From Thermosynechococcus sichuanensis E542 (GTDB lineage Bacteria > Cyanobacteriota > Cyanobacteriia > Thermosynechococcales > Thermosynechococcaceae): a stretch of DNA of 64,000 nt. The translations under genes and the position numbers were made by a program. Below are positions 1 to 64,000 of the stretch, one piece after another. The notes below the pieces were generated by a model. The model worked only from the letters and a program-made list of their open reading frames with translations. It was not told where the DNA came from and ran no database searches. The stretch spans positions 2,155,001-2,219,000 of the forward strand of contig NZ_CP032152.1 in the NCBI RefSeq assembly GCF_003555505.1, read 5' to 3'. The first letter of the stretch is position 1. Each line of letters begins with the position of its first letter.

Positions 1-1
1 G

Positions 2-100
2 CGGATGCTCATTGAACAGCGGTTGCGATCCCTACGCCGCCTTGGCAAAACCGCTGAATACCAAGCCCTCCAAGCGATTCATCGCCAAGCCTTCATGTAG
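2..100 (+). CDS. 3' end of an unidentified gene
   Basis: An open frame enters from the left edge and stops at TAG 98-100. It encodes about 32 residues rich in Arg, Leu and Gln (it contains RSLRRLGKTAEYQAL), which looks like a helical C-terminus. The stop lies 15 bases upstream of the MerR-type regulator on the same strand, so the two may be cotranscribed. Too little is visible to name a product, and the frame could be fortuitous. Confidence 0.45.
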   Translation, partial: RMLIEQRLRSLRRLGKTAEYQALQAIHRQAFM

Positions 101-115
101 GGAGACGACCATTCC

Positions 116-541
116 ATGACACCAAGGACATGGCACATCAAAGAAGTGGCCAAAGAGTTGGGGATTCATCCGCAAACGCTGTACTATTACGAGCGCATTG
201 GCTTATTACCATCGCCCCACCGCACACCAAGGGGCTACCGCGAGTTTACCGAGGTGGATATGAGGCGACTGCAATTTATTCAACGGGCAAAGGTATTGGG
301 ATTTCGCCTCAAAGAAATTCGTCAGATGCTAGATCTGCGCGAACAACGCACCCTTACCTGTGTTGCTGTGTATGAGCAACTTCAGCAGAAAATTGCTGCC
401 ATCGAAGCACAGATGATGCAGTTGCAAGCTCTCAAAAGTGAACTGGAGAGTCTCCTGCAAGAATGTCGCAGCCGCCTTAGGGAAGCGACCACGGATCAGG
501 CCTGTACCCTTTTGGAGGATTCGGAGGAACTTACCCCTTGA
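116..541 (+). CDS. MerR-family metal/thiol-responsive regulator
   Basis: This 141-residue protein has the MerR plan. Residues 8-75 are a winged helix-turn-helix with IKEVAKELGIHPQTLYYYERIGLL and a GYREF motif; about 85-120 is a long dimerisation helix. Cysteines lie at 82, 117 and 130. C82 and C117 match the numbering of two of the three metal-binding cysteines of Tn501 MerR (C82, C117, C126); the third is shifted. This argues for a soft-metal, metalloid or thiol-reactive ligand rather than an organic drug. The gene reads into a CxxC protein, a permease and glutathione reductase, and the operator dyad at 541-562 overlaps its stop codon, so it most likely controls that set. The metal is not resolved; CadR/PbrR-like or Hg-type sensing are the main options. 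Confidence 0.85.
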   Translation: MTPRTWHIKEVAKELGIHPQTLYYYERIGLLPSPHRTPRGYREFTEVDMRRLQFIQRAKVLGFRLKEIRQMLDLREQRTLTCVAVYEQLQQKIAAIEAQMMQLQALKSELESLLQECRSRLREATTDQACTLLEDSEELTP

Positions 542-569
542 CCCTATAGTTAGGTATAGGGTTTAGCCT
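538..569 (+). promoter_or_regulatory. MerR-type operator-promoter
   Basis: A -35 TTGACC (538-543) and a -10 TAGCCT (564-569) are separated by 20 bp, the overlong spacer typical of MerR-activated promoters. Between them lies a perfect dyad: ACCCTATA (541-548), six bases, TATAGGGT (555-562). It closely resembles the operators I recall for CadR and PbrR. The site overlaps the regulator's TGA stop (539-541) and precedes the CxxC protein at 602, so the predicted target is the downstream genes. Confidence 0.85.
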
Positions 570-601
570 AGCGTTAGAGCAACGCATTTAGGAAGGCTGG
601 T

Positions 602-844
602 ATGAGTGAACTCACGGTGGAGGTTCTTGGTACAGGCTGTAAAAAGTGCCATGAATTGGAGGCTAATGCCCGCGCTGCTTTGGCTCAGTTGAACTTGATC
701 GCCAACGTTAATCATATTACCGATCCCCTGGCGATCGCCGACTGTGGCGTGATGCGAACCCCCGCCTTGCGGATCAATGGTCAAGTGGTCTCCCAAGGTA
801 AAGTACTGAGTGCGGATGAAATTGCTGCATTACTCCCCCACTAA
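602..844 (+). CDS. Small thioredoxin/glutaredoxin-like CxxC protein
   Basis: An 80-residue protein with a redox motif CKKC at residues 13-16 after an opening beta strand (LTVEVLGTGCKKC). It later has the cis-proline segment MRTPALRING and ends ADEIAALL. This is the compact thioredoxin-fold family known as redox-active disulfide protein 2 (TM0996/MTH895 type). These genes often sit next to COG0701 permeases, as here. A GGAAGG ribosome site precedes the ATG. A role as a metal- or arsenic-handling thiol carrier feeding the permease is inferred from context; reductase activity is the alternative. Confidence 0.85.
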   Translation: MSELTVEVLGTGCKKCHELEANARAALAQLNLIANVNHITDPLAIADCGVMRTPALRINGQVVSQGKVLSADEIAALLPH

Positions 845-864
845 GATTTCCAAAGGAGAGAACA

Positions 865-2190
865 ATGCAAGGCAGTACCTTTTGGCAGGGGCAGTGGAAG
901 TCCCTGTTGACAATAGTTGCCGTTTTTCTCCTGTGCTTCTACTTGCCCATTGAGCAGTTGCAGCAGTGGCCGCGCTTGCATGCTGCCTTTTGGAATGCGC
1001 TCTATCTCGTGCGCTGGTATGCCCAAGAGCACGTTATTCTCTGTTTGGTGCCGGCCTTTTTTATTGCTGGGGCGATCGCGGTCTTTCTCAGCCAAGAGGC
1101 GGTGATGAAATATCTGGGAGCCGAGGCACCGAAAGCCTTGGCCTATGGGGTAGCAGCAGTATCAGGGACTATTTTGGCGGTGTGCTCCTGTACCGTCTTA
1201 CCCCTGTTTGCTAGCATCTATCGGCGGGGGGCGGGGTTGGGGCCAGCGATCGCCTTTCTCTATTCTGGGCCGGCCATTAATGTACTGGCCATTATCCTGA
1301 CAGCACGGGTGTTGGGGTTATCCTTGGGAATCGCCCGGGCGATCGGTGCCATTCTCTTTAGTGTGGTGATTGGGTTGATAATGCAAGCTCTCTTTCCTAG
1401 CCCCGTTACAGCACCCGCCGCCACTACCGCACCACTCGTGAGCGATGAACCCCCCCGCCCTTTGTGGCAGCAGGTCATCTTCTTTGCGGTGTTGGTGGGA
1501 ATTCTGGTTTTTGCCAACTGGGCACAACCCACCACCGATGCGCCCCTCTGGCAGGCGATCGCCCTTGGCAAGTGGTGGCTGACGGGCTTCTTGGCTCTAA
1601 TCCTCAGTGGCCTGTTGGTTTACTGGTACCAACTCAGCCCCTCCAAAGTCTTGCTCGTTGTCAGTGTCACCGCAGTCTTGGCATGGCGATTTGCCTCGGT
1701 GCCTTTGGTAGCCTTCAGTGCCGGCATTGTTGGCTTGGGCTGGTTAACGAGCACCAGTCGGGGTGATGCCAAAGCTTGGTTTGAATCTACGTGGGAGTAT
1801 GCGCAGCAAATTTTACCTCTCTTGTTGCTGGGGGTGCTCATTGCCGGTGCGCTACTAGGACGACCGGGGAGCGAAGCACTCATTCCTAGTCAATGGATTA
1901 CCCAAGCCGTGGGTGGCAACTCAATACTGGCGAATTTCGTGGCGGCGATCGCTGGCGCGTTCATGTATTTTGCAACACTGACAGAAGTTCCTATCCTGCA
2001 AGGCCTACTGGCCAACGGTATGGGACAAGGACCTGCACTTGCGCTCCTACTCGCTGGGCCTGCCTTATCCCTGCCCAATATGCTGGTCATCCGCCAAATC
2101 ATTGGCTGGCGCAAAACGATGACCTATGTGGCATTGGTCGTGCTAATGGCAACCCTGTCAGGCATTGGCTACGGCTACTTTTGGGGTTGA
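865..2190 (+). CDS. COG0701 (DUF318/ArsP-like) membrane permease
   Basis: This 441-residue, strongly hydrophobic protein has many membrane helices. The family signature is in the first half: a CSC pair (C107, C109) in AVCSCTVLPLFASIYRRGAG, followed by GPAINVLA. A second related half begins near residue 300 (LLLLGVLIAGALLGR ... PALSLPNMLVIRQI). The family includes ArsP, which exports trivalent organoarsenicals, and other permeases of unknown substrate. An AAGGAGAG ribosome site precedes the ATG. It sits 20 bp after the CxxC protein behind the MerR operator, which supports metal(loid) or thiol-conjugate export. The substrate cannot be read from sequence. Confidence 0.85.
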   Translation: MQGSTFWQGQWKSLLTIVAVFLLCFYLPIEQLQQWPRLHAAFWNALYLVRWYAQEHVILCLVPAFFIAGAIAVFLSQEAVMKYLGAEAPKALAYGVAAVSGTILAVCSCTVLPLFASIYRRGAGLGPAIAFLYSGPAINVLAIILTARVLGLSLGIARAIGAILFSVVIGLIMQALFPSPVTAPAATTAPLVSDEPPRPLWQQVIFFAVLVGILVFANWAQPTTDAPLWQAIALGKWWLTGFLALILSGLLVYWYQLSPSKVLLVVSVTAVLAWRFASVPLVAFSAGIVGLGWLTSTSRGDAKAWFESTWEYAQQILPLLLLGVLIAGALLGRPGSEALIPSQWITQAVGGNSILANFVAAIAGAFMYFATLTEVPILQGLLANGMGQGPALALLLAGPALSLPNMLVIRQIIGWRKTMTYVALVVLMATLSGIGYGYFWG

Positions 2191-2231
2191 CGCAGATTCG
2201 CTAGACTGAGGCTAGGTTTTGGGGAGTGAGG

Positions 2232-3617
2232 ATGAGCTACGACTACGACCTGTTTGTGATTGGTGCCGGTTCCGGTGGCTTAGCGGCCTCGAAACGGGCA
2301 GCTTCCTACGGTGCCAAGGTGGCCATTGCCGAAGGCGATAAAGTCGGCGGCACCTGTGTCATTCGGGGTTGTGTCCCCAAAAAGCTCATGGTCTATGGCT
2401 CCAAGTTTAGCCACCTTTTTGAAGACGCTGTGGGGTATGGCTGGCGCCCCGTCGAAGCCAAATTGAACTGGGAGCGACTGATTCAAGCAGTGAATCAAGA
2501 GGTAAATCGCCTCAGTGAATTGCACATTAGCTACCTTGCCAAAGCGGGGGTCGAACTGCTGCCCTTTTTTGCCCGCTTTGCGGATCCCCACACCCTAGAA
2601 CTCGTGGATCGTCAAGGACAGGTTCAGCAGCGAGTGACAGCGGCGAAAATTTTGATTGCCGTCGGGGGCGAAGCCATTAAGCCCAATGTGCCGGGGATTG
2701 AACATAGCATTACCTCGCGGGAGATGTTTTTGCTGCCCAAGCAGCCCAAGCGTATGGCTATCCTTGGGGGCGGCTACATCAGTGTTGAGTTTGCCGGCAT
2801 CATGCAGGGGCTAGGCACAGAAGTCATTCACTTTCTGCGGGGCGATCGCCCGCTGCGGGGGTTTGATCAAGACATTCAAGATGGCGTCTATGAGGGAATG
2901 CTTCGTCACGGCATTGATGTCCGTCCCCAGTGCCAGATTACTGGCTTGAAGCTCACCAAGAAAGGGAATATCCGCATTCGCTATGAACAGCAGGGGCAAG
3001 CCTGTGAAACTAAAGTGGATACGGTGCTGTGTGCAGTGGGACGGGCGCCCAACTTGCAGGGGCTAGGTCTTGATCGAGCGGGAGTACACCTTAGTACCAA
3101 TAGTCAAGGGATTGTGGCCATTGCTGTGGATGAATACTACCGCACCAACCAAGAACATATTTTTGCAGTGGGGGACTGCACCAACCGTGTCAACCTCACT
3201 CCCGTAGCCATTGCCGAAGGACGTGCCTTTGCTGATACCCAATTTGGTAACCTACCCCGCACCCTGAGTTATGAGAATATTCCCTCGGCGGTGTTTTCCC
3301 AACCGGAGGCGGCTTCGGTGGGGCTTTCGGAGGCTCAGGCCAAGGCGAAATTGGGGGAAGAAAACGTCAAAATCTACCGTGCTGCCTTTCGCCCCATGTA
3401 CCACAGCCTCACGGGTCGCGCTGAAAAGGTGATTGTCAAGTTGGTGGTGGAGAAAAATACGGAGTGGGTGCTGGGTGCCCACATGGTGGGGGACAATGCT
3501 GCTGAGATTATTCAAGGCATCGCGATCGCCCTCAAAATGGGCGCCACCAAAAAGGACTTTGATGCCACGATGGCTATTCACCCAACAACAGCGGAGGAGT
3601 TTGTCACACTGCGTTAG
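2232..3617 (+). CDS. gor: Glutathione-disulfide reductase
   Basis: A 461-residue class I pyridine nucleotide-disulfide oxidoreductase. It has an N-terminal FAD motif (IGAGSGG, near residue 11), the redox-active disulfide GGTCVIRGCVPKKLM, an NAD(P)-binding segment LGGGYISVEFAG, the FAD segment FAVGDCTNRVNLTPVA and the C-terminal catalytic HPTTAEEF. It keeps GSSG reduced using NADPH. ATG 2232 is preferred over an in-frame GTG at 2226 because GGGGAG sits at a usable distance. It lies 41 bp after the permease and may belong to the MerR-controlled group. Its 3' end overlaps the convergent ctp gene by 14 bases. Confidence 0.95.
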   Translation: MSYDYDLFVIGAGSGGLAASKRAASYGAKVAIAEGDKVGGTCVIRGCVPKKLMVYGSKFSHLFEDAVGYGWRPVEAKLNWERLIQAVNQEVNRLSELHISYLAKAGVELLPFFARFADPHTLELVDRQGQVQQRVTAAKILIAVGGEAIKPNVPGIEHSITSREMFLLPKQPKRMAILGGGYISVEFAGIMQGLGTEVIHFLRGDRPLRGFDQDIQDGVYEGMLRHGIDVRPQCQITGLKLTKKGNIRIRYEQQGQACETKVDTVLCAVGRAPNLQGLGLDRAGVHLSTNSQGIVAIAVDEYYRTNQEHIFAVGDCTNRVNLTPVAIAEGRAFADTQFGNLPRTLSYENIPSAVFSQPEAASVGLSEAQAKAKLGEENVKIYRAAFRPMYHSLTGRAEKVIVKLVVEKNTEWVLGAHMVGDNAAEIIQGIAIALKMGATKKDFDATMAIHPTTAEEFVTLR

Positions 3618-4842
3618 TGGCAACTTGAACCGGACTGTGGAGCAGTTCTAGGGCCGCCAGATATTGCGGATCCGCTGCTGTGCCCATGGCCATGAGACTC
3701 TCTGGGGCATCGAGCACCTGCCGATCTGGCTGAATGCCGACTTTGTTGATGTTGTGGTGATTGGGGGTTTCATAGTAGGCAATGGTGACAGCAAGGCCAG
3801 AGCCATCACTGAGGTTAAAGAGGGACTGAATCGAGCCTTTACCAAAGGTGCGATCGCCCACGAGGCGAGCACGGCCATGATCTTGCAGGGCGCCGGCCAA
3901 AATCTCGCTGGCACTGGCAGTTCCACCATTTACAAGCACCACCAGCGGATCATGGGTGAGGGCACCGCCACTGGCATTGAGGCTATCAATCATCCCTTGG
4001 CGATCGACGGTATAGACAATCACCCCCGAATCCAACCACAGTTGGGCAATCTCTACCCCCGCCTGCAACAGCCCCCCTGGATTATTGCGCAGATCAAGGA
4101 TGTACTCCTCCGCGCCCTGTTGTTCTAGCCTCTGAATCGCTTTGCGCATTTCTGTAGCCGCCATGGCACTAAACTGACCAAGGCGAATATAGCCAACGGT
4201 GTGCCCCTGCACCTGACGCGCTTCGGCGATGACCGGATTAATTTCAATGTGTCCCCGTTGCAGCGTGATTTCTTGAGGGGCTTCACTGCCCCGTTGTAGC
4301 AACAGGTGCACAGCAGAACCGGCCGCTCCCCGCATGCGTTCGGCAGCTTCATCGAGGCTGAGCTGGTTGGTGGAGACACCATCAATGGCAAGAATGCGAT
4401 CGCGGGGTTGAATACCAGCCTTGGCAGCAGGGGAGCCATCAATGGGAGCAATCACTTCAAGGACACCGGTTGCAGGATCCGTGCTAATTTGCAAGCCGAC
4501 ACCCGTTAATTCCCCAGCCGTGGTGGTTTGCAGGCTACGAAATTGGGCAGGCCGCAGCAGCCGTGTAAAGGGATCCCCTAGGCTTGCCAGCATGGTTTGA
4601 ATCGCCTCGTAGGTGGCCTCGCGATTGGGGAGGGGACGTTTCAGCGCCTTTTCGCGCACCAGCCACCAGTTTTGGCCATTAAAGGAGGGATCCACATAGG
4701 CTTGGTTGACAATGCGCCACGCCTCATTAAAGAGTTTTTGTTCCTCTGTCAGGGCGATCGCTGAGTCAGTGGCGAAAAGGCTCCAGACCCCCACGAGGAC
4801 AACGAAAAAACAAATGAAACGTTGCAGCCAACGCAGCCCCAT
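3604..4842 (-). CDS. ctpA: Carboxyl-terminal processing protease (CtpA/S41 family)
   Basis: A 412-residue protein with an N-terminal hydrophobic signal (about 1-30, ending TDSAIA), a PDZ domain at about 108-190 and an S41 peptidase domain. The catalytic serine is S310 in GGTASASEILAGAL and the lysine is K335 in TFGKGSIQS; the 25-residue spacing equals that of the Scenedesmus CtpA Ser/Lys dyad. In cyanobacteria CtpA matures the D1 C-terminus in the lumen, and both psbA genes of this window encode the extension. Cyanobacteria carry several Ctp paralogues, so the exact one (CtpA, CtpB or CtpC) is not proved here. It follows truB on the same strand after 65 bp. Confidence 0.88.
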   Translation of the reverse strand: MGLRWLQRFICFFVVLVGVWSLFATDSAIALTEEQKLFNEAWRIVNQAYVDPSFNGQNWWLVREKALKRPLPNREATYEAIQTMLASLGDPFTRLLRPAQFRSLQTTTAGELTGVGLQISTDPATGVLEVIAPIDGSPAAKAGIQPRDRILAIDGVSTNQLSLDEAAERMRGAAGSAVHLLLQRGSEAPQEITLQRGHIEINPVIAEARQVQGHTVGYIRLGQFSAMAATEMRKAIQRLEQQGAEEYILDLRNNPGGLLQAGVEIAQLWLDSGVIVYTVDRQGMIDSLNASGGALTHDPLVVLVNGGTASASEILAGALQDHGRARLVGDRTFGKGSIQSLFNLSDGSGLAVTIAYYETPNHHNINKVGIQPDRQVLDAPESLMAMGTAADPQYLAALELLHSPVQVATNAV

Positions 4843-4907
4843 TACTTCACCTACTGATTGCTTCTTTTTCCTAAGCTAGCACTAGAAAAATGTTTCGGAA
4901 GACACAG

Positions 4908-5771
4908 TTAATTTTTGAGCACAACCTTGGGATGCAGGCGATCGCCCCCACTCACGCCAATTCCCACACAGGTCTCCGCAAACGTGACGCCAACGAAACT
5001 TTCCGCCGGGGGTAGCCCCTCACCAACCACGGCGCGGCCATGGTACCAGTCGTTGAGTTGCGATGCATTGAGTTCAAGCCACGGTAGATGAGCGAGTACC
5101 TCTTGGGGGGAGCGCAGCGGTAAATACTCTGGGGAAATGCTTTCTAGGGAATGGCTCGCCTCAATTCTCAGACCGCCACTTTCAATGCGTTGCAGTGCCG
5201 CCAAGGTTCCCCCCACTCCTAAGGCCGCCCCCAAGTCACGGGCAATGGCGCGAATATAGGTGCCACCGCCACAGACAATGCGTAGGGTGAGTTCGGGATG
5301 ATGCCCCGCTTGCCAATGCAACACTTCAATCTCGTAAACTTCGACGGTACGCGGCGGAACGTTCACCACTTCACCTGCACGGGCACGGGCATAGAGCCGC
5401 TGGCCCTCCACTTGAATGGCACTGTAGGCTGGGGGCAATTGCTCAATCTCGCCAATAAATTGCGGAAGCTGTTCCTCAATGGCCTCGCGGGTGAGGTGAC
5501 GGGCTGACTGCTCTTGGCAAATATCCCCCGTAATATCATCCGTGGTTGTGGTGAGACCAAAGCGCACCGTGCCAATATAGGCCTTGCGATCGCTTAAATA
5601 GGGAAGGAGTCGGGTTGCCGCACCAAGGGCGATCGGCAGTACCCCTGTGGCCATGGGATCCAATGTGCCACCATGACCAATGCGCTTGAGCCGCAGCCGC
5701 TTTCGCAGTGCGTTAATGCAGTCGTGGGAGGTGCAGCCAGCGGGTTTATTCAGATTCAAAAAACCAAACAT
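4908..5771 (-). CDS. truB: tRNA pseudouridine-55 synthase
   Basis: A 287-residue enzyme that converts U55 of the tRNA T-loop to pseudouridine. The catalytic aspartate is D38 in [14 protein letters not shown]; the N-terminus [15 protein letters not shown] and the central [15 protein letters not shown] are typical TruB motifs. A C-terminal PUA-like region follows. ATG 5771 is chosen over an in-frame TTG at 5774 because it shares a base with the upstream tolC stop (TGATG), which implies coupled translation. Confidence 0.95.
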
Positions 5772-7222
5772 CAAGGCGTTGCCGTCCCTTGGGGACTCAG
5801 AGGTAAACCACTGACAAAGCGTTGTAGGGCAGCGATCGCTCGATTGTAGTCAATAGTGGAACTGAGGAGGTTGCTCTGGGCTTGAATCAGGGCTGTTTCG
5901 GCATTACTCACCTCCGCTTGGGTACCAATCCCTGCTTGGAAACGCAGCCGGGCAAGGCGGAGTCCTTCGGTGGCTTGGCGCACCGCCACTTCATTGGTGC
6001 GGATATTTTCTTGGCTGGATTTGAGGGTATAGTAGGCCTGCTCCACTTGGAAGCGAATTAAGTTGCGAAAGGCGGCATACTGGGCTTCAGCGATCGCGGC
6101 AGCACTTTCCTGCTGGGCAGCACTAGCCCGGGAGACTCCCCCATCAAAGAGGGTGAGGTTCATTTGGCCACCAACGGTATATCCCCAACGGGGTGCCCTC
6201 CCATCTGTGAGGCTATCAAGGGTGTTAAAACTTCCGCCGGCCACCAACTGTGGTCCGAGATTCCCTAAGGCCACCCGTCGTTGCTGAAGCGCTGCATTCC
6301 GTTGCGTCAGTTGTTGTTCCAGTTCCACGCGGTTGCGAAAGGCAAGGGCAATGCTCTCCTCAAGGGAGAGTTTCCATTCCCCAACCACTCGAATGGGGTC
6401 AGCGGCGCGCACATTGGCCTTGTCATTGAGACTGAGCACCTGTGCTAGTTGGCGTTGAGCAGTTTGCAGTTGGCTTTGGGCTTGCACGAGTTGCTGTTGG
6501 TTATTGGCCAGTTGTACCTGTGCAGTGAGGACATCAAATTGTGTGCCCAAGCCAGCCCGTTCGCGGGCGATCGCGTCCCGTAAGCTGATTTGGGAGTTTT
6601 GTACCGCTGCTTCACCAATACGCACGAGCGCCTCTGCCTGTTGAATGTTGTAATAGGCATTGGTGACATCCTGACGCAGTTGTTCTAGTTCCCGCTGCAG
6701 ATCCAGTTCGGCATTGCGCACCTGTTCCTGTGCCGCTTTGATACTGCCATCCCGTTGGCCAGCGGTGAAAATGTTGTAGCCCAGTTGCACCGTGCTCGTC
6801 CAGGTATTGCTCGTGGTGTTGAGCCGTAAGGGGGGTGGGAGTTGGGCATTTTGCAGGCGAATCGCCGCTGAATCTGTGCGACTAATCCCCAATTGCAAGG
6901 AAATACTGGGATAGAGAGCGGCCTCGGCTTGACGCAGAACCGCCCGACTTTGTTGCAGTTGCGCCTCAAGGATTTGCAGTTGACGATTATTGCGCCGCGC
7001 TAGTTCAAGGGCTTCGTTGAGGGTAATCGGGCGATCCAAATCAATTTTTACTTGATCGGGACGACTGGGGAGATAGAGGGGATCGGGATGGGGATTGAGG
7101 GGCAAAAGATCTGTTGCTGTAGGGTTGGGTTGGGCGATCGCTCCCCCAGTGATGGTAATCCAGACCCCCACAAGGCTCCCCAGCAGCAGATTGCTTTGTT
7201 GGCAGATGGATTGTTGACCCAT
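5771..7222 (-). CDS. TolC-family outer-membrane efflux protein
   Basis: A 483-residue protein with a signal peptide (hydrophobic stretch [20 protein letters not shown]) and two similar halves of long, Gln/Ala/Arg-rich helices, as in TolC/OEP channels. Examples are [22 protein letters not shown] in the first half and [19 protein letters not shown] in the second. It would form the outer-membrane duct for type I secretion or multidrug efflux. ATG 7222 with an upstream GGGAGTGAG is preferred to the GTG 15 bases earlier. No inner-membrane pump partner is adjacent. It is the first gene of a run with truB and ctpA. Confidence 0.88.
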
Positions 7223-7369
7223 GCTCACTCCCGACACCGTTACAATTACGGATTCTCGCTACCACATAAGACTATAACAGTCCTTTCCCAAGGAAGCGTT
7301 GCCCAAAAGGCGGTACACTGACACTCAATCACTTCAAATTCTGCTAAATTCAAGGCTTGATCAAGCGCT

Positions 7370-8008
7370 GTGGCAACCCTTTTACGCAGTTGGAGCTATC
7401 AATATCCGTGGCTCTATGACACCATTAGTGCCCTCGCAGCAATCACGGTCGGGGGGAGCGATCGCCTGCATCGCCTTGCTTGGCAAGACCTCAACTTGCC
7501 CCGTAGTGCCGTCGTTTTAGACCTTTGCTGTGCCCACGGCGTTGTCACGAAAGCCTTAACTGAGCGTTTTGATCAGGTCACTGGCCTAGATGCGTCCCCG
7601 AAGGCGATCGCCCGTGCCCGCGAGCGGGTGCCCCAAGCCACCTATGTAGAAGCCTTTGCGGAGCAGATGCCCTTTGCCGATGCCACCTTTGATCTAGTGC
7701 ACACCAGCATGGCGCTCCACGAAATGACCCCGCAGCAACTGCGTGCCATCTTGGCGGAAGTGTGGCGAGTGCTTAAGCCCGGTGGCTGGTTTGCCCTGAT
7801 TGATTTTCATCCTCCCCAAGTGCCCCTCTTTTGGCCGGGGATTGCCCTCTTTTTCTGGCTCTTTGAAACGGAAACCGCTTGGCAACTGCTGCAAATAGAC
7901 TTAGCTGAGCAGCTACGGTTACAGGGCTTTACTATCGAGCGGCAGACCTACCACCTAGGGCGCAGTTTACAGGTTCTCCATGCCCGCAAACCCTGCCTAA
8001 ACGATTAA
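7370..8008 (+). CDS. Class I SAM-dependent methyltransferase
   Basis: A 212-residue protein with a Rossmann methyltransferase core: motif I VLDLCCAHGVVTKAL, the acidic loop VTGLDASPKAIARA, then FDLVHTSMALHEM and VWRVLKPGGWFALIDFH. The pattern is of the UbiE/Methyltransf_11 kind. The start is taken as GTG 7370; no strong ribosome site is visible. A hydrophobic stretch (PLFWPGIALFFWLF) near residue 145 may contact membrane or a lipophilic substrate. The substrate is unknown. Its neighbours, tolC (divergent) and gcvP (downstream), do not suggest a pathway. Confidence 0.8.
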   Translation: MATLLRSWSYQYPWLYDTISALAAITVGGSDRLHRLAWQDLNLPRSAVVLDLCCAHGVVTKALTERFDQVTGLDASPKAIARARERVPQATYVEAFAEQMPFADATFDLVHTSMALHEMTPQQLRAILAEVWRVLKPGGWFALIDFHPPQVPLFWPGIALFFWLFETETAWQLLQIDLAEQLRLQGFTIERQTYHLGRSLQVLHARKPCLND

Positions 8009-8044
8009 GATATATGAACGATTTGCAACACGAGTGGGAGAACG

Positions 8045-10915
8045 ATGGTCAGTTCACTACCCCAACTGGAGATCAACCTAGACACCGATGCGGAGTTTGT
8101 TGGGCGGCACATTGGGATTACGCCCGCCGATTTACCCAAAATGTTGAGTCTGTTGGGGTATGGCAGCCTCAAGGAGCTAATCAATGCCGTCATTCCCCCC
8201 GAAATTCGCTTGCAACGCCCCCTTGCCCTTGGTGAGGGTCTCAGTGAAACAGCAGCCCTGCAAAAATTACGCACCCTTGCCCAGCAAAACCAAGTCTGGC
8301 GCAGCTACATTGGCATGGGCTATTACAACTGCATCACTCCTGTAGTGATTCAGCGCAATGTTCTGGAAAATCCCGGCTGGTACACTGCCTATACTCCCTA
8401 CCAAGCAGAAATTGCCCAAGGACGCCTCGAAGCTCTCCTCAACTTTCAAACCCTTGTCAGCGATCTGACGGGGCTACCCATTGCCAATGCTTCCCTCCTC
8501 GATGAGGCGACGGCTGCCGCTGAAGCCATGACCCTGAGCTTAAATGCCTGTCGTCAAAAGGGCGCCAACCGCTTCTTGGTAGCACAGGATTGCCATCCCC
8601 AGACCCTTGCCGTGCTGCGCACCCGTGCTCTGCCCCTTGGCATTGAGGTTGTGCCCATTGATCCGATCGCCAGGGAATTGCCTTGGGAGAATGCTTTTGG
8701 CCTGCTCTTGCAATATCCTGCTACTGATGGTGCGGTGCGATCGCCCCAAGCCCTGATTGCCGCTGCCCATGAACGGGGACTCCTGGTGACGGTGGCCACC
8801 GATTTGCTGGCGTTGACACTGCTGACGCCACCGGGAGAATTGGGGGCGGATATTGCCGTCGGCAGTTCCCAGCGTTTTGGTGTGCCTTTGGGCTATGGCG
8901 GACCCCATGCGGCTTTCTTTGCCACCCGCGAAGAATTTAAGCGGCAGTTGCCGGGACGACTGGTGGGGGTTTCCCACGATGCTCTCGGTCAAAAGGCATT
9001 ACGCCTTGCTCTGCAAACCCGTGAGCAGCACATCCGGCGTGAAAAGGCCACCAGTAACATCTGCACCGCCCAAGTCCTCCTCGCCGTTGTTGCCAGTATG
9101 TACGCTGTCTATCACGGACCAGAGGGACTGCGGCAAATCGCTGAGCGCATCCATCAACGGGCAGTGACCCTAGCAGCAGGCTTAGCAGCAGCCGGCTATC
9201 CACTCTACCATTCTGAATTTTTTGACACCCTGCGCATGGGCTTGGGGAACCTGCCAGTGCATGTGCTCAAGGAACGGGCAGCAGCGGCACAAATCAACCT
9301 ACGCTACTTTGACGATGGCAGTGTCGGCATCAGCCTCGATGAGACCACCACCGAGAAAGATGTGGCGGATTTACTGGCCCTCTTTGGGGCAAGTCCTGCA
9401 GAAGTTGACACAGGCGATCGCCTGCCGCCAGCCCTAAAACGCCAATCTCCTTACCTACAACACCCGGTCTTTCAGGAGTACCACAGCGAACACGCCCTAC
9501 TGCGCTACATGCACCGCCTGCAAGCCAAGGATCTCTCCCTTACCACCTCGATGATTCCCCTTGGCTCCTGCACCATGAAGCTCAATGCCACGGCGGAAAT
9601 GCTGCCCATCAGTTGGCCAGAATTCAATCAACTGCATCCCTTTGCCCCCGCTGAGCAAGCCCAAGGCTATCAGCACCTCTTTCAAGACCTGTCAGCAATG
9701 CTGGCGGAAATCACCGGCTTTGATGCGATTTCCCTACAGCCCAATGCCGGTTCCCAAGGGGAATATGCAGGCCTCTTGGTGATTCGCCAATACCACCACA
9801 GTCGAGGCGAAACTCAGCGCAATGTCTGTTTGATCCCCACCTCTGCCCATGGAACTAACCCCGCCAGTGCCGTCATGGCCGGGATGCAAGTGGTGGCGGT
9901 GAATTGCGATGCCCAGGGCAACATTGATGTGGCGGATCTGGCGGCCAAAGCGGCAACCTATGGCGATCGCCTAGCAGCGTTGATGATTACCTATCCCTCG
10001 ACCCATGGCGTTTTTGAAACGGAAATTCGCCACATCTGCGAAATCATCCATCGTCACGGCGGTCAAATCTATATGGATGGTGCCAACATGAATGCCCAAG
10101 TGGGGCTGTGCCGTCCGGGGGACTTTGGTGCTGATGTCTGTCATTTGAATCTCCATAAAACCTTCTGCATTCCCCACGGCGGTGGCGGACCCGGTGTCGG
10201 CCCCATCGGGGTGAAAGCCCACTTAGCGCCCTTCTTACCCACCACCCAAGTCATTCCCCAAGGATCAGAAATTGGCCCGGTGACCGCAGCCCCTTGGGGC
10301 AGTGCCAGTATTTTGCCGATTTCATGGATGTACATCACCCTCATGGGGGGGGTGGGGCTGACGCGAGCCACAGCGATCGCCATCCTCAATGCCAACTACG
10401 TTGCCAAACGCCTTGAACCCTACTATCCCGTTCTCTACAAAGGCGCCCAGGGCTTAGTGGCTCACGAGTGCATTCTGGATCTGCGTCCCCTGAAAAAATC
10501 GGCGGGGATCGAGGTGGAAGATATTGCCAAGCGGCTCATGGACTACGGTTTCCATGCTCCCACGATTTCTTGGCCGGTACCAGGGACAATGATGATTGAA
10601 CCCACCGAAAGTGAAACCAAGGCGGAATTGGATCGCTTTTGTGAGGCGATGATTGCCATTCGTGCAGAAATTGCGGAAATTGAGGCCGGCGTGAGCGATC
10701 GCCAGCACAATCCTCTGAAAAATGCTCCCCATCCAGGGCTGATGCTGGCCACCGATCCATGGCCTTACCCCTATTCGCGGGAAGTGGCCGCCTACCCGGC
10801 CCCTTGGCTGCGGGAGTACAAATTCTGGCCAGCGGTAGCCCGCATTGACAATGCCTATGGCGATCGCCACTTGGTGTGTAGCTGCTCAATGCCAATTACT
10901 GCACCAGAGTCTTAA
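8045..10915 (+). CDS. gcvP: Glycine dehydrogenase (glycine cleavage P protein)
   Basis: A 956-residue, PLP-dependent decarboxylase that transfers the aminomethyl group of glycine to the H protein; in cyanobacteria it serves photorespiratory glycine. The opening [17 protein letters not shown], the middle [15 protein letters not shown] and the PLP lysine K705 in [17 protein letters not shown] are diagnostic. The length fits the fused single-chain P protein. It follows the methyltransferase by 36 bp. No glycine riboswitch fits in that gap and no other gcv gene is adjacent. Confidence 0.97.
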
Positions 10916-11010
10916 GCAAAGCTGAAATTTTTGCGGCAGTTGCCGATTCGCCTTGTCGAAGCCAAAAAGGGGCTGCTAAAAGTAAGGCAGGTCAACCCTT
11001 GGGTGGTCTT

Positions 11011-12462
11011 ATGACACTGGATAGCCTCGATACCGTTGTTCTCTCCCGTTGGCAGTTTGCCCTCACGGCCATTTTCCACATGCTCTGGCCGGTCTTAACG
11101 ACGGGCATGAGTATTTACCTCGTAGTCATTGAGGGGCTGTGGCTGAAAACCAAAAATCTCGCGTACTATCACCATGCGCGCTTTTGGTCAAAGCTGTACA
11201 TCCTCAACTTCGGCATTGGCGTCGCTTCGGGGTTGCCGATGGCCTTTCAGTTTGGCCTGAACTGGGCGCCCTTCTCTGAAGCGGTGGGAGATTTCTTTGG
11301 CACGGTTTTGGGGTTTGAGGGCACCATGGCCTTTATGCTGGAAGCCAGCTTCTTAGGCATTATGATTTTTGGCTGGCAACGGGTGCCGCCAGTGATGCAC
11401 TGGATTTCCACCATCTGTGTTGCTTTTGGGGCTAACCTGTCCACCTTCTGGATTCTCTCGGCCAACTCATGGCTCCAGACCCCTGCCGGGGGCGTATTTG
11501 TCGAGGGTAAATTCCGCGTCCAAGACTACTTCCAAGCGATCGCTAACCCCTTCATGGTCAAGAGCTTTGCCCACATGTTCTTTGCCACCCTTGAAACGTC
11601 GCTTTTTGTGATTGGTGGCATCAGTGCTTGGTATTTACTGCAAAACCGCCTGCCCAATTTCTTTACCAAATCCCTGAAGGTGGTGTTGGTCATGGCCTTG
11701 GTGATTGCACCCCTACAAGTTTTTGTTGGCCACTTGAGTGCTGAGCAGGTCTATCACTACCAACCGGCCAAATTAGCTGCCATGGAAGCCCTGTGGGAAA
11801 CGGTGCCAGCGGGTACCCCTGCCGACTGGAGTTTGATTGTCTTACCCAATGAGGCCGCCGAAGCAAATCCCTTGGAAGTGAAAATTCCCGGCCTGCTGAG
11901 CTATCTACTGGAACTGAAGCCCAAGCTGGACACCCCGATTCTGGGCTTGAAGGAGTGGGCACCCAGCGATCGCCCCCATTTGATTGGCCTGATTTACTAT
12001 TCCTTTCGCCTGATGGTGGCCATTGGTCTGTACCTTGCGGCTCTGGCGATCGTCACGATTGTTGTCTGGTGGCGCACGGGTCTTGAGGGCGATCGCCTGC
12101 GCAACTACAAGTGGCTCTGGTGGGGCTGGATTTTTGCCGGGCCGTTGGGGTACCTTGCCGTCGAAGCCGGCTGGATTGTGCGCTGTGTCGGGCGTCAACC
12201 TTGGATTGTCTATGGCCAGTTGCGCACGGCTGAAGCAGCCTCCAATTTACCCCCCCAAGTGGTGCTCTTTTCCCTCAGTGGCTTGGTTGCTCTCTACACG
12301 GTTTTCTTCTTTGCCGCTCTTTTCTTTGGTAGCCGCATTATCCAAAAAGGCCCCAATGTGGCTCTGCCCGTCCCTGGTCTGCAGAATGCCGAACAACTGG
12401 AAATTCGCATCAAACTGGCAGAGCACCAACCCGATCGCCGTCCCCTAGAGACTCAGCAATAA
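11011..12462 (+). CDS. cydA: Cytochrome bd-type quinol oxidase subunit I
   Basis: A 483-residue multi-helix membrane protein. H23 in FALTAIFHMLWP corresponds to the haem-ligand histidine near the E. coli CydA N-terminus. The GRQPWIVYGQLRT signature is present, as is the quinol-loop segment KLAAMEALWET. The loop after it is short, as in the Bacillus/cyanide-insensitive class. It would oxidise plastoquinol and reduce oxygen in the thylakoid or cytoplasmic membrane. ATG 11011 is chosen over a TTG 12 bases earlier. Its stop merges into the cydB ribosome site. Confidence 0.93.
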   Translation: MTLDSLDTVVLSRWQFALTAIFHMLWPVLTTGMSIYLVVIEGLWLKTKNLAYYHHARFWSKLYILNFGIGVASGLPMAFQFGLNWAPFSEAVGDFFGTVLGFEGTMAFMLEASFLGIMIFGWQRVPPVMHWISTICVAFGANLSTFWILSANSWLQTPAGGVFVEGKFRVQDYFQAIANPFMVKSFAHMFFATLETSLFVIGGISAWYLLQNRLPNFFTKSLKVVLVMALVIAPLQVFVGHLSAEQVYHYQPAKLAAMEALWETVPAGTPADWSLIVLPNEAAEANPLEVKIPGLLSYLLELKPKLDTPILGLKEWAPSDRPHLIGLIYYSFRLMVAIGLYLAALAIVTIVVWWRTGLEGDRLRNYKWLWWGWIFAGPLGYLAVEAGWIVRCVGRQPWIVYGQLRTAEAASNLPPQVVLFSLSGLVALYTVFFFAALFFGSRIIQKGPNVALPVPGLQNAEQLEIRIKLAEHQPDRRPLETQQ

Positions 12463-12472
12463 GGAGGTGGCC

Positions 12473-13486
12473 ATGGAACCGAATCCCCTTGCTCCCTTAG
12501 AGCACTTCCTGCCTCAGGTGTGGTTTTTTATCCTTGGTCTATTCCTGTTTCTCTACATTCTGCTGGATGGGTTTGACCTTGGCATTGGCATTCTCTCCCT
12601 CACCAGTAGTAATGAACAGCGCCGCAATATCCTCATGACCAGCCTTGGCAATGTTTGGGATGCCAATGAGACGTGGTTGGTGCTGATGGGTGGATCACTC
12701 TTTGGTGCCTTTCCCTTGGCCTATGCCACAATCCTCAATGCCCTTTACCTACCTGCAGTGATTATGGTGGTGGGGTTGATTTTGCGGGCAGTCTCCTTTG
12801 AGTTTCGCGAGAATGCGAATAATAAAGGGGTCTGGAACCTTGCCTTTGGCATTGGCAGTTTCTTGGCCGCCTTGGGGCAGGGCTTTGCGGTGGGCACCGT
12901 TTTTGAGGGCATTAAAGTAGATGCCGCCGGTCACTTTGCAGGTGGCATGTGGGATTGGTTGACGTGGCACTCGGTGTTGGTGGCACTGACGTTGATTCAG
13001 GGCTATGTACTGATTGGGTCAACCTACCTGATTTACAAAACCACTGGCGAGTTGCAGCAAACCCACTATCGCACCGCCACAATTGCCGCTTGGACAACGT
13101 TTATTGGTGCTGTGTTGATCACCATTAGCGCCCCCATTTTCCATGAACACCTGCGTGCCCAACTGTTTCAGCCACCCCTATTTTATGTTTTTGCCACAAT
13201 TCCAGCTCTCGGTGTGTTGCTCGTTTTTCTCTTGCTGCGCAGTTTACAAAAACGGGAAGAAGTCATGCCCTTGGTGTGGACGTTTTTACTGTTTCTGATG
13301 TCATTTATAGGCTTGGGCTTTGTCATTTTCCCGAACATCATTCCCCCCAGTGTCACAATCTATGAAGCCTCAGCCTCCCCCAGTGCCCAAGTCTTTATGC
13401 TCATTTTCGTCGCTTTCTTAATCCCGATTATGTTGGCTTATAACCTTTACAATTACCTTGTCTTTCGTGGCAAAGTTGTAGCCTAG
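12473..13486 (+). CDS. cydB: Cytochrome bd-type quinol oxidase subunit II
   Basis: A 337-residue membrane protein with the CydB hallmarks: an early helix with ILLDGFDLGIGIL, then NVWDANETWLVLMGG and LRAVSFEFRENA, and many further helices. It is the partner subunit of CydA. A near-perfect AAGGAGGT (12461-12468), using the last bases of the cydA stop region, sets ATG 12473 and implies tight cotranslation with cydA. Confidence 0.93.
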   Translation: MEPNPLAPLEHFLPQVWFFILGLFLFLYILLDGFDLGIGILSLTSSNEQRRNILMTSLGNVWDANETWLVLMGGSLFGAFPLAYATILNALYLPAVIMVVGLILRAVSFEFRENANNKGVWNLAFGIGSFLAALGQGFAVGTVFEGIKVDAAGHFAGGMWDWLTWHSVLVALTLIQGYVLIGSTYLIYKTTGELQQTHYRTATIAAWTTFIGAVLITISAPIFHEHLRAQLFQPPLFYVFATIPALGVLLVFLLLRSLQKREEVMPLVWTFLLFLMSFIGLGFVIFPNIIPPSVTIYEASASPSAQVFMLIFVAFLIPIMLAYNLYNYLVFRGKVVA

Positions 13487-13574
13487 GTATGGTCAAGAAA
13501 TGCAGTTGAAAACAGGCGAACAAATCAGAAAAAAAGAGGCACAATAGCAAAATGCAGCCCTTCTCCATCCGTCA

Positions 13575-14405
13575 ATGTCCTGTTGGCAAGTTGACCTTTA
13601 CCGTCGGCCGTTGCGTACCCCCAGTGGCCTTGATCTGTGGGAACTCGTGATTTGTGACCCTGATGAGAATTTTTACTACACGGCTTTTTGCCCAGAACCC
13701 CTAGTGAGCAGTTCATGGCTGGCTACAGAGTTCAAAAGTTGTGGGCAGCCCCTACCACAGCGAGTACAGGTCTTTCGTCCCCAGAGTTTAGGACTGGTGG
13801 AAGTGGCCTGCCAAGAACTCAACCTTCCCCTCGAAGCAACCCGCCGCACCCCGGCGCTGAAGCACTACCTGCGCCAACGCGCTCAGGAGTATCAAAGCCT
13901 GAAAACCTACACAGGTGAAGCCTATGATCCGTTGGCGATTGAGCAGCCGCCGCCATTACCGCTGCCGGAGGATATTTGGGGAGACTCTTGGCAATTTGCA
14001 GCCATTACCCCCCCGGACTTGGAACAACTGATGCAGTATCCGCTGCGGATTCTTGCCTTTGATATGGCAATGTTGCCGGCGTCCCTAGGCTTGGCTCCCG
14101 AGACGTTGCTTCCGGGCATTATTCTCTACGGTGGTCGCAAGTCCCTCAAGCTGGCGCGGTGGTTTCAAGAGCAGGTGCCCTATCGCTTGGAGTTTGTGTC
14201 GGGGCAGCCCTGCGGGGTGGTGTTGCACAGTGGCTTGCGCGATCGCTGGGTCTTTTTGACGTTTGAGAATGCCGAGATGGCCCAAGCAGGAGAACTCTTT
14301 CGCGATCGCCTGCGATCTACTCAAGGCCTGCACTTTTTCCTCATCCAGCCCACCCCGAATGATACAACCTACACAGCGCTGTGGCTGCTTCAACCCCTTG
14401 AATAG
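13575..14405 (+). CDS. Tab2/Atab2-family (DUF1092) RNA-binding protein
   Basis: A 276-residue soluble protein beginning CWQVDLYRRPLRTPSGLDLWELVICD, the conserved opening of the Tab2/Atab2 family, and ending TALWLLQPLE, the conserved close. In Chlamydomonas and Arabidopsis these proteins promote psaB and other photosystem mRNA translation; the cyanobacterial role is less clear. A conserved YGGRKSLKLARWF lies near residue 190. It sits alone after cydAB, one base from the convergent membrane-protein gene. Confidence 0.85.
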   Translation: MSCWQVDLYRRPLRTPSGLDLWELVICDPDENFYYTAFCPEPLVSSSWLATEFKSCGQPLPQRVQVFRPQSLGLVEVACQELNLPLEATRRTPALKHYLRQRAQEYQSLKTYTGEAYDPLAIEQPPPLPLPEDIWGDSWQFAAITPPDLEQLMQYPLRILAFDMAMLPASLGLAPETLLPGIILYGGRKSLKLARWFQEQVPYRLEFVSGQPCGVVLHSGLRDRWVFLTFENAEMAQAGELFRDRLRSTQGLHFFLIQPTPNDTTYTALWLLQPLE

Positions 14406-14406
14406 C

Positions 14407-15891
14407 CTAAGGTTTGAGCCGTCCCTGTTCCAAGCTTTCCTGCAGAGCGCGGGTTTGATCCAAAACCGTTTCAATGCCTTCGATGTGGGTTTGCCGCACA
14501 AAATTAATTTTGATTTCCTCTAGCCACATCACCAGCAGGTCTTGAATCACCTTACCCACCTGTTCCTCTTGGAGTTCGGCGCTGAGGGTTTGGCCAAATT
14601 TTTGCGCCAGTTGACTCACCAGTAATGCCCCCTCGCGGGGTGGATTGCCTTGGTTTTTGCTGGCTTGCTCCAATAGCAGAAAGAGGCGATCGCTAATTTC
14701 CTTGGCAAGGGATTGGCGCCAGTGGATCGGTAGCGCTTCAAGGGACGGAATTTCCAATAACCGCCGATAGGGGGGGGCTTGCCGCAGCACCTGATCCACA
14801 CTGTAGGCCACTAAGGTTTCCACCTCTGGTCGCAGTTGGGGGATCACGCGGTAAATGACTACCTGTCCAACCAAGGCCGCCAGTTCCCCCAGTTCATCAA
14901 TGTTGTTAAGATTCTTGCTCCCTTGGACGCCACGGGGTAGCCAGCGACTCAATTGGCCACGACGGATGGCTTTTTGTAGTTGGGTAAGCACTTGCAGAAC
15001 AACCACTTCCGAAATATCGGTGGCGATCGCTGCCACTAAGCCCTGAGAGGCCTGCCGTTCAAGGCTATCAAGGCAAATAATGCCCGCTTGATCAAGGCGA
15101 ATCGTGACGGGGATAATCCGCAGCCACGCCCAAGTGGGTGCCAGCCACCAAAAGGGAAAAAAGAGCAACACATCGTACCAGCGCCAGAACATGGCATCCC
15201 GCCAGCGGGCACCGCGATATTGCCGACTCAGCCAAAACGTGCGTCCCAAGAACTCCACCAAAAAGAGGATATTGAAGGGAATATCAATCGCGTCAAAGTG
15301 GTCAATGAAGTTGCCATCTTCACCGTAGCGACGCCAATAGTTCGTCGCCATCAGGGGGATAATTTGCTGCTCAAACCAAGTGAGATTGGCCTGCCAGTTT
15401 TGTTCATTGATATACTCGGGACTCCAAAAGCGCTCAAAGGACTGTTTTGAAGAGGCATCGCGACGGCCAAAGACCTTGAGCCGCATCAGGTTCTTAATTC
15501 GTTCAAGGGTGCCCGTTTTATTGGCCAATGCAAAGGGATCCGTGTCCACCATCGTTGTGCTTTGCTGACGCAACTGAGCCAGTAGCTCTTGAGTGGCTGG
15601 GGTATCTACACCTTCCTCAGCAATTGTCTGCCGCAGCTTGGCGACGGTTGCAATATAGGCTTGGGTGGCACGGTGGGGTTCTATGCCTTTGATGGGATCG
15701 TACAGGGGAGTGATTTGGAAGGGCTGAGGCAAATAAATGACCCGCTGAATCAAGGGAATGCGCACCTTACCCAATAGCCAAAAATCCCGCAGCGGAATGT
15801 AAGTAAGGTCAAAAAGCACCAAGAGGAAATTCAGGCTGGCGATCGCCACCATGATCCGTTCATAGGTTCGATTGAGGGGCTTATCAAACAT
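14407..15891 (-). CDS. Conserved cyanobacterial membrane protein, function unknown
   Basis: A 494-residue protein I cannot name. A hydrophobic segment near residues 15-40 (IMVAIASLNFLLVLFDLTYIPL) is followed by a polar region, then a Trp-rich membrane block around residues 200-270 (FNILFLVEFLGRTFWL, WYDVLLFFPFWWLAP) and a long soluble helical C-terminus. The LVEFLGRTFWL...WRWYDVLLFFPFWWL arrangement recalls one voltage-sensor-like helix pair, but this is only a resemblance. ATG 15891 is chosen for the GGGGGGATGTG just before it. It follows the PstS-like gene by 10 bp, so the two are probably cotranscribed. Confidence 0.7.
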   Translation of the reverse strand: MFDKPLNRTYERIMVAIASLNFLLVLFDLTYIPLRDFWLLGKVRIPLIQRVIYLPQPFQITPLYDPIKGIEPHRATQAYIATVAKLRQTIAEEGVDTPATQELLAQLRQQSTTMVDTDPFALANKTGTLERIKNLMRLKVFGRRDASSKQSFERFWSPEYINEQNWQANLTWFEQQIIPLMATNYWRRYGEDGNFIDHFDAIDIPFNILFLVEFLGRTFWLSRQYRGARWRDAMFWRWYDVLLFFPFWWLAPTWAWLRIIPVTIRLDQAGIICLDSLERQASQGLVAAIATDISEVVVLQVLTQLQKAIRRGQLSRWLPRGVQGSKNLNNIDELGELAALVGQVVIYRVIPQLRPEVETLVAYSVDQVLRQAPPYRRLLEIPSLEALPIHWRQSLAKEISDRLFLLLEQASKNQGNPPREGALLVSQLAQKFGQTLSAELQEEQVGKVIQDLLVMWLEEIKINFVRQTHIEGIETVLDQTRALQESLEQGRLKP

Positions 15892-15901
15892 CACATCCCC
15901 C

Positions 15902-16948
15902 CTAACGCAAGCGAACGTAGCCTGCTTTTTCAATGGCCGTTTGTCCCTGATCCGTCAATAACAGTGCCGCATAGGCGTGACCGGCTTCGGCATCCGGACT
16001 ATTGTCATCCTTGGCAATGACAAACAAGAGACGGGTGATGGGGTAACTGCCATCCTGAAACGCTCGATAGTTCAGCGTATTGCGTCGCTGCGGACATTGC
16101 GCAGGATCCACATAGGGTTCCTGGTAGGGCGGAACGTATTGATTGGGCTGCCGCCCCACAGGCAGCGGGCGCACACTGCACTGACCAACAATTTCTGGTG
16201 CCGAGGCATAGTAAATCCCGCCGGGAGTTGCCGCAATGCGCCGTAGAGCATCCGTGGTATCCCGCACCATCACCACCTTCGGACTGAATGGCTGGTTGCC
16301 CAAGACATCTTGAACAAAAAATTCCACCGTTCCGCCATCTTCAAGCCGGCGTGAAAAGGGGGTAATGGCCAGATTTGGGCCGCCCACTTGGCTCCAGTTG
16401 CTCACTTTGCCCGTGTAAATATCAATCACTTGTTGCACAGTGAGACCGGGTATCTGGAGGTTGGGATTGACGGCGATCGCGATGCCATCGATCGCCACTG
16501 GCAACTCCAGTAATTTCATCCCTTGGTTCTGCGCCTGCTGCCGCTCCTGCGCATTGAGGGGGCGAGAGGACTGGGAAAAAGCCAGTTGATTATTCAGTAG
16601 CATGCGAATACCACTGCCCGACCCCGGCGTGCCTGTGGGTGGATCCGTGTAGCGCAGACGAAAATTCGGCCAAGCTGCTTGAATCATGGGATCGACATCA
16701 CGGCGAATCGGTGCCCACGTCGTACTGCCGCCATACTGGAATGTACCATTGGGAACATTACTGACATCGCTGAAATTGGCACCGGCCACCTCCGGCGTAC
16801 TTTGAGGTACCCCTAGGTTTCCAGTCACCTGTTCCAGTGGGTTCTGATTGCCCAGTAACCGAATCGCCAGCACTGCCCCCACCCCCAACAGGCCACAGGT
16901 GAAGACAAAGGAGACAAGTAAAGGAAGCAGGTTATTGTTGCGAGACAT
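15902..16948 (-). CDS. PstS-like periplasmic substrate-binding protein, membrane-anchored
   Basis: A 348-residue protein with one N-terminal membrane helix (LPLLVSFVFTCGLLGVGAVLAIRLLG) and a PBP-like_2 phosphate-binding fold: FQYGGSTTWAPIRRDVD near the start of the domain, then GSGSGIRMLL, AIDGIAIAVNP and VIDIYTGKVSNWSQVGG. The last is characteristic of PstS-like proteins. The anchor is a helix rather than a lipobox, and no pstC, pstA or pstB is near, so it may be a sensor or scavenger rather than part of a full transporter. ATG 16948 is chosen over TTG 16963. Confidence 0.8.
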   Translation of the reverse strand: MSRNNNLLPLLVSFVFTCGLLGVGAVLAIRLLGNQNPLEQVTGNLGVPQSTPEVAGANFSDVSNVPNGTFQYGGSTTWAPIRRDVDPMIQAAWPNFRLRYTDPPTGTPGSGSGIRMLLNNQLAFSQSSRPLNAQERQQAQNQGMKLLELPVAIDGIAIAVNPNLQIPGLTVQQVIDIYTGKVSNWSQVGGPNLAITPFSRRLEDGGTVEFFVQDVLGNQPFSPKVVMVRDTTDALRRIAATPGGIYYASAPEIVGQCSVRPLPVGRQPNQYVPPYQEPYVDPAQCPQRRNTLNYRAFQDGSYPITRLLFVIAKDDNSPDAEAGHAYAALLLTDQGQTAIEKAGYVRLR

Positions 16949-17028
16949 GGCAGAACTCGTCAAAACTCTGCCCCTAGCCTAGCTCAACGTGGTTCCTACC
17001 CTAAGCTTTTTTGAGCCAATTTTTAAGC

Positions 17029-18393
17029 CTAAACCCCGTGGTGCACGGTCTTTACCCACTTGAGCCGCTTTGCCCGTACCGCCATGCGCAGCGTGGTCGT
17101 ACTCACCACCGGCAGCCAATGAAGCATATAGAGGGTTCCCCGCAAACTCTGCCAAAAGAGTTGCCAGATGCTCACCGATTGAGCCTGAGGAATGCCCCGC
17201 AACATCCCCACCATGGAAATCGTAAAGCTTAGGGTTGTCAAGGGCACCAGTAGAGGGGTACGGTGGCGTAGCATGGCCATCAGCAAATCGGGAATTGTGG
17301 CCGTAGGAATGGCGTATTTGATCAAAAACCAGCAGAAAACATCCCAGCTTTTTTGCCAGCCAAGGCGATTGCGCAGCAGAGGTTGCCAGTAGTCGAGATA
17401 GCTTTGGTAGCCCCCCTCGCCCCAGCGATTGCGTTGGTGCCAAAGCGCCACTAGGGTAGTTACCCCCTCTTCCTGTACCGCTGGATTCATCAGCACATCA
17501 ATCTCCCAACCGTGGAGATGCAGCTTCAGGCTGAGATCCAGATCGTCAGTAATGGTTTCTTCATTCCAGCCGCCACAGCGCTCTAGGGCTTGCCGTCGCA
17601 CAAATTGGCCATTGCCCCGCAGTTCTCCCATGCCACCACAGGCAACCCGCTGCTGTTGATAGTAGGCATCGAGAATCATTTCTGCCGCTTGGCCTTGGGT
17701 CAGCACATTGATGTCGGCATTACTAATCGCTTTGCGCACTTGCACCGCGCCAACACTGGCCACCTGAAAGCGGTTAACCACCTCTTGCAGTAAGTCTTGG
17801 GGTACCGTGGCATCGGCATCAAAGACGCCAATAATTTCTCCCCGAGTCAGGGGCAGGACTTGATTGAGGGCACCGGATTTGCCGCCCCCCGCCCCCGGCA
17901 GCCGCCGCAGCACCTTGAGGTGAGGATACTGCTTTTGTAGTTCACTCAAAATATCGGGGGTTCGATCGCTACTGTTGTCATCAATAATCCACACCTCGTA
18001 GTGGGGATAATCCAAGCGGCAGAGGTTGTTCACTAGGCGACCAATCACCGCTTCTTCATTTTTTGCCGCCACCACCAAAGACACCATCGGCTGCACACTT
18101 TCTGTGGACTCTAATGCAGGTAGCGTTTGCGGCTTGGCTCGCCAATAGCGCAGCGTTTGCACACTCATTAGGAGCGTTAAGGCATAGATCAGCCAAATGC
18201 CGCCCACAATGAGATGCAGGGCGATCGTGCTCCCCCAAATCAGAGATAACGCTAGGAAAGCCTTGCGACGGCGACCCTCAGAACGCGGTTGTAATGGAGG
18301 ACTCTCTGGAACCTCAACCCACTCCGACAGGAGTTCGTCGAGGGGATCGGCCTCGTTGTAGAAACTGTTTTCGGGCCAGGAATTCTCCGGCAT
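17029..18393 (-). CDS. Membrane glycosyltransferase, family 2 (processive type)
   Basis: A 454-residue protein. A cytoplasmic acidic N-terminus and two membrane helices (about 46-78) lead into a GT-2 domain with D138/D139 (IIDDNSSD), a DAD at 192-194, TDDLD near 282 and QRNRW (residues 320-324). These are the D,D,D,QxxRW set of cellulose, hyaluronan and poly-GlcNAc synthases. Further helices follow. It would polymerise or extend a surface polysaccharide; the sugar is unknown. AGGTGA four bases before ATG 18393 supports that start, which lies 80 bases inside the upstream radical-SAM gene. No in-frame ATG or GTG occurs before the first membrane helix. Confidence 0.87.
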   Translation of the reverse strand: MPENSWPENSFYNEADPLDELLSEWVEVPESPPLQPRSEGRRRKAFLALSLIWGSTIALHLIVGGIWLIYALTLLMSVQTLRYWRAKPQTLPALESTESVQPMVSLVVAAKNEEAVIGRLVNNLCRLDYPHYEVWIIDDNSSDRTPDILSELQKQYPHLKVLRRLPGAGGGKSGALNQVLPLTRGEIIGVFDADATVPQDLLQEVVNRFQVASVGAVQVRKAISNADINVLTQGQAAEMILDAYYQQQRVACGGMGELRGNGQFVRRQALERCGGWNEETITDDLDLSLKLHLHGWEIDVLMNPAVQEEGVTTLVALWHQRNRWGEGGYQSYLDYWQPLLRNRLGWQKSWDVFCWFLIKYAIPTATIPDLLMAMLRHRTPLLVPLTTLSFTISMVGMLRGIPQAQSVSIWQLFWQSLRGTLYMLHWLPVVSTTTLRMAVRAKRLKWVKTVHHGV

Positions 18394-19321
18394 AGGTCAC
18401 CTGATTGAGAAACCAGTACTTATCTACTCCCTTAAAGAAACTGGGAATGAGATAACACCACACTGTGCAGCCTTCGCAGACGGAGAGTCGGCCTTGGGAG
18501 CGACGATACTCCTCTACCACCTCGGAGGACTTGTACAGTTCGTACAGGCGACCGTTGATGGGGACTCCCTTCTGCGCAAAGTGGTAGCACGGTAGCAGCA
18601 ACTCATCATTGGGGGAAATGGCAATCACAGCATCCACCGCCTTGCAACGGGGATTTTGGGTATTGTTTCCCCCCGCACGGATGAGGGCTAATGCTGCCTT
18701 ATTGTAACCAACATTGTTATACTTCTTCGCCGTTTGTTCAATGCGATCAGCAATTTCAGGGGTGGGGTTCTTCTTGTCGTTGTAGTGTTCATGGGCGGTA
18801 AAAGCGGGGTTTAGCCAAACCCGTACCCCTAGACTTTGGGCAAATTCAGCCACCTCGCCAATCCGTTCATAATTTTGGGCAGTGACGGTGTGATTGAGCA
18901 CTGGATATTCACCAAGCTCAAGGGCAATTTTGACGGACTCCACCAGCGTGTCAAAAATTTTCACGCCCCGCGACTGATCATGGGTGGCGGCATCAGGCCC
19001 ATCGAGGGAGAAATTCAAGAAATCTACCAAACCCTGAATTTCCTTGGCACGGCGGGGATAGAGAATCGTGTTTGTCGTCATGCTGGTCATGAAACCGAGA
19101 CGCTTGGCTTCACGGTAGATGGCTGGAGCATCGGCACGCAGCAGCGGTTCGCCCCCCGTAAAGTCCACATATTTCACGCCCAAACGTTTCAAATCGCGGA
19201 GATTGGTTTGGATGGCGCTAAAATCAGCTTCTTTGCCCGGCTCCAGTGCCCAAATGTCGCAAAAGTGGCAGCGGGCGTTACAGCGGTAGGTCAGGTAGTA
19301 GTTAGCAACCAGTGGACGCAT
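18314..19321 (-). CDS. Radical SAM protein with C-terminal cysteine cluster
   Basis: A 335-residue enzyme. The [4Fe-4S] radical-SAM motif is C14-x3-C18-x2-C21 (RCNARCHFC), with TGGEPLL near residue 55. Five further cysteines at 226, 245, 282, 285 and 289 resemble a SPASM/twitch auxiliary cluster. AAGGAAG precedes ATG 19321. It overlaps the glycosyltransferase by 80 bases, so the two are translationally linked and probably act on one product. The Arg-rich tail (RGRSPRRTPVGVG) coincides with the overlap and looks like an extension past the conserved fold. The reaction is unknown; HpnH-like and peptide-modifying enzymes share this fold. Confidence 0.85.
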   Translation of the reverse strand: MRPLVANYYLTYRCNARCHFCDIWALEPGKEADFSAIQTNLRDLKRLGVKYVDFTGGEPLLRADAPAIYREAKRLGFMTSMTTNTILYPRRAKEIQGLVDFLNFSLDGPDAATHDQSRGVKIFDTLVESVKIALELGEYPVLNHTVTAQNYERIGEVAEFAQSLGVRVWLNPAFTAHEHYNDKKNPTPEIADRIEQTAKKYNNVGYNKAALALIRAGGNNTQNPRCKAVDAVIAISPNDELLLPCYHFAQKGVPINGRLYELYKSSEVVEEYRRSQGRLSVCEGCTVWCYLIPSFFKGVDKYWFLNQVTYAGEFLARKQFLQRGRSPRRTPVGVG

Positions 19322-19506
19322 TGAGTATCTTCCTTAACGAATGCAAGCAAGGCCAAGATGAATGGGCAAAAATAGCAAATCAGTTTATGTAAGCAATTGA
19401 AAAATTTCTAGACAAAACTTCATTAGAGTTTGAGTTGCTGAACAGTTTAGCACTCTGCTGAGCTGAAGGGCAGCGATTCCTCACCTGAAGCGGCTGCAAG
19501 TTTAGC

Positions 19507-19529
19507 AATGCTTATTATTGATAAGCATT
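19507..19529. promoter_or_regulatory. Perfect inverted repeat, candidate operator
   Basis: AATGCTTAT (19507-19515), five bases, then ATAAGCATT (19521-19529) form an exact dyad in the AT-rich gap between the divergent radical-SAM and Mo-nitro_C genes, about 80 bp upstream of the latter. Six T residues follow (19528-19533), so a weak terminator-like hairpin is also possible. The AT-rich symmetry loosely recalls Fur/Zur boxes but does not match a consensus I can name. Confidence 0.45.
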
Positions 19530-19607
19530 TTTTATATTAAAAACATGTTGCTATTTGTCTAGATTATCTTTTACCGTGAGGGTATGCGCAATTGTGAGGA
19601 TAGCCCC

Positions 19608-19895
19608 ATGAATCAACTCCTTGCCCAACGCACACCTACTTCTTTAATGACCAAAATCCGTCAGTGGTTAATGACTTATCCGATCACAACGCCAGCGATC
19701 GCCCACCGCATTTGCCGCCTTATTCCAGCCCAATGCCCCTTTGCCCGCACCCTCTCCCTCTTTGGTTGGCCAGTAATCACCATTCCCCCCCTGTGTAAAC
19801 TCAATCCCTTTTATGAGGAGGTCGTGATGCTGCGGTTGCGTGCCCTCACCTACCTCAGCGATGTTTGCCAAGAGGACATCAGCCAATACGTCTAG
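19608..19895 (+). CDS. Mo-nitro_C domain protein (Mo-dependent nitrogenase C-terminal family)
   Basis: A 95-residue protein of a cyanobacterial family named for similarity to a nitrogenase-associated domain, although non-fixing strains also carry it. The recognisable core is AHRICRLIPAQCPFARTL followed by IPPLCKLNPFYEEVVMLRLRALTYL. Conserved cysteines (in RICRL, AQCPF, PLCKL and DVCQED) suggest a metal or Fe-S site. ATG 19608 is chosen because GAGGA sits seven bases before it; an in-frame ATG at 19584 has its G-rich run too close. Function unknown; no nif genes are visible. Confidence 0.82.
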   Translation: MNQLLAQRTPTSLMTKIRQWLMTYPITTPAIAHRICRLIPAQCPFARTLSLFGWPVITIPPLCKLNPFYEEVVMLRLRALTYLSDVCQEDISQYV

Positions 19896-19915
19896 GCAGC
19901 GAGGAACTAGGAGTT

Positions 19916-19939
19916 GCTATACGATTAATAATGTATAGC
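19916..19939. promoter_or_regulatory. Inverted repeat upstream of secA
   Basis: GCTATAC (19916-19922), ten bases, GTATAGC (19933-19939): an exact dyad 24 bases before the secA ATG. It could be a regulator site or a leader hairpin. No promoter elements are assigned with confidence. Confidence 0.35.
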
Positions 19940-19962
19940 TTTGTATCCATGGTGCCCGTCGC

Positions 19963-22752
19963 ATGCTGAAAGCCCTATTTGGCGATCCCAATCAGCGCAA
20001 GGTTAAAAAGTATCAACCCCTTGTGGTCGAGATCAACCTGCTGGAGGACCAAATTCAGCCCCTAAGCGATAGTGAGCTACAGGGGAAAACGGCTGAGTTT
20101 CGGCAGCGACTTGACAACGGCGAGACCCTCGATGATTTGCTGCCCGAGGCTTTTGCGGTGGTGCGTGAGGCTTCACGACGGGTACTGGGGATGCGCCACT
20201 TTGATGTCCAGCTCATTGGTGGCATGATTCTCCACGATGGCCAGATTGCCGAAATGAAAACGGGGGAAGGAAAAACCCTCGTGGCCACGTTGCCCGCATA
20301 CCTCAATGCCCTAACTGGCAAAGGGGTGCACATTGTTACGGTCAACGACTATCTGGCACGGCGGGATGCGGAATGGATGGGGCAGGTACATCGCTTTTTG
20401 GGTCTGACGGTCGGGCTGATTCAGCAGCAAATGGCCCCCCAAGAGCGGCAGAAAAGCTATGCCTGCGATATCACCTATGCCACCAATAGCGAAATTGGCT
20501 TTGACTACCTGCGGGACAATATGGCCACGTCCATGGCCGAGGTGGTGCAGCGTCCCTTCAATTACTGCATCATTGACGAGGTGGATTCGGTACTGATTGA
20601 CGAAGCCCGCACGCCCCTAATTATTTCCGGTCAAGTGGAGCGTCCCACCGAGAAGTACCTCAAGGCGGCTGAGGTCGCCCGTCTCCTGAAAAGGGACGAA
20701 CACTACGAGGTGGATGAAAAAGCCCGCAATGTGCTGATGACCGATGAAGGGTTTATTGAGGCGGAGAAACTGCTAGGGGTAAGCGATCTCTATGACCCCC
20801 AAGACCCTTGGGCACACTATATCTTTAATGCCATCAAGGCCAAGGAACTTTTCCAACGGGATGTGAACTACATCGTCCGCAATGGTGAAGTGGTAATTGT
20901 GGATGAATTCACCGGGCGAGTCATGGTGGGTCGCCGCTGGAGTGATGGCCTGCATCAGGCGATCGAAGCCAAAGAGGGTCTTGAAATTCAAAATGAGTCC
21001 CAAACCCTTGCCACAATTACCTACCAAAATCTCTTTTTGCTCTATCCAAAGTTGGCGGGGATGACGGGGACCGCCAAGACCGAGGAGGCGGAATTCGAGA
21101 AAATCTACAAACTAGAAGTGACGGTGGTGCCCACCAATCGCCCCAGTCAACGGCGAGATTTTCCCGATGTGGTCTATAAAACGGAGCGGGGTAAATGGCT
21201 GGCCGTGGCCTCTGAATGTGCGGAGGTTCACGCTACAGGACGGCCAGTGCTAGTGGGGACAACGAGTGTGGAAAAGTCGGAGCTATTGTCCCAACTGCTG
21301 CGAGAGCAGGGAATTCCCCACAACCTGCTGAATGCCAAGCCCGAAAATGTAGAGCGGGAAGCGGAAATCATTGCCCAAGCTGGTCGCAAGGGAGCAGTAA
21401 CGATCTCAACCAACATGGCAGGCCGAGGCACCGACATTATCCTAGGGGGGAATGCCGACTATATGGCACGCCTAAAGGTGCGGGAATACTTTATGCCTCG
21501 CATTGTCATGCCCCCCAGTGATGACCCGATGATGCTGTTGGGGCTGAAAATGGATCGCGGGGGTGGCCAAGGCTTTAGTCAGGCGGCACAGAAAAACTGG
21601 AAGGCTTCACCGGGACTCTTTCCCTGTGAAATTAGTAAGGATGCGGAAAAGCTGCTGCGCCATGCGGTGGATGTGGCGGTCAAGACCTATGGTGAGCGCA
21701 GTCTGCCGGAGTTGCAGGCGGAGGATATGCTGGCGATCGCCTCGGAGAAAGCCCCGACCCAAGACCCCGTGATTCAAGCCCTGCGGGATGCCTTTAACCG
21801 CATCCGCGAAGAATATGAGGTGGTCACCAAGAAAGAACATGAAGAAGTGGTGGCCCTCGGTGGTTTACACGTGATTGGTACCGAACGCCATGAATCGCGG
21901 CGGATTGATAACCAGTTGCGAGGACGGGCAGGACGCCAAGGCGACCCCGGATCAACGCGCTTTTTCCTAAGTTTGGAGGATAATCTGCTGCGCATCTTTG
22001 GGGGCGATCGCGTGGCCAGCATTATGAATGCCCTGCGGGTTGACGAGGATATGCCCATTGAGTCGGGACTCCTCACGCGTAGCTTGGAAAATGCCCAGCG
22101 CAAGGTGGAAACCTACTACTACGACATCCGCAAGCAGGTCTTTGAATACGACGAAGTGATGAATAACCAGCGGCGGGCTATCTATGCGGAGCGGCGACGG
22201 GTGCTGGAAGGAGAAGACCTCAAGGATCGGGTGCTGGAGTACGCCGAAAAAACCATGGATGACATTATTGCCGCCTATGTCAACCCCGATCTGCCGCCAG
22301 AAGAGTGGGATTTAGAGGGCTTGGTGGCTAAGGTGCAGGAATTTGTCTATTTGCTGTCGGATCTGCGCCCTGAGCATCTGGCCCATCTGAGCGTACCGGA
22401 GATGCAGGCCTTTTTGCATGAGCAAGTGCGCACCGCCTATGAGCAAAAAGAAGCAGAAATCGAGCGTATTCAAACCGGTTTAATGCGGCAAGCGGAGCGG
22501 TTCTTTATCCTTCAACAAATTGACCTGCTGTGGCGGGAGCACCTGCAACAGATGGATGCCCTGCGGGAGTCGGTCGGCCTACGGGGCTATGGCCAAGAGG
22601 ATCCCCTTGTGGAGTACAAACGGGAGGGCTATGAACTGTTTCTGGACATGATGGTGGCCATTCGCCGCAATGTGGTGTATTCCCTCTTCCAGTTTCAGCC
22701 GCAAGTGGCACCGCCCCCAGAGGAAGTGCCCTCCTCCTCGGATCAGGCTTAG
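19963..22752 (+). CDS. secA: Preprotein translocase ATPase SecA
   Basis: A 929-residue motor of the Sec pathway that drives proteins across the cytoplasmic and thylakoid membranes. Walker A is [20 protein letters not shown]; the [19 protein letters not shown] Walker B region, [14 protein letters not shown] and [28 protein letters not shown] are diagnostic. The C-terminus ends in a Pro/Ser-rich tail without the zinc-binding cysteines found in E. coli, as usual for cyanobacterial and chloroplast SecA. It starts at ATG 19963, 67 bases after the Mo-nitro_C stop. Confidence 0.98.
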
Positions 22753-22844
22753 CCTGATTGCCCAACAGTGATCTTTTTTTCTGGAGCAATTTGTAGCGCT
22801 ACAGGGTCAATGATACTGACAGAGTTTCAGTTAGGGATGCTCGC

Positions 22845-24578
22845 GTGTTTGCAAGATTGGCTTCTCTGTCTGTCGGCAGTGGCATTGCGGTTGCGATCGC
22901 TAGCTCAAGCATAAATATCGCGCTAGCTCAAGAGATTGAAGGCGATCGCCTGAACCTAAATGGCCGCGACTATCCCGTGGCTTGGCAGCAGTGGCGTGAT
23001 AACCAAAATCGAGTGCGCACTGGCATTAGTGATGGGGGGCTTGCCAATCGCTTCGGTGTTCTTCTGGGGGATACCACGGATCCTTTTCAGCAGCCAGTGG
23101 CGTGGTTTCAGCCGCAATTTAGCCCCTTGGCAGTGCGCTTTAGCCCTAACGGTATGTACCGCTACCTAGACATTACACCGTGGATTGAGCAATATCAGTG
23201 GCAGGTGCAACCCCAAGGCAATACGCTCCAGATCAGTACCCCCCCGGCACGGATTCTCAGTTGGCGGCAGGGACGCCAACCTTGGGGCGATCGCTGGGTC
23301 TTTGAATTGGACCGCCCCACCCCTTGGCAAATCAATCGGCTCACCTTTAGCCGCACTGGTCTTACTCCCCGCGATCTGAGCCTAACCATTGAAGCCAGCG
23401 GCCAGTTGGCCACCATTCCCAACGTTAAAATTACGGCTACCCCCAATCGCACGGTTCTGGAAACACAAATTCCCGGCACCGCTCGCCCCGTGGCCTCGAT
23501 GCTGCTCAGCCCACCCCGTCTGGTGATTGATTTTCGCAGTGATGCGCCCCCACCACGCACAATTCAATGGGCACCGGGACTGCGTTGGCAACGGCAAACC
23601 GTTACCCTTGGTAGCCGTCAGTTCCCTGTAGATCTGCTCATCATCAACCCCCGGCAGCCGGGGCTGCGTCTGCGTCCCCTTGGCATTGCTCCCACAACTC
23701 TGGTGGGCTTAGCAACCGTGCCTGAACTGGCTCAACGCTGGCAAGCAGCAGCCGCCATTAATGCTGGATTCTTTAATCGCGATCGCCAAGCTCCCTTGGG
23801 GGCAATTCGCAGTGAGGGCAACTGGCTCTCAGGCCCGATTCTCAATCGCGGTGCTATTGGCTGGGACGATCGCGGTCAAATCGTTGTTGGTCGCCTTAGT
23901 TTGCAACAGCGGGTGAGGACGCCCACCGCTACAGTGCCCATTGTCACCTTCAATTCTGGCTATGTCCAAGGCGGTCTTGCCCTCTATACCCCCAGTTGGG
24001 GCGCCAGTTACCAAGGCAAAACGGGTAGCGAAGTAGTAATTACGGTGCGCAATCAGCAGGTGGTGGGGCAGCAACCCATCAATAACAATCAAGCGGTTCC
24101 TATTCCCGCGGATGGTTTCCTACTCGTGGCGCGTAACTTTAATTCCATCTTGGCAAACTTCCCCCTAGGAGCGTCAGTGGAACTGGAAACTATGGCTATG
24201 CCCGCTGCCTTTAATAGCATTCCCAATATTGTTGGTGCCGGTCCCCTACTGGTGGATCAGGGACGAGTGGTTTTGAATGTGGCACTGGAGCAATTTGGGG
24301 CGGGTTTGGATGCGCAGGCAGCCCCCCGCAGTGCCATGGGCAATCGCAGTGATGGCAGTATTGTCTGGGTCACCACCCACAACCGTGTAGGCGGTATGGG
24401 ACCCACCCTCGCAGAATGGGCACAAATTGTCCGCCAGTTGGGCTTGATCAATGCTGTGAATTTGGATGGTGGCAGTTCAACCGCCCTGTATATTGGTGGG
24501 GTCTTGGTGGATCGCCATTCGGTGACAACAACACGGGTCAATAATGCCATTGGTGTCTTTTGGCAGCCAACCCCCTAG
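22845..24578 (+). CDS. Exported phosphodiester glycosidase (NAGPA/DUF2233) protein
   Basis: A 577-residue protein with a signal peptide (hydrophobic VGSGIAVAIASSSINIALAQE) starting at GTG 22845. About 250 residues of an AMIN-like, beta-rich N-terminal region precede a NAGPA-type domain: AAINAGFFNRDRQAPLGAI near residue 300, then GPILNRGAIGWDD and finally INAVNLDGGSSTALYIGG. In the family this domain acts on glycan phosphodiesters in cell-wall or exopolysaccharide contexts. The convergent neighbour is a peptidoglycan peptidase, which fits an envelope role. Its stop interleaves with that gene (4-base overlap). Confidence 0.82.
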   Translation: MFARLASLSVGSGIAVAIASSSINIALAQEIEGDRLNLNGRDYPVAWQQWRDNQNRVRTGISDGGLANRFGVLLGDTTDPFQQPVAWFQPQFSPLAVRFSPNGMYRYLDITPWIEQYQWQVQPQGNTLQISTPPARILSWRQGRQPWGDRWVFELDRPTPWQINRLTFSRTGLTPRDLSLTIEASGQLATIPNVKITATPNRTVLETQIPGTARPVASMLLSPPRLVIDFRSDAPPPRTIQWAPGLRWQRQTVTLGSRQFPVDLLIINPRQPGLRLRPLGIAPTTLVGLATVPELAQRWQAAAAINAGFFNRDRQAPLGAIRSEGNWLSGPILNRGAIGWDDRGQIVVGRLSLQQRVRTPTATVPIVTFNSGYVQGGLALYTPSWGASYQGKTGSEVVITVRNQQVVGQQPINNNQAVPIPADGFLLVARNFNSILANFPLGASVELETMAMPAAFNSIPNIVGAGPLLVDQGRVVLNVALEQFGAGLDAQAAPRSAMGNRSDGSIVWVTTHNRVGGMGPTLAEWAQIVRQLGLINAVNLDGGSSTALYIGGVLVDRHSVTTTRVNNAIGVFWQPTP

Positions 24579-25729
24579 AGATAGGCCAAGGGATCGCTGG
24601 GTTCGCCATTGAGGCGCACTTCAAAGTGGAGGTGGGGACCTGTGGATAGTCCCGTAGAACCAACCTCAGCAATGGGCTGCCCCTGTTGCACCAATTGGCC
24701 TTCGCGTACAAGGAGTCGCTGGGCATGGGCATAGAGGGTGGTCATGCCGCCGCCATGATCCAGAATCACAGTTTGGCCGTAGCCCCCTGACCAACCGGCA
24801 AAGATCACGGTGCCCGCTTCAGCCGCAAAGATGAGGGTGCCAAAATCAGCACCAAAGTCCACACCAGCATGGAATCGCCGCGTGCCTAAAATTGGGTGAA
24901 TCCGCCAACCAAAGGGACTGGTTATGGGGGCTTGAATGGGGTAAGCAAGACGGCCACTGCGGGGAAGGGGTGGGGCGCCCCTAGGGACATAGCCAAGGCG
25001 TTGGCTAATGAGTTGCTGAATGGCAGCACTATCACGGGCAAGTTGGGCTTCGATGGAGGCAAGGGCTTGGCGATCGCTCCTGAGGCGGGCAATGAGTTGA
25101 CGTTGATGAGCGGCTTCGCGCTCATAGATGGCCTGTTGCTGTTGCAGTTGTTGGCGTAGGGCTTGAATGAAGCGCTGTTGCACTTGAATTTGCCGCTCCT
25201 GCTGCTGAAGCCGCTCGCGATCGCGAACCAAGGTGGCCAAGTGCTGGCGATCGCGCTCATAGACCTGACGCAGGCGCCCCTGCTGCTCCAGCCAATCATT
25301 GAGGGTTTCTGCCTCGAAGATCATTGCCCACTGGGGAATCTCACGGTAGCGTTGTAGCCGCCGCAGGCGATCGCTAATCACAGCCACACTGGCTTTGTAG
25401 CGCTGGCTGAGGGTTTGTTGCTGCGCCTTGAGTTCCTTGAGTAGGTTTTCCGCTGCCTGTAGGCGATCGCTGGCTGCCATTAACTGCTGGGTGGTCGTGT
25501 CCACATTGTTTTCCAAGCTCTCAAGGCGATCGCTGGCCGCCGCCTCAAGGCGTTCTAGTTGCTGCCGCTGCTGGCCCACTGCCTGCTGGTGCTGTTGGTG
25601 TTCTTGGATCACCCGCTGCCAATACTCTAGGTTTTGGGAGGGCGCTGTTGCCCAAGCCGCCAAAGTCACCCCTAGCATCACGAGCAGCCCAAGGCACAGG
25701 TAGAGGGCGTAACGGTATTGCTTTGGCAT
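24575..25729 (-). CDS. EnvC/LytM-like M23 metallopeptidase with coiled coil
   Basis: A 384-residue exported protein. The N-terminal hydrophobic segment (YALYLCLGLLVMLGVTLAAWATA) is followed by about 200 residues of Gln/Arg/Leu-rich coiled coil and a C-terminal M23 domain: ITSPFGWRIHPILGTRRFHAGVDFG, with zinc ligands in HAGVD and HLHFE. The arrangement equals EnvC-type amidase activators or periplasmic endopeptidases. The active-site residues are present, so it may be catalytic, unlike E. coli EnvC. It follows the cobyrinate synthase gene by 49 bp. Confidence 0.9.
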   Translation of the reverse strand: MPKQYRYALYLCLGLLVMLGVTLAAWATAPSQNLEYWQRVIQEHQQHQQAVGQQRQQLERLEAAASDRLESLENNVDTTTQQLMAASDRLQAAENLLKELKAQQQTLSQRYKASVAVISDRLRRLQRYREIPQWAMIFEAETLNDWLEQQGRLRQVYERDRQHLATLVRDRERLQQQERQIQVQQRFIQALRQQLQQQQAIYEREAAHQRQLIARLRSDRQALASIEAQLARDSAAIQQLISQRLGYVPRGAPPLPRSGRLAYPIQAPITSPFGWRIHPILGTRRFHAGVDFGADFGTLIFAAEAGTVIFAGWSGGYGQTVILDHGGGMTTLYAHAQRLLVREGQLVQQGQPIAEVGSTGLSTGPHLHFEVRLNGEPSDPLAYL

Positions 25730-25778
25730 TGACTACCCCCAACAGACACCTTGAAGAATTATGCCGCCGTGAGTGGCA

Positions 25779-27098
25779 TTATCCAACCTTTGCTGCCTGC
25801 TGGAGAAAGCGCATCGCCCACTGCGGATGGCCGCCCCAATGGAGATGAAGATAACTGGCGTGCAGTCGAGAATTACCCCAGCCCTCCGGTTGACCGTCCA
25901 ATTGCCACAGGGGTGTTGTTGGCAGCGCACTCACATAGGAATAGTGAAATTCATGGCCTTGAACTGTCTCTCCTGCCACAATACACACCGTTGTTTGTAA
26001 AGCCGTGGCTTGGCGATAGCCGAGGGTGAGTTTTTTACCCATGTGAGTAACGGTTGGCAAGTATCCCACCAAAGGGTAGTAGTGTTGGGCTTGGATGCCT
26101 TGGCTGAGGTACATGAGGCCACCACACTCGGCATAGAGGGCTAAGCCCCCTTGCATGGCCTGCCGCAGTGACTCAAGGAACGAGTGATTCGCCGCTAGGT
26201 CTGGGGCAAACACCTCGGGAAAGCCCCCTCCCAAGATCAAACCGTTAAGACCTGTGGGCAAGCGGGTATCCCGCAGCGGTGAGACCGGGACTAGCGTTGC
26301 TCCCAAGGCTTGCAGCAGATCAAGGGTGTCGGCGTAGTAAAAGTGGAAGGCAGCATCTTGGGCAATGCCAATGGTGACTGGAGTGAGGGGGGCAACGCTA
26401 AAAAGGGGGGAGGAGGGGGTGGGGGCAGGGGCAAGAAGCGGTGTGAGTCGCTCCCAGTCAAAACAGGTGTTTCCCAAATGGACGAGGCGATCGCGAAGGT
26501 GTTGAAATTCCACTGATTCTTGGGGCGGCACTAAGCCGAGGTGGCGACTGGGGAGGCTCAAAGTCTGATCGCGATAGAGGATGCCGAGAATGGGCACGCC
26601 CAAGGGGGCAAGGGCAGCTTCTAAGATTTGCCGATGGCGATCGCTGGCCACCCGATTTAAGACCACGCCGGCAATCCGGAGGGAGGGATCATAGTGGCAA
26701 AAACCATAGACCAACGCCGCCACCGAAGCCGCCTGTTTTTGCACATCCAAGACCAATAGGATGGGGGCTTGCAAAAGTTGGGCAATGTGTGCCGTACTGC
26801 CCTCATGGCTTCCCCCCTGGCCATCAAATAGCCCCATCACCCCCTCAATCAAGACCGCATCCATCCCCTGACTGTGGTAGCCGACGCAGGTACGGATATA
26901 GTCAGCACTGGTGAGTACAGCATCGAGGTTACGGCAGGGGCGACCACTAATGCTGGTGTGAAACAGCGGATCAATGTAGTCGGGACCCACCTTAAACGTT
27001 TGAACCCGCTGTCCCCGTGCCGTTAAGGCTGCATTCAAGGCCAAAGCAACTGTTGTTTTGCCGACACCACTGCGATCGCCGGCTATCACCAACACCAT
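25779..27098 (-). CDS. cbiA: Cobyrinate a,c-diamide synthase
   Basis: A 439-residue enzyme that amidates the a and c side chains of cobyrinate using ATP and glutamine in corrinoid synthesis. The N-terminal dethiobiotin-synthetase-like domain has a P-loop AGDRSGVGKTTVALAL and KVGPDYIDPLFH. The C-terminal class I glutamine amidotransferase domain has its nucleophile in LYAECGGLMYLSQ. ATG 27098 opens the gene. I looked for a cobalamin riboswitch upstream and saw none. It is called cobB or cbiA depending on naming scheme. Confidence 0.95.
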   Translation of the reverse strand: MVLVIAGDRSGVGKTTVALALNAALTARGQRVQTFKVGPDYIDPLFHTSISGRPCRNLDAVLTSADYIRTCVGYHSQGMDAVLIEGVMGLFDGQGGSHEGSTAHIAQLLQAPILLVLDVQKQAASVAALVYGFCHYDPSLRIAGVVLNRVASDRHRQILEAALAPLGVPILGILYRDQTLSLPSRHLGLVPPQESVEFQHLRDRLVHLGNTCFDWERLTPLLAPAPTPSSPLFSVAPLTPVTIGIAQDAAFHFYYADTLDLLQALGATLVPVSPLRDTRLPTGLNGLILGGGFPEVFAPDLAANHSFLESLRQAMQGGLALYAECGGLMYLSQGIQAQHYYPLVGYLPTVTHMGKKLTLGYRQATALQTTVCIVAGETVQGHEFHYSYVSALPTTPLWQLDGQPEGWGNSRLHASYLHLHWGGHPQWAMRFLQQAAKVG

Positions 27099-27255
27099 TC
27101 TTAATCCCGCTCCCTAAGAAAAATCAATCTATGGTTACAACCCATCACAATGCCTGCCTTTCAGGGAGATTCCCTACCCGAGGCGCCGTGAGAGCGACCC
27201 TCCACCCCTGTAAGATAGGAGACTAAGTGTGCAATTAACAGTTGGGTCAGGGTCT

Positions 27256-29454
27256 ATGACAGCGGTAACTTCGATCCCCAGTTTCTGTGAAGGAATCCAG
27301 TATTTTGGCAAGGATTGGCCAGACTGGGATCGCTATGGTCAAACTCCCCTGCTCAATGCCCAACAGAGCGCCCTCACCGACTTAGATACCCCCGAGGCCG
27401 CCTATCAAACGCTCCTCTATGCCGATGCCCTGCGCTATTTGATCTTACAAATGACCGGCAGTAAGGCCTCCGGTCACCCGGGTGGATTTGCCAGCCAAGC
27501 GGAAGCCTATGCCGCCCTCGTCATGCTAGGACACAAAAATATCATCACCGAAGTCGGCCACCACGCCCCCGGCTTCTATGCCGCCATGTTTTTGGATCGC
27601 TCCCTAGAAAAGATGGGCATTTATACGGTCCAAGACCTGCGCGATCGCTTCCGTGAAAAACATGGCCTTTTGGGTCACCTCTCTGGCTATATTCCGGGAA
27701 TTCTGGCACCCGCCGGCCCCCTCGGACAGGGGCAGCACTTTGCTATGGCCGCTGCTTGGTTACACCGCCAAACCCTCTTTCCCTTCACCTTAGGCGATGG
27801 CGGCCTTGGGGAACCCTACGTCATGAGCAGTATGGCCCACTTCCACACCGCTTTTCCAGAGGTCACTAACTTTCTGCCCGTTCTCGTGTGGAATGGCTTT
27901 AGTCAAGAGCACCACAGCATGGTTTCCACTAAAAACAATGAGGCTATGATGGCCTACTGGCACGGCAATGGCTTCCAAGAAGTGGTGCTGGTGGATGCCA
28001 AGGACTTTGACGACAGTGGCCAAGAGGGGGATTACGTTGACAGCACGCTCTTTTCCTTTGGCCAGCGATTGGCCTTCATGCAAGCGGTGCTCAAGGGGGT
28101 TCAGGAAGCGGCGCGATCGGCTCTCTCTGGCAAGCTAACCGTCTTTATCCTCAAGCAACTGAAGGGCGCTGGCGTGCATGCCAAGGGGGCAAAATCCCAC
28201 AACCTCTATGCCCAGCACACCCTCGACAACCCTGATATTGTCAATGCCCTGAAAGCCCGTGCCCTTTCCCCCGCGGCTTGGGAACTGGTGCGCCAAAACT
28301 GTGTTGCTGCGGCCGGGGGGCCTGCGGCGGAGGTGGTGGTTACTGAACAAGTGTTAGACTTACCCCCCCTCGGTGAGATTGCCCTTGAAGTCTATGAATT
28401 GGGAGAAAACAAGGTTGCAACAACAGCCATGGGGCGGATGGTGGCCGAAGTGGGGCAGCGCGATCGCCGCTACCTCGTGACGAATGCCGATGGCAATGAG
28501 GCCTCTGGAATTGGCAACATCAACCAAGCCCTGAAGATTATTCACCCGACGACGGATCCCCTCTACAACCAAGTCCCCAATGGCCAAGTCTATGAACCCC
28601 TGAGCGAGGATGCCTGTGCAGGTCTAGCGGCAGGGTTGTGTTTGATGGGGAGCCGCAGCCTTTGGTGCTCCTACGAATCCTTTGCCATTAACGGCCTTCC
28701 CATTTGGCAAACAGTCACCCAAGCCATGGCAGAATTGCGGCGCCCAACCCCTAGTACGGTAACCCTCTTTACTGCTGGGGCGCTAGAGCAGGGGCGCAAT
28801 GGCTGGACGCACCAACGTCCGGAAATTGAAGCCTACTATGCTGCCCTATTGCGTAATGGCAATGTCTTTGCCCTCTTTCCCCCTGATGCCAACAGTATTC
28901 AAGTGTGCTACCGCTGGGCACTGACGGCTCAAAACAAGGGAATTGCCATCTTTGCCAGCAAAACCCCCCTACCGGTGCGCACCACCTTTGCCCAAACCGA
29001 ACAGGCCCTTGATGAGGGTGCGGTGACCCTCTACGAGTCTGCTAGGGGTGGCTCCACATTGGTACTGGCGGTGCTGGGGGACATGATTTTGCAACCTGTC
29101 TATAGTGCCCTGCCTCAGTTGGAGCAGCTTGGCTATCGGGTGCGGATTGTCTCGGTGATCAATCCCCGGCGGCTGTACCGCCCCAGCGATGTTGCTTGGC
29201 AAACCTGTGCTGAACCTGATGGTGGCTTTGCCGATGAGGCCACCTTCCAGCGACTCTTTGGTGGGGATGCCCTCTTGGGGGTGACGGGGGGGCCTGGGGC
29301 GCTGTTAGAGCCAATTCTTTTGCGTGCCACCTGTCCCCGCGATGTGTTGGCGTGGCAACGCGGAGAAACGACGGCTAGCCCCGCTGAACTCATGGCCTAC
29401 AATGGCCTTACCCCCGAAGCAATTTGCGATCGCGCCCGTTCACTGCTGAAATAA
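27256..29454 (+). CDS. Transketolase-family ThDP enzyme, putative phosphoketolase-like
   Basis: A 732-residue protein with transketolase-type layout: an N-terminal ThDP domain (TGSKASGHPGGFASQAEAYAAL, then LGQGQHFAMAAAW and GDGGLGEPY), a middle pyrimidine domain (NADGNEASGIGNINQ ... LWCSYESFAINGLPIW) and a C-terminal domain. It resembles the second putative phosphoketolase of Synechocystis (sll0529) as I recall it. It is shorter than true XFP phosphoketolases (about 800 residues) and I do not see the HWGTxPG motif they carry. The reaction is therefore uncertain. ATG 27256 is preferred to GTG 27229. bciB starts seven bases after it, implying one operon. Confidence 0.7.
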   Translation: MTAVTSIPSFCEGIQYFGKDWPDWDRYGQTPLLNAQQSALTDLDTPEAAYQTLLYADALRYLILQMTGSKASGHPGGFASQAEAYAALVMLGHKNIITEVGHHAPGFYAAMFLDRSLEKMGIYTVQDLRDRFREKHGLLGHLSGYIPGILAPAGPLGQGQHFAMAAAWLHRQTLFPFTLGDGGLGEPYVMSSMAHFHTAFPEVTNFLPVLVWNGFSQEHHSMVSTKNNEAMMAYWHGNGFQEVVLVDAKDFDDSGQEGDYVDSTLFSFGQRLAFMQAVLKGVQEAARSALSGKLTVFILKQLKGAGVHAKGAKSHNLYAQHTLDNPDIVNALKARALSPAAWELVRQNCVAAAGGPAAEVVVTEQVLDLPPLGEIALEVYELGENKVATTAMGRMVAEVGQRDRRYLVTNADGNEASGIGNINQALKIIHPTTDPLYNQVPNGQVYEPLSEDACAGLAAGLCLMGSRSLWCSYESFAINGLPIWQTVTQAMAELRRPTPSTVTLFTAGALEQGRNGWTHQRPEIEAYYAALLRNGNVFALFPPDANSIQVCYRWALTAQNKGIAIFASKTPLPVRTTFAQTEQALDEGAVTLYESARGGSTLVLAVLGDMILQPVYSALPQLEQLGYRVRIVSVINPRRLYRPSDVAWQTCAEPDGGFADEATFQRLFGGDALLGVTGGPGALLEPILLRATCPRDVLAWQRGETTASPAELMAYNGLTPEAICDRARSLLK

Positions 29455-29460
29455 GTGCCC

Positions 29461-30651
29461 ATGACTGCTGCCCATCAAAAAGCCCGTGCCCTCAAGCCCG
29501 GTAGCCCCCGCCCCGCTAAAGCGCTGTGCAGTGAGTGTGGCCTCTGCGACACCTACTATATTCACTATGTCAAGGAGGCCTGTGCCTTTCTCAATCAGCA
29601 GTTTGACACCCTTGAGCAGCAAACCCATGGCCGTGCCCGTGATCTTGACAATTGGGATGAGTGCTACTTCGGCGTTCACCAGCAAATGATGGCGGCTCGC
29701 AAAACCGAACCCATTGCCGGGGCGCAGTGGACAGGAATTGTCAGCAGTATTGCCATTGCCATGTTGGAGTCAGGACGAGTTGAGGGCGTCGTCTGCGTTC
29801 AAAATAGCGAGAGCGATCGCTTTACCCCCAAGCCCGTGATTGCCCGCACCCGCGAAGAGATTCTGGCCGCTCGCGTTAATAAGCCCACCCTGTCTCCCAA
29901 TCTTTCGGTACTGGAACAGGTGGAGCAGTCCGGCCTCAAACGGCTGTTGGTGATTGGTGTCGGCTGTCAAATTCAAGCCCTGCGAGCGGTACAGGACAAA
30001 CTGGGTCTTGAGAAGCTCTATGTGCTGGGCACTCCCTGCGTGGACAATGTTACCCGTGCCGGTCTGCAAAAATTCCTTGAAACCACCAGCCGATCGCCCG
30101 AAACCGTCATTTACTATGAGTTCATGCAGGACTTTCGCGTACATTTCAAGCACAGCGACGGCTCCATAGAAACAGTACCCTTCTTTGGCCTCAAGACGAA
30201 TCAACTCAAGGATGTCTTTGCCCCCTCCTGCATGAGTTGCTTTGACTACGTAAATGGCCTTGCCGATCTAGTGGTGGGCTACATGGGCGCCCCCTTTGGC
30301 TGGCAGTGGCTAGTGGTACGCAATGAGCTTGGCCAAGAAATGCTCGATCTTGTGCGCGATCAATTGCAAACGCAGCCCGTCACCAGTGCGGGCGATCGCC
30401 ACGCTGCCGTGCAACAAAGCATTCCCGCCTACGATAAAGGTGTGACGCTCCCTATGTGGGCGGCGAAACTGGTGGGCTTAGTGATTGAGCGCATTGGCCC
30501 CAAAGGGCTTGAATACGCCCGCTTTTCCATTGACTCCCACTTTACCCGCAACTATCTCTATGTGCGGCGCAACTATCCCCAAAAACTGGCCGCTCACGTG
30601 CCTGCCTTTGCCAAAAAAATTGTGGATCAGTATCAACTCCCTGCCCAATAA
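29461..30651 (+). CDS. bciB: 3,8-divinyl chlorophyllide reductase (BciB, F420H2-dehydrogenase beta family)
   Basis: A 396-residue iron-sulfur flavoprotein. The N-terminal C23-x2-C26-x2-C29 (CSECGLC) with C41 provides a [4Fe-4S] set; SCMSCFDYVNGLADLVVGYMG gives a second cysteine group. The whole matches the cyanobacterial slr1923-type reductase, which uses reduced ferredoxin to reduce the 8-vinyl group in chlorophyll synthesis. ATG 29461 is chosen; a GTG two codons earlier is possible. It follows the transketolase-like gene almost directly and converges on psbA2. Confidence 0.9.
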   Translation: MTAAHQKARALKPGSPRPAKALCSECGLCDTYYIHYVKEACAFLNQQFDTLEQQTHGRARDLDNWDECYFGVHQQMMAARKTEPIAGAQWTGIVSSIAIAMLESGRVEGVVCVQNSESDRFTPKPVIARTREEILAARVNKPTLSPNLSVLEQVEQSGLKRLLVIGVGCQIQALRAVQDKLGLEKLYVLGTPCVDNVTRAGLQKFLETTSRSPETVIYYEFMQDFRVHFKHSDGSIETVPFFGLKTNQLKDVFAPSCMSCFDYVNGLADLVVGYMGAPFGWQWLVVRNELGQEMLDLVRDQLQTQPVTSAGDRHAAVQQSIPAYDKGVTLPMWAAKLVGLVIERIGPKGLEYARFSIDSHFTRNYLYVRRNYPQKLAAHVPAFAKKIVDQYQLPAQ

Positions 30652-30654
30652 TCA

Positions 30655-30683
30655 CAACAAAAAAAGCCCCCCCTGTGGGGAGC
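30655..30683 (-). terminator. Rho-independent terminator of psbA2
   Basis: Read on the minus strand, a GC-rich stem GCTCCCC / GGGGGGC with a short loop (30665-30683) is followed by seven T residues. It lies 43 bases past the psbA2 stop. The bciB stop is just outside it, so it may also affect the convergent transcript. Confidence 0.75.
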
Positions 30684-30725
30684 CGTATTTGGACTTATCA
30701 CTAGAGAGGTTTAGGAGCGACCTGT

Positions 30726-31808
30726 TTAGGCTTCAATGCTTGGGGCAATCATCGCCACAGGAGCCGATTCACCGCTCGCCAAGTCGAGGGGGAAGTTGTG
30801 GGCATTGCGTTCATGCATCACCTCAATACCAATGTTGGCACGGTTGATGATGTCGGCCCAAGTATTGATCACATTCCCTTGCGCATCCACAACGGAGTGG
30901 TTGAAGTTGAAGCCATTGAGGTTGAAGGCCATCGTGCTAATGCCAAGGGCAGCAAACCAGATACCCACCACTGGCCAAGCCGCGAGGAAGAAGTGCAGCG
31001 AGCGGCTGTTGTTGAAGCTGGCGTATTGGAAGATCAGCCGACCAAAGTAACCGTGAGCCGCCACGATGTTGTAGGTTTCTTCCTCTTGACCAAACTTATA
31101 GCCGTAGTTGGTGGATTCGGTTTCCGTGGTTTCCCGAATCAAGCTGGAGGTCACCAGTGAACCGTGCATAGCGGCAAACAGGGCACCGCCAAAGACACCC
31201 GCTACACCCAGCATGTGGAAGGGGTGCATGAGGATGTTATGCTCCGCTTGGAACACAATCATGAAGTTGAACGTACCGGAAATGCCCAGCATCAGGCCAT
31301 CGGAAAAGCTGCCTTGACCAATGGGGTAGATCAACAACACAGCCGTTGCCGCTGCCACGGGAGCCGAGAAGGCCACAGGAATCCAAGGCCGCATCCCCAG
31401 ACGGTAGCTGAGCTCCCACTCCCGACCCATGTAGCAGAAAATGCCGATCAGGAAGTGGAAAACAATCAGTTGATAAGGACCACCGTTGTAGAGCCACTCA
31501 TCAAGGGAAGCGGCATCCCAGATGGGGTAGAGGTGTAGCCCAATGGCGTTAGAGGAGGGCACCACTGCGGCTGTAATGATGTTGTTGCCATAGAGCAAGG
31601 AGCCAGAAACAGGCTCACGGATGCCATCAATATCCACGGGGGGCGCCGCAATAAAGGCAATGACAAAGCAAATCGTTGCGGCTAGGAGCGTCGGGATCAT
31701 GATCACCCCAAACCAGCCAATATAAAGGCGGTTTTCTGTGCTGGTAATCCAATCGCAAAAACGCTCCCACAGATTCGCTGTCTGACGACGTTGCAGAACT
31801 GTAGTCAT
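30726..31808 (-). CDS. psbA2: Photosystem II D1 protein, PsbA2 form
   Basis: A 360-residue D1 reaction-centre protein with five membrane helices and the usual ligands for chlorophyll, pheophytin, QB and the Mn cluster. Variant residues identify the form: E130 (MGREWELS), P144 (RPWIPVAF) and M173 (SDGLMLGIS). These match the T. elongatus PsbA2 (D1:2) pattern as I know it, the variant reported to be favoured under low oxygen. The C-terminal extension after A344 ([16 protein letters not shown]) must be removed by CtpA. It has its own promoter (31881-31908), a terminator at 30655-30683, and lies downstream of psbA1 with a transposon between. Confidence 0.97.
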
Positions 31809-31847
31809 AGTCGTTATGAATCCATGAATAACAACAGAACTGAAGCA

Positions 31848-31864
31848 GCAGCAATGAACGCTGC
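31848..31864 (-). promoter_or_regulatory. Small hairpin in the predicted psbA2 leader
   Basis: GCAGC and GCTGC arms (31848-31852, 31860-31864) enclose seven bases in the predicted 5' leader of psbA2, 40-56 nt before the ATG. It may modulate mRNA stability. No clear Shine-Dalgarno sequence is visible before the start. Confidence 0.35.
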
Positions 31865-31880
31865 AAGCTCTTATTTATTG

Positions 31881-31908
31881 ATTATATGGTTATATTTCTG
31901 AGTGGCAA
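31881..31908 (-). promoter_or_regulatory. Predicted sigma-70-type promoter of psbA2
   Basis: On the minus strand, TTGCCA (31908-31903) and a perfect TATAAT (31886-31881) are separated by 16 bp. The transcript would start near 31874, giving a leader of about 65 nt. An ATCAAT hexamer (minus strand) overlaps the end of the -10. Confidence 0.75.
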
Positions 31909-31955
31909 GAGGTTTGAGGCTGGCTTTCATAGAATCAAAAGACCTTTATCTATTT

Positions 31956-31971
31956 ATTGATTTTTATCAAT
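31956..31971. promoter_or_regulatory. Palindrome ATTGAT-N4-ATCAAT upstream of psbA2
   Basis: A perfect 16-bp dyad (31956-31961, four T, 31966-31971) lies about 48 bp upstream of the psbA2 -35. The same hexamer recurs at 31877-31882 over the -10, 84 bp centre to centre. Such spacing could allow a dimeric regulator to bridge the sites. The regulator is unknown. Confidence 0.45.
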
Positions 31972-32029
31972 CGTTTAGATTGGCGTTGGGCGAGTACCAA
32001 AGTCTGGCTTTGACCCGATGCGCGGCAAG

Positions 32030-32049
32030 CCCCGCCGTTCAGGGCGGGG
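32030..32049. repeat. Left-end hairpin of the IS200/IS605-type element
   Basis: CCCCGCC, six bases, GGCGGGG: a seven-base GC stem just beyond the tnpA remnant. Similar foldbacks are the recognition structures at ends of this superfamily, so it probably belongs to the transposon's left end rather than to a host terminator. Confidence 0.6.
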
Positions 32050-32090
32050 AAGGATAGCGCGGACTTTGTTGCCGTTCTTGTCTTTGGGTT

Positions 32091-32188
32091 TCAGTGTGGA
32101 GTCTGCTGCTGCTCGATGTACTGCCACAGCTTGAAGCAAAGTAGGACGGCAACCACAGCACGCCTTTCCAGTAACGCTTCTGGATGTC
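32091..32188 (-). pseudogene. Decayed 3' end of tnpA (IS200-type Y1 transposase)
   Basis: On the minus strand, reading from 32188, the frame gives DIQKRYWKGVLWLPSYFASS, which resembles the conserved near-C-terminal block of TnpA (xKxYWGxHLWxxGYF). The normal tail, QYIEQQQTPH then stop (TGA at 32093-32091), is present in a different frame. A short deletion has therefore fused the two, and the upstream two thirds, including the HUH motif, are missing. The remnant is divergent from tnpB, the usual IS605 arrangement. Confidence 0.7.
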
Positions 32189-32211
32189 GAGCCGATCCTT
32201 ATAATTAAGCT

Positions 32212-33492
32212 ATGCGACGACTTCAAGCCTACAGATACGAACTCATGCCGACTGGTGAACAGCAGCGCAAAATGCGCCGCTTCGCTGGCTCGTGCCGGTT
32301 CGTCTACAACAAGGCGCTGGCGTTGCAGAAAGCGCGTTACGAGCAAGGCGAGAAAAAGCTGGGTTATGCCGGGCTGTGCAAGCTACTCACCGAGTGGCGC
32401 AATAGCTCTGACACTGCTTGGCTGGCCGATGTGCCTGTGCATCCGCTGCAACAGGCGCTCAAAGACCTGGAGCGGGCTTACAACAACTTCTTCGCCAAGC
32501 GAGCCAGCTTCCCGCGTTTCAAGCGCAAGGGGCAGAGCGACAGCTTCCGTTACCCCGACCCGAAGCAGATAAAGCTGGACCAGGCCAACAGTCGCCTGTT
32601 TCTACCAAAGCTCGGATGGCTGCGTTACCGTAACAGCCGCGAAGTGTTAGGCGCGGTGAAGAACATCACTGTGAGCCAGTCGTGCGGCAAGTGGTTTGTG
32701 AGCATCCAGACCGAACGCGAGGTTGAGCCGCCTATCCCGCAAGGCGGCGTGGTCGGCATCGATATGGGCATTGCTCGGTTCGCCACGCTATCGGATGGTA
32801 CGTTCTACGCGCCACTCAACAGCTTCAAGAGGCATGAGTCGCGCTTGCGCAAGGCACAGCAAGCACTCTCACGCAAAGTGAAATTTAGCAACAACTGGAA
32901 GAAGGCGAAAGCCCGTGTCCAGCGCATTCACGCCCGCATCAGCCATGCCCGCCGAGACTTCCTGCACAAGATTTCGACCGCGATCAGCAAAAACCACGCT
33001 GTGGTGTGTGTCGAGGACTTGCAAATACGGAACATGTCCAAGTCAGCGGCAGGCACGACCGAACAACCGGGCAGAAACGTTAGGGCCAAGGCTGGCCTAA
33101 ACAAGTCCATCCTCGATCAAGGCTGGTTCGAGTTCTGCCGCCAACTGAACTACAAGCTGGCATGGCGGGGCGGCTGGTTGGTGGTAGTTCCGCCGCAGAA
33201 CACGAGCCGCACCTGTCCGTGCTGTGGCCATGTGTCGGCGGACAACCGCCAGACCCAGGACCGGTTCGCGTGTGTGGAATGTGGCTTCGAGGCCAACGCC
33301 GATCTAGTTGGCGCGATCAACATCCTTTCTCGCGGGATGCAAAAACTGCGAGACGAAGGGCGGGACACGCTGGACGCTTTCAGCGGGACGGCGCAAGCCG
33401 TCAGCCCGGATGGCCTGTGGATCGAACCGCACTGGCGGTCGGAAGCAGGAACCCACCGAAGCGAATCAGGGGCGGCTCAATGCCGTGCCTGA
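32212..33492 (+). CDS. tnpB: TnpB, RNA-guided nuclease family protein of IS200/IS605 elements
   Basis: A 426-residue protein. The N-terminal RNA-binding region (RRLQAYRYELMPTGEQQRKM ... FVYNKALALQ) is followed by a RuvC domain with catalytic D184 (GIDMGIARFATLS), E268 (VCVEDLQI) and D364 (ANADLVGAINIL). A zinc ribbon C335/C338/C354/C357 (CPCCGH, CVECGF) lies before the last. All catalytic and zinc residues are intact. TnpB proteins are omega-RNA-guided nucleases ancestral to Cas12; the omega RNA normally derives from the element's right end. A TATAAT ends six bases before ATG 32212, so a near-leaderless transcript is possible. Confidence 0.93.
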   Translation: MRRLQAYRYELMPTGEQQRKMRRFAGSCRFVYNKALALQKARYEQGEKKLGYAGLCKLLTEWRNSSDTAWLADVPVHPLQQALKDLERAYNNFFAKRASFPRFKRKGQSDSFRYPDPKQIKLDQANSRLFLPKLGWLRYRNSREVLGAVKNITVSQSCGKWFVSIQTEREVEPPIPQGGVVGIDMGIARFATLSDGTFYAPLNSFKRHESRLRKAQQALSRKVKFSNNWKKAKARVQRIHARISHARRDFLHKISTAISKNHAVVCVEDLQIRNMSKSAAGTTEQPGRNVRAKAGLNKSILDQGWFEFCRQLNYKLAWRGGWLVVVPPQNTSRTCPCCGHVSADNRQTQDRFACVECGFEANADLVGAINILSRGMQKLRDEGRDTLDAFSGTAQAVSPDGLWIEPHWRSEAGTHRSESGAAQCRA

Positions 33493-33505
33493 GCGCCGTA
33501 GGAAT

Positions 33506-33535
33506 CCCTGTCCTTTAGGACAGGGAGGATGTCAA
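33506..33535 (+). repeat. Right end of the tnpB element with hairpin and TCAA
   Basis: An eight-base stem with a TTTA loop (33506-33525) is followed by AGGATGTCAA. This is the usual IS200/IS605 right-end motif and probably also the 3' scaffold of the omega RNA. The predicted guide would start at 33536. Confidence 0.8.
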
Positions 33536-33571
33536 AGTGTTGAGCCTGTTCAATCCCTGTGTTGAGGCAAT

Positions 33572-33601
33572 AAAAAACCGCCCCTCGGTGCAGGAGCGGT
33601 T
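33572..33601 (-). terminator. Rho-independent terminator of psbA1
   Basis: On the minus strand the stem AACCGCTCC / GGGGCGGTT (33576-33601, one T-G pair) is followed by six T residues, 29 bases after the psbA1 stop. It lies outside the transposon, so the insertion left psbA1 termination intact. Confidence 0.85.
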
Positions 33602-33629
33602 GCGTCAAAGTTCAGCAGATGAGCGTTGC

Positions 33630-34712
33630 TTAGCCGTTGATGCTAGGAGCAATCATCGCCACAGGGGCAGATTCACCACTGGCTAGGTCGAGGGGGAAGT
33701 TGTGAGCATTGCGCTCGTGCATCACTTCCATCCCCAAGTTGGCACGGTTGATGATGTCAGCCCAAGTGTTGATCACGTTGCCCTTGGCATCAATGACCGA
33801 GTGGTTGAAGTTAAACCCATTGAGGTTGAAGGCCATCGTGCTGATACCCAGAGCGGTAAACCAGACACCCACGACAGGCCAAGCAGCCAAGAAGAAGTGC
33901 AGCGCACGGCTGTTGTTGAAGCTGGCGTATTGGAAGATCAAGCGACCAAAGTAACCGTGGGCAGCCACGATGTTGTAGGTTTCTTCCTCTTGACCAAACT
34001 TGTAGCCGTAGTTGGTGGATTCGGTTTCCGTGGTTTCACGGATCAAACTGGAGGTCACCAGCGAACCGTGCATGGCGCAGAACAGAGCACCACCAAAGAC
34101 ACCCGCCACCCCCAGTTGGTGGAAGGGGTGCATGAGGATGTTGTGCTCCGCTTGGAACACAATCATGAAGTTGAAGGTGCCAGAGATACCGAGGGGCATC
34201 CCGTCAGAGAAGCTGCCTTGACCAATGGGGTAGATCAAGAAGACCGCAAAGGCAGAGGCCAAGGGGGCAGAGTAGGCCACGCAGATCCAAGGCCGCATAC
34301 CGAGGCGGTAGCTAAGTTCCCACTGGCGGCCCATGTAGCAGGAGGCACCCAACAGGAAGTGGAAGATGATCAGTTGGTAAGGGCCACCGTTGTAGAGCCA
34401 CTCATCAAGGGAAGCAGCTTCCCAAATGGGGTAGAAGTGCAAGCCAATGGCGTTGCTGGAGGGGACAACCGCACCCGTGATGATGTTGTTGCCATAGAGC
34501 AAGGAGCCAGAAACAGGCTCACGGATACCATCGATGTCCACAGGGGGAGCAGCGATGAAGGCAATCACGAAGCAGATGGTCGCGGCCAACAGGGTGGGGA
34601 TCATGATCACACCAAACCAGCCTACATAGAGGCGGTTATCGGTGCTGGTCACCCAGTTACAAAACCGCTCCCACAAATTCGCGCTTTCGCGACGTTGGAG
34701 AGTTGTGGTCAT
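33630..34712 (-). CDS. psbA1: Photosystem II D1 protein, PsbA1 form
   Basis: A 360-residue D1 protein. Q130 (MGRQWELS), C144 (RPWICVAY) and P173 (SDGMPLGIS) mark the PsbA1 (D1:1) form, the main D1 under ordinary growth in T. elongatus. The D1 C-terminal extension ([16 protein letters not shown]) follows the mature end A344. It is the first of the two tandem psbA genes. The leader contains a two-stem hairpin (34749-34777). The upstream gap to the ArsA-like gene (34713-34974) is AT-rich and must hold two divergent promoters, which I could not pin down. Confidence 0.97.
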
Positions 34713-34748
34713 AGTTGTGATAAGTCCAATTTCCTTTCCATTTACAAA

Positions 34749-34777
34749 CCCTTGGAAACAGTTACAAACTGCAAGGG
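34749..34777 (-). promoter_or_regulatory. Two-stem hairpin upstream of psbA1
   Basis: Arms CCCTTG (34749-34754) and CAAGGG (34772-34777) enclose a second stem CAGTT (34759-34763) / AACTG (34767-34771) with a three-base loop and a one-sided four-base bulge. It lies 37-65 nt before the psbA1 ATG, where a leader is expected. It could affect message stability or be an operator. Confidence 0.5.
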
Positions 34778-34974
34778 CTTAAGCACTAAATTAATATTTG
34801 CCCTTAGAGATTGGGGAGAGGCCTAAATTATTGTTAGTAAATCTAAATAAGTAGTTGTATTTGTTTATTTTTCTTAATGATTTTATTTTCGTTGATTGCG
34901 GGCGATCGCTCCTCTGAGGATAGACTCAAGGGTTAAGATATTTTAAGCAACCGTGTTTAGGGCAGAGCCTTCCC

Positions 34975-36162
34975 ATGCGCGTAATTTTAATGACTGGCAA
35001 AGGTGGTGTTGGTAAAACCTCAGTAGCGGCAGCAACGGGATTACGCTGTGCCGAGTTGGGGTATAAAACGCTGGTGCTGAGCACCGATCCCGCCCACTCC
35101 CTTGCCGATAGTTTTGACCTCGAATTGGGGCATGTCCCTGTGCCCATTGCCGAAAATCTCTGGGGAGCCGAATTGGATGCCCTGATGGAACTGGAGGACA
35201 ACTGGGGTGCCGTCAAGCGCTACATTACCCAAGTCTTGCAGGCGCGGGGGCTAGAAGGCGTTCAAGCTGAGGAATTGGCAATTTTGCCGGGGATGGATGA
35301 AATTTTTGCCTTGGTGCGGATGAAACGCCACTATGACGAAGGCCAATACGACGTGCTGATTATTGACTCTGCCCCCACAGGTACGGCACTGCGGCTGTTG
35401 AGCCTACCCGAGGTGAGCGGCTGGTATATGCGTCGCTTCTATAAGCCCTTGCAGCGGATGTCCGTGGCCTTGCGACCGATTGTGGAGCCAATTTTCAAGC
35501 CCTTGGTGGGGTTCTCTTTGCCCGATCAAGAGGTCATGGATGCGCCCTATGAATTCTACGAGCAGATTGAAGCCCTTGAAAAAGTCCTCACGGACAACAC
35601 GCAAACCTCAGTGCGCTTGGTAACCAATCCAGAAAAGATGGTGATCAAGGAATCCCTCCGTGCCCATGCCTATCTCAGCCTCTACAATGTGGCGACGGAT
35701 TTAGTGGTGGCCAACCGCATTCTGCCAGACACCGTGCATGATCCCTTCTTTGCCCGCTGGAAAGAAAGGCAGCAACAGTATCGCCAAGAGATTCACGACA
35801 ATTTTCGCCCCCTGCCCATCAAGGAAGTGCCCCTGTTTGCTGAGGAACTCTGTGGTTTAGCGGCACTGCACCGCCTGAAAGAGACCCTCTACGCTGATGA
35901 AGATCCAGCTCAGGTCTATTACCAAGAGCAAACGATTCGGGTGGTGCCCAGTGATGGCCAGTACAGCCTTGAACTCTACCTACCAGGGGTGCCCAAGGAA
36001 AAAATTGAACTGAACAAGACGGCGGATGAGTTGAATATTCGCATTGGCAACCATCGTCGTAATATGGTGCTACCCCAAGGATTAGCGGCGCTGCAACCGG
36101 TGGGCGCCAAAATGGAGGCGGACTACCTGAAAATCCGCTTTGCCAATGCCACCAGTGGCTAA
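34975..36162 (+). CDS. ArsA/Get3-family ATPase with C-terminal Hsp20-like domain
   Basis: A 395-residue protein. The P-loop is [16 protein letters not shown] at the N-terminus, followed by the ArsA/Get3 switch motifs [14 protein letters not shown] and [18 protein letters not shown] helical middle region follows. The last 80 or so residues (from about 313, [19 protein letters not shown]) form an alpha-crystallin-like ArsA_HSP20 domain. Family members act in tail-anchored protein targeting (Get3) or arsenite export (ArsA); with no arsB nearby, chaperone-like targeting is more likely. It is divergent from psbA1 and precedes an ABC ATPase by 19 bases. Confidence 0.88.
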
Positions 36163-36181
36163 TTCGGCTAATCGATGACTG

Positions 36182-36883
36182 ATGAGACTTGCCGCTGTGA
36201 CGACGACTGGGCTGGCGATCGCCACCACTAATCTGACTAAAGTTTATCGTTCTGGCCATCACGAGACGCCTGTTCTTCAGGGAATTAACCTGCAAATCCA
36301 GCGCGGTCATATTCACCTGCTGATGGGACCTTCGGGGTCGGGGAAAACCACCCTGCTCTCGATTTTGGCCGGAATTCTTGCCCCCACCAGTGGCCAAGTG
36401 GTTGTCTTAGGGCAAGAGATTACGCAACTGTCCAAGGCCGCACTGGCAAAATTTCGCCTGCAAAATATTGGCTTTGTCTTTCAGAGTTTTAATCTTTTCC
36501 CCGCCCTAACCGCCCTGGAAAATGTTGAAATTGCCCTCAATCTTAAGGGCATTAAAGGTCAAAAAGCCAAGGAACAGGCAGCAGCACTTCTCAAGGCAGT
36601 TGGCTTGGGCGATCGCCTCGACTTTGTGCCCGCAAATCTTTCTGGGGGTCAGAAACAACGGGTGGCCATTGCCCGTGCCCTAGCGGGTGAGCCAAAAATT
36701 ATTTTTGCCGATGAACCCACCGCCTCCCTTGATTCCCAAAATGGCCAACAGGTCATCAAAATTCTTTACAGGCTGGCAAAACAAAACGGCTGCACGGTGT
36801 TGATTGTGACCCACGATCCACGGATTACAGCTATTGCCGATCGCATCACCAAAATCGAAGATGGCAAAATCAGCGACGGTTAA
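36182..36883 (+). CDS. DevA/MacB-type ABC transporter ATP-binding protein, orphan
   Basis: A 233-residue ABC ATPase: Walker A GPSGSGKTTLL, Q-loop FVFQSFNLFPALT, signature LSGGQKQRVAIARAL, Walker B IIFADEPTASLDS and an H-loop in IVTHDPR. The FQSFNLFP and spacing resemble DevA/LolD/MacB-type exporters. No permease or membrane-fusion partner lies beside it, so it must work with proteins encoded elsewhere. It may be cotranscribed with the ArsA-like gene. Its TAA interleaves with the convergent gene's stop. Confidence 0.88.
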   Translation: MRLAAVTTTGLAIATTNLTKVYRSGHHETPVLQGINLQIQRGHIHLLMGPSGSGKTTLLSILAGILAPTSGQVVVLGQEITQLSKAALAKFRLQNIGFVFQSFNLFPALTALENVEIALNLKGIKGQKAKEQAAALLKAVGLGDRLDFVPANLSGGQKQRVAIARALAGEPKIIFADEPTASLDSQNGQQVIKILYRLAKQNGCTVLIVTHDPRITAIADRITKIEDGKISDG

Positions 36884-37173
36884 GCCTGCTCCCGTTGTAG
36901 CCAGCGTTCCCAAAGGAGTTGCAGCGTTAGAGCCACGAGACCCACGGCAATGATACTAAAGACACCAGTTGCCAAGGTACATAGACCCACCACGAGGGTG
37001 CGCACGGCCACGGCCAAACTATAAACCAGTTGATTGTGGTAACTGACAGCATGGGTGGCAAAGACGTAGGCGATCGCCCCTGTTAGTCGATAGAGGAGAA
37101 TCCCCAGCGTGCCAGCAATCAGCGCACCGGTTAAACAGCGTAATGGATTGGTTTTGGGGGGAAGAACCGTCAT
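36880..37173 (-). CDS. DUF3082-like small membrane protein
   Basis: A 97-residue protein with two or three hydrophobic helices (CLTGALIAGTLGILLYRLTGAIAYVF, ALTLQLLWERWL). It resembles the cyanobacterial DUF3082 family. The start is ambiguous: ATG 37173, or GTG 37182, which overlaps the purD stop as TAGTG and would imply coupling. Function unknown. Confidence 0.65.
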   Translation of the reverse strand: MTVLPPKTNPLRCLTGALIAGTLGILLYRLTGAIAYVFATHAVSYHNQLVYSLAVAVRTLVVGLCTLATGVFSIIAVGLVALTLQLLWERWLQREQA

Positions 37174-37181
37174 GGAAAGCA

Positions 37182-38474
37182 CTAACCTTTATGAGCCGAT
37201 GATTCCAGAATACGGTAGCCAATGTCACGACGATAGTAGCAATCGGCAAATTGAATCGCCTTCACGCCGGCATAGGCCTTGGCTTGAGCTGTGGCAAAAT
37301 CAGGAGCCAAAGCGGTGATATTTAGTACCCGACCACCATTGGTGTACCACTGCCCCTCCTGCCAGCGCGTTCCAGCATGGAAAACGAGTACCCCCTGGGC
37401 CATAGCGTCGGGAATGCCCTGAATCAAATCCCCTTTACGATAACTCCCCGGATAGCCCCCCGCCGCCAGCACGACCGATAGCGCCACCTCATTGCGCCAT
37501 TGTAATGCTCCCAAACTGGCTAAGCGTCCCTCGACACAAGCCGAGAGTACCTCAATCAGAGGGGTTTGCAAGAGGGGAAGTACCACTTGGGTTTCGGGAT
37601 CACCAAAGCGACAGTTAAATTCCACCACGTAGGGATCCCCTGCGGGTGTCACCATCAGACCGGCATAAAGCACTCCACAGTACTGAATTCCTCGATCCTG
37701 TAACGCCCCAAGGGCAGGTTCAAGAATCGTCTGTTGAATCCGTTGCATTAACTCTGGTGTCACCCAAGGCACTGGGGCATAGACTCCCATGCCTCCCGTA
37801 TTCGGACCAGTATCCCCTTCGCCAACGCGCTTATGGTCTTGGGCAGGCAGCAGCGGCACAATGGTTTTGCCATCGGTAACGGCAAGTACCGAGACCTCTT
37901 GCCCCTCTAGTACTGATTCAATAACCACCTGTTGACCCGCCGTGCCAAATTCACCCCCAAAAATCCGCTCGAGGGCAGCGATCGCCTCCGCTTCTGTAGC
38001 GGCCACTGTAACGCCTTTACCTGCCGCTAAACCATCGGCCTTAATGACAATGGGTGCCCCCTGGGTTTGGACGTAGCGAGAGGCCGCCTCATAATTGTTA
38101 AACACCGCTGCTTTGGCTGTAGGAATCTGAGCCGCCTGCATGAGCGCCTTTGCCCAAGCTTTGCTGGCTTCAATTTGTGCCCCTGCTTGGTTAGGGCCAA
38201 AGACAGGAATCTTTAGCGCCTGTAGGCGATCGCCTAAGCCGGCGGCAAGGGGAACCTCTGGCCCAACAACCACTAGATCAACGCTATTCTCCTTGGCAAA
38301 TTCACCAATGCCCGTGAGGTCGGTGGCTTCAATGGCTACATTCTCACACCGCTCTAGGCAGGCCGTCCCCCCATTACCGGGCAGACAATAGACCTGCGTC
38401 ACGCGAGGAGAATCGAGTAATTTCCAAGCGATCGCGTGCTCTCGACCACCACTGCCAACGACAACGACCTTCAC
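37182..38474 (-). CDS. purD: Phosphoribosylamine-glycine ligase
   Basis: A 430-residue ATP-grasp enzyme of purine synthesis (GAR synthetase). The N-terminus VVVVGSGGREHAIAWKLLDS, the segment VIKADGLAAGKGV, the GPNTGGMGVYAPVPW motif and FNCRFGDPETQVVLP are diagnostic. ATG 38474 opens the gene. The next gene starts at its stop codon. Confidence 0.97.
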   Translation of the reverse strand: MKVVVVGSGGREHAIAWKLLDSPRVTQVYCLPGNGGTACLERCENVAIEATDLTGIGEFAKENSVDLVVVGPEVPLAAGLGDRLQALKIPVFGPNQAGAQIEASKAWAKALMQAAQIPTAKAAVFNNYEAASRYVQTQGAPIVIKADGLAAGKGVTVAATEAEAIAALERIFGGEFGTAGQQVVIESVLEGQEVSVLAVTDGKTIVPLLPAQDHKRVGEGDTGPNTGGMGVYAPVPWVTPELMQRIQQTILEPALGALQDRGIQYCGVLYAGLMVTPAGDPYVVEFNCRFGDPETQVVLPLLQTPLIEVLSACVEGRLASLGALQWRNEVALSVVLAAGGYPGSYRKGDLIQGIPDAMAQGVLVFHAGTRWQEGQWYTNGGRVLNITALAPDFATAQAKAYAGVKAIQFADCYYRRDIGYRILESSAHKG

Positions 38475-38617
38475 AGATGCACTCCAAAACGCTAGGCGAT
38501 GATTTTTGAAATCAATCTTGCGGAGATTATCAAGTTTATCAGTCCACTGGCAAGGTTCGCTCCAAAGGCGACGAGAAAGGATAGTCGGCGATCGCCCTGC
38601 AAGGCAAATTTAACCCG

Positions 38618-38647
38618 TTGACAAGGCCATGATTTTCCTGATAGTCT
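38618..38647 (+). promoter_or_regulatory. Predicted promoter of tRNA-Asp
   Basis: A consensus TTGACA (38618-38623) and TAGTCT (38642-38647) are separated by 18 bp, ending 18 bases before the mature tRNA. No other gene starts nearby on this strand. Confidence 0.6.
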
Positions 38648-38665
38648 AAAAATTGCTCAAAAATT

Positions 38666-38739
38666 GGGACTGTAGTTCAATCGGTTAGAGCACCGCCCTG
38701 TCACGGCGGAAGTTGCGGGTTCGAGCCCCGTCAGTCCCG
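38666..38739 (+). tRNA. tRNA-Asp (anticodon GTC)
   Basis: A 74-base cloverleaf. The acceptor stem is GGGACTG / CAGTCCC with discriminator G. The anticodon arm CCGCC-CTGTCAC-GGCGG gives anticodon GTC. The T arm is GCGGG-TTCGAGC-CCCGT, where the final pair is G-T. CCA is not encoded. Confidence 0.96.
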
Positions 38740-38755
38740 TTATTTAATCAGAGAG

Positions 38756-39334
38756 TTATCGTTGGGCTTGGCTACCATACATGGCCTGTAGAACCACGGC
38801 CGGGTTGACCAATTGCCCTCGGTAGCGAAGTGTCCAGTGAAGATGAGGTCCGGTGGTGCGCCCCGTCATGCCCACGCGACCAATCCGCGCGCCTGTTGGT
38901 ACCCGCTGCCCCTCTAGGATGAAAATGCCGCCGGCGCGATCAACCATGGCTCGTCCTTGGGGGGTCTGCTCAACCCGCCCCATCATGTGGCAGTAAACGT
39001 GTTCCCAAGCCCCCGATTGAATCCGTACCAGTGTGCCACAGGCGGTGTGATCGGAAACTTCAATTACCTGCCCGACCCACCAATTGCGGATATAGCTTCC
39101 TTGGGGAGCCGCAAAATCAAGGCCATTGTGAAATTCAGTCGTGGGTTCCCCCGTGGGCGATCGGCGGTAGCCGAAGGGAGAAGTATAGCCTTGAAAATTT
39201 TCCACAGGAAAGGAAGCATCGCTCCAGCGGAGTGTCCCTGCACCCGTATTTTGAGAGGGTTGACTGAGTTGGGGAATTGCAACCGTGCTACCGCAGGCGA
39301 TCGCTAGTGCCAGACTGATTCGCTGCCAATGCAT
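38756..39334 (-). CDS. M23 peptidase (LytM domain) exported protein
   Basis: A 192-residue protein with a signal-like N-terminus ([18 protein letters not shown]) and a compact M23 domain: [28 protein letters not shown] and a later [17 protein letters not shown]. The zinc ligands appear as HNGLD and HLHW. It would cut peptidoglycan cross-bridges. GAGGAG precedes ATG 39334. A conserved pair of cysteines (TACGTL, VYCHMM) may form a disulfide. It converges on tRNA-Asp. Confidence 0.88.
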
Positions 39335-39441
39335 ATCAAACTCCTCACATCTCTTCTGGCCTACGGCCTTAGACCGTCATTGATGCACACCGTTCCCTAT
39401 TGTAGGGACGTAGGATATTTTCAGGTGACGGGAAAATCAAG

Positions 39442-39705
39442 ATGGCTGCTAATGAACCCCAACAACCGGCTAAAGTGACTCAAGCCACCCTGCGCGATCG
39501 CCTGCGAGCCGAGGCAGCAGCGCCCTATCGGGGACTACGGCGGGTTTTCTATGCCGTTTTTGCCGCTTCCGGCCTCATGGGTGCCTTGATCCTTGGCCTC
39601 AAGGGATTGGCGGGCACCGCAGGTGACGATTTGGTGTGGAATCTAGCATTACAAATCGGAGTGGTTGCCCTCATGGTTGCCCTTTGGCGCTGGGATCGCG
39701 GTTAA
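39442..39705 (+). CDS. DUF3493 small membrane protein
   Basis: An 87-residue protein: a polar N-terminus, then LRAEAAAPYRGLRRVFYAVFAASGLMGALILGLKGL and a second helix ending ALWRWDRG. The LRxEAxAPYRGLR element and two helices match the DUF3493 family of cyanobacteria and plastids, some plant members of which are linked to photosystem assembly. Function in cyanobacteria unknown. Confidence 0.8.
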   Translation: MAANEPQQPAKVTQATLRDRLRAEAAAPYRGLRRVFYAVFAASGLMGALILGLKGLAGTAGDDLVWNLALQIGVVALMVALWRWDRG

Positions 39706-40577
39706 ACGGCTTGAGCCAGCAAAAAGCGATCGTGGCCACTGAGATCGTGGAGAATTTCCACCCGTTCATAGGCTTGGGTGGCCATTGCCAGTGCCGCCAC
39801 CGCTTCCCCTTGGGTCGCCATCAATTCCATAAAGAGCCAGCCTTGGGGCTGAAGATACTCTGGTGCTGTCTCAACAATCTGGCGAATCGCCTGCAAACCA
39901 TCCGCACCCCCATCGAGGGCAAGGGGGGGTTCATGGTACTGTACCTCCGGTTGGAGGGTAGCCACTAGGCGGGTGGGAATATAGGGGGGGTTACTGACAA
40001 TGCCCTGCACCTGCCCTTGGAGATGGGTAAGGGGGGTAAACCAACTCCCAACGTAGCAGTGCACGCGATCGCCCAAAGCGTACTTTTCAATATTTATTCG
40101 CGTAACCTCTAGAGCCTCAGGGCTGCAATCCACGGCATGAACCTGCGCCGCCGCAAATAACCGCGCTAAGCCAATGGCGATCGCCCCGCTACCCGTACCC
40201 AAATCCAGCCAATGTCCCTGTTGTTGCCAAGGGGGTACCGTTGCTGCCACCACTTCTAGGAGTTCCTCTGTTTCTGGTCGAGGAATTAACACACTGGGGG
40301 TGACGACTAATTCCAGATCGTGCCAGTGAACTGTGCCAATCAGATATTGCAGGGGAACTCGCTCTTGCCAGCGACGTTGCCAGCGCTCTTGGAGATCTGC
40401 AAGGGGCAGCTTGAGACGAATCTGGGGTCGGAAGCGGCGCAGCGTGATGTCAAGGGGACTCAACTCTGTAAAGGCACTGAGAAATTGTTTTAACTCCCGT
40501 AGGCCACTCTCGCGCTCAGGCTCTGGAATGATGGCCTGTGCCCAATGCCACCATGCTTGGAGTACCTCGCCACCCAC
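39702..40577 (-). CDS. prmC: Release factor glutamine methyltransferase
   Basis: An enzyme of about 291 residues that methylates the GGQ glutamine of RF1 and RF2. The catalytic motif NPPYIPTR (in GIVSNPPY) and SAM motif WLDLGTGSGAIAIGLA are clear; IPRPETEELLEVV is a PrmC hallmark. The start is uncertain: GTG 40577 gives a length near the E. coli enzyme, while TTG 40619 would add 14 residues. Its stop interleaves with DUF3493. Confidence 0.93.
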   Translation of the reverse strand: MGGEVLQAWWHWAQAIIPEPERESGLRELKQFLSAFTELSPLDITLRRFRPQIRLKLPLADLQERWQRRWQERVPLQYLIGTVHWHDLELVVTPSVLIPRPETEELLEVVAATVPPWQQQGHWLDLGTGSGAIAIGLARLFAAAQVHAVDCSPEALEVTRINIEKYALGDRVHCYVGSWFTPLTHLQGQVQGIVSNPPYIPTRLVATLQPEVQYHEPPLALDGGADGLQAIRQIVETAPEYLQPQGWLFMELMATQGEAVAALAMATQAYERVEILHDLSGHDRFLLAQAV

Positions 40578-40655
40578 GAATATATCTTGACCCTTGTTTT
40601 CTGAGGATACTCGTATCAAAATAGCCCTAGAATTCCTAACTGTGCCTTATCCACT

Positions 40656-41009
40656 GTGGCAGATTTTCAGGAACAGCTTCAACGTCTGCAAGAGCAACTG
40701 CAACGGGCGCAGGCGCGAGCCAATGAACTACCGCAACTGATTCCTGAACCGCCCCCGCCGCCTGTGGATGCCGAAGCGCCGGAATGGGCAGATGAACGGG
40801 CACGGATTGAAGCCCGCGTGCGCAGTGAAACTTCGGTTGCCGCACTTCAGGCACAACTGATTGCAGCCCTCTTGGAAAATGAACGGCTACGGCGTGCCCT
40901 AGAGGCGGAGCGGCAACATCATGCCCGTACCCGGGAGGGACTCATTACCGCCTTGGGGGATGCTTTGGAGACGCTCAAACAGCGGCGGCGATCGCCGAAC
41001 CCCCCCTAG
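40656..41009 (+). CDS. Hypothetical coiled-coil protein with proline linker
   Basis: A 117-residue protein starting at GTG 40656. Two Gln/Glu/Arg/Ala-rich helical segments (FQEQLQRLQEQLQRAQARA and LQAQLIAALLENERLRRALE) flank a Pro-rich linker (LIPEPPPPPVDAEAP). No signal peptide or enzyme motif is seen. It may be a scaffold or division-related small protein; I do not recognise it. Confidence 0.6.
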   Translation: MADFQEQLQRLQEQLQRAQARANELPQLIPEPPPPPVDAEAPEWADERARIEARVRSETSVAALQAQLIAALLENERLRRALEAERQHHARTREGLITALGDALETLKQRRRSPNPP

Positions 41010-41920
41010 GGACTAGGCCACAGTGCTACACTTAACCCCACGAGCACAAGACTGCCCCCTGTGATCACTGCCGTTGTCGGCACCTCACCAAAGAGCAGCA
41101 AGGCAAAGAGACTGGCAGCAATGGGTTCTGCCAACACCAGAAGGGTTACCCATGTGGGGGAAAGCCAACGCACGCCCCAATTGAGACTGGTGTGCCCCAC
41201 CAACTGCGGAATCAGCGCTAGCAGGAGAATAGCGCCATAGAGCTTTAGCGGCCAACCCGTGTAGGCAAAGCCAAGGAGGGGCGGCAGCGGTAGAAGCACC
41301 AGAGCAGCAGTGGCATAGGCCACAAGGGCGTAGTGGTGAATTGCAAGACCCGCCTTTTGGGCAGCTTGACCACAAATAAAGTAGGCACTAACCGCCCACG
41401 CCGCAGCGATCGCCAGTGCATTTCCCAGCAGGGGGTTTCTTGCCACAGCACTCGTCGGTTCTCCCGTGCCAATCAGGGCACTGCCACCAAGGGCGATCGC
41501 CATGCCCACCCAAGCCCGCGGTTTGAGGGTTTGTCGCTGCCAAAGGTAGCCCACGAGGGCTGACCAAATGGGGGTTGTGGTCACCAGCGTTGTTGAGGCC
41601 GCCACCGAGGTGTAGTTCAGTGAGGTGAACCAGAGACTAAAGTGCGCCGCAAGGGCAACCCCAGCCGCCACTGCCCAACGTAGATTTTGCCGAGTCAGGT
41701 CGAGCCACGGCCAAGTGTACAGTTGCGGGATCAAAAAGAGGGCAGCCAAGCTCAGGCGACCACTGGCTAGGAAAATGCTCAACCCCACGGTCATTCCCAA
41801 GGAATCGGTAGCTAAGCCAGCAACGCCCCAGCGCACCAGCACAGCCGCCGTCGAAACCGCCAACACGCCCACGCCGAGCACAAGGCCAATTTGCCAGTGG
41901 GGCGGCCTATTTGCCGACAT
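41006..41920 (-). CDS. EamA/DMT-family transporter
   Basis: A 304-residue protein of about ten hydrophobic helices in two related halves, typical of drug/metabolite transporters (RhaT/EamA). TLVTTTPIWSALVGYL in the first half and LVLAEPIAASLFALLLFGEVP in the second are the characteristic repeats. The substrate is unknown. ATG 41920 lies 14 bases inside the lysC 3' end; GTG 41947 is the alternative. Cotranscription with lysC could hint at amino-acid export, but that is weak. Confidence 0.82.
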   Translation of the reverse strand: MSANRPPHWQIGLVLGVGVLAVSTAAVLVRWGVAGLATDSLGMTVGLSIFLASGRLSLAALFLIPQLYTWPWLDLTRQNLRWAVAAGVALAAHFSLWFTSLNYTSVAASTTLVTTTPIWSALVGYLWQRQTLKPRAWVGMAIALGGSALIGTGEPTSAVARNPLLGNALAIAAAWAVSAYFICGQAAQKAGLAIHHYALVAYATAALVLLPLPPLLGFAYTGWPLKLYGAILLLALIPQLVGHTSLNWGVRWLSPTWVTLLVLAEPIAASLFALLLFGEVPTTAVITGGSLVLVGLSVALWPSP

Positions 41921-43706
41921 CGGGAATGACGACGGGTGCCTCACCATCTAGACCAAAGGCTGTATGCACTGCCCGCAGCGCGCGCACGCCCTCTGCTTCT
42001 GCCACCACACAACTGACGCGAATTTCTGAGGTAGCAATCATTTGAATGTTGATGTTCTCACGGGCAAGGGCGGCAAACATTTGCGCTGCAATCCCCGGGC
42101 GGTGGATCATCCCCACACCCACAATGCTGACTTTGGCGATCGCCGTATCTACGAGGATGTCACCATAGCCCAATTGGGTCTGAACCCCTTTGAGCAGTTC
42201 CGTGGCTCGCTCGGCATCGGCAGAGGCCACCGTAAAGGCAATATCGCGGGTCATCACCCCCCCCAAGGCGCGCGATCGCTGGGATTGGATAATCATATCC
42301 ACGCTGATGGCCGCATCCGCAAGGGTCTGGAAAATCGCTGCCGCCATGCCGGGGCGATCGGGCACATCGCGAATCGCAATCCGCGCCTGCTTGGGATCAA
42401 GGGCTACGCCCCGCACCGGTGGGGCATCGGGAGGCTGTTGGGGGACAGTTGTTTCCGCTTCCACATCAAACGTTTGGGAAAGGACGGCGATCGCTCGACC
42501 TGCATCCGCTGCGGCCACTGTACAACTGACATTCACTTCAGAGGTGGAGATCATTTGCAGGTTAATACCCGCCGCCGCCAAGGCCGAGAACATTTGAGCC
42601 GCCACCCCCGGTCGGCCAATCATCCCTGCACCCGTAATGCTCACCTTGGCAATATCGGCATCCACAAGCACATCCGTCTCTTCCACCCGTGGATTCAAAC
42701 GGGGATAAAAGGCCACGGCAACCGCTTCTGCCTGTTTGAGAACGCTCTTTTGCACTGTGAAGGCAATATCGTTCGTCTGCCCTTCGTGAATGGATTGGAT
42801 AATTAAATCCACATCAAGGTTTTGCCGTGCCAGTTCGCCAAAAAGCTGTGCTGCAATGCCCGGACGATCGGCCACCCGCAGCAGTGCCACCTTCGCCTGA
42901 TCGGTGTCCAGCGCCACGCCATCCACAGGCTTACCCAGTTCAAGATTTTCCACAGGACGCGGCGGCCGCGCCGGTGCGATGACTCGCGTACCGGGATCAT
43001 CGGTCCAACTGGAGCGCACCACCAAATCCACGCCATAATTGCGGGCAATTTCCACCGCGCGGGGATGCAAAACCTTTGCCCCTAGGCTGGCCAACTCCAG
43101 CATTTCATCGCAGGTAATCTCGCTCATGAGTTGGGCATTGGGCACCAGTCGCGGATCCGTGGTCAAAATGCCGGGGACATCGGTGTAAATTTCACAGCAA
43201 TCCGCCTGCAAAGCAGCCGCTATCGCCACAGCCGAGGTATCCGAGCCGCCACGTCCAAGGGTGGTAACTTCAAAATCAGCGGCAGCGGTAATCCCCTGAA
43301 AGCCGGCCACAACCACCACTTGTCCTTCTTTGAGGTGCCGCTCGAGGCGTTGGGTCTCAATGTGGAGAATGCGGGCACGGGTGTGGGCAGGTTCAGTGAC
43401 AATCCCCACTTGAGCGCCGGTAAGGGAGATGGCGGGTTCCCCCAAGGCATGAAGCGCCATTGTCAACAGGGCAATCGAGACCTGCTCTCCCGTCGAAAGT
43501 AGCATGTCCATTTCCCGCTGACTGGGGCGATCGCTAATGGCATAGGCCAGTTGCACCAAGCTATCCGTGGTTTTGCCCATGGCCGAGACCACCACCACCA
43601 CCTGATGTCCCGCTGCCACAGTCGCTTTGACCCTGCGGGCTACTGCTTGAATGCGCTCGACACTACCGACGGACGTGCCGCCATACTTTTGTACAATCAG
43701 TCCCAT
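41907..43706 (-). CDS. lysC: Aspartate kinase with four ACT domains
   Basis: A 599-residue enzyme that phosphorylates aspartate at the head of lysine, threonine and methionine synthesis. The kinase opens with LIVQKYGGTSVGS and contains TLGRGGSDTSAVAIA. After residue about 265 a tandem pair of ACT modules is duplicated, with repeats such as KVSITGAGMIGRPGVAAQMFSAL and KVSIVGVGMIHRPGIAAQMFAAL. This long four-ACT form is usual in cyanobacteria and implies feedback control by end-product amino acids. Confidence 0.95.
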   Translation of the reverse strand: MGLIVQKYGGTSVGSVERIQAVARRVKATVAAGHQVVVVVSAMGKTTDSLVQLAYAISDRPSQREMDMLLSTGEQVSIALLTMALHALGEPAISLTGAQVGIVTEPAHTRARILHIETQRLERHLKEGQVVVVAGFQGITAAADFEVTTLGRGGSDTSAVAIAAALQADCCEIYTDVPGILTTDPRLVPNAQLMSEITCDEMLELASLGAKVLHPRAVEIARNYGVDLVVRSSWTDDPGTRVIAPARPPRPVENLELGKPVDGVALDTDQAKVALLRVADRPGIAAQLFGELARQNLDVDLIIQSIHEGQTNDIAFTVQKSVLKQAEAVAVAFYPRLNPRVEETDVLVDADIAKVSITGAGMIGRPGVAAQMFSALAAAGINLQMISTSEVNVSCTVAAADAGRAIAVLSQTFDVEAETTVPQQPPDAPPVRGVALDPKQARIAIRDVPDRPGMAAAIFQTLADAAISVDMIIQSQRSRALGGVMTRDIAFTVASADAERATELLKGVQTQLGYGDILVDTAIAKVSIVGVGMIHRPGIAAQMFAALARENINIQMIATSEIRVSCVVAEAEGVRALRAVHTAFGLDGEAPVVIPDVGK

Positions 43707-43828
43707 GGGCGTTCTAAAAAGAATGCTGTCCTATTGTATATTTAGGGCGGCAATTCTTGGCTGGGGCTGATCTGTAGCGTTAGGGGACTAAAAAATCGCT
43801 GTTAAACTGGACATTAGAACTGAATTTC

Positions 43829-43842
43829 GGAAACGGGTTTCC
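43829..43842 (+). promoter_or_regulatory. Inverted repeat abutting the ftsH start codon
   Basis: GGAAAC-GG-GTTTCC is a perfect 14-bp dyad ending at the base before ATG 43843. As RNA it would form a five-base stem around CGGG and could limit ribosome access; no ordinary Shine-Dalgarno sequence is seen. A protein-binding operator is the other reading. Confidence 0.4.
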
Positions 43843-45771
43843 ATGAAACACGCTCAACGCTTTTCCCAACGGCTGAGTCAACTGGCCTTGGTCGTGGGTC
43901 TCTCGTTAGCTCCCACTAACATTGGCTTAGCGCAGTCGAGCAATAACAACACCGTTTCCTACAGTCAATTCCTCAATGCCCTCAAGGCTGGTGAAGTCAG
44001 CTCCGTCGAACTCTATCAAGAACAGGGGCTAGCCAAGTTTCGCCGCAAAGATCAACCCGAACAATCTCCCCCCCAAGAGGTACGGCTTTTTGATCGCAAT
44101 CCTGAACTCATAGAACTGCTGCGCCAAGTGAGTAGCCGTTATGACACAACGGTGCGGGTAGTTCCTTCGGGCAGTGATGGTGCCCTTATTGGTGTCATTT
44201 CCAACTTGATGTTGGGGTTTTTCCTGTTGATTTTATTCCTGATGATTCTTCGCCGCGCGAGCAATGCCCCCGGCGGGCCAGGGCAGCTTCTCAACTTTGG
44301 TAAATCCCGCGCCCGCTTCCAGATGGAGGCACAAACGGGGGTAACCTTTGGCGATGTGGCCGGGATTGAAGAAGCTAAGGAAGAGCTTCAGGAAGTTGTG
44401 ACCTTTCTCAAGAATTCAGAGAAATTTACCGCCATTGGTGCCCGTATTCCCAAAGGGGTGCTGCTGATTGGGCCACCGGGAACTGGCAAAACGCTCCTTG
44501 CCAAGGCGATCGCCGGTGAAGCCGGGGTTCCTTTCTTTTCCATTTCTGGCTCTGAATTTGTGGAAATGTTTGTGGGCGTTGGTGCCTCCCGCGTGCGGGA
44601 TCTCTTCAAAAAGGCCAAAGAAAACGCCCCCTGTTTGGTATTTATTGATGAAATTGATGCCGTCGGTCGCCAACGGGGTGCCGGCATTGGCGGTGGCAAT
44701 GATGAGCGCGAGCAAACCCTCAACCAACTGCTGACGGAGATGGATGGCTTTGAGGGCAATACGGGCATTATTGTGATTGCGGCAACGAACCGCCCCGATG
44801 TCTTGGATGCTGCCCTACTGCGTCCGGGCCGCTTTGACCGCCAAATTACCGTTGATTTGCCCAGCTACAAGGGGCGCTTACAAATTCTCCAAGTCCATGC
44901 GCGGGACAAAAAAATTGCCCCAGAGGTGTCCCTAGAGGCGATCGCCCGCCGTACTCCCGGTTTTTCCGGTGCCGAACTGGCCAACCTCCTCAATGAAGCT
45001 GCGATTCTCACGGCTCGCCGCCGCAAACCTGCAATTACCAATGCCGAAATTGACGATGCCATTGATCGAGTGACGATTGGCATGACGCTCACCCCCCTCC
45101 TCGACAGCAAGAAAAAATGGCTCATTGCCTACCATGAAGTGGGTCATGCCCTGCTGATGACACTCCTCAAACACGCGGATCCCCTCAATAAAGTGACGAT
45201 TATTCCCCGCTCCGGTGGCGTTGGTGGCTTTGCGCAGCAAATCTTTGATGAAGAGCGGGTGGATAGTGGTCTCTATACCCGCGCATGGCTCCTCGATGAG
45301 ATCACCATTCTCTTGGGGGGGCGCGCTGCCGAAGTGGAAATTTTTGGCGATGCTGAAGTCACCGTGGGTGCCAGTAGTGACCTACAAGCGGTAGCCAATC
45401 TGGCGCGGGAAATGGTGACCCGCTACGGCATGTCAGATTTGGGACACCTCGCCCTTGAAACGCCGGGCAACGAGGTCTTTTTGGGTCGTGATCTCATGCC
45501 CCGCGCCGAATATTCGGAAGCTGTGGCCGTGCAAATTGACCACCAAGTGCGTGAGATTGTTATGCACTGCTACGAGATTGCCCGCAAACTCATCCGTGAG
45601 CATCGGGTGGCCATTGACAAGCTAGTGGAACTGCTCCTTGAGAAGGAAACCATTGATGGGGATGAGTTCCGGGCTTTGGTGCGCCAATATACCACCCTAC
45701 CTGTCAAAGAACCCACTTGGAAGGCGACAGCCACACCTGTGTCCTTTCGTCAGGATGCCCAGCCGTCCTAG
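43843..45771 (+). CDS. ftsH: FtsH-family membrane AAA+ zinc metalloprotease
   Basis: A 642-residue protease. An N-terminal signal/anchor and a lumenal or periplasmic segment precede a second membrane helix near 115-135 ([19 protein letters not shown]). The AAA domain has Walker A GPPGTGKT (210-217), Walker [12 protein letters not shown] and a second-region-of-homology arginine in RPGRFDR. The zinc site is HEVGH (431-435). Cyanobacteria have four FtsH proteins that degrade photodamaged D1 or act in quality control; which paralogue this is I cannot say. The kinase gene follows 14 bases later. Confidence 0.95.
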
Positions 45772-45785
45772 GCAAGGAGGCAACG

Positions 45786-47930
45786 GTGAACCATGAGCGA
45801 GAGGCAGTCCGGCACCTGTTGGTTCTCGAAGACAGTGAGGGGCGGCGACCCATTTTACTGGAGGCAGCCACCTATTCCATTGGCCGTGATTCCACGAATT
45901 CCATTGTGCTCCACTCCAAGATGGTCTCACGGCAGCACGCGATTTTGTTACGGGTGACCAGTCCTGCAACCAATAGCTACCTCTTTCGCCTCATTGATGG
46001 CGATTTGCAGGGCAAACGGAGCACGAATGGAACCTTGGTCAACGGTCAGCGGATTGTTGCCCATGATCTGCGCACTGGCGACATGATTGTGTTTGGCGGC
46101 GATGTACGCGCCCGCTACCTGACGCTGACCAACATGACCGATAGCGAGTTTGAGGATTTTTGCCGCAGTACCGATGTCTTAGGATTTCTCTCCAAAAGCA
46201 CCAATCCCTTTGCAACGCTTGTCCCCCTCAGTGAAGGGAATATCGAGAATTTTAGTGAAGCGGCCTTAGTGCGTTTGGCCTCCTATCCGGAGCTGACCCC
46301 CAACCCGATTTTGGAAGTGGATTTAGAAGGGAGGGTGACGTATCTCAATCCAGCGGCAGTGATGCAGTTTCGGGATCTACAGCAACAGAAGTTGACTCAT
46401 CCTCTGCTGTTGGGATTGCCGGAACTCGCGCGCTACATGAAGCAAACCCAAGAAAAAGTCCATGTGCGGGAGGTGGAGTACCAAGGGCGCATCTACGAGC
46501 AATCCATTCACTACATCTATGAAAGTGAGCTGATCCGCAGCTATGTCATGGATGTTACCGATCGCAAACGAGCCGAGGAACAGCTGCGCAACCAAGCCCG
46601 CCGTGAGGCCATCATTAACCGCATCATTCAAGCCATGCGCACCACCATGGTGGCAGCGGAGGTTCTGCAAATTACCGCTGATTTACTCCTAGAAGCCTTG
46701 GGATCGACCCTCTGTCTGATTACGCAAACCCATGCTCCCAATACCCCTACCTATGCCAGCCGTCCTCAATTGGTCAGCTTACCCAACCACTTGATTGCTC
46801 TAAATCAGCGAGCGATCGCCCTGTTTGAACCGGCTCTGCGCAACGGTGAACAGGTGGTCTTAGCCGCCAGTTGTACCGACTTACCGCAGCCGCTGCAAAC
46901 GGATTTGAGAACTTTCAACGTCAACGCTGTGGTGATTACCCCCTTGGTTTACCTTGGCCAACTCCTTGGGCAAATTACGCTCCTAGATTGTGAGTGGGAA
47001 CCCAGTGAGGCAACGTCCGTTTTAGCGAGCGATCGCCCGCTTTGGCAACAAACCCTACCTAAATCTTGGACGCCAGAAGATTTAAGCCTCGTCAAAACCA
47101 TTGCCGATCAGTGTGCCCTCGCCATTCACCAAGCGCAGCTTTACCAACAGGTGCAAGAACTCAATGCGGATTTGGAGCGACAGGTGCGCGCACGGACTGC
47201 CGAACTGGAACAGAAAATGCAGGAGCTAGAGCGGCTCAATGCCATTAAGGACGATTTCTTGAGCACCGTTTCCCACGAGTTACGTACCCCCATGGCCAAC
47301 ATGAAAATGGCCATCTATATGCTGAAGCAATTTGCCACCGACGATCGCCAGAAACGCTACCTTGACATTCTCACCAATGAGTGCAACCGCGAAACGGAAT
47401 TGATCAATGATTTACTCGATCTGCAACGCCTAGAGGCAGGGCGCAGTCAGATTCAACAGGAGGTGATTGATCTCGACAGTTGGCTGCCCTCGGTGCTCGA
47501 ACCCTTCCGCAATCGCATGCAACAGCGGCAGCAATCCCTTGAGATTGTCCGCCCCCCCACTTTGCCGCCCCTGCTTTCCAACCGTCATGCCCTAGCCCGC
47601 ATCTTAGCTGAGTTACTCAACAATGCCTGTAAGTACAGCCCCGCTGGCGCACAGATTGTTGTCCGTTTTGATCCCATCGGGGGCGATCGCCTGCAAATTC
47701 AAGTGAGTAATCCCTCCGAGATTCCCAGTGAGGAGCTGCCGCGCATCTTTGAAAAGTTTTATCGCATTCCCAATGCCGATCCGTGGCAACAGGGGGGAAC
47801 GGGCTTAGGCCTCGCCCTCACCCAAAAGCTGGTAGAGCAATTGCAGGGGGAAATTAACGTTCACAGCGAAGGGGGCATCACCACCTTTACCCTCAGCCTA
47901 CCCACTGCATCAGGTGATCCCACTGCCTGA
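45786..47930 (+). CDS. Hybrid-input sensor histidine kinase (FHA-PAS-GAF-HisKA-HATPase)
   Basis: A 714-residue cytoplasmic kinase. An FHA domain (about 10-110; YSIGRDSTNSIVL, SRQHAI, STNGTLVNG) comes first. A PAS domain (about 175-270; NPILEVDLEGRVTYLNPAA), a GAF-like region (about 290-460) and a short coiled coil follow. The HisKA box has H497 in VSHELRTPMANMKMAIYML, and the ATPase domain has N (LAELLNNACKYSP) and G boxes (GGTGLGLALTQKL). GTG 45786 is set by AAGGAGG five bases before it. FHA implies recognition of phosphothreonine, an unusual input. No response regulator is adjacent. It may be translated with ftsH. Confidence 0.9.
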   Translation: MNHEREAVRHLLVLEDSEGRRPILLEAATYSIGRDSTNSIVLHSKMVSRQHAILLRVTSPATNSYLFRLIDGDLQGKRSTNGTLVNGQRIVAHDLRTGDMIVFGGDVRARYLTLTNMTDSEFEDFCRSTDVLGFLSKSTNPFATLVPLSEGNIENFSEAALVRLASYPELTPNPILEVDLEGRVTYLNPAAVMQFRDLQQQKLTHPLLLGLPELARYMKQTQEKVHVREVEYQGRIYEQSIHYIYESELIRSYVMDVTDRKRAEEQLRNQARREAIINRIIQAMRTTMVAAEVLQITADLLLEALGSTLCLITQTHAPNTPTYASRPQLVSLPNHLIALNQRAIALFEPALRNGEQVVLAASCTDLPQPLQTDLRTFNVNAVVITPLVYLGQLLGQITLLDCEWEPSEATSVLASDRPLWQQTLPKSWTPEDLSLVKTIADQCALAIHQAQLYQQVQELNADLERQVRARTAELEQKMQELERLNAIKDDFLSTVSHELRTPMANMKMAIYMLKQFATDDRQKRYLDILTNECNRETELINDLLDLQRLEAGRSQIQQEVIDLDSWLPSVLEPFRNRMQQRQQSLEIVRPPTLPPLLSNRHALARILAELLNNACKYSPAGAQIVVRFDPIGGDRLQIQVSNPSEIPSEELPRIFEKFYRIPNADPWQQGGTGLGLALTQKLVEQLQGEINVHSEGGITTFTLSLPTASGDPTA

Positions 47931-47961
47931 TAAAATAGGGTGCTAACGTTTTTAGGGTGCC

Positions 47962-49050
47962 ATGACCCTTTCGCGAGTCGCTTTAAGTAGCCTACAGCAA
48001 GACCTCGATCAGTTAATTCGTCGCTTGGATAGTGTGCCCCATGGCGACGTGATTTACCAAGCCCTGCAACTTTTCCTAGATATTGCTGACGAAGAACTGG
48101 AACGACTAGATTGGAAGATTCTGCGTTCCTGCCTGCGGGATATGCACCAAGCGCTGCGGGTCTTTGCCCCCTATCGCCATACCCGCAAAATTTCCATCTT
48201 TGGCTCCGCCCGCACCCCCTCCACAGCACCAGTCTATGAGATGGCGGTGCGCTTTGCCCAGGCGGCGAGTGCCACGGGGTTTATGATTATCACGGGTGCC
48301 GGGGGTGGCATCATGGAGGCGGGCAACAAAGGAGCAGGCCCCAATAAGTCCTTTGGCCTGAACATTGAACTGCCCTTTGAGCAGGGAGCCAATCCCTACA
48401 TTGAAGGGGATCCGCGCTTGATTCACTTTAAGTACTTTTTTACACGCAAGCTCTTTTTACTTAAGGAAACCGATGCCATTGCCGTTTTTCCCGGTGGCTT
48501 TGGCACCCAAGATGAAGCCTTTGAATGCCTGACCCTCTGCCAAACGGGCAAAGCTCCCCCTAAACCCTTGGTCTTAATGGATGTTCCCGGTGGTACCTAC
48601 TGGCAACATTGGGATCAGTTTATTCGTGAAGAACTGGCGGCCAAAGGACTGATTAACGGCGAAGATCAGGAACTTTACCGCATCTGTACCAGTGTTGAGG
48701 AAGGCTTGGCCTATCTAAGTGGCTTTTATCGTGTCTATCACTCTAGCCGTTATGTGGGCGATCGCTTGGTGCTGCGGTTGAATCAAGACATTAGTGATGC
48801 TGCTCTAGCGGAACTCAATCGCGATTTTCAGGACATTCTCGTGTCGGGGCAGATTGAACGCACTGAACCGTTGCCGCGGGAAGTGGAAGACGAGCAACCC
48901 ATTAACCGCCCCGCCTTGACCCACACCCTCCATCTGCCGCGATTGATTTTGCACTTTAATCAGCGGGACTACAGCCGTCTTTACCAACTCATCTACCGCC
49001 TCAATGGCTTTGCTACGGCGGAGGCTGTGTACCATCCCGAACTCAAATAG
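47962..49050 (+). CDS. LOG-family protein (putative nucleotide phosphoribohydrolase)
   Basis: A 362-residue protein with a Rossmann-like LOG core: ISIFGSARTPSTAPVYEMA, then ITGAGGGIMEAGNKGA and PGGFGTQDEAFE (from residue 177). In characterised LOG enzymes these motifs bind and hydrolyse nucleoside 5'-monophosphates to release a base. Extensions of about 75 residues at the N-terminus and 130 at the C-terminus exceed the minimal family length. It sits 31 bases after the kinase and may share its transcript. Confidence 0.87.
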   Translation: MTLSRVALSSLQQDLDQLIRRLDSVPHGDVIYQALQLFLDIADEELERLDWKILRSCLRDMHQALRVFAPYRHTRKISIFGSARTPSTAPVYEMAVRFAQAASATGFMIITGAGGGIMEAGNKGAGPNKSFGLNIELPFEQGANPYIEGDPRLIHFKYFFTRKLFLLKETDAIAVFPGGFGTQDEAFECLTLCQTGKAPPKPLVLMDVPGGTYWQHWDQFIREELAAKGLINGEDQELYRICTSVEEGLAYLSGFYRVYHSSRYVGDRLVLRLNQDISDAALAELNRDFQDILVSGQIERTEPLPREVEDEQPINRPALTHTLHLPRLILHFNQRDYSRLYQLIYRLNGFATAEAVYHPELK

Positions 49051-49103
49051 GCGATCGCCATTAGATTATTAGTTTTTCACCACCCTTAGAAAGATACACG
49101 CCC

Positions 49104-50399
49104 ATGATCGAACGCTATACCCTTGCCCCGATGGGGAATCTCTGGACCGATGCCTACAAATTCAAAACATGGCTGGATGTCGAGATTGCGGTTTGCGAAG
49201 CCCAAGCGGAACTAGGTCATATTCCTGCTGACGCCGTCGCTGAAATCAAAGCCAAGGCCAAGTTTGACCCCCAACGGGTGCTGGAAATTGAGGCGGAGGT
49301 AAAGCACGACGTTATTGCCTTCCTCACCAATGTCAATGAGCATGTTGGCGATGCCGGGCGCTATATTCACCTTGGTTTGACCAGTTCCGATGTCCTTGAC
49401 ACCGGTTTAGCCTTGCAATTGGTGGCCAGTCTGAGGCTGATCCAAGAGCAGTTGGAGCATCTCATTCAGGCGGTGCGCCACCGCGCCCAAGAACATCGCT
49501 ATACGGTGATGGTGGGACGCAGTCATGGGATTCATGCCGAGCCAATTACCTTTGGTTTCAAGCTCGCTGGTTGGTTGGCGGAGCTGCTGCGCCATCGCGA
49601 TCGCCTGTGTCAGTTACAGCGCACCGTGGCCGTGGGCAAAATTTCTGGGGCAGTGGGTACCTATGCCAATGTGGATCCGCGCGTAGAGGCGATCGCCTGT
49701 CAAAAACTGGGACTGCAACCGGATACCGCTTCAACGCAGGTGATTTCCCGCGATCGCCATGCCGAGTATGCCCAAACCCTTGCCCTCTTGGGGGCGAGCC
49801 TCGAGCGCTTTGCCGTTGAAATTCGCAACCTGCAGCGCACCGATGTTCTGGAAGTCGAGGAATTCTTCGCCAAGGGCCAAAAAGGCTCCTCTGCCATGCC
49901 CCACAAACGCAATCCCATTCGTTCCGAACGGCTGACGGGTCTAGCGCGGGTGCTGCGGGGCAATGCCTTGGCGGCTCTGGAAAATGTTGCCCTCTGGCAT
50001 GAGCGGGATATTTCCCACAGTGCGGTGGAACGGGTAATTCTGCCCGATAGCTCGATTCTCAGCCACTTTATGCTGGTGGAAATGACTGACTTGGTGCAGA
50101 CACTGCAAATCTATCCCGAGAATATGCGCCGCAATATGAACTGCTACGGCGGAGTCATCTTTAGTCAGCGAGTACTCTTGGCGCTGGTGGAGAAGGGGCT
50201 GAGTCGCGAAGCTGCCTATGCCTTGGTGCAAAAACACGCCCATGCCGCTTGGAATCAACCCAATGGCGATTTTGCGGCCAACCTCAAAGGGGATCCAGAA
50301 ATTCAGCGCTACCTCACGCCAGCGGAACTCGAGGCCTGCTTTAACCCTGAACACCACCTCAAGCACCTCGAGGAAATTTACCAGCGGTTGGGGATTTAG
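49104..50399 (+). CDS. purB: Adenylosuccinate lyase
   Basis: A 431-residue fumarase-superfamily enzyme acting twice in purine synthesis (SAICAR and adenylosuccinate cleavage). The signature KGSSAMPHKRNPIRSE lies near residue 260; HLGLTSSDVLDTG and GRSHGIHAEPITFG are further conserved regions. Its stop interleaves with pyrE on the other strand. Confidence 0.97.
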   Translation: MIERYTLAPMGNLWTDAYKFKTWLDVEIAVCEAQAELGHIPADAVAEIKAKAKFDPQRVLEIEAEVKHDVIAFLTNVNEHVGDAGRYIHLGLTSSDVLDTGLALQLVASLRLIQEQLEHLIQAVRHRAQEHRYTVMVGRSHGIHAEPITFGFKLAGWLAELLRHRDRLCQLQRTVAVGKISGAVGTYANVDPRVEAIACQKLGLQPDTASTQVISRDRHAEYAQTLALLGASLERFAVEIRNLQRTDVLEVEEFFAKGQKGSSAMPHKRNPIRSERLTGLARVLRGNALAALENVALWHERDISHSAVERVILPDSSILSHFMLVEMTDLVQTLQIYPENMRRNMNCYGGVIFSQRVLLALVEKGLSREAAYALVQKHAHAAWNQPNGDFAANLKGDPEIQRYLTPAELEACFNPEHHLKHLEEIYQRLGI

Positions 50400-50965
50400 A
50401 CCAAATTGAGGTAGGCTTCGAGGTCACTCATCCGAAAGAGCGATCGCAGGGGTACCCCCTGAGCAGCAAAGGCGGCTTCCCCGCCCGCTTGGCGATCCAC
50501 AATGGCAAGAACCTCATTCACCACATAGCCAGCCTCTTGGAGCCGCAGCACCGCTTTGAGGGCAGACCCCCCCGTTGTGATCACATCCTCAAGCACCGTC
50601 ACCACCGCCCCTTGGGGCAAGGGGGGACCTTCAATAAAGCTCATTGTGCCGTGGCCTTTAGCTTCCTTGCGCACAATCAGTGCCGCCCGATCCTGCCCCT
50701 GCAAGTTGGAGAGGACACTCACTGCCACCACCAAGGGATCCGCCCCGAGGGTGAGACCCGCCACCGCCACTGCTTCAGGGGCTAACTGCGCCAAGAAGAG
50801 CCGCCCCACCAGGTAAGCGCCCCGCGCCGATAGGGTCACGGGTTTGCAGTTGATGTAGTAGTGGCTTTTTTGGCCAGAGGAAAGGATAAACTCGCCGGCA
50901 CGGTAGGCATCGCGGCACAGAAGCGCCAAGAGTTCCTGACGCAGGTCAGCAAGGGAATCGTGCAT
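50396..50965 (-). CDS. pyrE: Orotate phosphoribosyltransferase
   Basis: A 189-residue pyrimidine-synthesis enzyme that joins orotate and PRPP. The N-terminus AGEFILSSGQKSHYYINCKPVTLS and the PRPP-binding loop VTVLEDVITTGGSALKAVL are diagnostic. ATG 50965 is chosen; an in-frame extension to 51013 would run into cysS. It follows cysS by 14 bases, so both are likely one transcript. Confidence 0.96.
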   Translation of the reverse strand: MHDSLADLRQELLALLCRDAYRAGEFILSSGQKSHYYINCKPVTLSARGAYLVGRLFLAQLAPEAVAVAGLTLGADPLVVAVSVLSNLQGQDRAALIVRKEAKGHGTMSFIEGPPLPQGAVVTVLEDVITTGGSALKAVLRLQEAGYVVNEVLAIVDRQAGGEAAFAAQGVPLRSLFRMSDLEAYLNLV

Positions 50966-50979
50966 AGTGGTCTCCACTG

Positions 50980-52446
50980 TTAGGGGGTTGAGCCAGCGGG
51001 CAGGCGAAACCAATGGGTGGTGCCGTCCTTTTGATCCACAAGTTTGACCCCTTGCGCCAAAAGGAGATCCCGCAGGCGATCGCTCTCGGCATAGTTCTTG
51101 GCTTGGCGGGCAGCGGTACGAGCAGCAATCAGGTTTTGAATCTCCTCATCGCTGAGTCCCGTCGTTGGCGAAGTTTTTGGCGCCTCCTTGGCCTCTAGAC
51201 CCAAGACCTGAGCAAGGGCAACCAAGGTATGCCAATCGCGACTCACCGCAGCGGGCGATCGCCCCAAGTCTCCCCCATGGAGATAGCGGTGCTGCTCACG
51301 ATTCAGGGTTTTCGCCAGTTCAAAAACCACGGCAAGGGCGGCAGCGGTGTTTAAGTCCTCATCCATGGCTTGACAAAAGGCTTGGGTGCTGGGGTGGCTT
51401 TTCACCTCTTCGGGAGCCGTGGGGGGCAGGGGAACCTGCTCAGGCATGCGTAGAGCTTCCGCTAGGGTTTGCCAGCCCTTGGCAGCGGCAGTCAGCGCCT
51501 CTGGCGTAAAGTCCAAGGGTTTGCGGTACTGCGCCTGCAAAACCAAAAGGCGCAAGGCCATGGGATCCACCCCCTGAGTCAGCAGGTCACGAATGGTGGT
51601 GAAATTCCCCAAGGACTTGGACATTTTCTCGGTGTTGACGGTAACAAAGCCGTTGTGGAGCCAAAATCGTGCCAAGGGCTGTTGTGTCACCGCCTCCGAT
51701 TGGGCAATCTCATTTTCGTGGTGGGGGAAAATTAAATCCATACCGCCGCAGTGGATATCCACCGTTGCTCCAAAGGCCTGTCGCACCATTGCCGAGCATT
51801 CAATGTGCCAGCCAGGACGCCCTTTGCCCCAAGGGGCTTCCCACGGATCATAGACACCCATTTCCTCGGGCTTTGCCGCTTTCCAGAGAGCGAAATCAAG
51901 GGGATGGCGTTTGCGCTGCTCTTCTTCTTCCTCAATGCGGCCACTGGCACCGGCCATCAGTTGCGCAAGCTGTCGCCCGGAGAGCTTGCCATAGCTGGGA
52001 AACTGTGCCACCGCATAGTAAACATCCCCGCCGGCCACATAGGCATAGCCGCGATCTAGCAAGCCTTGAATCAGATCAATAATTTCTAGAATCACCTCTG
52101 TCGCGCGGGGATAGGCACTGGCAGGTAGGATATTCAAGGCCGCCATGTCTTCGTGGTAGGCGGCAATGTAGCGATCGCTCACCGTTGCCATGGTTTCACC
52201 GTTTTCATGGGCACGGCGCAGAATTTTGTCATCAATATCTGTAAAATTCTGCACATAGTGCACCGTGTAGCCCAAGAAGGTGAGATAGCGGCGCAGCACA
52301 TCCCAAGCCACATAGGAACGGGCATGCCCCAAGTGGCAGTAGTCATACACCGTAACACCACAGGCATAGATCGTCACCCGCTCTGGGTGCAGGGGGCAAA
52401 AGGGTTCAAGGCGGCGAGACAGTGTGTTGTACAGATGTAAGGGCAC
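50980..52446 (-). CDS. cysS: Cysteinyl-tRNA synthetase
   Basis: A 488-residue class I synthetase. HLGH (in YDYCHLGHARSYVAWD) is the HIGH motif and EKMSKSLGNF the KMSKS loop. A zinc-binding cysteine lies in YACGVTVYD, and further ligands appear in HIECSAMV and HHENE. GTG 52446 is preferred to TTG 52461. It charges tRNA-Cys in the cytoplasm. Confidence 0.96.
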   Translation of the reverse strand: MPLHLYNTLSRRLEPFCPLHPERVTIYACGVTVYDYCHLGHARSYVAWDVLRRYLTFLGYTVHYVQNFTDIDDKILRRAHENGETMATVSDRYIAAYHEDMAALNILPASAYPRATEVILEIIDLIQGLLDRGYAYVAGGDVYYAVAQFPSYGKLSGRQLAQLMAGASGRIEEEEEQRKRHPLDFALWKAAKPEEMGVYDPWEAPWGKGRPGWHIECSAMVRQAFGATVDIHCGGMDLIFPHHENEIAQSEAVTQQPLARFWLHNGFVTVNTEKMSKSLGNFTTIRDLLTQGVDPMALRLLVLQAQYRKPLDFTPEALTAAAKGWQTLAEALRMPEQVPLPPTAPEEVKSHPSTQAFCQAMDEDLNTAAALAVVFELAKTLNREQHRYLHGGDLGRSPAAVSRDWHTLVALAQVLGLEAKEAPKTSPTTGLSDEEIQNLIAARTAARQAKNYAESDRLRDLLLAQGVKLVDQKDGTTHWFRLPAGSTP

Positions 52447-52544
52447 AGAAACACCCCGCAAGGATCAACAGTTGCAGCAGCAAATCGCTCTTTGATAGGA
52501 TATAGGATACCAAATTCACTATTATCGAGGACAAGCACACCCCC

Positions 52545-52847
52545 ATGGCTAAAAAAAGCATGATCGAACGGGAAAAAAAGCGGCAACGGCTCGTTGCTAA
52601 ATACGCCAGCAAACGTCAAGAACTCAAGGCTCAACTGGCCAGCGCCGAAACCCAAGAAGAGATCATGAGCATCCATCGTCAACTGCAACGCTTGCCCCGT
52701 AACAGTGCCCCTTCGCGGCTGCGGAATCGCTGCTGGTTGACGGGTCGTCCTCGTGGCTACTATCGCGATTTTGGCCTCTGCCGCAATGCCCTGCGGGAAA
52801 TGGCACACCAAGGGCTACTGCCGGGAGTTGTTAAGGCAAGTTGGTAA
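52545..52847 (+). CDS. rpsN: 30S ribosomal protein S14
   Basis: A 100-residue protein of the long, zinc-free S14 class: [20 protein letters not shown] at the start and [34 protein letters not shown] near the end. The length matches the E. coli-like form. As in many cyanobacteria it stands apart from the ribosomal-protein superoperon. Confidence 0.97.
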
Positions 52848-52890
52848 ATTGGCTCTGCTACCCTAGAGCTAATAGGGTTGAGGCAAAACT

Positions 52891-53178
52891 ATGGCAGAGC
52901 GATTATCCCCAGCGGATATTGAGGCACAGCTTGTTAATCTGCCCGGGTGGAAATTGGTGGGCGATCGCCTTGAGCAAACCTTTACCTTCAAGGACTTCCT
53001 AGGCTCCATTGCCTTTGTCAATCGCCTTGTGGATCCCGCTGAGCAGGCCGGGCATCACCCTGATTTATCTATTTCTTGGAATCGGGTCACGGTCTGCCTC
53101 ACCACCCATGATGCTGGCGGCATTACCCAAAAGGACATTGATCTCGCCAAGGTGATCTCCGATCTGGCAGTGGCATAA
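52891..53178 (+). CDS. phhB: Pterin-4a-carbinolamine dehydratase
   Basis: A 95-residue protein of the PCD/DCoH family. The active-site region EQAGHHPDLSISWNRVTVCLTTHDAGGIT contains the conserved HHP and later H of the fold; FTFKDFLGSIAFVNRL is the usual helix. It dehydrates 4a-hydroxytetrahydropterins. GAGG precedes ATG 52891. A wider role in carboxysome or molybdopterin proteins is known for related folds but is not indicated here. Confidence 0.93.
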   Translation: MAERLSPADIEAQLVNLPGWKLVGDRLEQTFTFKDFLGSIAFVNRLVDPAEQAGHHPDLSISWNRVTVCLTTHDAGGITQKDIDLAKVISDLAVA

Positions 53179-53263
53179 CTTTCGTCAGCATTTGCCAACA
53201 TTTAAGGATTGGGCAAGGAAAGCAGAACTACGATAGAAGGTAGTGCCCGCGATCGCCCATCCT

Positions 53264-54901
53264 ATGAATACTGCCGAATTACTCGTGAAATGCCTTGAAA
53301 ATGAAGGCGTAGAATATATTTTTGGTCTGCCGGGGGAAGAAAATCTCGATGTCCTCCATGCCCTGCGCCGCTCTCGGATTCAATTTATCACTACCCGCCA
53401 CGAACAAGGCGCCGCTTTTATGGCCGATGTCTATGGTCGCCTCACGGGTAGAGCGGGGGTGTGTCTCTCGACCCTTGGCCCCGGTGCCACCAACTTAATG
53501 ACGGGTGTTGCGGATGCAAACCTCGATGGCGCTCCGCTTGTGGCCATTACAGGACAAGTGGGGACGGATCGCATGCACATCGAGTCCCACCAATATCTGG
53601 ATTTGGTGGCCATGTTTAGCCCGGTTACCAAATGGAATGCCCAGATTGTCCGCCCTAGCATTACACCGGAAATTGTTCGCAAGGCCTTTAAGATTGCCCA
53701 GAATGAAAAGCCGGGGGCGGTCCACATTGATGTGCCCGAAAACATTGCTGCTATGGAAGCCGAGGGCTATCCCCTCAAGCCCAGCCCCCCTGAAAAAACC
53801 TATGCCTCCTTCCAGAGTATTCTCAAGGCCGCTGAACTGATTAATGCTGCCGAGAACCCCCTGATCTTGGTGGGGAACGGCGCCATTCGTGCCCACGCTG
53901 CCGCTGCTCTCACCCATTTTGCCGAAAAGCTGAATATCCCTGTAGCCAATACCTTTATGGGCAAAGGGGTCATTCCCTATCAGCACTCCCTTGCTTTGTG
54001 GACGGTGGGACTCCAGCAACGGGACTACATTAGCTGCGGTTTTGATCACGCTGATTTGATTATTGCCGTTGGCTATGACCTGATTGAGTATTCTCCGAAA
54101 AGCTGGAACCCCGATGGCCGCTTGCCCATTATCCATATTGCGGCCACCCATGCGGAAATTGACAGCAGCTACATCCCTGTGGTTGAGGTTGTCGGCGATA
54201 TTTCTGACTCCCTCTATGAAATTCTCAAACGCGCCGATCGCCAAGATAAGCCCACTCCCTATGCAGTACAACTGCGCCAAGAGATTGTGGCGGACTATTG
54301 CCAATATGCCCAAGATGAGAGTTTTCCCGTCAAGCCGCAAAAGCTCATCTATGACCTGCGCCAAGTGATGGGCCCCGAGGACATTGTGATTTCTGATGTC
54401 GGTGCCCACAAGATGTGGATTGCCCGTCACTACCATTGCGATCGCCCCAACACCTGCTTGATTTCCAATGGCTTTGCAGCAATGGGGATTGCCCTACCGG
54501 GGGCAGTGGCGGCGAAATTGGTCTATCCCCAGCGGCATGTGGTGGCGGTCACGGGGGATGGTGGCTTCATGATGAATTTCCAAGAACTGGAAACCGCCCT
54601 GCGCATGGGAACGAACTTCACAACCATCATCTTTAATGACGGCGGCTATGGCCTCATCGAGTGGAAGCAGCAGCGCTACTTTGGCGAATCCGCCTATGTC
54701 CACTTCGGTAACCCCGACTTTGTCAAGTTGGCCGAAAGCATGGGACTCAAGGGCTATCGCATTGAGGACACCGCTGACTTTATCCCCACGCTGAAAATCG
54801 CCTTGGCACAGGATGTCCCGACCATCATTGATGTCCCTGTGGACTACAGCGAGAATTTGCGCTTTAACCAACGCCTTGGGGAGCTGAGCTGCGACACTTA
54901 G
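53264..54901 (+). CDS. Acetolactate synthase-like ThDP enzyme
   Basis: A 545-residue ThDP-dependent enzyme with the usual three domains. The start is ATG 53264 (NTAELLVKCLENEGVEYIFGLPGEENLDVL), with the catalytic glutamate in HEQGAAFMADVYGRL. The ThDP-binding GDGGFMMNFQELETA lies near residue 430. The PGEENLDVLHAL opening is closer to catabolic AlsS/BudB enzymes than to the anabolic IlvB/IlvG. It may make acetolactate without a regulatory subunit. A start 21 bases upstream is possible. Confidence 0.82.
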   Translation: MNTAELLVKCLENEGVEYIFGLPGEENLDVLHALRRSRIQFITTRHEQGAAFMADVYGRLTGRAGVCLSTLGPGATNLMTGVADANLDGAPLVAITGQVGTDRMHIESHQYLDLVAMFSPVTKWNAQIVRPSITPEIVRKAFKIAQNEKPGAVHIDVPENIAAMEAEGYPLKPSPPEKTYASFQSILKAAELINAAENPLILVGNGAIRAHAAAALTHFAEKLNIPVANTFMGKGVIPYQHSLALWTVGLQQRDYISCGFDHADLIIAVGYDLIEYSPKSWNPDGRLPIIHIAATHAEIDSSYIPVVEVVGDISDSLYEILKRADRQDKPTPYAVQLRQEIVADYCQYAQDESFPVKPQKLIYDLRQVMGPEDIVISDVGAHKMWIARHYHCDRPNTCLISNGFAAMGIALPGAVAAKLVYPQRHVVAVTGDGGFMMNFQELETALRMGTNFTTIIFNDGGYGLIEWKQQRYFGESAYVHFGNPDFVKLAESMGLKGYRIEDTADFIPTLKIALAQDVPTIIDVPVDYSENLRFNQRLGELSCDT

Positions 54902-56637
54902 GCCACGTGCGCCACCCGTATCCAAGGGGCATAGGGGTTCATAAAGCCCGTCACTGTGATCCGCTGCCCATTTCTATAGGTTTGCAGGCGATCGTTCACG
55001 GTGGGGTGGAGTGTTACCAAAGGCCAAGACTGTTGATCGGTGTGCAGTTGATAGACCTGCTCTCCCAGTTGGACGAATTCGCCAGTCAGCGTTTGCATTC
55101 CTGCGCTCACGGTCATTGGTGTTGGCTGGGCGATCGCCACTTCTGGTGGGAGGGGGACTGTGGGATCAAAGGTATCTAATGTCTGGAGTTGCCAAGCTTC
55201 CCACTCTGGATGTTGCAGCGGCAGGTTAAAGAAGGGAAAAATTGCCTGTCGGCACTCCTGAATCAAGGACTTCAGATCAAGGCTGCCCACCAGTTGGTGC
55301 AGCGATTTCCCTTGGCGAAGGGCGGTGGCGGCCAACCACCCTGCCCCCTGCCCAATGCCCATCACTAGCGGTTGCAAGCGGGTAGCACCATTGGCGATAT
55401 GGGTCACGGAGATATTTTTTTCTGCCACTAAAAAGCCCTCTACCCGCTGGGGAATCAAGGCCGTATAGGGAATTACAAAGGGTGTCCCTGTCCAACGACC
55501 GCCCCAACGGATGGACTTAGGCATCAGAGGAAGTTCCATCCCCGGATAGTGGTGATCGTTGGGATAGTTGCCAATGGCGATGCCTGTGTAGTGACCTTGG
55601 GCATCAACGGGCGGTAGAGCACTGGGGAGAATATCCTGCTCCTGAATGGTCGTGACACCAATCAGGCGACGACTTTCGCGGTAGTAGGGATGGAGCGCAT
55701 AGGCACCGCCCCCCAGTTGGTCAGGGAATCTTGGAAAAGTATCCTCCGCGAGACCATAGCGGCGACCAAAGTGGCGTTGGATGTAGCAGGCAAAATCCTG
55801 AGCGTGCCAGCGTGCCTCTTGGCAAAAAGCCTGTCGCTCTTGGGCAGAGCCAACCAGCCGTTCCAGACCCACCCCATAGTCGTTTCCCTGCTGCGGCCAG
55901 TTGAGCATAAAGCGATTTCCCGGTAGGCGGCCATAGTTGAGAAAGTGCTGCGGGTCATAGCCTGCCCAAGCCCCCCTAAACTTGCGCTCATCCCAAAGGG
56001 GGGAAGGGGGAATCTCCGGAGCAGTGGCACCCTCACCATAGTCCTGTAAAACGACAATCCATGTGGGGGCTTGAACGGGATAGGTGTGAGTCAAGGCGGT
56101 GGGTGCTGTGGGTGCTGAGGGTTCTTGGGTTTCTGCCTGCCACTCCCACCCCCACCGATGGGGAATTTCCCCCAAAGCCAGGAGATCGCCGAGTTCTGTA
56201 GCGTCAATGGTGATTTGGGCATGGATGGTGAGGGTGGTAAATTCCACGCCGAGGATGCGATCGCCTTGGCGCAAAACCGCTTGGGGAAGATCACCAACCA
56301 TCCACGTCAAGTTCGGGGTTGCCTTGACCCACTCGGCAAACAGATCAGCGGCGACCTTTGGCTCAAAGGTGAAGAAACTCACCCAAGCATGATCTAGCCC
56401 CCCCGGCTGTCGTTGGGCGATCGCCCGCAGAAACTCCCCCCACAGCCCTGTTTGCCACGCCATCAGTTCATTGCCATCGGGGGCAGCTACCCCCGCACTC
56501 GTGAGCATTCCCCCTAGCCACGGCGTTTCACTCACCAGCACTGTTTGTGCACCCGCCCGAGCCGCCGTTAAGGCAGCAGCTACCCCCCCTGTCCCACCGC
56601 CAACAACAAGTACCTCAGTGCGCAGGGTTTGCCTCAC
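54898..56637 (-). CDS. FAD-dependent oxidoreductase (FAD_oxidored family)
   Basis: A 579-residue flavoprotein. The N-terminal dinucleotide motif [28 protein letters not shown] is followed by [21 protein letters not shown], typical of the FAD_oxidored (PF12831) group often linked to carbohydrate or xanthan-like substrates. [18 protein letters not shown] and the C-terminal [22 protein letters not shown] support FAD binding. GTG 56637 overlaps the lepB stop as GTGA, so translation is coupled. The substrate is unknown. Confidence 0.82.
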
Positions 56638-57281
56638 TGTTGCGGTTCCTTGGGATCGGTAATCAATCCCCAGCGATCGGGGGGCCAAAAGCGAATGGCG
56701 GCACGACCAATAATGTAATTGCGCGGTACCACTCCCCAGCAGCGGCCATCAAAGCTGTTATTGCGGTTATCTCCTAAAACCAAGTAGCTATTGGCAGGAA
56801 TTACCTGCGGCTGTGCCAAATAGGGCTGAATACCCGCACAGGTATCCACCGAAGTAAAAGTTGAGGGGGCAAGATAGGGTTCAGGCAGGGGTTGATTGTT
56901 GACATAGACCCGCCCTGCACGCAGTTCGACGCGATCGCCCGGCAAGCCCACCACCCGTTTGATAAAGGCATCACGAAAGCCCGCCTGCTGAAGCGTGGGG
57001 GTTGGATTAAACACAATAATGTCGCCCCGATGGGGAGGATGGAAATAGTAGCTGATTTTTTCAATAATCAGGCGATCGTTAATCAGCAGGGTTTCTTCCA
57101 TGGAGCCGGTGGGGATATAGCGTGCCTCGGCCACAAATGTCCGAATACCAATGGCAAGGACAGCCGCTAGTCCCAACGTTTTGGCCATTTCCAACCACCA
57201 AGGTTCTGTGGCCTTTTTGGTCTTGGCTGTCACTGATTCAGGGGTAGAAGCATTTGTGGGTGGCACTTTGCCATCGGACAT
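56634..57281 (-). CDS. lepB: Signal peptidase I
   Basis: A 215-residue protein with one N-terminal membrane helix ([22 protein letters not shown]) and the catalytic serine in [21 protein letters not shown]. The lysine of the Ser/Lys dyad is in [15 protein letters not shown]. The box [19 protein letters not shown] is diagnostic. It removes signal peptides from exported and lumenal proteins. ATG 57281 is chosen over GTG 57302. The oxidoreductase start lies inside its stop. Confidence 0.95.
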
Positions 57282-57417
57282 AGGAAGGAATCTCGCAAAC
57301 ACTCAAAAGAAGCCATGCACTCCACGATACTACAGTGATGTCAGGCGAGTGGTCACTGTTTGATTTTAGAGTGCTTCGGGAAGTATTCTGTTCCACGGAG
57401 ATAAGCTAAGGCATTAC

Positions 57418-58284
57418 TCAGAGGAATCGCAGGATCTGCTCAATCATGTACTGGGCTTGAGTCCCATAACTGCCGCCAAAAAGATTGAAGTGATTAAGGA
57501 TGTGGTACAGGTTGTAAATGGTTTTGCGTTGGGTGTAGCCAGCCGGTAGGGGATACATGGCGTTATAGCCCTCATAAAAGGCCGCAGGAAAACCACCAAA
57601 GAGTTCACTCATCGCTAAATCCACTTCGCGATCGCCATAGTAACTGGCAGGGTCAAAAATCACCGGTTCCCCTGTGCGACAAAAGGCAGCATTTCCCGAC
57701 CAGAGATCGCCGTGAACTAGGGTAGGGGTTGGCTTATGGTTCAGAAGTTCTGGCATGGCTGCTAGGAGCTTCTCCGCCTTGGGAAAGTGTCCGCCGCGCC
57801 GACGGGCAAGATCAAACTGGTAACGCAGGCGAGCATCACGGAAAAACTCCCCCCAGTTGTCTGACCAGGGGTTAATTTGGGGGGTGGCACCAATGGTGTT
57901 ATTTTCTGGCCAGCCGTAGCGATCGCCCTTGCCCTTGAGGTGTAACTGTGCCAGCGCTACCCCCATCTGCCACCAATCCCCGGCACTGGTGAGGGGCAAG
58001 TATTCCAACACTAAAAAACTCGCGTCCTCAACTACCCCCCATAGCAGGGGAAGGGGAACGCGAATCGCTTGTACCTTGGCGATCGCCTTTAGGGCATTGG
58101 CTTCGGCAGCAAACATGGCCTGCCGCTCGGGGCGATTGAACTTAATAAAGAGGGTTTGCTCTGGATGTTGCCACACATAGGTGGTATTAATACTGCCACC
58201 CCCCACCGCAAGGGCTTTACCTCCATGGAGCCGCTGACCCGTCGCTGCGGCAAATTGATCCCACAACTGTTGCCAGCGACCCAC
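57418..58284 (-). CDS. Fructosamine kinase-family protein
   Basis: A 288-residue protein with an aminoglycoside/choline-kinase-like fold: GGSINTTYVWQHPEQTLFIKFN at the N-terminus, LVLEYLPL in the hinge, LVHGDLWSGNAAF as the catalytic loop and VIFDPASYYGDREVDLAM as the metal-binding motif. The family phosphorylates ketosamines on glycated proteins or small sugars. GTG 58284, 11 bases after the cp12 stop, gives the usual family length; GTG 58317 would overlap cp12. Confidence 0.87.
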   Translation of the reverse strand: MGRWQQLWDQFAAATGQRLHGGKALAVGGGSINTTYVWQHPEQTLFIKFNRPERQAMFAAEANALKAIAKVQAIRVPLPLLWGVVEDASFLVLEYLPLTSAGDWWQMGVALAQLHLKGKGDRYGWPENNTIGATPQINPWSDNWGEFFRDARLRYQFDLARRRGGHFPKAEKLLAAMPELLNHKPTPTLVHGDLWSGNAAFCRTGEPVIFDPASYYGDREVDLAMSELFGGFPAAFYEGYNAMYPLPAGYTQRKTIYNLYHILNHFNLFGGSYGTQAQYMIEQILRFL

Positions 58285-58295
58285 ACCCTCAACCC

Positions 58296-58523
58296 TTAGT
58301 CGTCGTAAATGCGGCACTCAGCAGCATCAGGGTTGTCATCACAGTACTGCTGGAAGGAGGTTTTGTGATCTTGCTGCTCAGCGCGTTGATGGGCAGCTTC
58401 CGCTTGCAGTTCCTCAAGGGCATCCCAAGCGGCGGCACACTGTCCAGAGGTTGCCCCTTCGGTGTCACAGATTTTGTGGGCTTCCTCGCGGGCTTGTTCA
58501 ATTTGTTTCTCAAGGTTACTCAT
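58296..58523 (-). CDS. cp12: CP12, regulator of the Calvin-Benson cycle
   Basis: A 75-residue, largely disordered protein with two redox cysteine pairs, C19/C29 and C61/C70. The core AAAWDALEELQAEAAHQRAE is the family signature, and the tail YCDDNPDAAECRIYDD is the GAPDH-binding end. It links GAPDH and phosphoribulokinase in a dark-inactive complex under thioredoxin control. AAAGG precedes ATG 58523. The upstream region holds a long inverted repeat. The kinase gene follows 11 bases after the stop. Confidence 0.97.
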   Translation of the reverse strand: MSNLEKQIEQAREEAHKICDTEGATSGQCAAAWDALEELQAEAAHQRAEQQDHKTSFQQYCDDNPDAAECRIYDD

Positions 58524-58553
58524 AGAGCCTTTATTGAATCACCGTATTCAGTT

Positions 58554-58657
58554 TACAGCCCTTTTCTGGGGTATGGAGTGGAGAGAAGAGATGGAGTACT
58601 CCCCTAGCTCAGCTTTTACAGTGCTAAGCACATACTATCTTTGTGAAAAGGGCTGTA
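58554..58657 (-). repeat. Long inverted repeat in the cp12 upstream region
   Basis: Arms TACAGCCCTTTTC (58554-58566) and GAAAAGGGCTGTA (58645-58657), 13 bp each and exact, flank 78 bp. A smaller palindrome GGAGTACTCC (58593-58602) lies inside. The repeat ends 31 bases upstream of cp12 ATG. It could be a structured cp12 leader, a small RNA, or a short non-autonomous element. The remaining intergenic bases to 58751 show only the hairpin annotated separately. Confidence 0.6.
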
Positions 58658-58721
58658 TGCAATCTGCCCAAGGGCAGGAATGCCGTTACTCCACTCTAGC
58701 AATGAATGCCCTGAACTGCCA

Positions 58722-58749
58722 GTTGGAGAAGGGGCTTCCCCCCTCCAAC
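58722..58749 (-). terminator. Hairpin directly after ndhD1
   Basis: GTTGGAG (58722-58728) pairs with CTCCAAC (58743-58749), and GGGG with CCCC inside, around a three-base loop. It starts two bases past the ndhD1 stop. No T run follows, so it may be a stabilising 3' hairpin rather than a classical terminator. Confidence 0.55.
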
Positions 58750-58751
58750 CC

Positions 58752-60353
58752 CTAGAGGGTGCTGTCGGCAACGGTTGCTTCACTGACTAGGCTGGGGGCG
58801 GATTGGGTCAGTTGAGCATAGAGGGGCAGATGGTGCTGCGCCACAGCGGGTAGGGCGGCATGGACATGGCTAGCGATCGCTGTCGTGGTCACATCGTAGG
58901 TTTGGGTGGCCAGCTTAGGATACATCCCCACAGCAATAATCGGCACCAAGAGGGACAGGGCAATGAAGGTTTCGCGGGGATTGATGTCCCACAGCAGTTT
59001 GTCAAACATATCGCCCGCTTGTTTGCCCGTAAAGACACGGCGCACCATCGAGAGCAGATAGACGGGCGTGATAATCACCCCCACGGCAGCGAGGAAAATC
59101 ACCCCTACTTTGAAGGTGGTGGAGTAGGCATCACTGTTGGTCAAGCCCAAAAAGACAGTGAGTTCACTGACAAAGCCACTCATACCGGGCAGCGCCAGCG
59201 AGGCCATAGAGCCAGCGGTAAAGAGGGCAAAGGTTTTCGGCATGGATTGGGCAATGCCGCTCATTTTTTCCATGGCCAAAGTGTGGGTGCGATCGTAGGT
59301 CACCCCCGCTAGGAAGAAGAGCACAGCCGCAATCAAACCGTGGGAGAGCATTTGTAGCATCGCCCCATTGAGACCAATGCCATTGAGGGCACCAATGCCC
59401 AGCAGCACAAAGCCCATATGGGAAATTGAAGAGTAGGCCAGCCGCCGCTTTAGATTTTCTTGGCCAAAAGCAGTCAGAGCGCCATAGACAATATTCACAA
59501 CCCCAAGGGCAATGAGAACCGGCGCAAAGTAGATATGGGCATCGGGAAGCATTTGCAGGTTAAAGCGAATCAGGCCATAGCCCCCCATTTTCAAGAGCAC
59601 TCCCGCCAGCACCATTGAAACGGGGGCAGAGGCTTCACCGTGGGCATCGGGTAACCAAGTGTGCAGTGGGAAAATGGGCAGTTTGACACCAAAGGCAATC
59701 AGGAAGCCACCATAGGCAAGCAGTTCGAGTGCCAAGGGATAGTCCTTGAGACCCAAGGCTGCCATGTTAAGCGTAAAGTCACCGCCATAGAAGGCCATCG
59801 CTAGGCCAGCAATGAGGATAAAGAGGGAACCAACGGCAGTGTAGAGGATGAATTTTGTAGCAGCGTATTGGCGTTTGGTACCCCCCCAGATGGAGATCAA
59901 CAGATAGACGGGCACCAGTTCCAATTCCCAAATCAGGAAGAAAAGGATGAGGTCTTGGGCGGCAAAGACACCAATTTGGGCACTGTAGAGCGCCAACATC
60001 AGGAAATAAAATAAACGCGGCTTTTGCTTCACTTGCCAAGCCGCAAAGATTGCCACTGTGTTTACCAGACCCGTCAGCAAAATCAGGGGGACGGCAAGAC
60101 CATCAACCGCTAGGGACCAGTTCAGGCCGATTTGCGGCAGCCAAGGCATGGTTTCCCCCATTTGGATCTGGGCGGATTGAGCATCGTAGTGCTGCCAGAA
60201 AACCATTGCCGAAAGGCCAAATTCGAGGAGTGCGATCGCTAGGGCGTACCAGCGGACTGTTTTCCCCTCACGGTCGGGCAACACGGGAATGAAAAAGGCT
60301 GCCACTAAAGGCAGCAGTGTTAGTACAGTCAGCCAAGGAAATTGGACATTCAT
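58752..60353 (-). CDS. ndhD1: NAD(P)H-quinone oxidoreductase (NDH-1) chain 4
   Basis: A 533-residue membrane protein with about 14 helices, a proton-pumping antiporter-like subunit of photosynthetic complex I. The conserved glutamate helix [21 protein letters not shown], lysine region ([14 protein letters not shown]) and [30 protein letters not shown] are characteristic. The sequence looks like the respiratory/cyclic NdhD1 form, not the CO2-uptake NdhD3/D4, but this is a judgement. ATG 60353 with GGGGGG upstream is chosen. No ndhF is adjacent. Confidence 0.93.
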
Positions 60354-60474
60354 CAGACAACCCCCCAAGGGACGAGTCCAGTAATCTGTTCAAGTATCTG
60401 AATAAGAATATATACCTATTTGCTGAATGTTGCAAATTGTTAAGCATTTTTCTAAATTATAAAGTTTATGGCAC

Positions 60475-60533
60475 TGATATTGATAAAAATCTATTCTATA
60501 GGGAATTGATATTGATCTGAATAAAGTTAAGAT
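60475..60533 (+). promoter_or_regulatory. Predicted Mrp-operon promoter with repeated ATTGAT elements
   Basis: TTGATA (60506-60511) and TAAGAT (60528-60533) are 16 bp apart, giving a plausible promoter. The direct repeat TGATATTGAT occurs at 60475-60484 and 60507-60516, 32 bp apart (three helical turns). ATTGAT occurs three times (60479, 60505, 60511). ATTGAT is the complement of the ATCAAT half-site I recall for the LysR-type repressor NdhR/CcmR, which controls the homologous operon in Synechocystis. The rest of the 312-base divergent gap (60354-60665) is AT-rich, and I see nothing else in it. Confidence 0.5.
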
Positions 60534-60665
60534 GGAGGTTGACGTGCCGAAGGTTCCTCACCGTTGGTTGCGGCGGTGCAGTTTTATGGCAAAAGGCAAG
60601 GCGTAACAGCAAAACAGAATGTTACAGTTTGTTCTAAATACCAAGGTATCTGCGGGTTGGGTCTG

Positions 60666-61007
60666 ATGATTTTCTTGGAAGCCAGTGTTTTTGTCACTAT
60701 CCTTGTTGGTTTTTTAGCCACGATTGTCAAAAAAAATCTGCTGATGAAGATTGTGACAATGGATGTCATGAGTACTGGGGTGGTGGCTTTGTTTGTGGTG
60801 ATTGCCACCCACAGTGGTCTGGTCACGCCTATTGCCCGTGGGGGTGCCTTTGATGTTGCCTACGCCGACCCGGTGCCCCAAGCCGTGATTTTAACTGCGA
60901 TCGTGATTGGCCTTTCGATTCAAACGCTGATGCTGGTGGCGGCAATGAAGCTAGCGCGGGATAACCCAACTTTAGAAACACCAGAAATTGATCAAAAGTA
61001 TCTGTAG
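60666..61007 (+). CDS. mrpC: Mrp-type antiporter subunit C (NuoK-like)
   Basis: A 113-residue protein with three membrane helices of the NuoK/MnhC type (VFVTILVGFLATIVKKNLLMKIVTMDVMSTGVVALFVVIA; AVILTAIVIGLSIQTLMLVAAMKLA). It has the conserved DPVPQA loop. ATG 60666 is chosen because the earlier in-frame stretch lacks family similarity. First gene of a tightly packed antiporter operon. Confidence 0.88.
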   Translation: MIFLEASVFVTILVGFLATIVKKNLLMKIVTMDVMSTGVVALFVVIATHSGLVTPIARGGAFDVAYADPVPQAVILTAIVIGLSIQTLMLVAAMKLARDNPTLETPEIDQKYL

Positions 61008-61016
61008 GAAGTGGCA

Positions 61017-62447
61017 ATGACGGAGCTGGCGATCGCTTGGATTTTGTTGCCTTTTGTGGCAGGTTTAACGCTTTACTTATTGCCCCCCTTGGCGCGGGGT
61101 CTGACGCTGGCGATCGCCGTTGTTTCCCTCTGTGCCGGCTTAGGCATCACCATCAACCAAGTCAACACTGCGTTTGTTCTTCTCGATAGCTTTGGCATTT
61201 CCCTGAGCATTGACCCCCTCAGCGGCTACTTTATTGTCACCAATGCCCTTGTGATTTTAGCGGCGCTGTTCCATACGTGGCAGGCAGGTTACAAGGCGTT
61301 CTTTTATGTTTTGCTGTGTCTGCTCCACGGTTGTGCCAATACCGTCTTTATTTCAGCGGATTTCCTCAGTCTCTACGTCAACATTGAGGTGCTGGGGATT
61401 GTTGTTTTTCTTCTCATTGCCTACCCTCGGAGCGATCGCCCCCTTTGGATTGGGCTGCGCTATCTCATGGTCAGCAATGTGGCCATGCTGTTTTATCTCA
61501 TGGGAGTGGCCTTGGTTTATCAGGCAAGTCATACGTTCGCTTTTAGTGCTTTGAGGCAAGCGCCGCCGGAGGCAGTCGCCCTGATCCTGATGGCATTGTT
61601 AGCCAAGGGCGCCATTTTCATTAGTGGGCTTTGGTTGCCCCAAACTAACGTCGTTGCTGCTCCTGTAGTTGCTGCTCTCCTAGCCGGCATTGTCGAAAAT
61701 GCTGGGGTGTTTAGCCTTGCTCGCGTCAGTCTGCTCTATAGCGACATTGCGGATATTGTGGGGTTGTTTGCCCTCGCCTCGATCTTTTTTGGCCCACTAT
61801 TTGCCTTAGTGGCCGATGATGTGCGACGGCTGCTCAGTTTTAGCACCCTTGGCCAACTGGGATGGGTGATTATTGCTCCCCCGGCGGCGGGTTTGTATGC
61901 CCTCATGCACGGCTTAGCCAAGGCCAGTCTTTTTTTGAGTGTGGGGGAACTGCGCCACTATCGTCTGAGTGAATTGCGCCAAGAGGGTCTGCCGCGCCCA
62001 GTGGCGATCGCCCTGACGATTGCTGGTTATGGCATTGTCGGTGTGCCCTTCCTTGCCGGATTCCCCGCTAAGGCCTTGACCCTGAGTTACCTTGACCCGT
62101 GGCAGCAGGGACTCCTCTATGGTGCTGGCTTTTTGACCGCCACAATTTACAGCAAATTCCTCTTTTTGCCCCGCTATCCTAGCAAGACCCTCATGCCCGT
62201 GGGCTACAGTGCCGCCACTATGGTGCTCTTGGGTGGGCTAGTGCTGGCCAATGCGGGCTACATGGAAGCCTACAGTAGTGGCATGAGTGTGTTACGCGCC
62301 GTTTTGCCCCCCTTGGTGGGCTGTGGCTTAGTGGCCTTGGGAGTCTCCCGCTGGGAGTCTGCTTGGCGAGGGGCTTGGGAACGCCTAGAGCATCTTCTAG
62401 GGGTGATGCTGTTACTCTTACTTGGCTTGGTGGGGTTAGCCCTATGA
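61017..62447 (+). CDS. mrpD: Mrp-type antiporter subunit D (NuoN/ND2-like)
   Basis: A 476-residue protein with about 14 helices and the proton-conducting antiporter fold: the glutamate helix YVNIEVLGIVVFLLIAYPRS, a lysine in LLAKGAIFISGLWLPQ, and LLSFSTLGQLGWVII. It couples proton entry to Na+ exit together with the other subunits. AGGAAG precedes ATG 61017. The mrpE start overlaps its stop as ATGA. Confidence 0.88.
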   Translation: MTELAIAWILLPFVAGLTLYLLPPLARGLTLAIAVVSLCAGLGITINQVNTAFVLLDSFGISLSIDPLSGYFIVTNALVILAALFHTWQAGYKAFFYVLLCLLHGCANTVFISADFLSLYVNIEVLGIVVFLLIAYPRSDRPLWIGLRYLMVSNVAMLFYLMGVALVYQASHTFAFSALRQAPPEAVALILMALLAKGAIFISGLWLPQTNVVAAPVVAALLAGIVENAGVFSLARVSLLYSDIADIVGLFALASIFFGPLFALVADDVRRLLSFSTLGQLGWVIIAPPAAGLYALMHGLAKASLFLSVGELRHYRLSELRQEGLPRPVAIALTIAGYGIVGVPFLAGFPAKALTLSYLDPWQQGLLYGAGFLTATIYSKFLFLPRYPSKTLMPVGYSAATMVLLGGLVLANAGYMEAYSSGMSVLRAVLPPLVGCGLVALGVSRWESAWRGAWERLEHLLGVMLLLLLGLVGLAL

Positions 62448-62833
62448 ATTACTTGAACTTTGCCCTGCGCCTAACAATTTGGCTGCTGCTGACGGCGGAC
62501 TTTGGTTTGGTCAATCTGGCGATTGGAATTCTGGTTTCGCTCCTGCTGCCCCAGGGGCAGGGGGGGGTAGCAACACTGCGGCAGTGGCTGAGTACCCTAA
62601 GGAAAGTGGCGATGGCTGTTCCCCGAGCCTATATTGAAGCTATTGAAATGATGGTGCGTCCCCATCGTCATGAAGCGATCGTCCGTGAACCCGTTGATCC
62701 TACTCGTGCCCCCGGTCTGATTTTTCTGGACATTTTTACGATTACCTTCACCCCCAAGACGATCGTGCTGCACTACGACGAGGAGGGCTGGTTTGAAGTG
62801 CACCAACTAGTGGAGCGCAGACCCGAAAAATGA
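62444..62833 (+). CDS. mrpE: Mrp-type antiporter subunit E
   Basis: A 129-residue MnhE-like protein: two N-terminal helices (FALRLTIWLLLTADFGLVNLAIGILVSLLLP) and a soluble C-terminal part ending IFTITFTPKTIVLHYDEEGWFEVHQL. The tail TITFTPKT is the usual MnhE motif. ATG 62444 overlaps mrpD by four bases. Confidence 0.87.
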   Translation: MNYLNFALRLTIWLLLTADFGLVNLAIGILVSLLLPQGQGGVATLRQWLSTLRKVAMAVPRAYIEAIEMMVRPHRHEAIVREPVDPTRAPGLIFLDIFTITFTPKTIVLHYDEEGWFEVHQLVERRPEK

Positions 62834-63090
62834 CGGCCTTTTTAGTCATCATGCTGTTGATTCTAGGCATTCCCCTCTATGCTGCTTGGAAGGGGGAGCA
62901 CATCTGGTCGAAGATGTTGGCCTTTGCCAGTATTGCCACAAAAGCAGCAATTATGATCTTGCTGGTGTCGGTGCAGCGGGATGATTGGATGATTGGCATT
63001 GTGGGGGTGATTATTCTTAGTGTGGGCAATGGTGCCCTGATGCTACTGGCGCAGATTTTGCGGCGACTACGGGATGTCGCCAATCTCTAG
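62830..63090 (+). CDS. mrpF: Mrp-type antiporter subunit F-like
   Basis: An 86-residue protein of three short helices (FLVIMLLILGIPLYAAWKGE, MLAFASIATKAAIMILLVSV, GIVGVIILSVGNGALMLLAQIL). Size, position and helix pattern fit MnhF, although similarity is weaker than for C, D and E. ATG overlaps mrpE by four bases. Confidence 0.72.
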   Translation: MTAFLVIMLLILGIPLYAAWKGEHIWSKMLAFASIATKAAIMILLVSVQRDDWMIGIVGVIILSVGNGALMLLAQILRRLRDVANL

Positions 63091-63101
63091 GGAGGGGGTC
63101 A

Positions 63102-63383
63102 GTGATTTTACAGTGGATCAGTTATGCCTGTATTAGTTTTGGTCTCTTTCTTTGGCTGTGGGGAACATGGCCGCTGGTGGGTCGGCGATCGCCCCTCTAT
63201 AAACTGCATTTTTTGTCAGTCTCCGATACCTTAGGTTCGATGGCGATCATGATCGGGGTATTACTCCGCATTCCCCGCGAATGGCCGCTCTTGGTCTTGG
63301 CATTGATCTCACTCGCCCTCTGGAACACCATTCTAGGCTACGTTTTGGCCTACTGCTCCCAAGGGGAGGACACCGATGGATAG
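63102..63383 (+). CDS. mrpG: Mrp-type antiporter subunit G-like
   Basis: A 93-residue protein with three helices, beginning at GTG 63102 after GGAGGGGG. ISFGLFLWLWGTWPLVGRRSPLYKLHFLSVSDTLGSMAIMIGVLLR contains the FYxRLHxxxxxDTLG-like element of MnhG. The next gene starts eight bases before its stop. Confidence 0.78.
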   Translation: MILQWISYACISFGLFLWLWGTWPLVGRRSPLYKLHFLSVSDTLGSMAIMIGVLLRIPREWPLLVLALISLALWNTILGYVLAYCSQGEDTDG

Positions 63384-63906
63384 CTGGCTTATCGCTGTCA
63401 CTGCACTCTTGCCCCTAACGGCTCTCATGCTGGTGTTTCAGGAGAATCCCTACCACGCCCTTGTAATTCGCGGCATTATTGGTGCTGTGGCGGCCCTTCT
63501 CTATGCCATTCTCGGTGCTGCCGATGTGGCATTGACCGAAGCCCTTGTGGGAACGATGCTCTCAATTATGCTCTACGCCGTTGCAGTACGCTCTTCCTTG
63601 GTGCTGCGATTGGGCATCTTAGCTTCGGCACTCTCCACCGATAGCTTGGATCACTTGCTGGCAGCCATTCGTGAAGCCGTTGCCCCCTATCATTTGCGCG
63701 TTGAATTAATCATCTATCCCACGTTTGAGCAACTCAAAATAGCGCTCCGCGATCGCGAGATCCACGCCCTATGCGCTGAAGAAACCACTCAATTATTAAC
63801 AATGACCCGTGTGGCACGCCTCTACACCATCCTCAAGCCCCACCTCACCAGTCTCACAGAACTCGTTTATTACCCCTTGCCCAGTGAAGAGGAGTCAGCG
63901 GCATGA
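63376..63906 (+). CDS. DUF4040/MbhD-domain membrane protein of the Mrp operon
   Basis: A 176-residue protein. The N-terminal 80 residues are hydrophobic with a DUF4040/MbhD pattern (NPYHALVIRGIIGAVAALLYAILGAADVALTEALVGTML). This corresponds to the C-terminal module of large MrpA/MbhD subunits. A soluble C-terminal region follows. In this operon it probably stands in for part of MrpA. ATG 63376 overlaps mrpG by eight bases. Confidence 0.78.
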   Translation: MDSWLIAVTALLPLTALMLVFQENPYHALVIRGIIGAVAALLYAILGAADVALTEALVGTMLSIMLYAVAVRSSLVLRLGILASALSTDSLDHLLAAIREAVAPYHLRVELIIYPTFEQLKIALRDREIHALCAEETTQLLTMTRVARLYTILKPHLTSLTELVYYPLPSEEESAA

Positions 63907-64000
63907 TTTGGCTCTATGGCATTGCGGCAGTGCTACTGCTGGTGAAAATGCTGATGATCCCCACCCTACCTGCGGTACCAACGATTCCCATTGTCGAAAC
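63903..64000 (+). CDS. 5' end of the next Mrp-operon membrane protein (partial)
   Basis: ATG 63903 overlaps the preceding stop as ATGA. About 33 residues are visible: a membrane helix (MIWLYGIAAVLLLVKMLMIP) and a Pro/Thr-rich turn, then the window ends. By position it is probably an MnhB-related subunit. Confidence 0.6.
   Translation, partial: MIWLYGIAAVLLLVKMLMIPTLPAVPTIPIVE

Follow-up and report, generated by a model that had tools for sequence, protein, structure and literature searches.

A predicted MerR-type operator-promoter at the stop codon of its regulator gene, ahead of a thioredoxin-like protein and an ArsP-family permease in Thermosynechococcus sichuanensis E542

The DNA analysed here, referred to throughout as the window, is a 64-kb stretch of the T. 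sichuanensis E542 genome (G000:C1:2155001-2219000; genome size 2,650,294 bases), and all coordinates are window coordinates unless a locus is named (a position in locus L058 minus 8000 is the window position). Over positions 1-3617 the order is the end of pipX, a merR gene that starts 15 bp past the pipX stop, an operator-promoter, a gene for a thioredoxin-like protein (trx), an ArsP_1 permease gene and gor:

1-100, + strand: 3′ part of pipX (NCBIfam NF045912, 138.6 bits against a cut-off of 125; full gene at L058 7819-8100)
116-541, + strand: merR, 141 aa, metal-sensor type with Cys82, Cys117 and Cys130 (Pfam MerR_1 and MerR-DNA-bind; TGA at 539-541)
538-569, + strand: predicted MerR-type operator-promoter (-35 TTGACC at 538-543, 20-bp spacer at 544-563, -10 TAGCCT at 564-569)
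541-562, no strand: operator dyad (arms 541-548 and 555-562, centre 549-554)
590-596, + strand: AGGAAGG, a putative Shine-Dalgarno-like element ahead of trx
602-844, + strand: trx, MTH895/ArsE-family thioredoxin-like protein, 80 aa, CKKC (Thioredoxin_3, 79.9 bits; TIGR00412, 87.5 bits against a cut-off of 62)
865-2190, + strand: ArsP_1 family permease, 441 aa, CSC at residues 107-109 (PF03773, 248.4 bits; invariant columns)
2226-3617 (alternative ATG at 2232), + strand: gor, glutathione reductase (TIGR01424, 627.8 bits against a cut-off of 606.05)

Since gor adjoins pipX without the intervening cassette in 6 of 11 genomes of the genus (G019, G021, G022, G024, G026 and G028), its adjacency carries no functional weight, and it is probably an ancestral pipX neighbour outside the predicted regulon.

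The dyad reads ACCCTATA-GTTAGG-TATAGGGT, an 8-6-8 arrangement with zero mismatches, and the merR TGA occupies the second to fourth positions of the -35 hexamer; the -10 hexamer matches the consensus at 3 of its 6 positions. The window sequence thus bears out the original prediction that a perfect dyad overlapping the TGA sits within a 20-bp -35/-10 spacer, downstream of a regulator gene with the same orientation as trx and the permease gene, the only genes that the operator precedes. MerR-type promoters are described in the text of PMC9909328 and PMC3431237 as having 19-20 bp spacers (20 bp for ZntR), and 538-569, with its dyad inside such a spacer, has this architecture. The dyad alone was rejected as evidence of significance, because the window holds two perfect 8-6-8 dyads against 1.33 expected from 60 shuffles. 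We scored the whole composite with a 32-position matrix trained on 16 pattern-found sites from other cyanobacterial loci, with the window and genomes G027, G023, G025 and G020 left out. The site scored 40.6, compared to -3.4 for the next-best position on the + strand and 10.3 for the best score in 300 dinucleotide shuffles of the window (both strands). The claim of a MerR-type operator-promoter lying across the regulator's stop codon is supported, and its coordinates are exact. TTGAC-N21-TANNNT strings occur four times on the two strands, and a dyad accompanies only that at 538 (8 of 8 arm pairs; 4, 2 and 3 in the others). The site is unique in the genome at up to 3 mismatches, and the combination of dyad and promoter is beyond chance.

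A class-wide scan with the exact pattern TTGACCYTATAN6TAYARG gave 57 hits spread over 53 of the 388 genomes (one for a reversed-pattern control), and gene context was inspected for 30 of the 57. A merR gene adjoins 27 of these 30, always codirectional with the promoter and never divergent; the view that a codirectional regulator is unusual and a divergent one the norm therefore fails for this cyanobacterial family. The less common trait of the window is instead the position of the operator between merR and target, seen at 5 of the 30 sites (L172, L176, L179, L182 with a short merR ORF, and L184) versus 22 with the operator before merR; the remaining three (L171, L181 and L185) have no adjoining merR. 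Among the genes behind the operator are trx with long or short ArsP_1 permease genes, ACR3 genes above cut-off (in L168 and L169, both from one genus), in L176 a mercuric-reductase-like gene, and in L190-L196 merR genes with no transporter adjoining. The L176 order is merR, a YnfA-family gene, the operator and the mercuric-reductase-like gene (434 bits against a cut-off of 454.45; cut by the locus end). L190-L196 come from one genus and carry a merR with extra cysteines, with a DesA-like desaturase or MsrP-like gene downstream in the loci examined.

Across 27 sites scoring above 25 (26 loci; 16 of the sites had trained the matrix), a TANNNT -10 element stands at constant spacing in all 27. Inner arm pairs hold (pair 5 is complementary in 27, pair 7 in 26 and pair 8 in 27) and outer pairs vary (pair 1 in 19, pair 2 in 13, pair 4 in 17), from which we take TATA-N6-TATA and its spacing to be the conserved element; the perfect outer arms are partly the window's own and not a family trait. 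Some arm changes are two-sided: the window has CCC/GGG where most sites have CCT/AGG, and in L152 arm position 6 is a C-G pair.

Within the order, the permease was matched in 10 of 29 genomes, 8 of the 11 in the genus having it at 68% identity or above; across the class it was matched in 104 of 388, many of these being weak matches to shorter permeases. The 28 regions around close relatives (20 from the class, 8 from the genus) were sorted by hand. The operator stands before merR in 13 (the L152 merR ORF is only 77 aa), before a merR-trx fusion in two (L160 and L163), between merR and trx in three (the window, L147 and L149), and before trx, or one gene plus trx, with no merR beside it in six (L059, L060, L148, which lies at a contig end, L151, L161 and L162). 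Four have no operator: it has decayed in L061 and L062, a contig end truncates L153, and L164 has none. L147 shares with the window the overlap between the -35 and the merR TGA, and both L147 and L149 also have a degenerate operator before merR. A permease tree places L147 (genome G175) in the window's sister group with support 0.82, and the MerR tree (FastTree in both cases) does not group them; the stop-codon overlap may be of convergent origin. Genome G304 has an operator site ahead of trx without a clear MerR orthologue (best match 40%). The fusions (L160 7326-7988, - strand; L163 5217-5915, + strand) join MerR and a thioredoxin-like domain in one ORF with the operator upstream, placing sensor and redox partner in a single protein. 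A candidate ACR3 gene beside trx and the permease gene in L151 was dropped (38.9 against a cut-off of 282.8).

The regulator has the family domains, all over cut-off (PF13411, 68 bits; PF09278, 65.7; PF00376, 61), and shares the winged-helix and dimer domains of metal-sensing MerR proteins (MerR, CueR, ZntR, CadR/PbrR). Cys82 and Cys117 are 35 residues apart, as in this class, and with Cys130 give the three cysteines of a three-thiolate metal(loid) sensor; all three are conserved in 35 of 36 non-paralogue MerR sequences long enough to judge. The corresponding cysteines of Tn501 MerR are numbered 82, 117 and 126. In contrast to the named sensors, the window protein has 12 residues between its second and third cysteines and lies under every equivalog cut-off: MerR(Hg) TIGR02051, the best-scoring NCBIfam model, 98.4 bits against 150.85; CueR TIGR02044, 91.6 against 147.4; CadR/PbrR TIGR02047, 86.3 against 151.45; ZntR TIGR02043, 79.9 against 167.95; and SoxR TIGR01950, 37.7 against 116.9. 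An unnamed Zn-regulator model gave 91.1 bits. By domain and promoter tests the system is a probable MerR-type switch, with a 20-bp spacer and dyad in the 19-20 bp range of metal-sensing MerR promoters (text of PMC9909328 and PMC3431237), and its regulator falls in no named metal class.

The permease exceeds the PF03773 cut-off and has, by eye, the HVxxCLVPAFFIAG motif and CSC, a C(S/T)C, described in the text of PMC4435449 for the cluster-1 ArsP permeases of ars operons. Unlike those, it would be under MerR and not ArsR control. Its partner exceeds the cut-off of the MTH895/ArsE family and has the CxxC; this family differs from the L160 and L163 relatives, where the thioredoxin-like domain is fused to MerR. 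Among 80 non-selected permease loci, 78 of them from records not titled cyanobacteria, ArsR lies beside the permease gene in 71 (CxC in 57; directly upstream and codirectional in 62) and MerR at none. The commoner order in the surveyed loci is permease-trx, the reverse of the window's. In L168 and L169, the same operator and a three-Cys MerR precede a gene for ACR3 arsenite efflux where the window has trx and the permease gene. Because the permease family and motif and the ArsE-family partner recall arsenic systems, the permease is elsewhere mostly linked to ArsR, and the operator and MerR precede ACR3 in two genomes, arsenic(III) or an organoarsenical is our best guess for the inducer, one we believe somewhat more readily than we doubt. 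Counting against it, the permease resembles the SO_0444 Cu/Zn exporter family, though under its cut-off (NF033936, 110.4 bits against 300); it is also below that of SaoE (NF040736, 113.2 against 325). The inducer is only weakly fixed, with the same operator before the mercuric-reductase-like gene of L176 and the transporter-less merR genes of L190-L196.

A cadmium or lead switch of the CadR/PbrR kind, with the same DNA mechanism and another inducer and cargo, is an unlikely reading. The dyad had been likened to CadR/PbrR operators, and against one cadR operator, from an Acidovorax plasmid (L220), this stands as far as the half-sites go (7 of 8 and 6 of 8 agree) but not for the cadR promoter's 19-bp spacer and 5-bp centre, nor is that operator recognised by the 32-position matrix. 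TIGR02047 is among the models matched and CadR chains figure among the solved structures that match the regulator best, yet the score is far under the CadR/PbrR cut-off and the mercury, copper and unnamed zinc models score about equal or higher. The targets also speak against the likeness, being Thioredoxin_3 and ArsP_1 proteins rather than a P-type ATPase.

Equally improbable, in our judgement, is a mercury or general thiol-stress switch, in which the three cysteines would serve as in the mercuric MerR and the thioredoxin-like protein and glutathione reductase would belong together. MerR(Hg) is the best model, though under its cut-off, and a merA-like gene follows the operator in L176; against this, the MerR of L176 has no cysteine in the third conserved column, the window operon has no merA-like gene, and gor is an old pipX neighbour present without the cassette.

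Comparison within the genus offers a natural experiment on the preferred reading, a MerR-controlled unit of trx and the permease gene. The cassette lies between pipX and gor in 3 of 11 genomes (G000, the window's own, G020 and G025), and in G023 and G027, draft assemblies with roughly 220 and 80 contigs, pipX-merR and operator-trx-permease-gor are on separate contigs. As both halves keep their outer neighbours there, the pipX-merR-operator-trx-permease-gor order is very probably older than the split. Homology to G023 and G027 stops at window position 525 on the merR side and resumes at 534-535 on the operator side, and we directly observe that the operator persists before trx in both (TTGACCCTATAGTTAGGTATAAGGTTTA in each). 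MerR is 158 aa and 152 aa long in these genomes versus 141 aa in the window, so the window protein is ended by a stop codon supplied by the operator.

Where merR is broken, the site has decayed. In G020 and G025 merR is in frameshifted pieces, with no other MerR found in the G020 genome at E 0.001 and only a 44-residue MerR fragment elsewhere in G025. The best matrix hit within 11 kb in G020 is at the expected place with a score of only -2.2, and a matrix scan of 11 kb found no operator at the expected place in G025. Over the genus, the site (at most one mismatch) occurs once each in 6 of 11 genomes, the same six with an intact three-Cys MerR, and both are missing in the other five, although shared ancestry makes the 11 genomes far fewer independent cases. 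A Trp in place of Cys117 served to separate a paralogue, 38-43% identical, from the three-Cys MerR; this paralogue (G000:C1:2363899-2364252 and L044-L052) is found in 8 of 11 Thermosynechococcus-group genomes.

Candidate constitutive promoters with 17-bp spacers after regulator loss (TTGACT-17-TATAAG in G020 and TTGAGT-17-TATAGT in G025) were set aside as evidence, with shuffles of the AT-rich gaps matching them in 75 of 1000 and 287 of 1000 cases, and such a promoter is a suggestion only. The similarity of the gaps to the operator was reached by shuffles in 2 of 500 and 5 of 500, respectively; the G025 stretch that aligns to the operator differs from its promoter candidate.

That the site is an inherited relic out of use is very improbable: it overlaps coding sequence, so merR could hold part of it, but it is kept in G023 and G027 away from merR and decays where merR is broken. 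A terminator or RNA hairpin closing the pipX-merR transcript, suggested by a dyad that lies at the merR end and folds as a 9-bp RNA stem, was rejected as the least credible alternative, since its folding energy is no better than that of shuffles (z -0.62; 53 of 200 fold equally well), a terminator scan finds nothing at the dyad, and relatives carry the site before merR (22 of 30) with -10 spacing fixed.

We consider it very likely, from these comparisons, that 538-569 is the operator-promoter of a two-gene unit of trx and the permease gene, controlled by the MerR encoded just upstream. In the proposed mechanism, a MerR dimer would sit on the dyad without inducer, with the 20-bp spacer holding -35 and -10 out of register; a soft metalloid bound by Cys82, Cys117 and Cys130 would lead MerR to twist the DNA, and RNA polymerase would start near 576. 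The likeliest inducer, arsenite or an organoarsenical, would be exported by the permease with the aid of the redox-active small protein. As merR starts so close to the pipX stop, we infer that it shares the pipX transcript, which would put it outside the control of its own operator. A matrix scan found no second operator site before merR in the window or the 8 kb upstream, and L058 7600-8700 has no sigma-70-like promoter with a 16-18 bp spacer. The expectation that autoregulation from 538-569 would be indirect is therefore fair, no operator lying ahead of merR. This sets the window apart from metal-sensing MerR systems, its regulator being neither divergent nor predicted to autoregulate from this site, and from most of its relatives, in which one operator before merR would drive merR and targets together, making autoregulation direct in 22 of the 30 inspected.

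More tentatively, and with slightly more doubt than belief, we propose that in cyanobacteria a MerR activator took the place of the arsenic-sensing ArsR repressor of the ArsP-ArsE exporter module. The outcome would be a branch of MerR regulators that sense arsenic and share one conserved operator, present in 53 of 388 genomes and driving ArsP-trx, ACR3 and further genes. In the lineage of the window, the sensor gene would later have come under the pipX (nitrogen/carbon) transcript and so have escaped its own feedback. Arsenic resistance in Synechocystis is described as ArsR-controlled in the text of PMC4010505 and PMC4284471. A literature search found no paper on a MerR-controlled ArsP or on this trx-permease operon, and the main text of a paper on transcription factors of thermophilic cyanobacteria (PMC10775510) names no MerR. 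New here are the range of gene orders and the proposed replacement of ArsR by MerR in cyanobacteria; the switch itself is ordinary in kind, and the relatives with a moved or lost sensor make an unusually clean natural test. If the preferred reading is right, it assigns to an uncharacterised operon of a sequenced laboratory genus its regulator, its precise promoter and a few candidate inducers, and a cyanobacterial MerR protein family gains a likely ligand. The congeners, with the operator before merR, after merR, with merR unlinked and with merR lost, would form a natural series on the loss of autoregulation in a metal switch.

Extra operator copies occur in L154 (sites 7366 and 11989) and L156 (oriented site 2634), two of which precede the gene of an ABM-like/CT0912-like protein (PF21931, PF22087) that looks secreted and may be a second member of the regulon. 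An operator-merR-trx-short permease module is also carried by the Aulosira laxa NIES-50 plasmid AP018309.1 (L219), which is typed as conjugative and whose annotation lists both trx and the permease gene as hypothetical.
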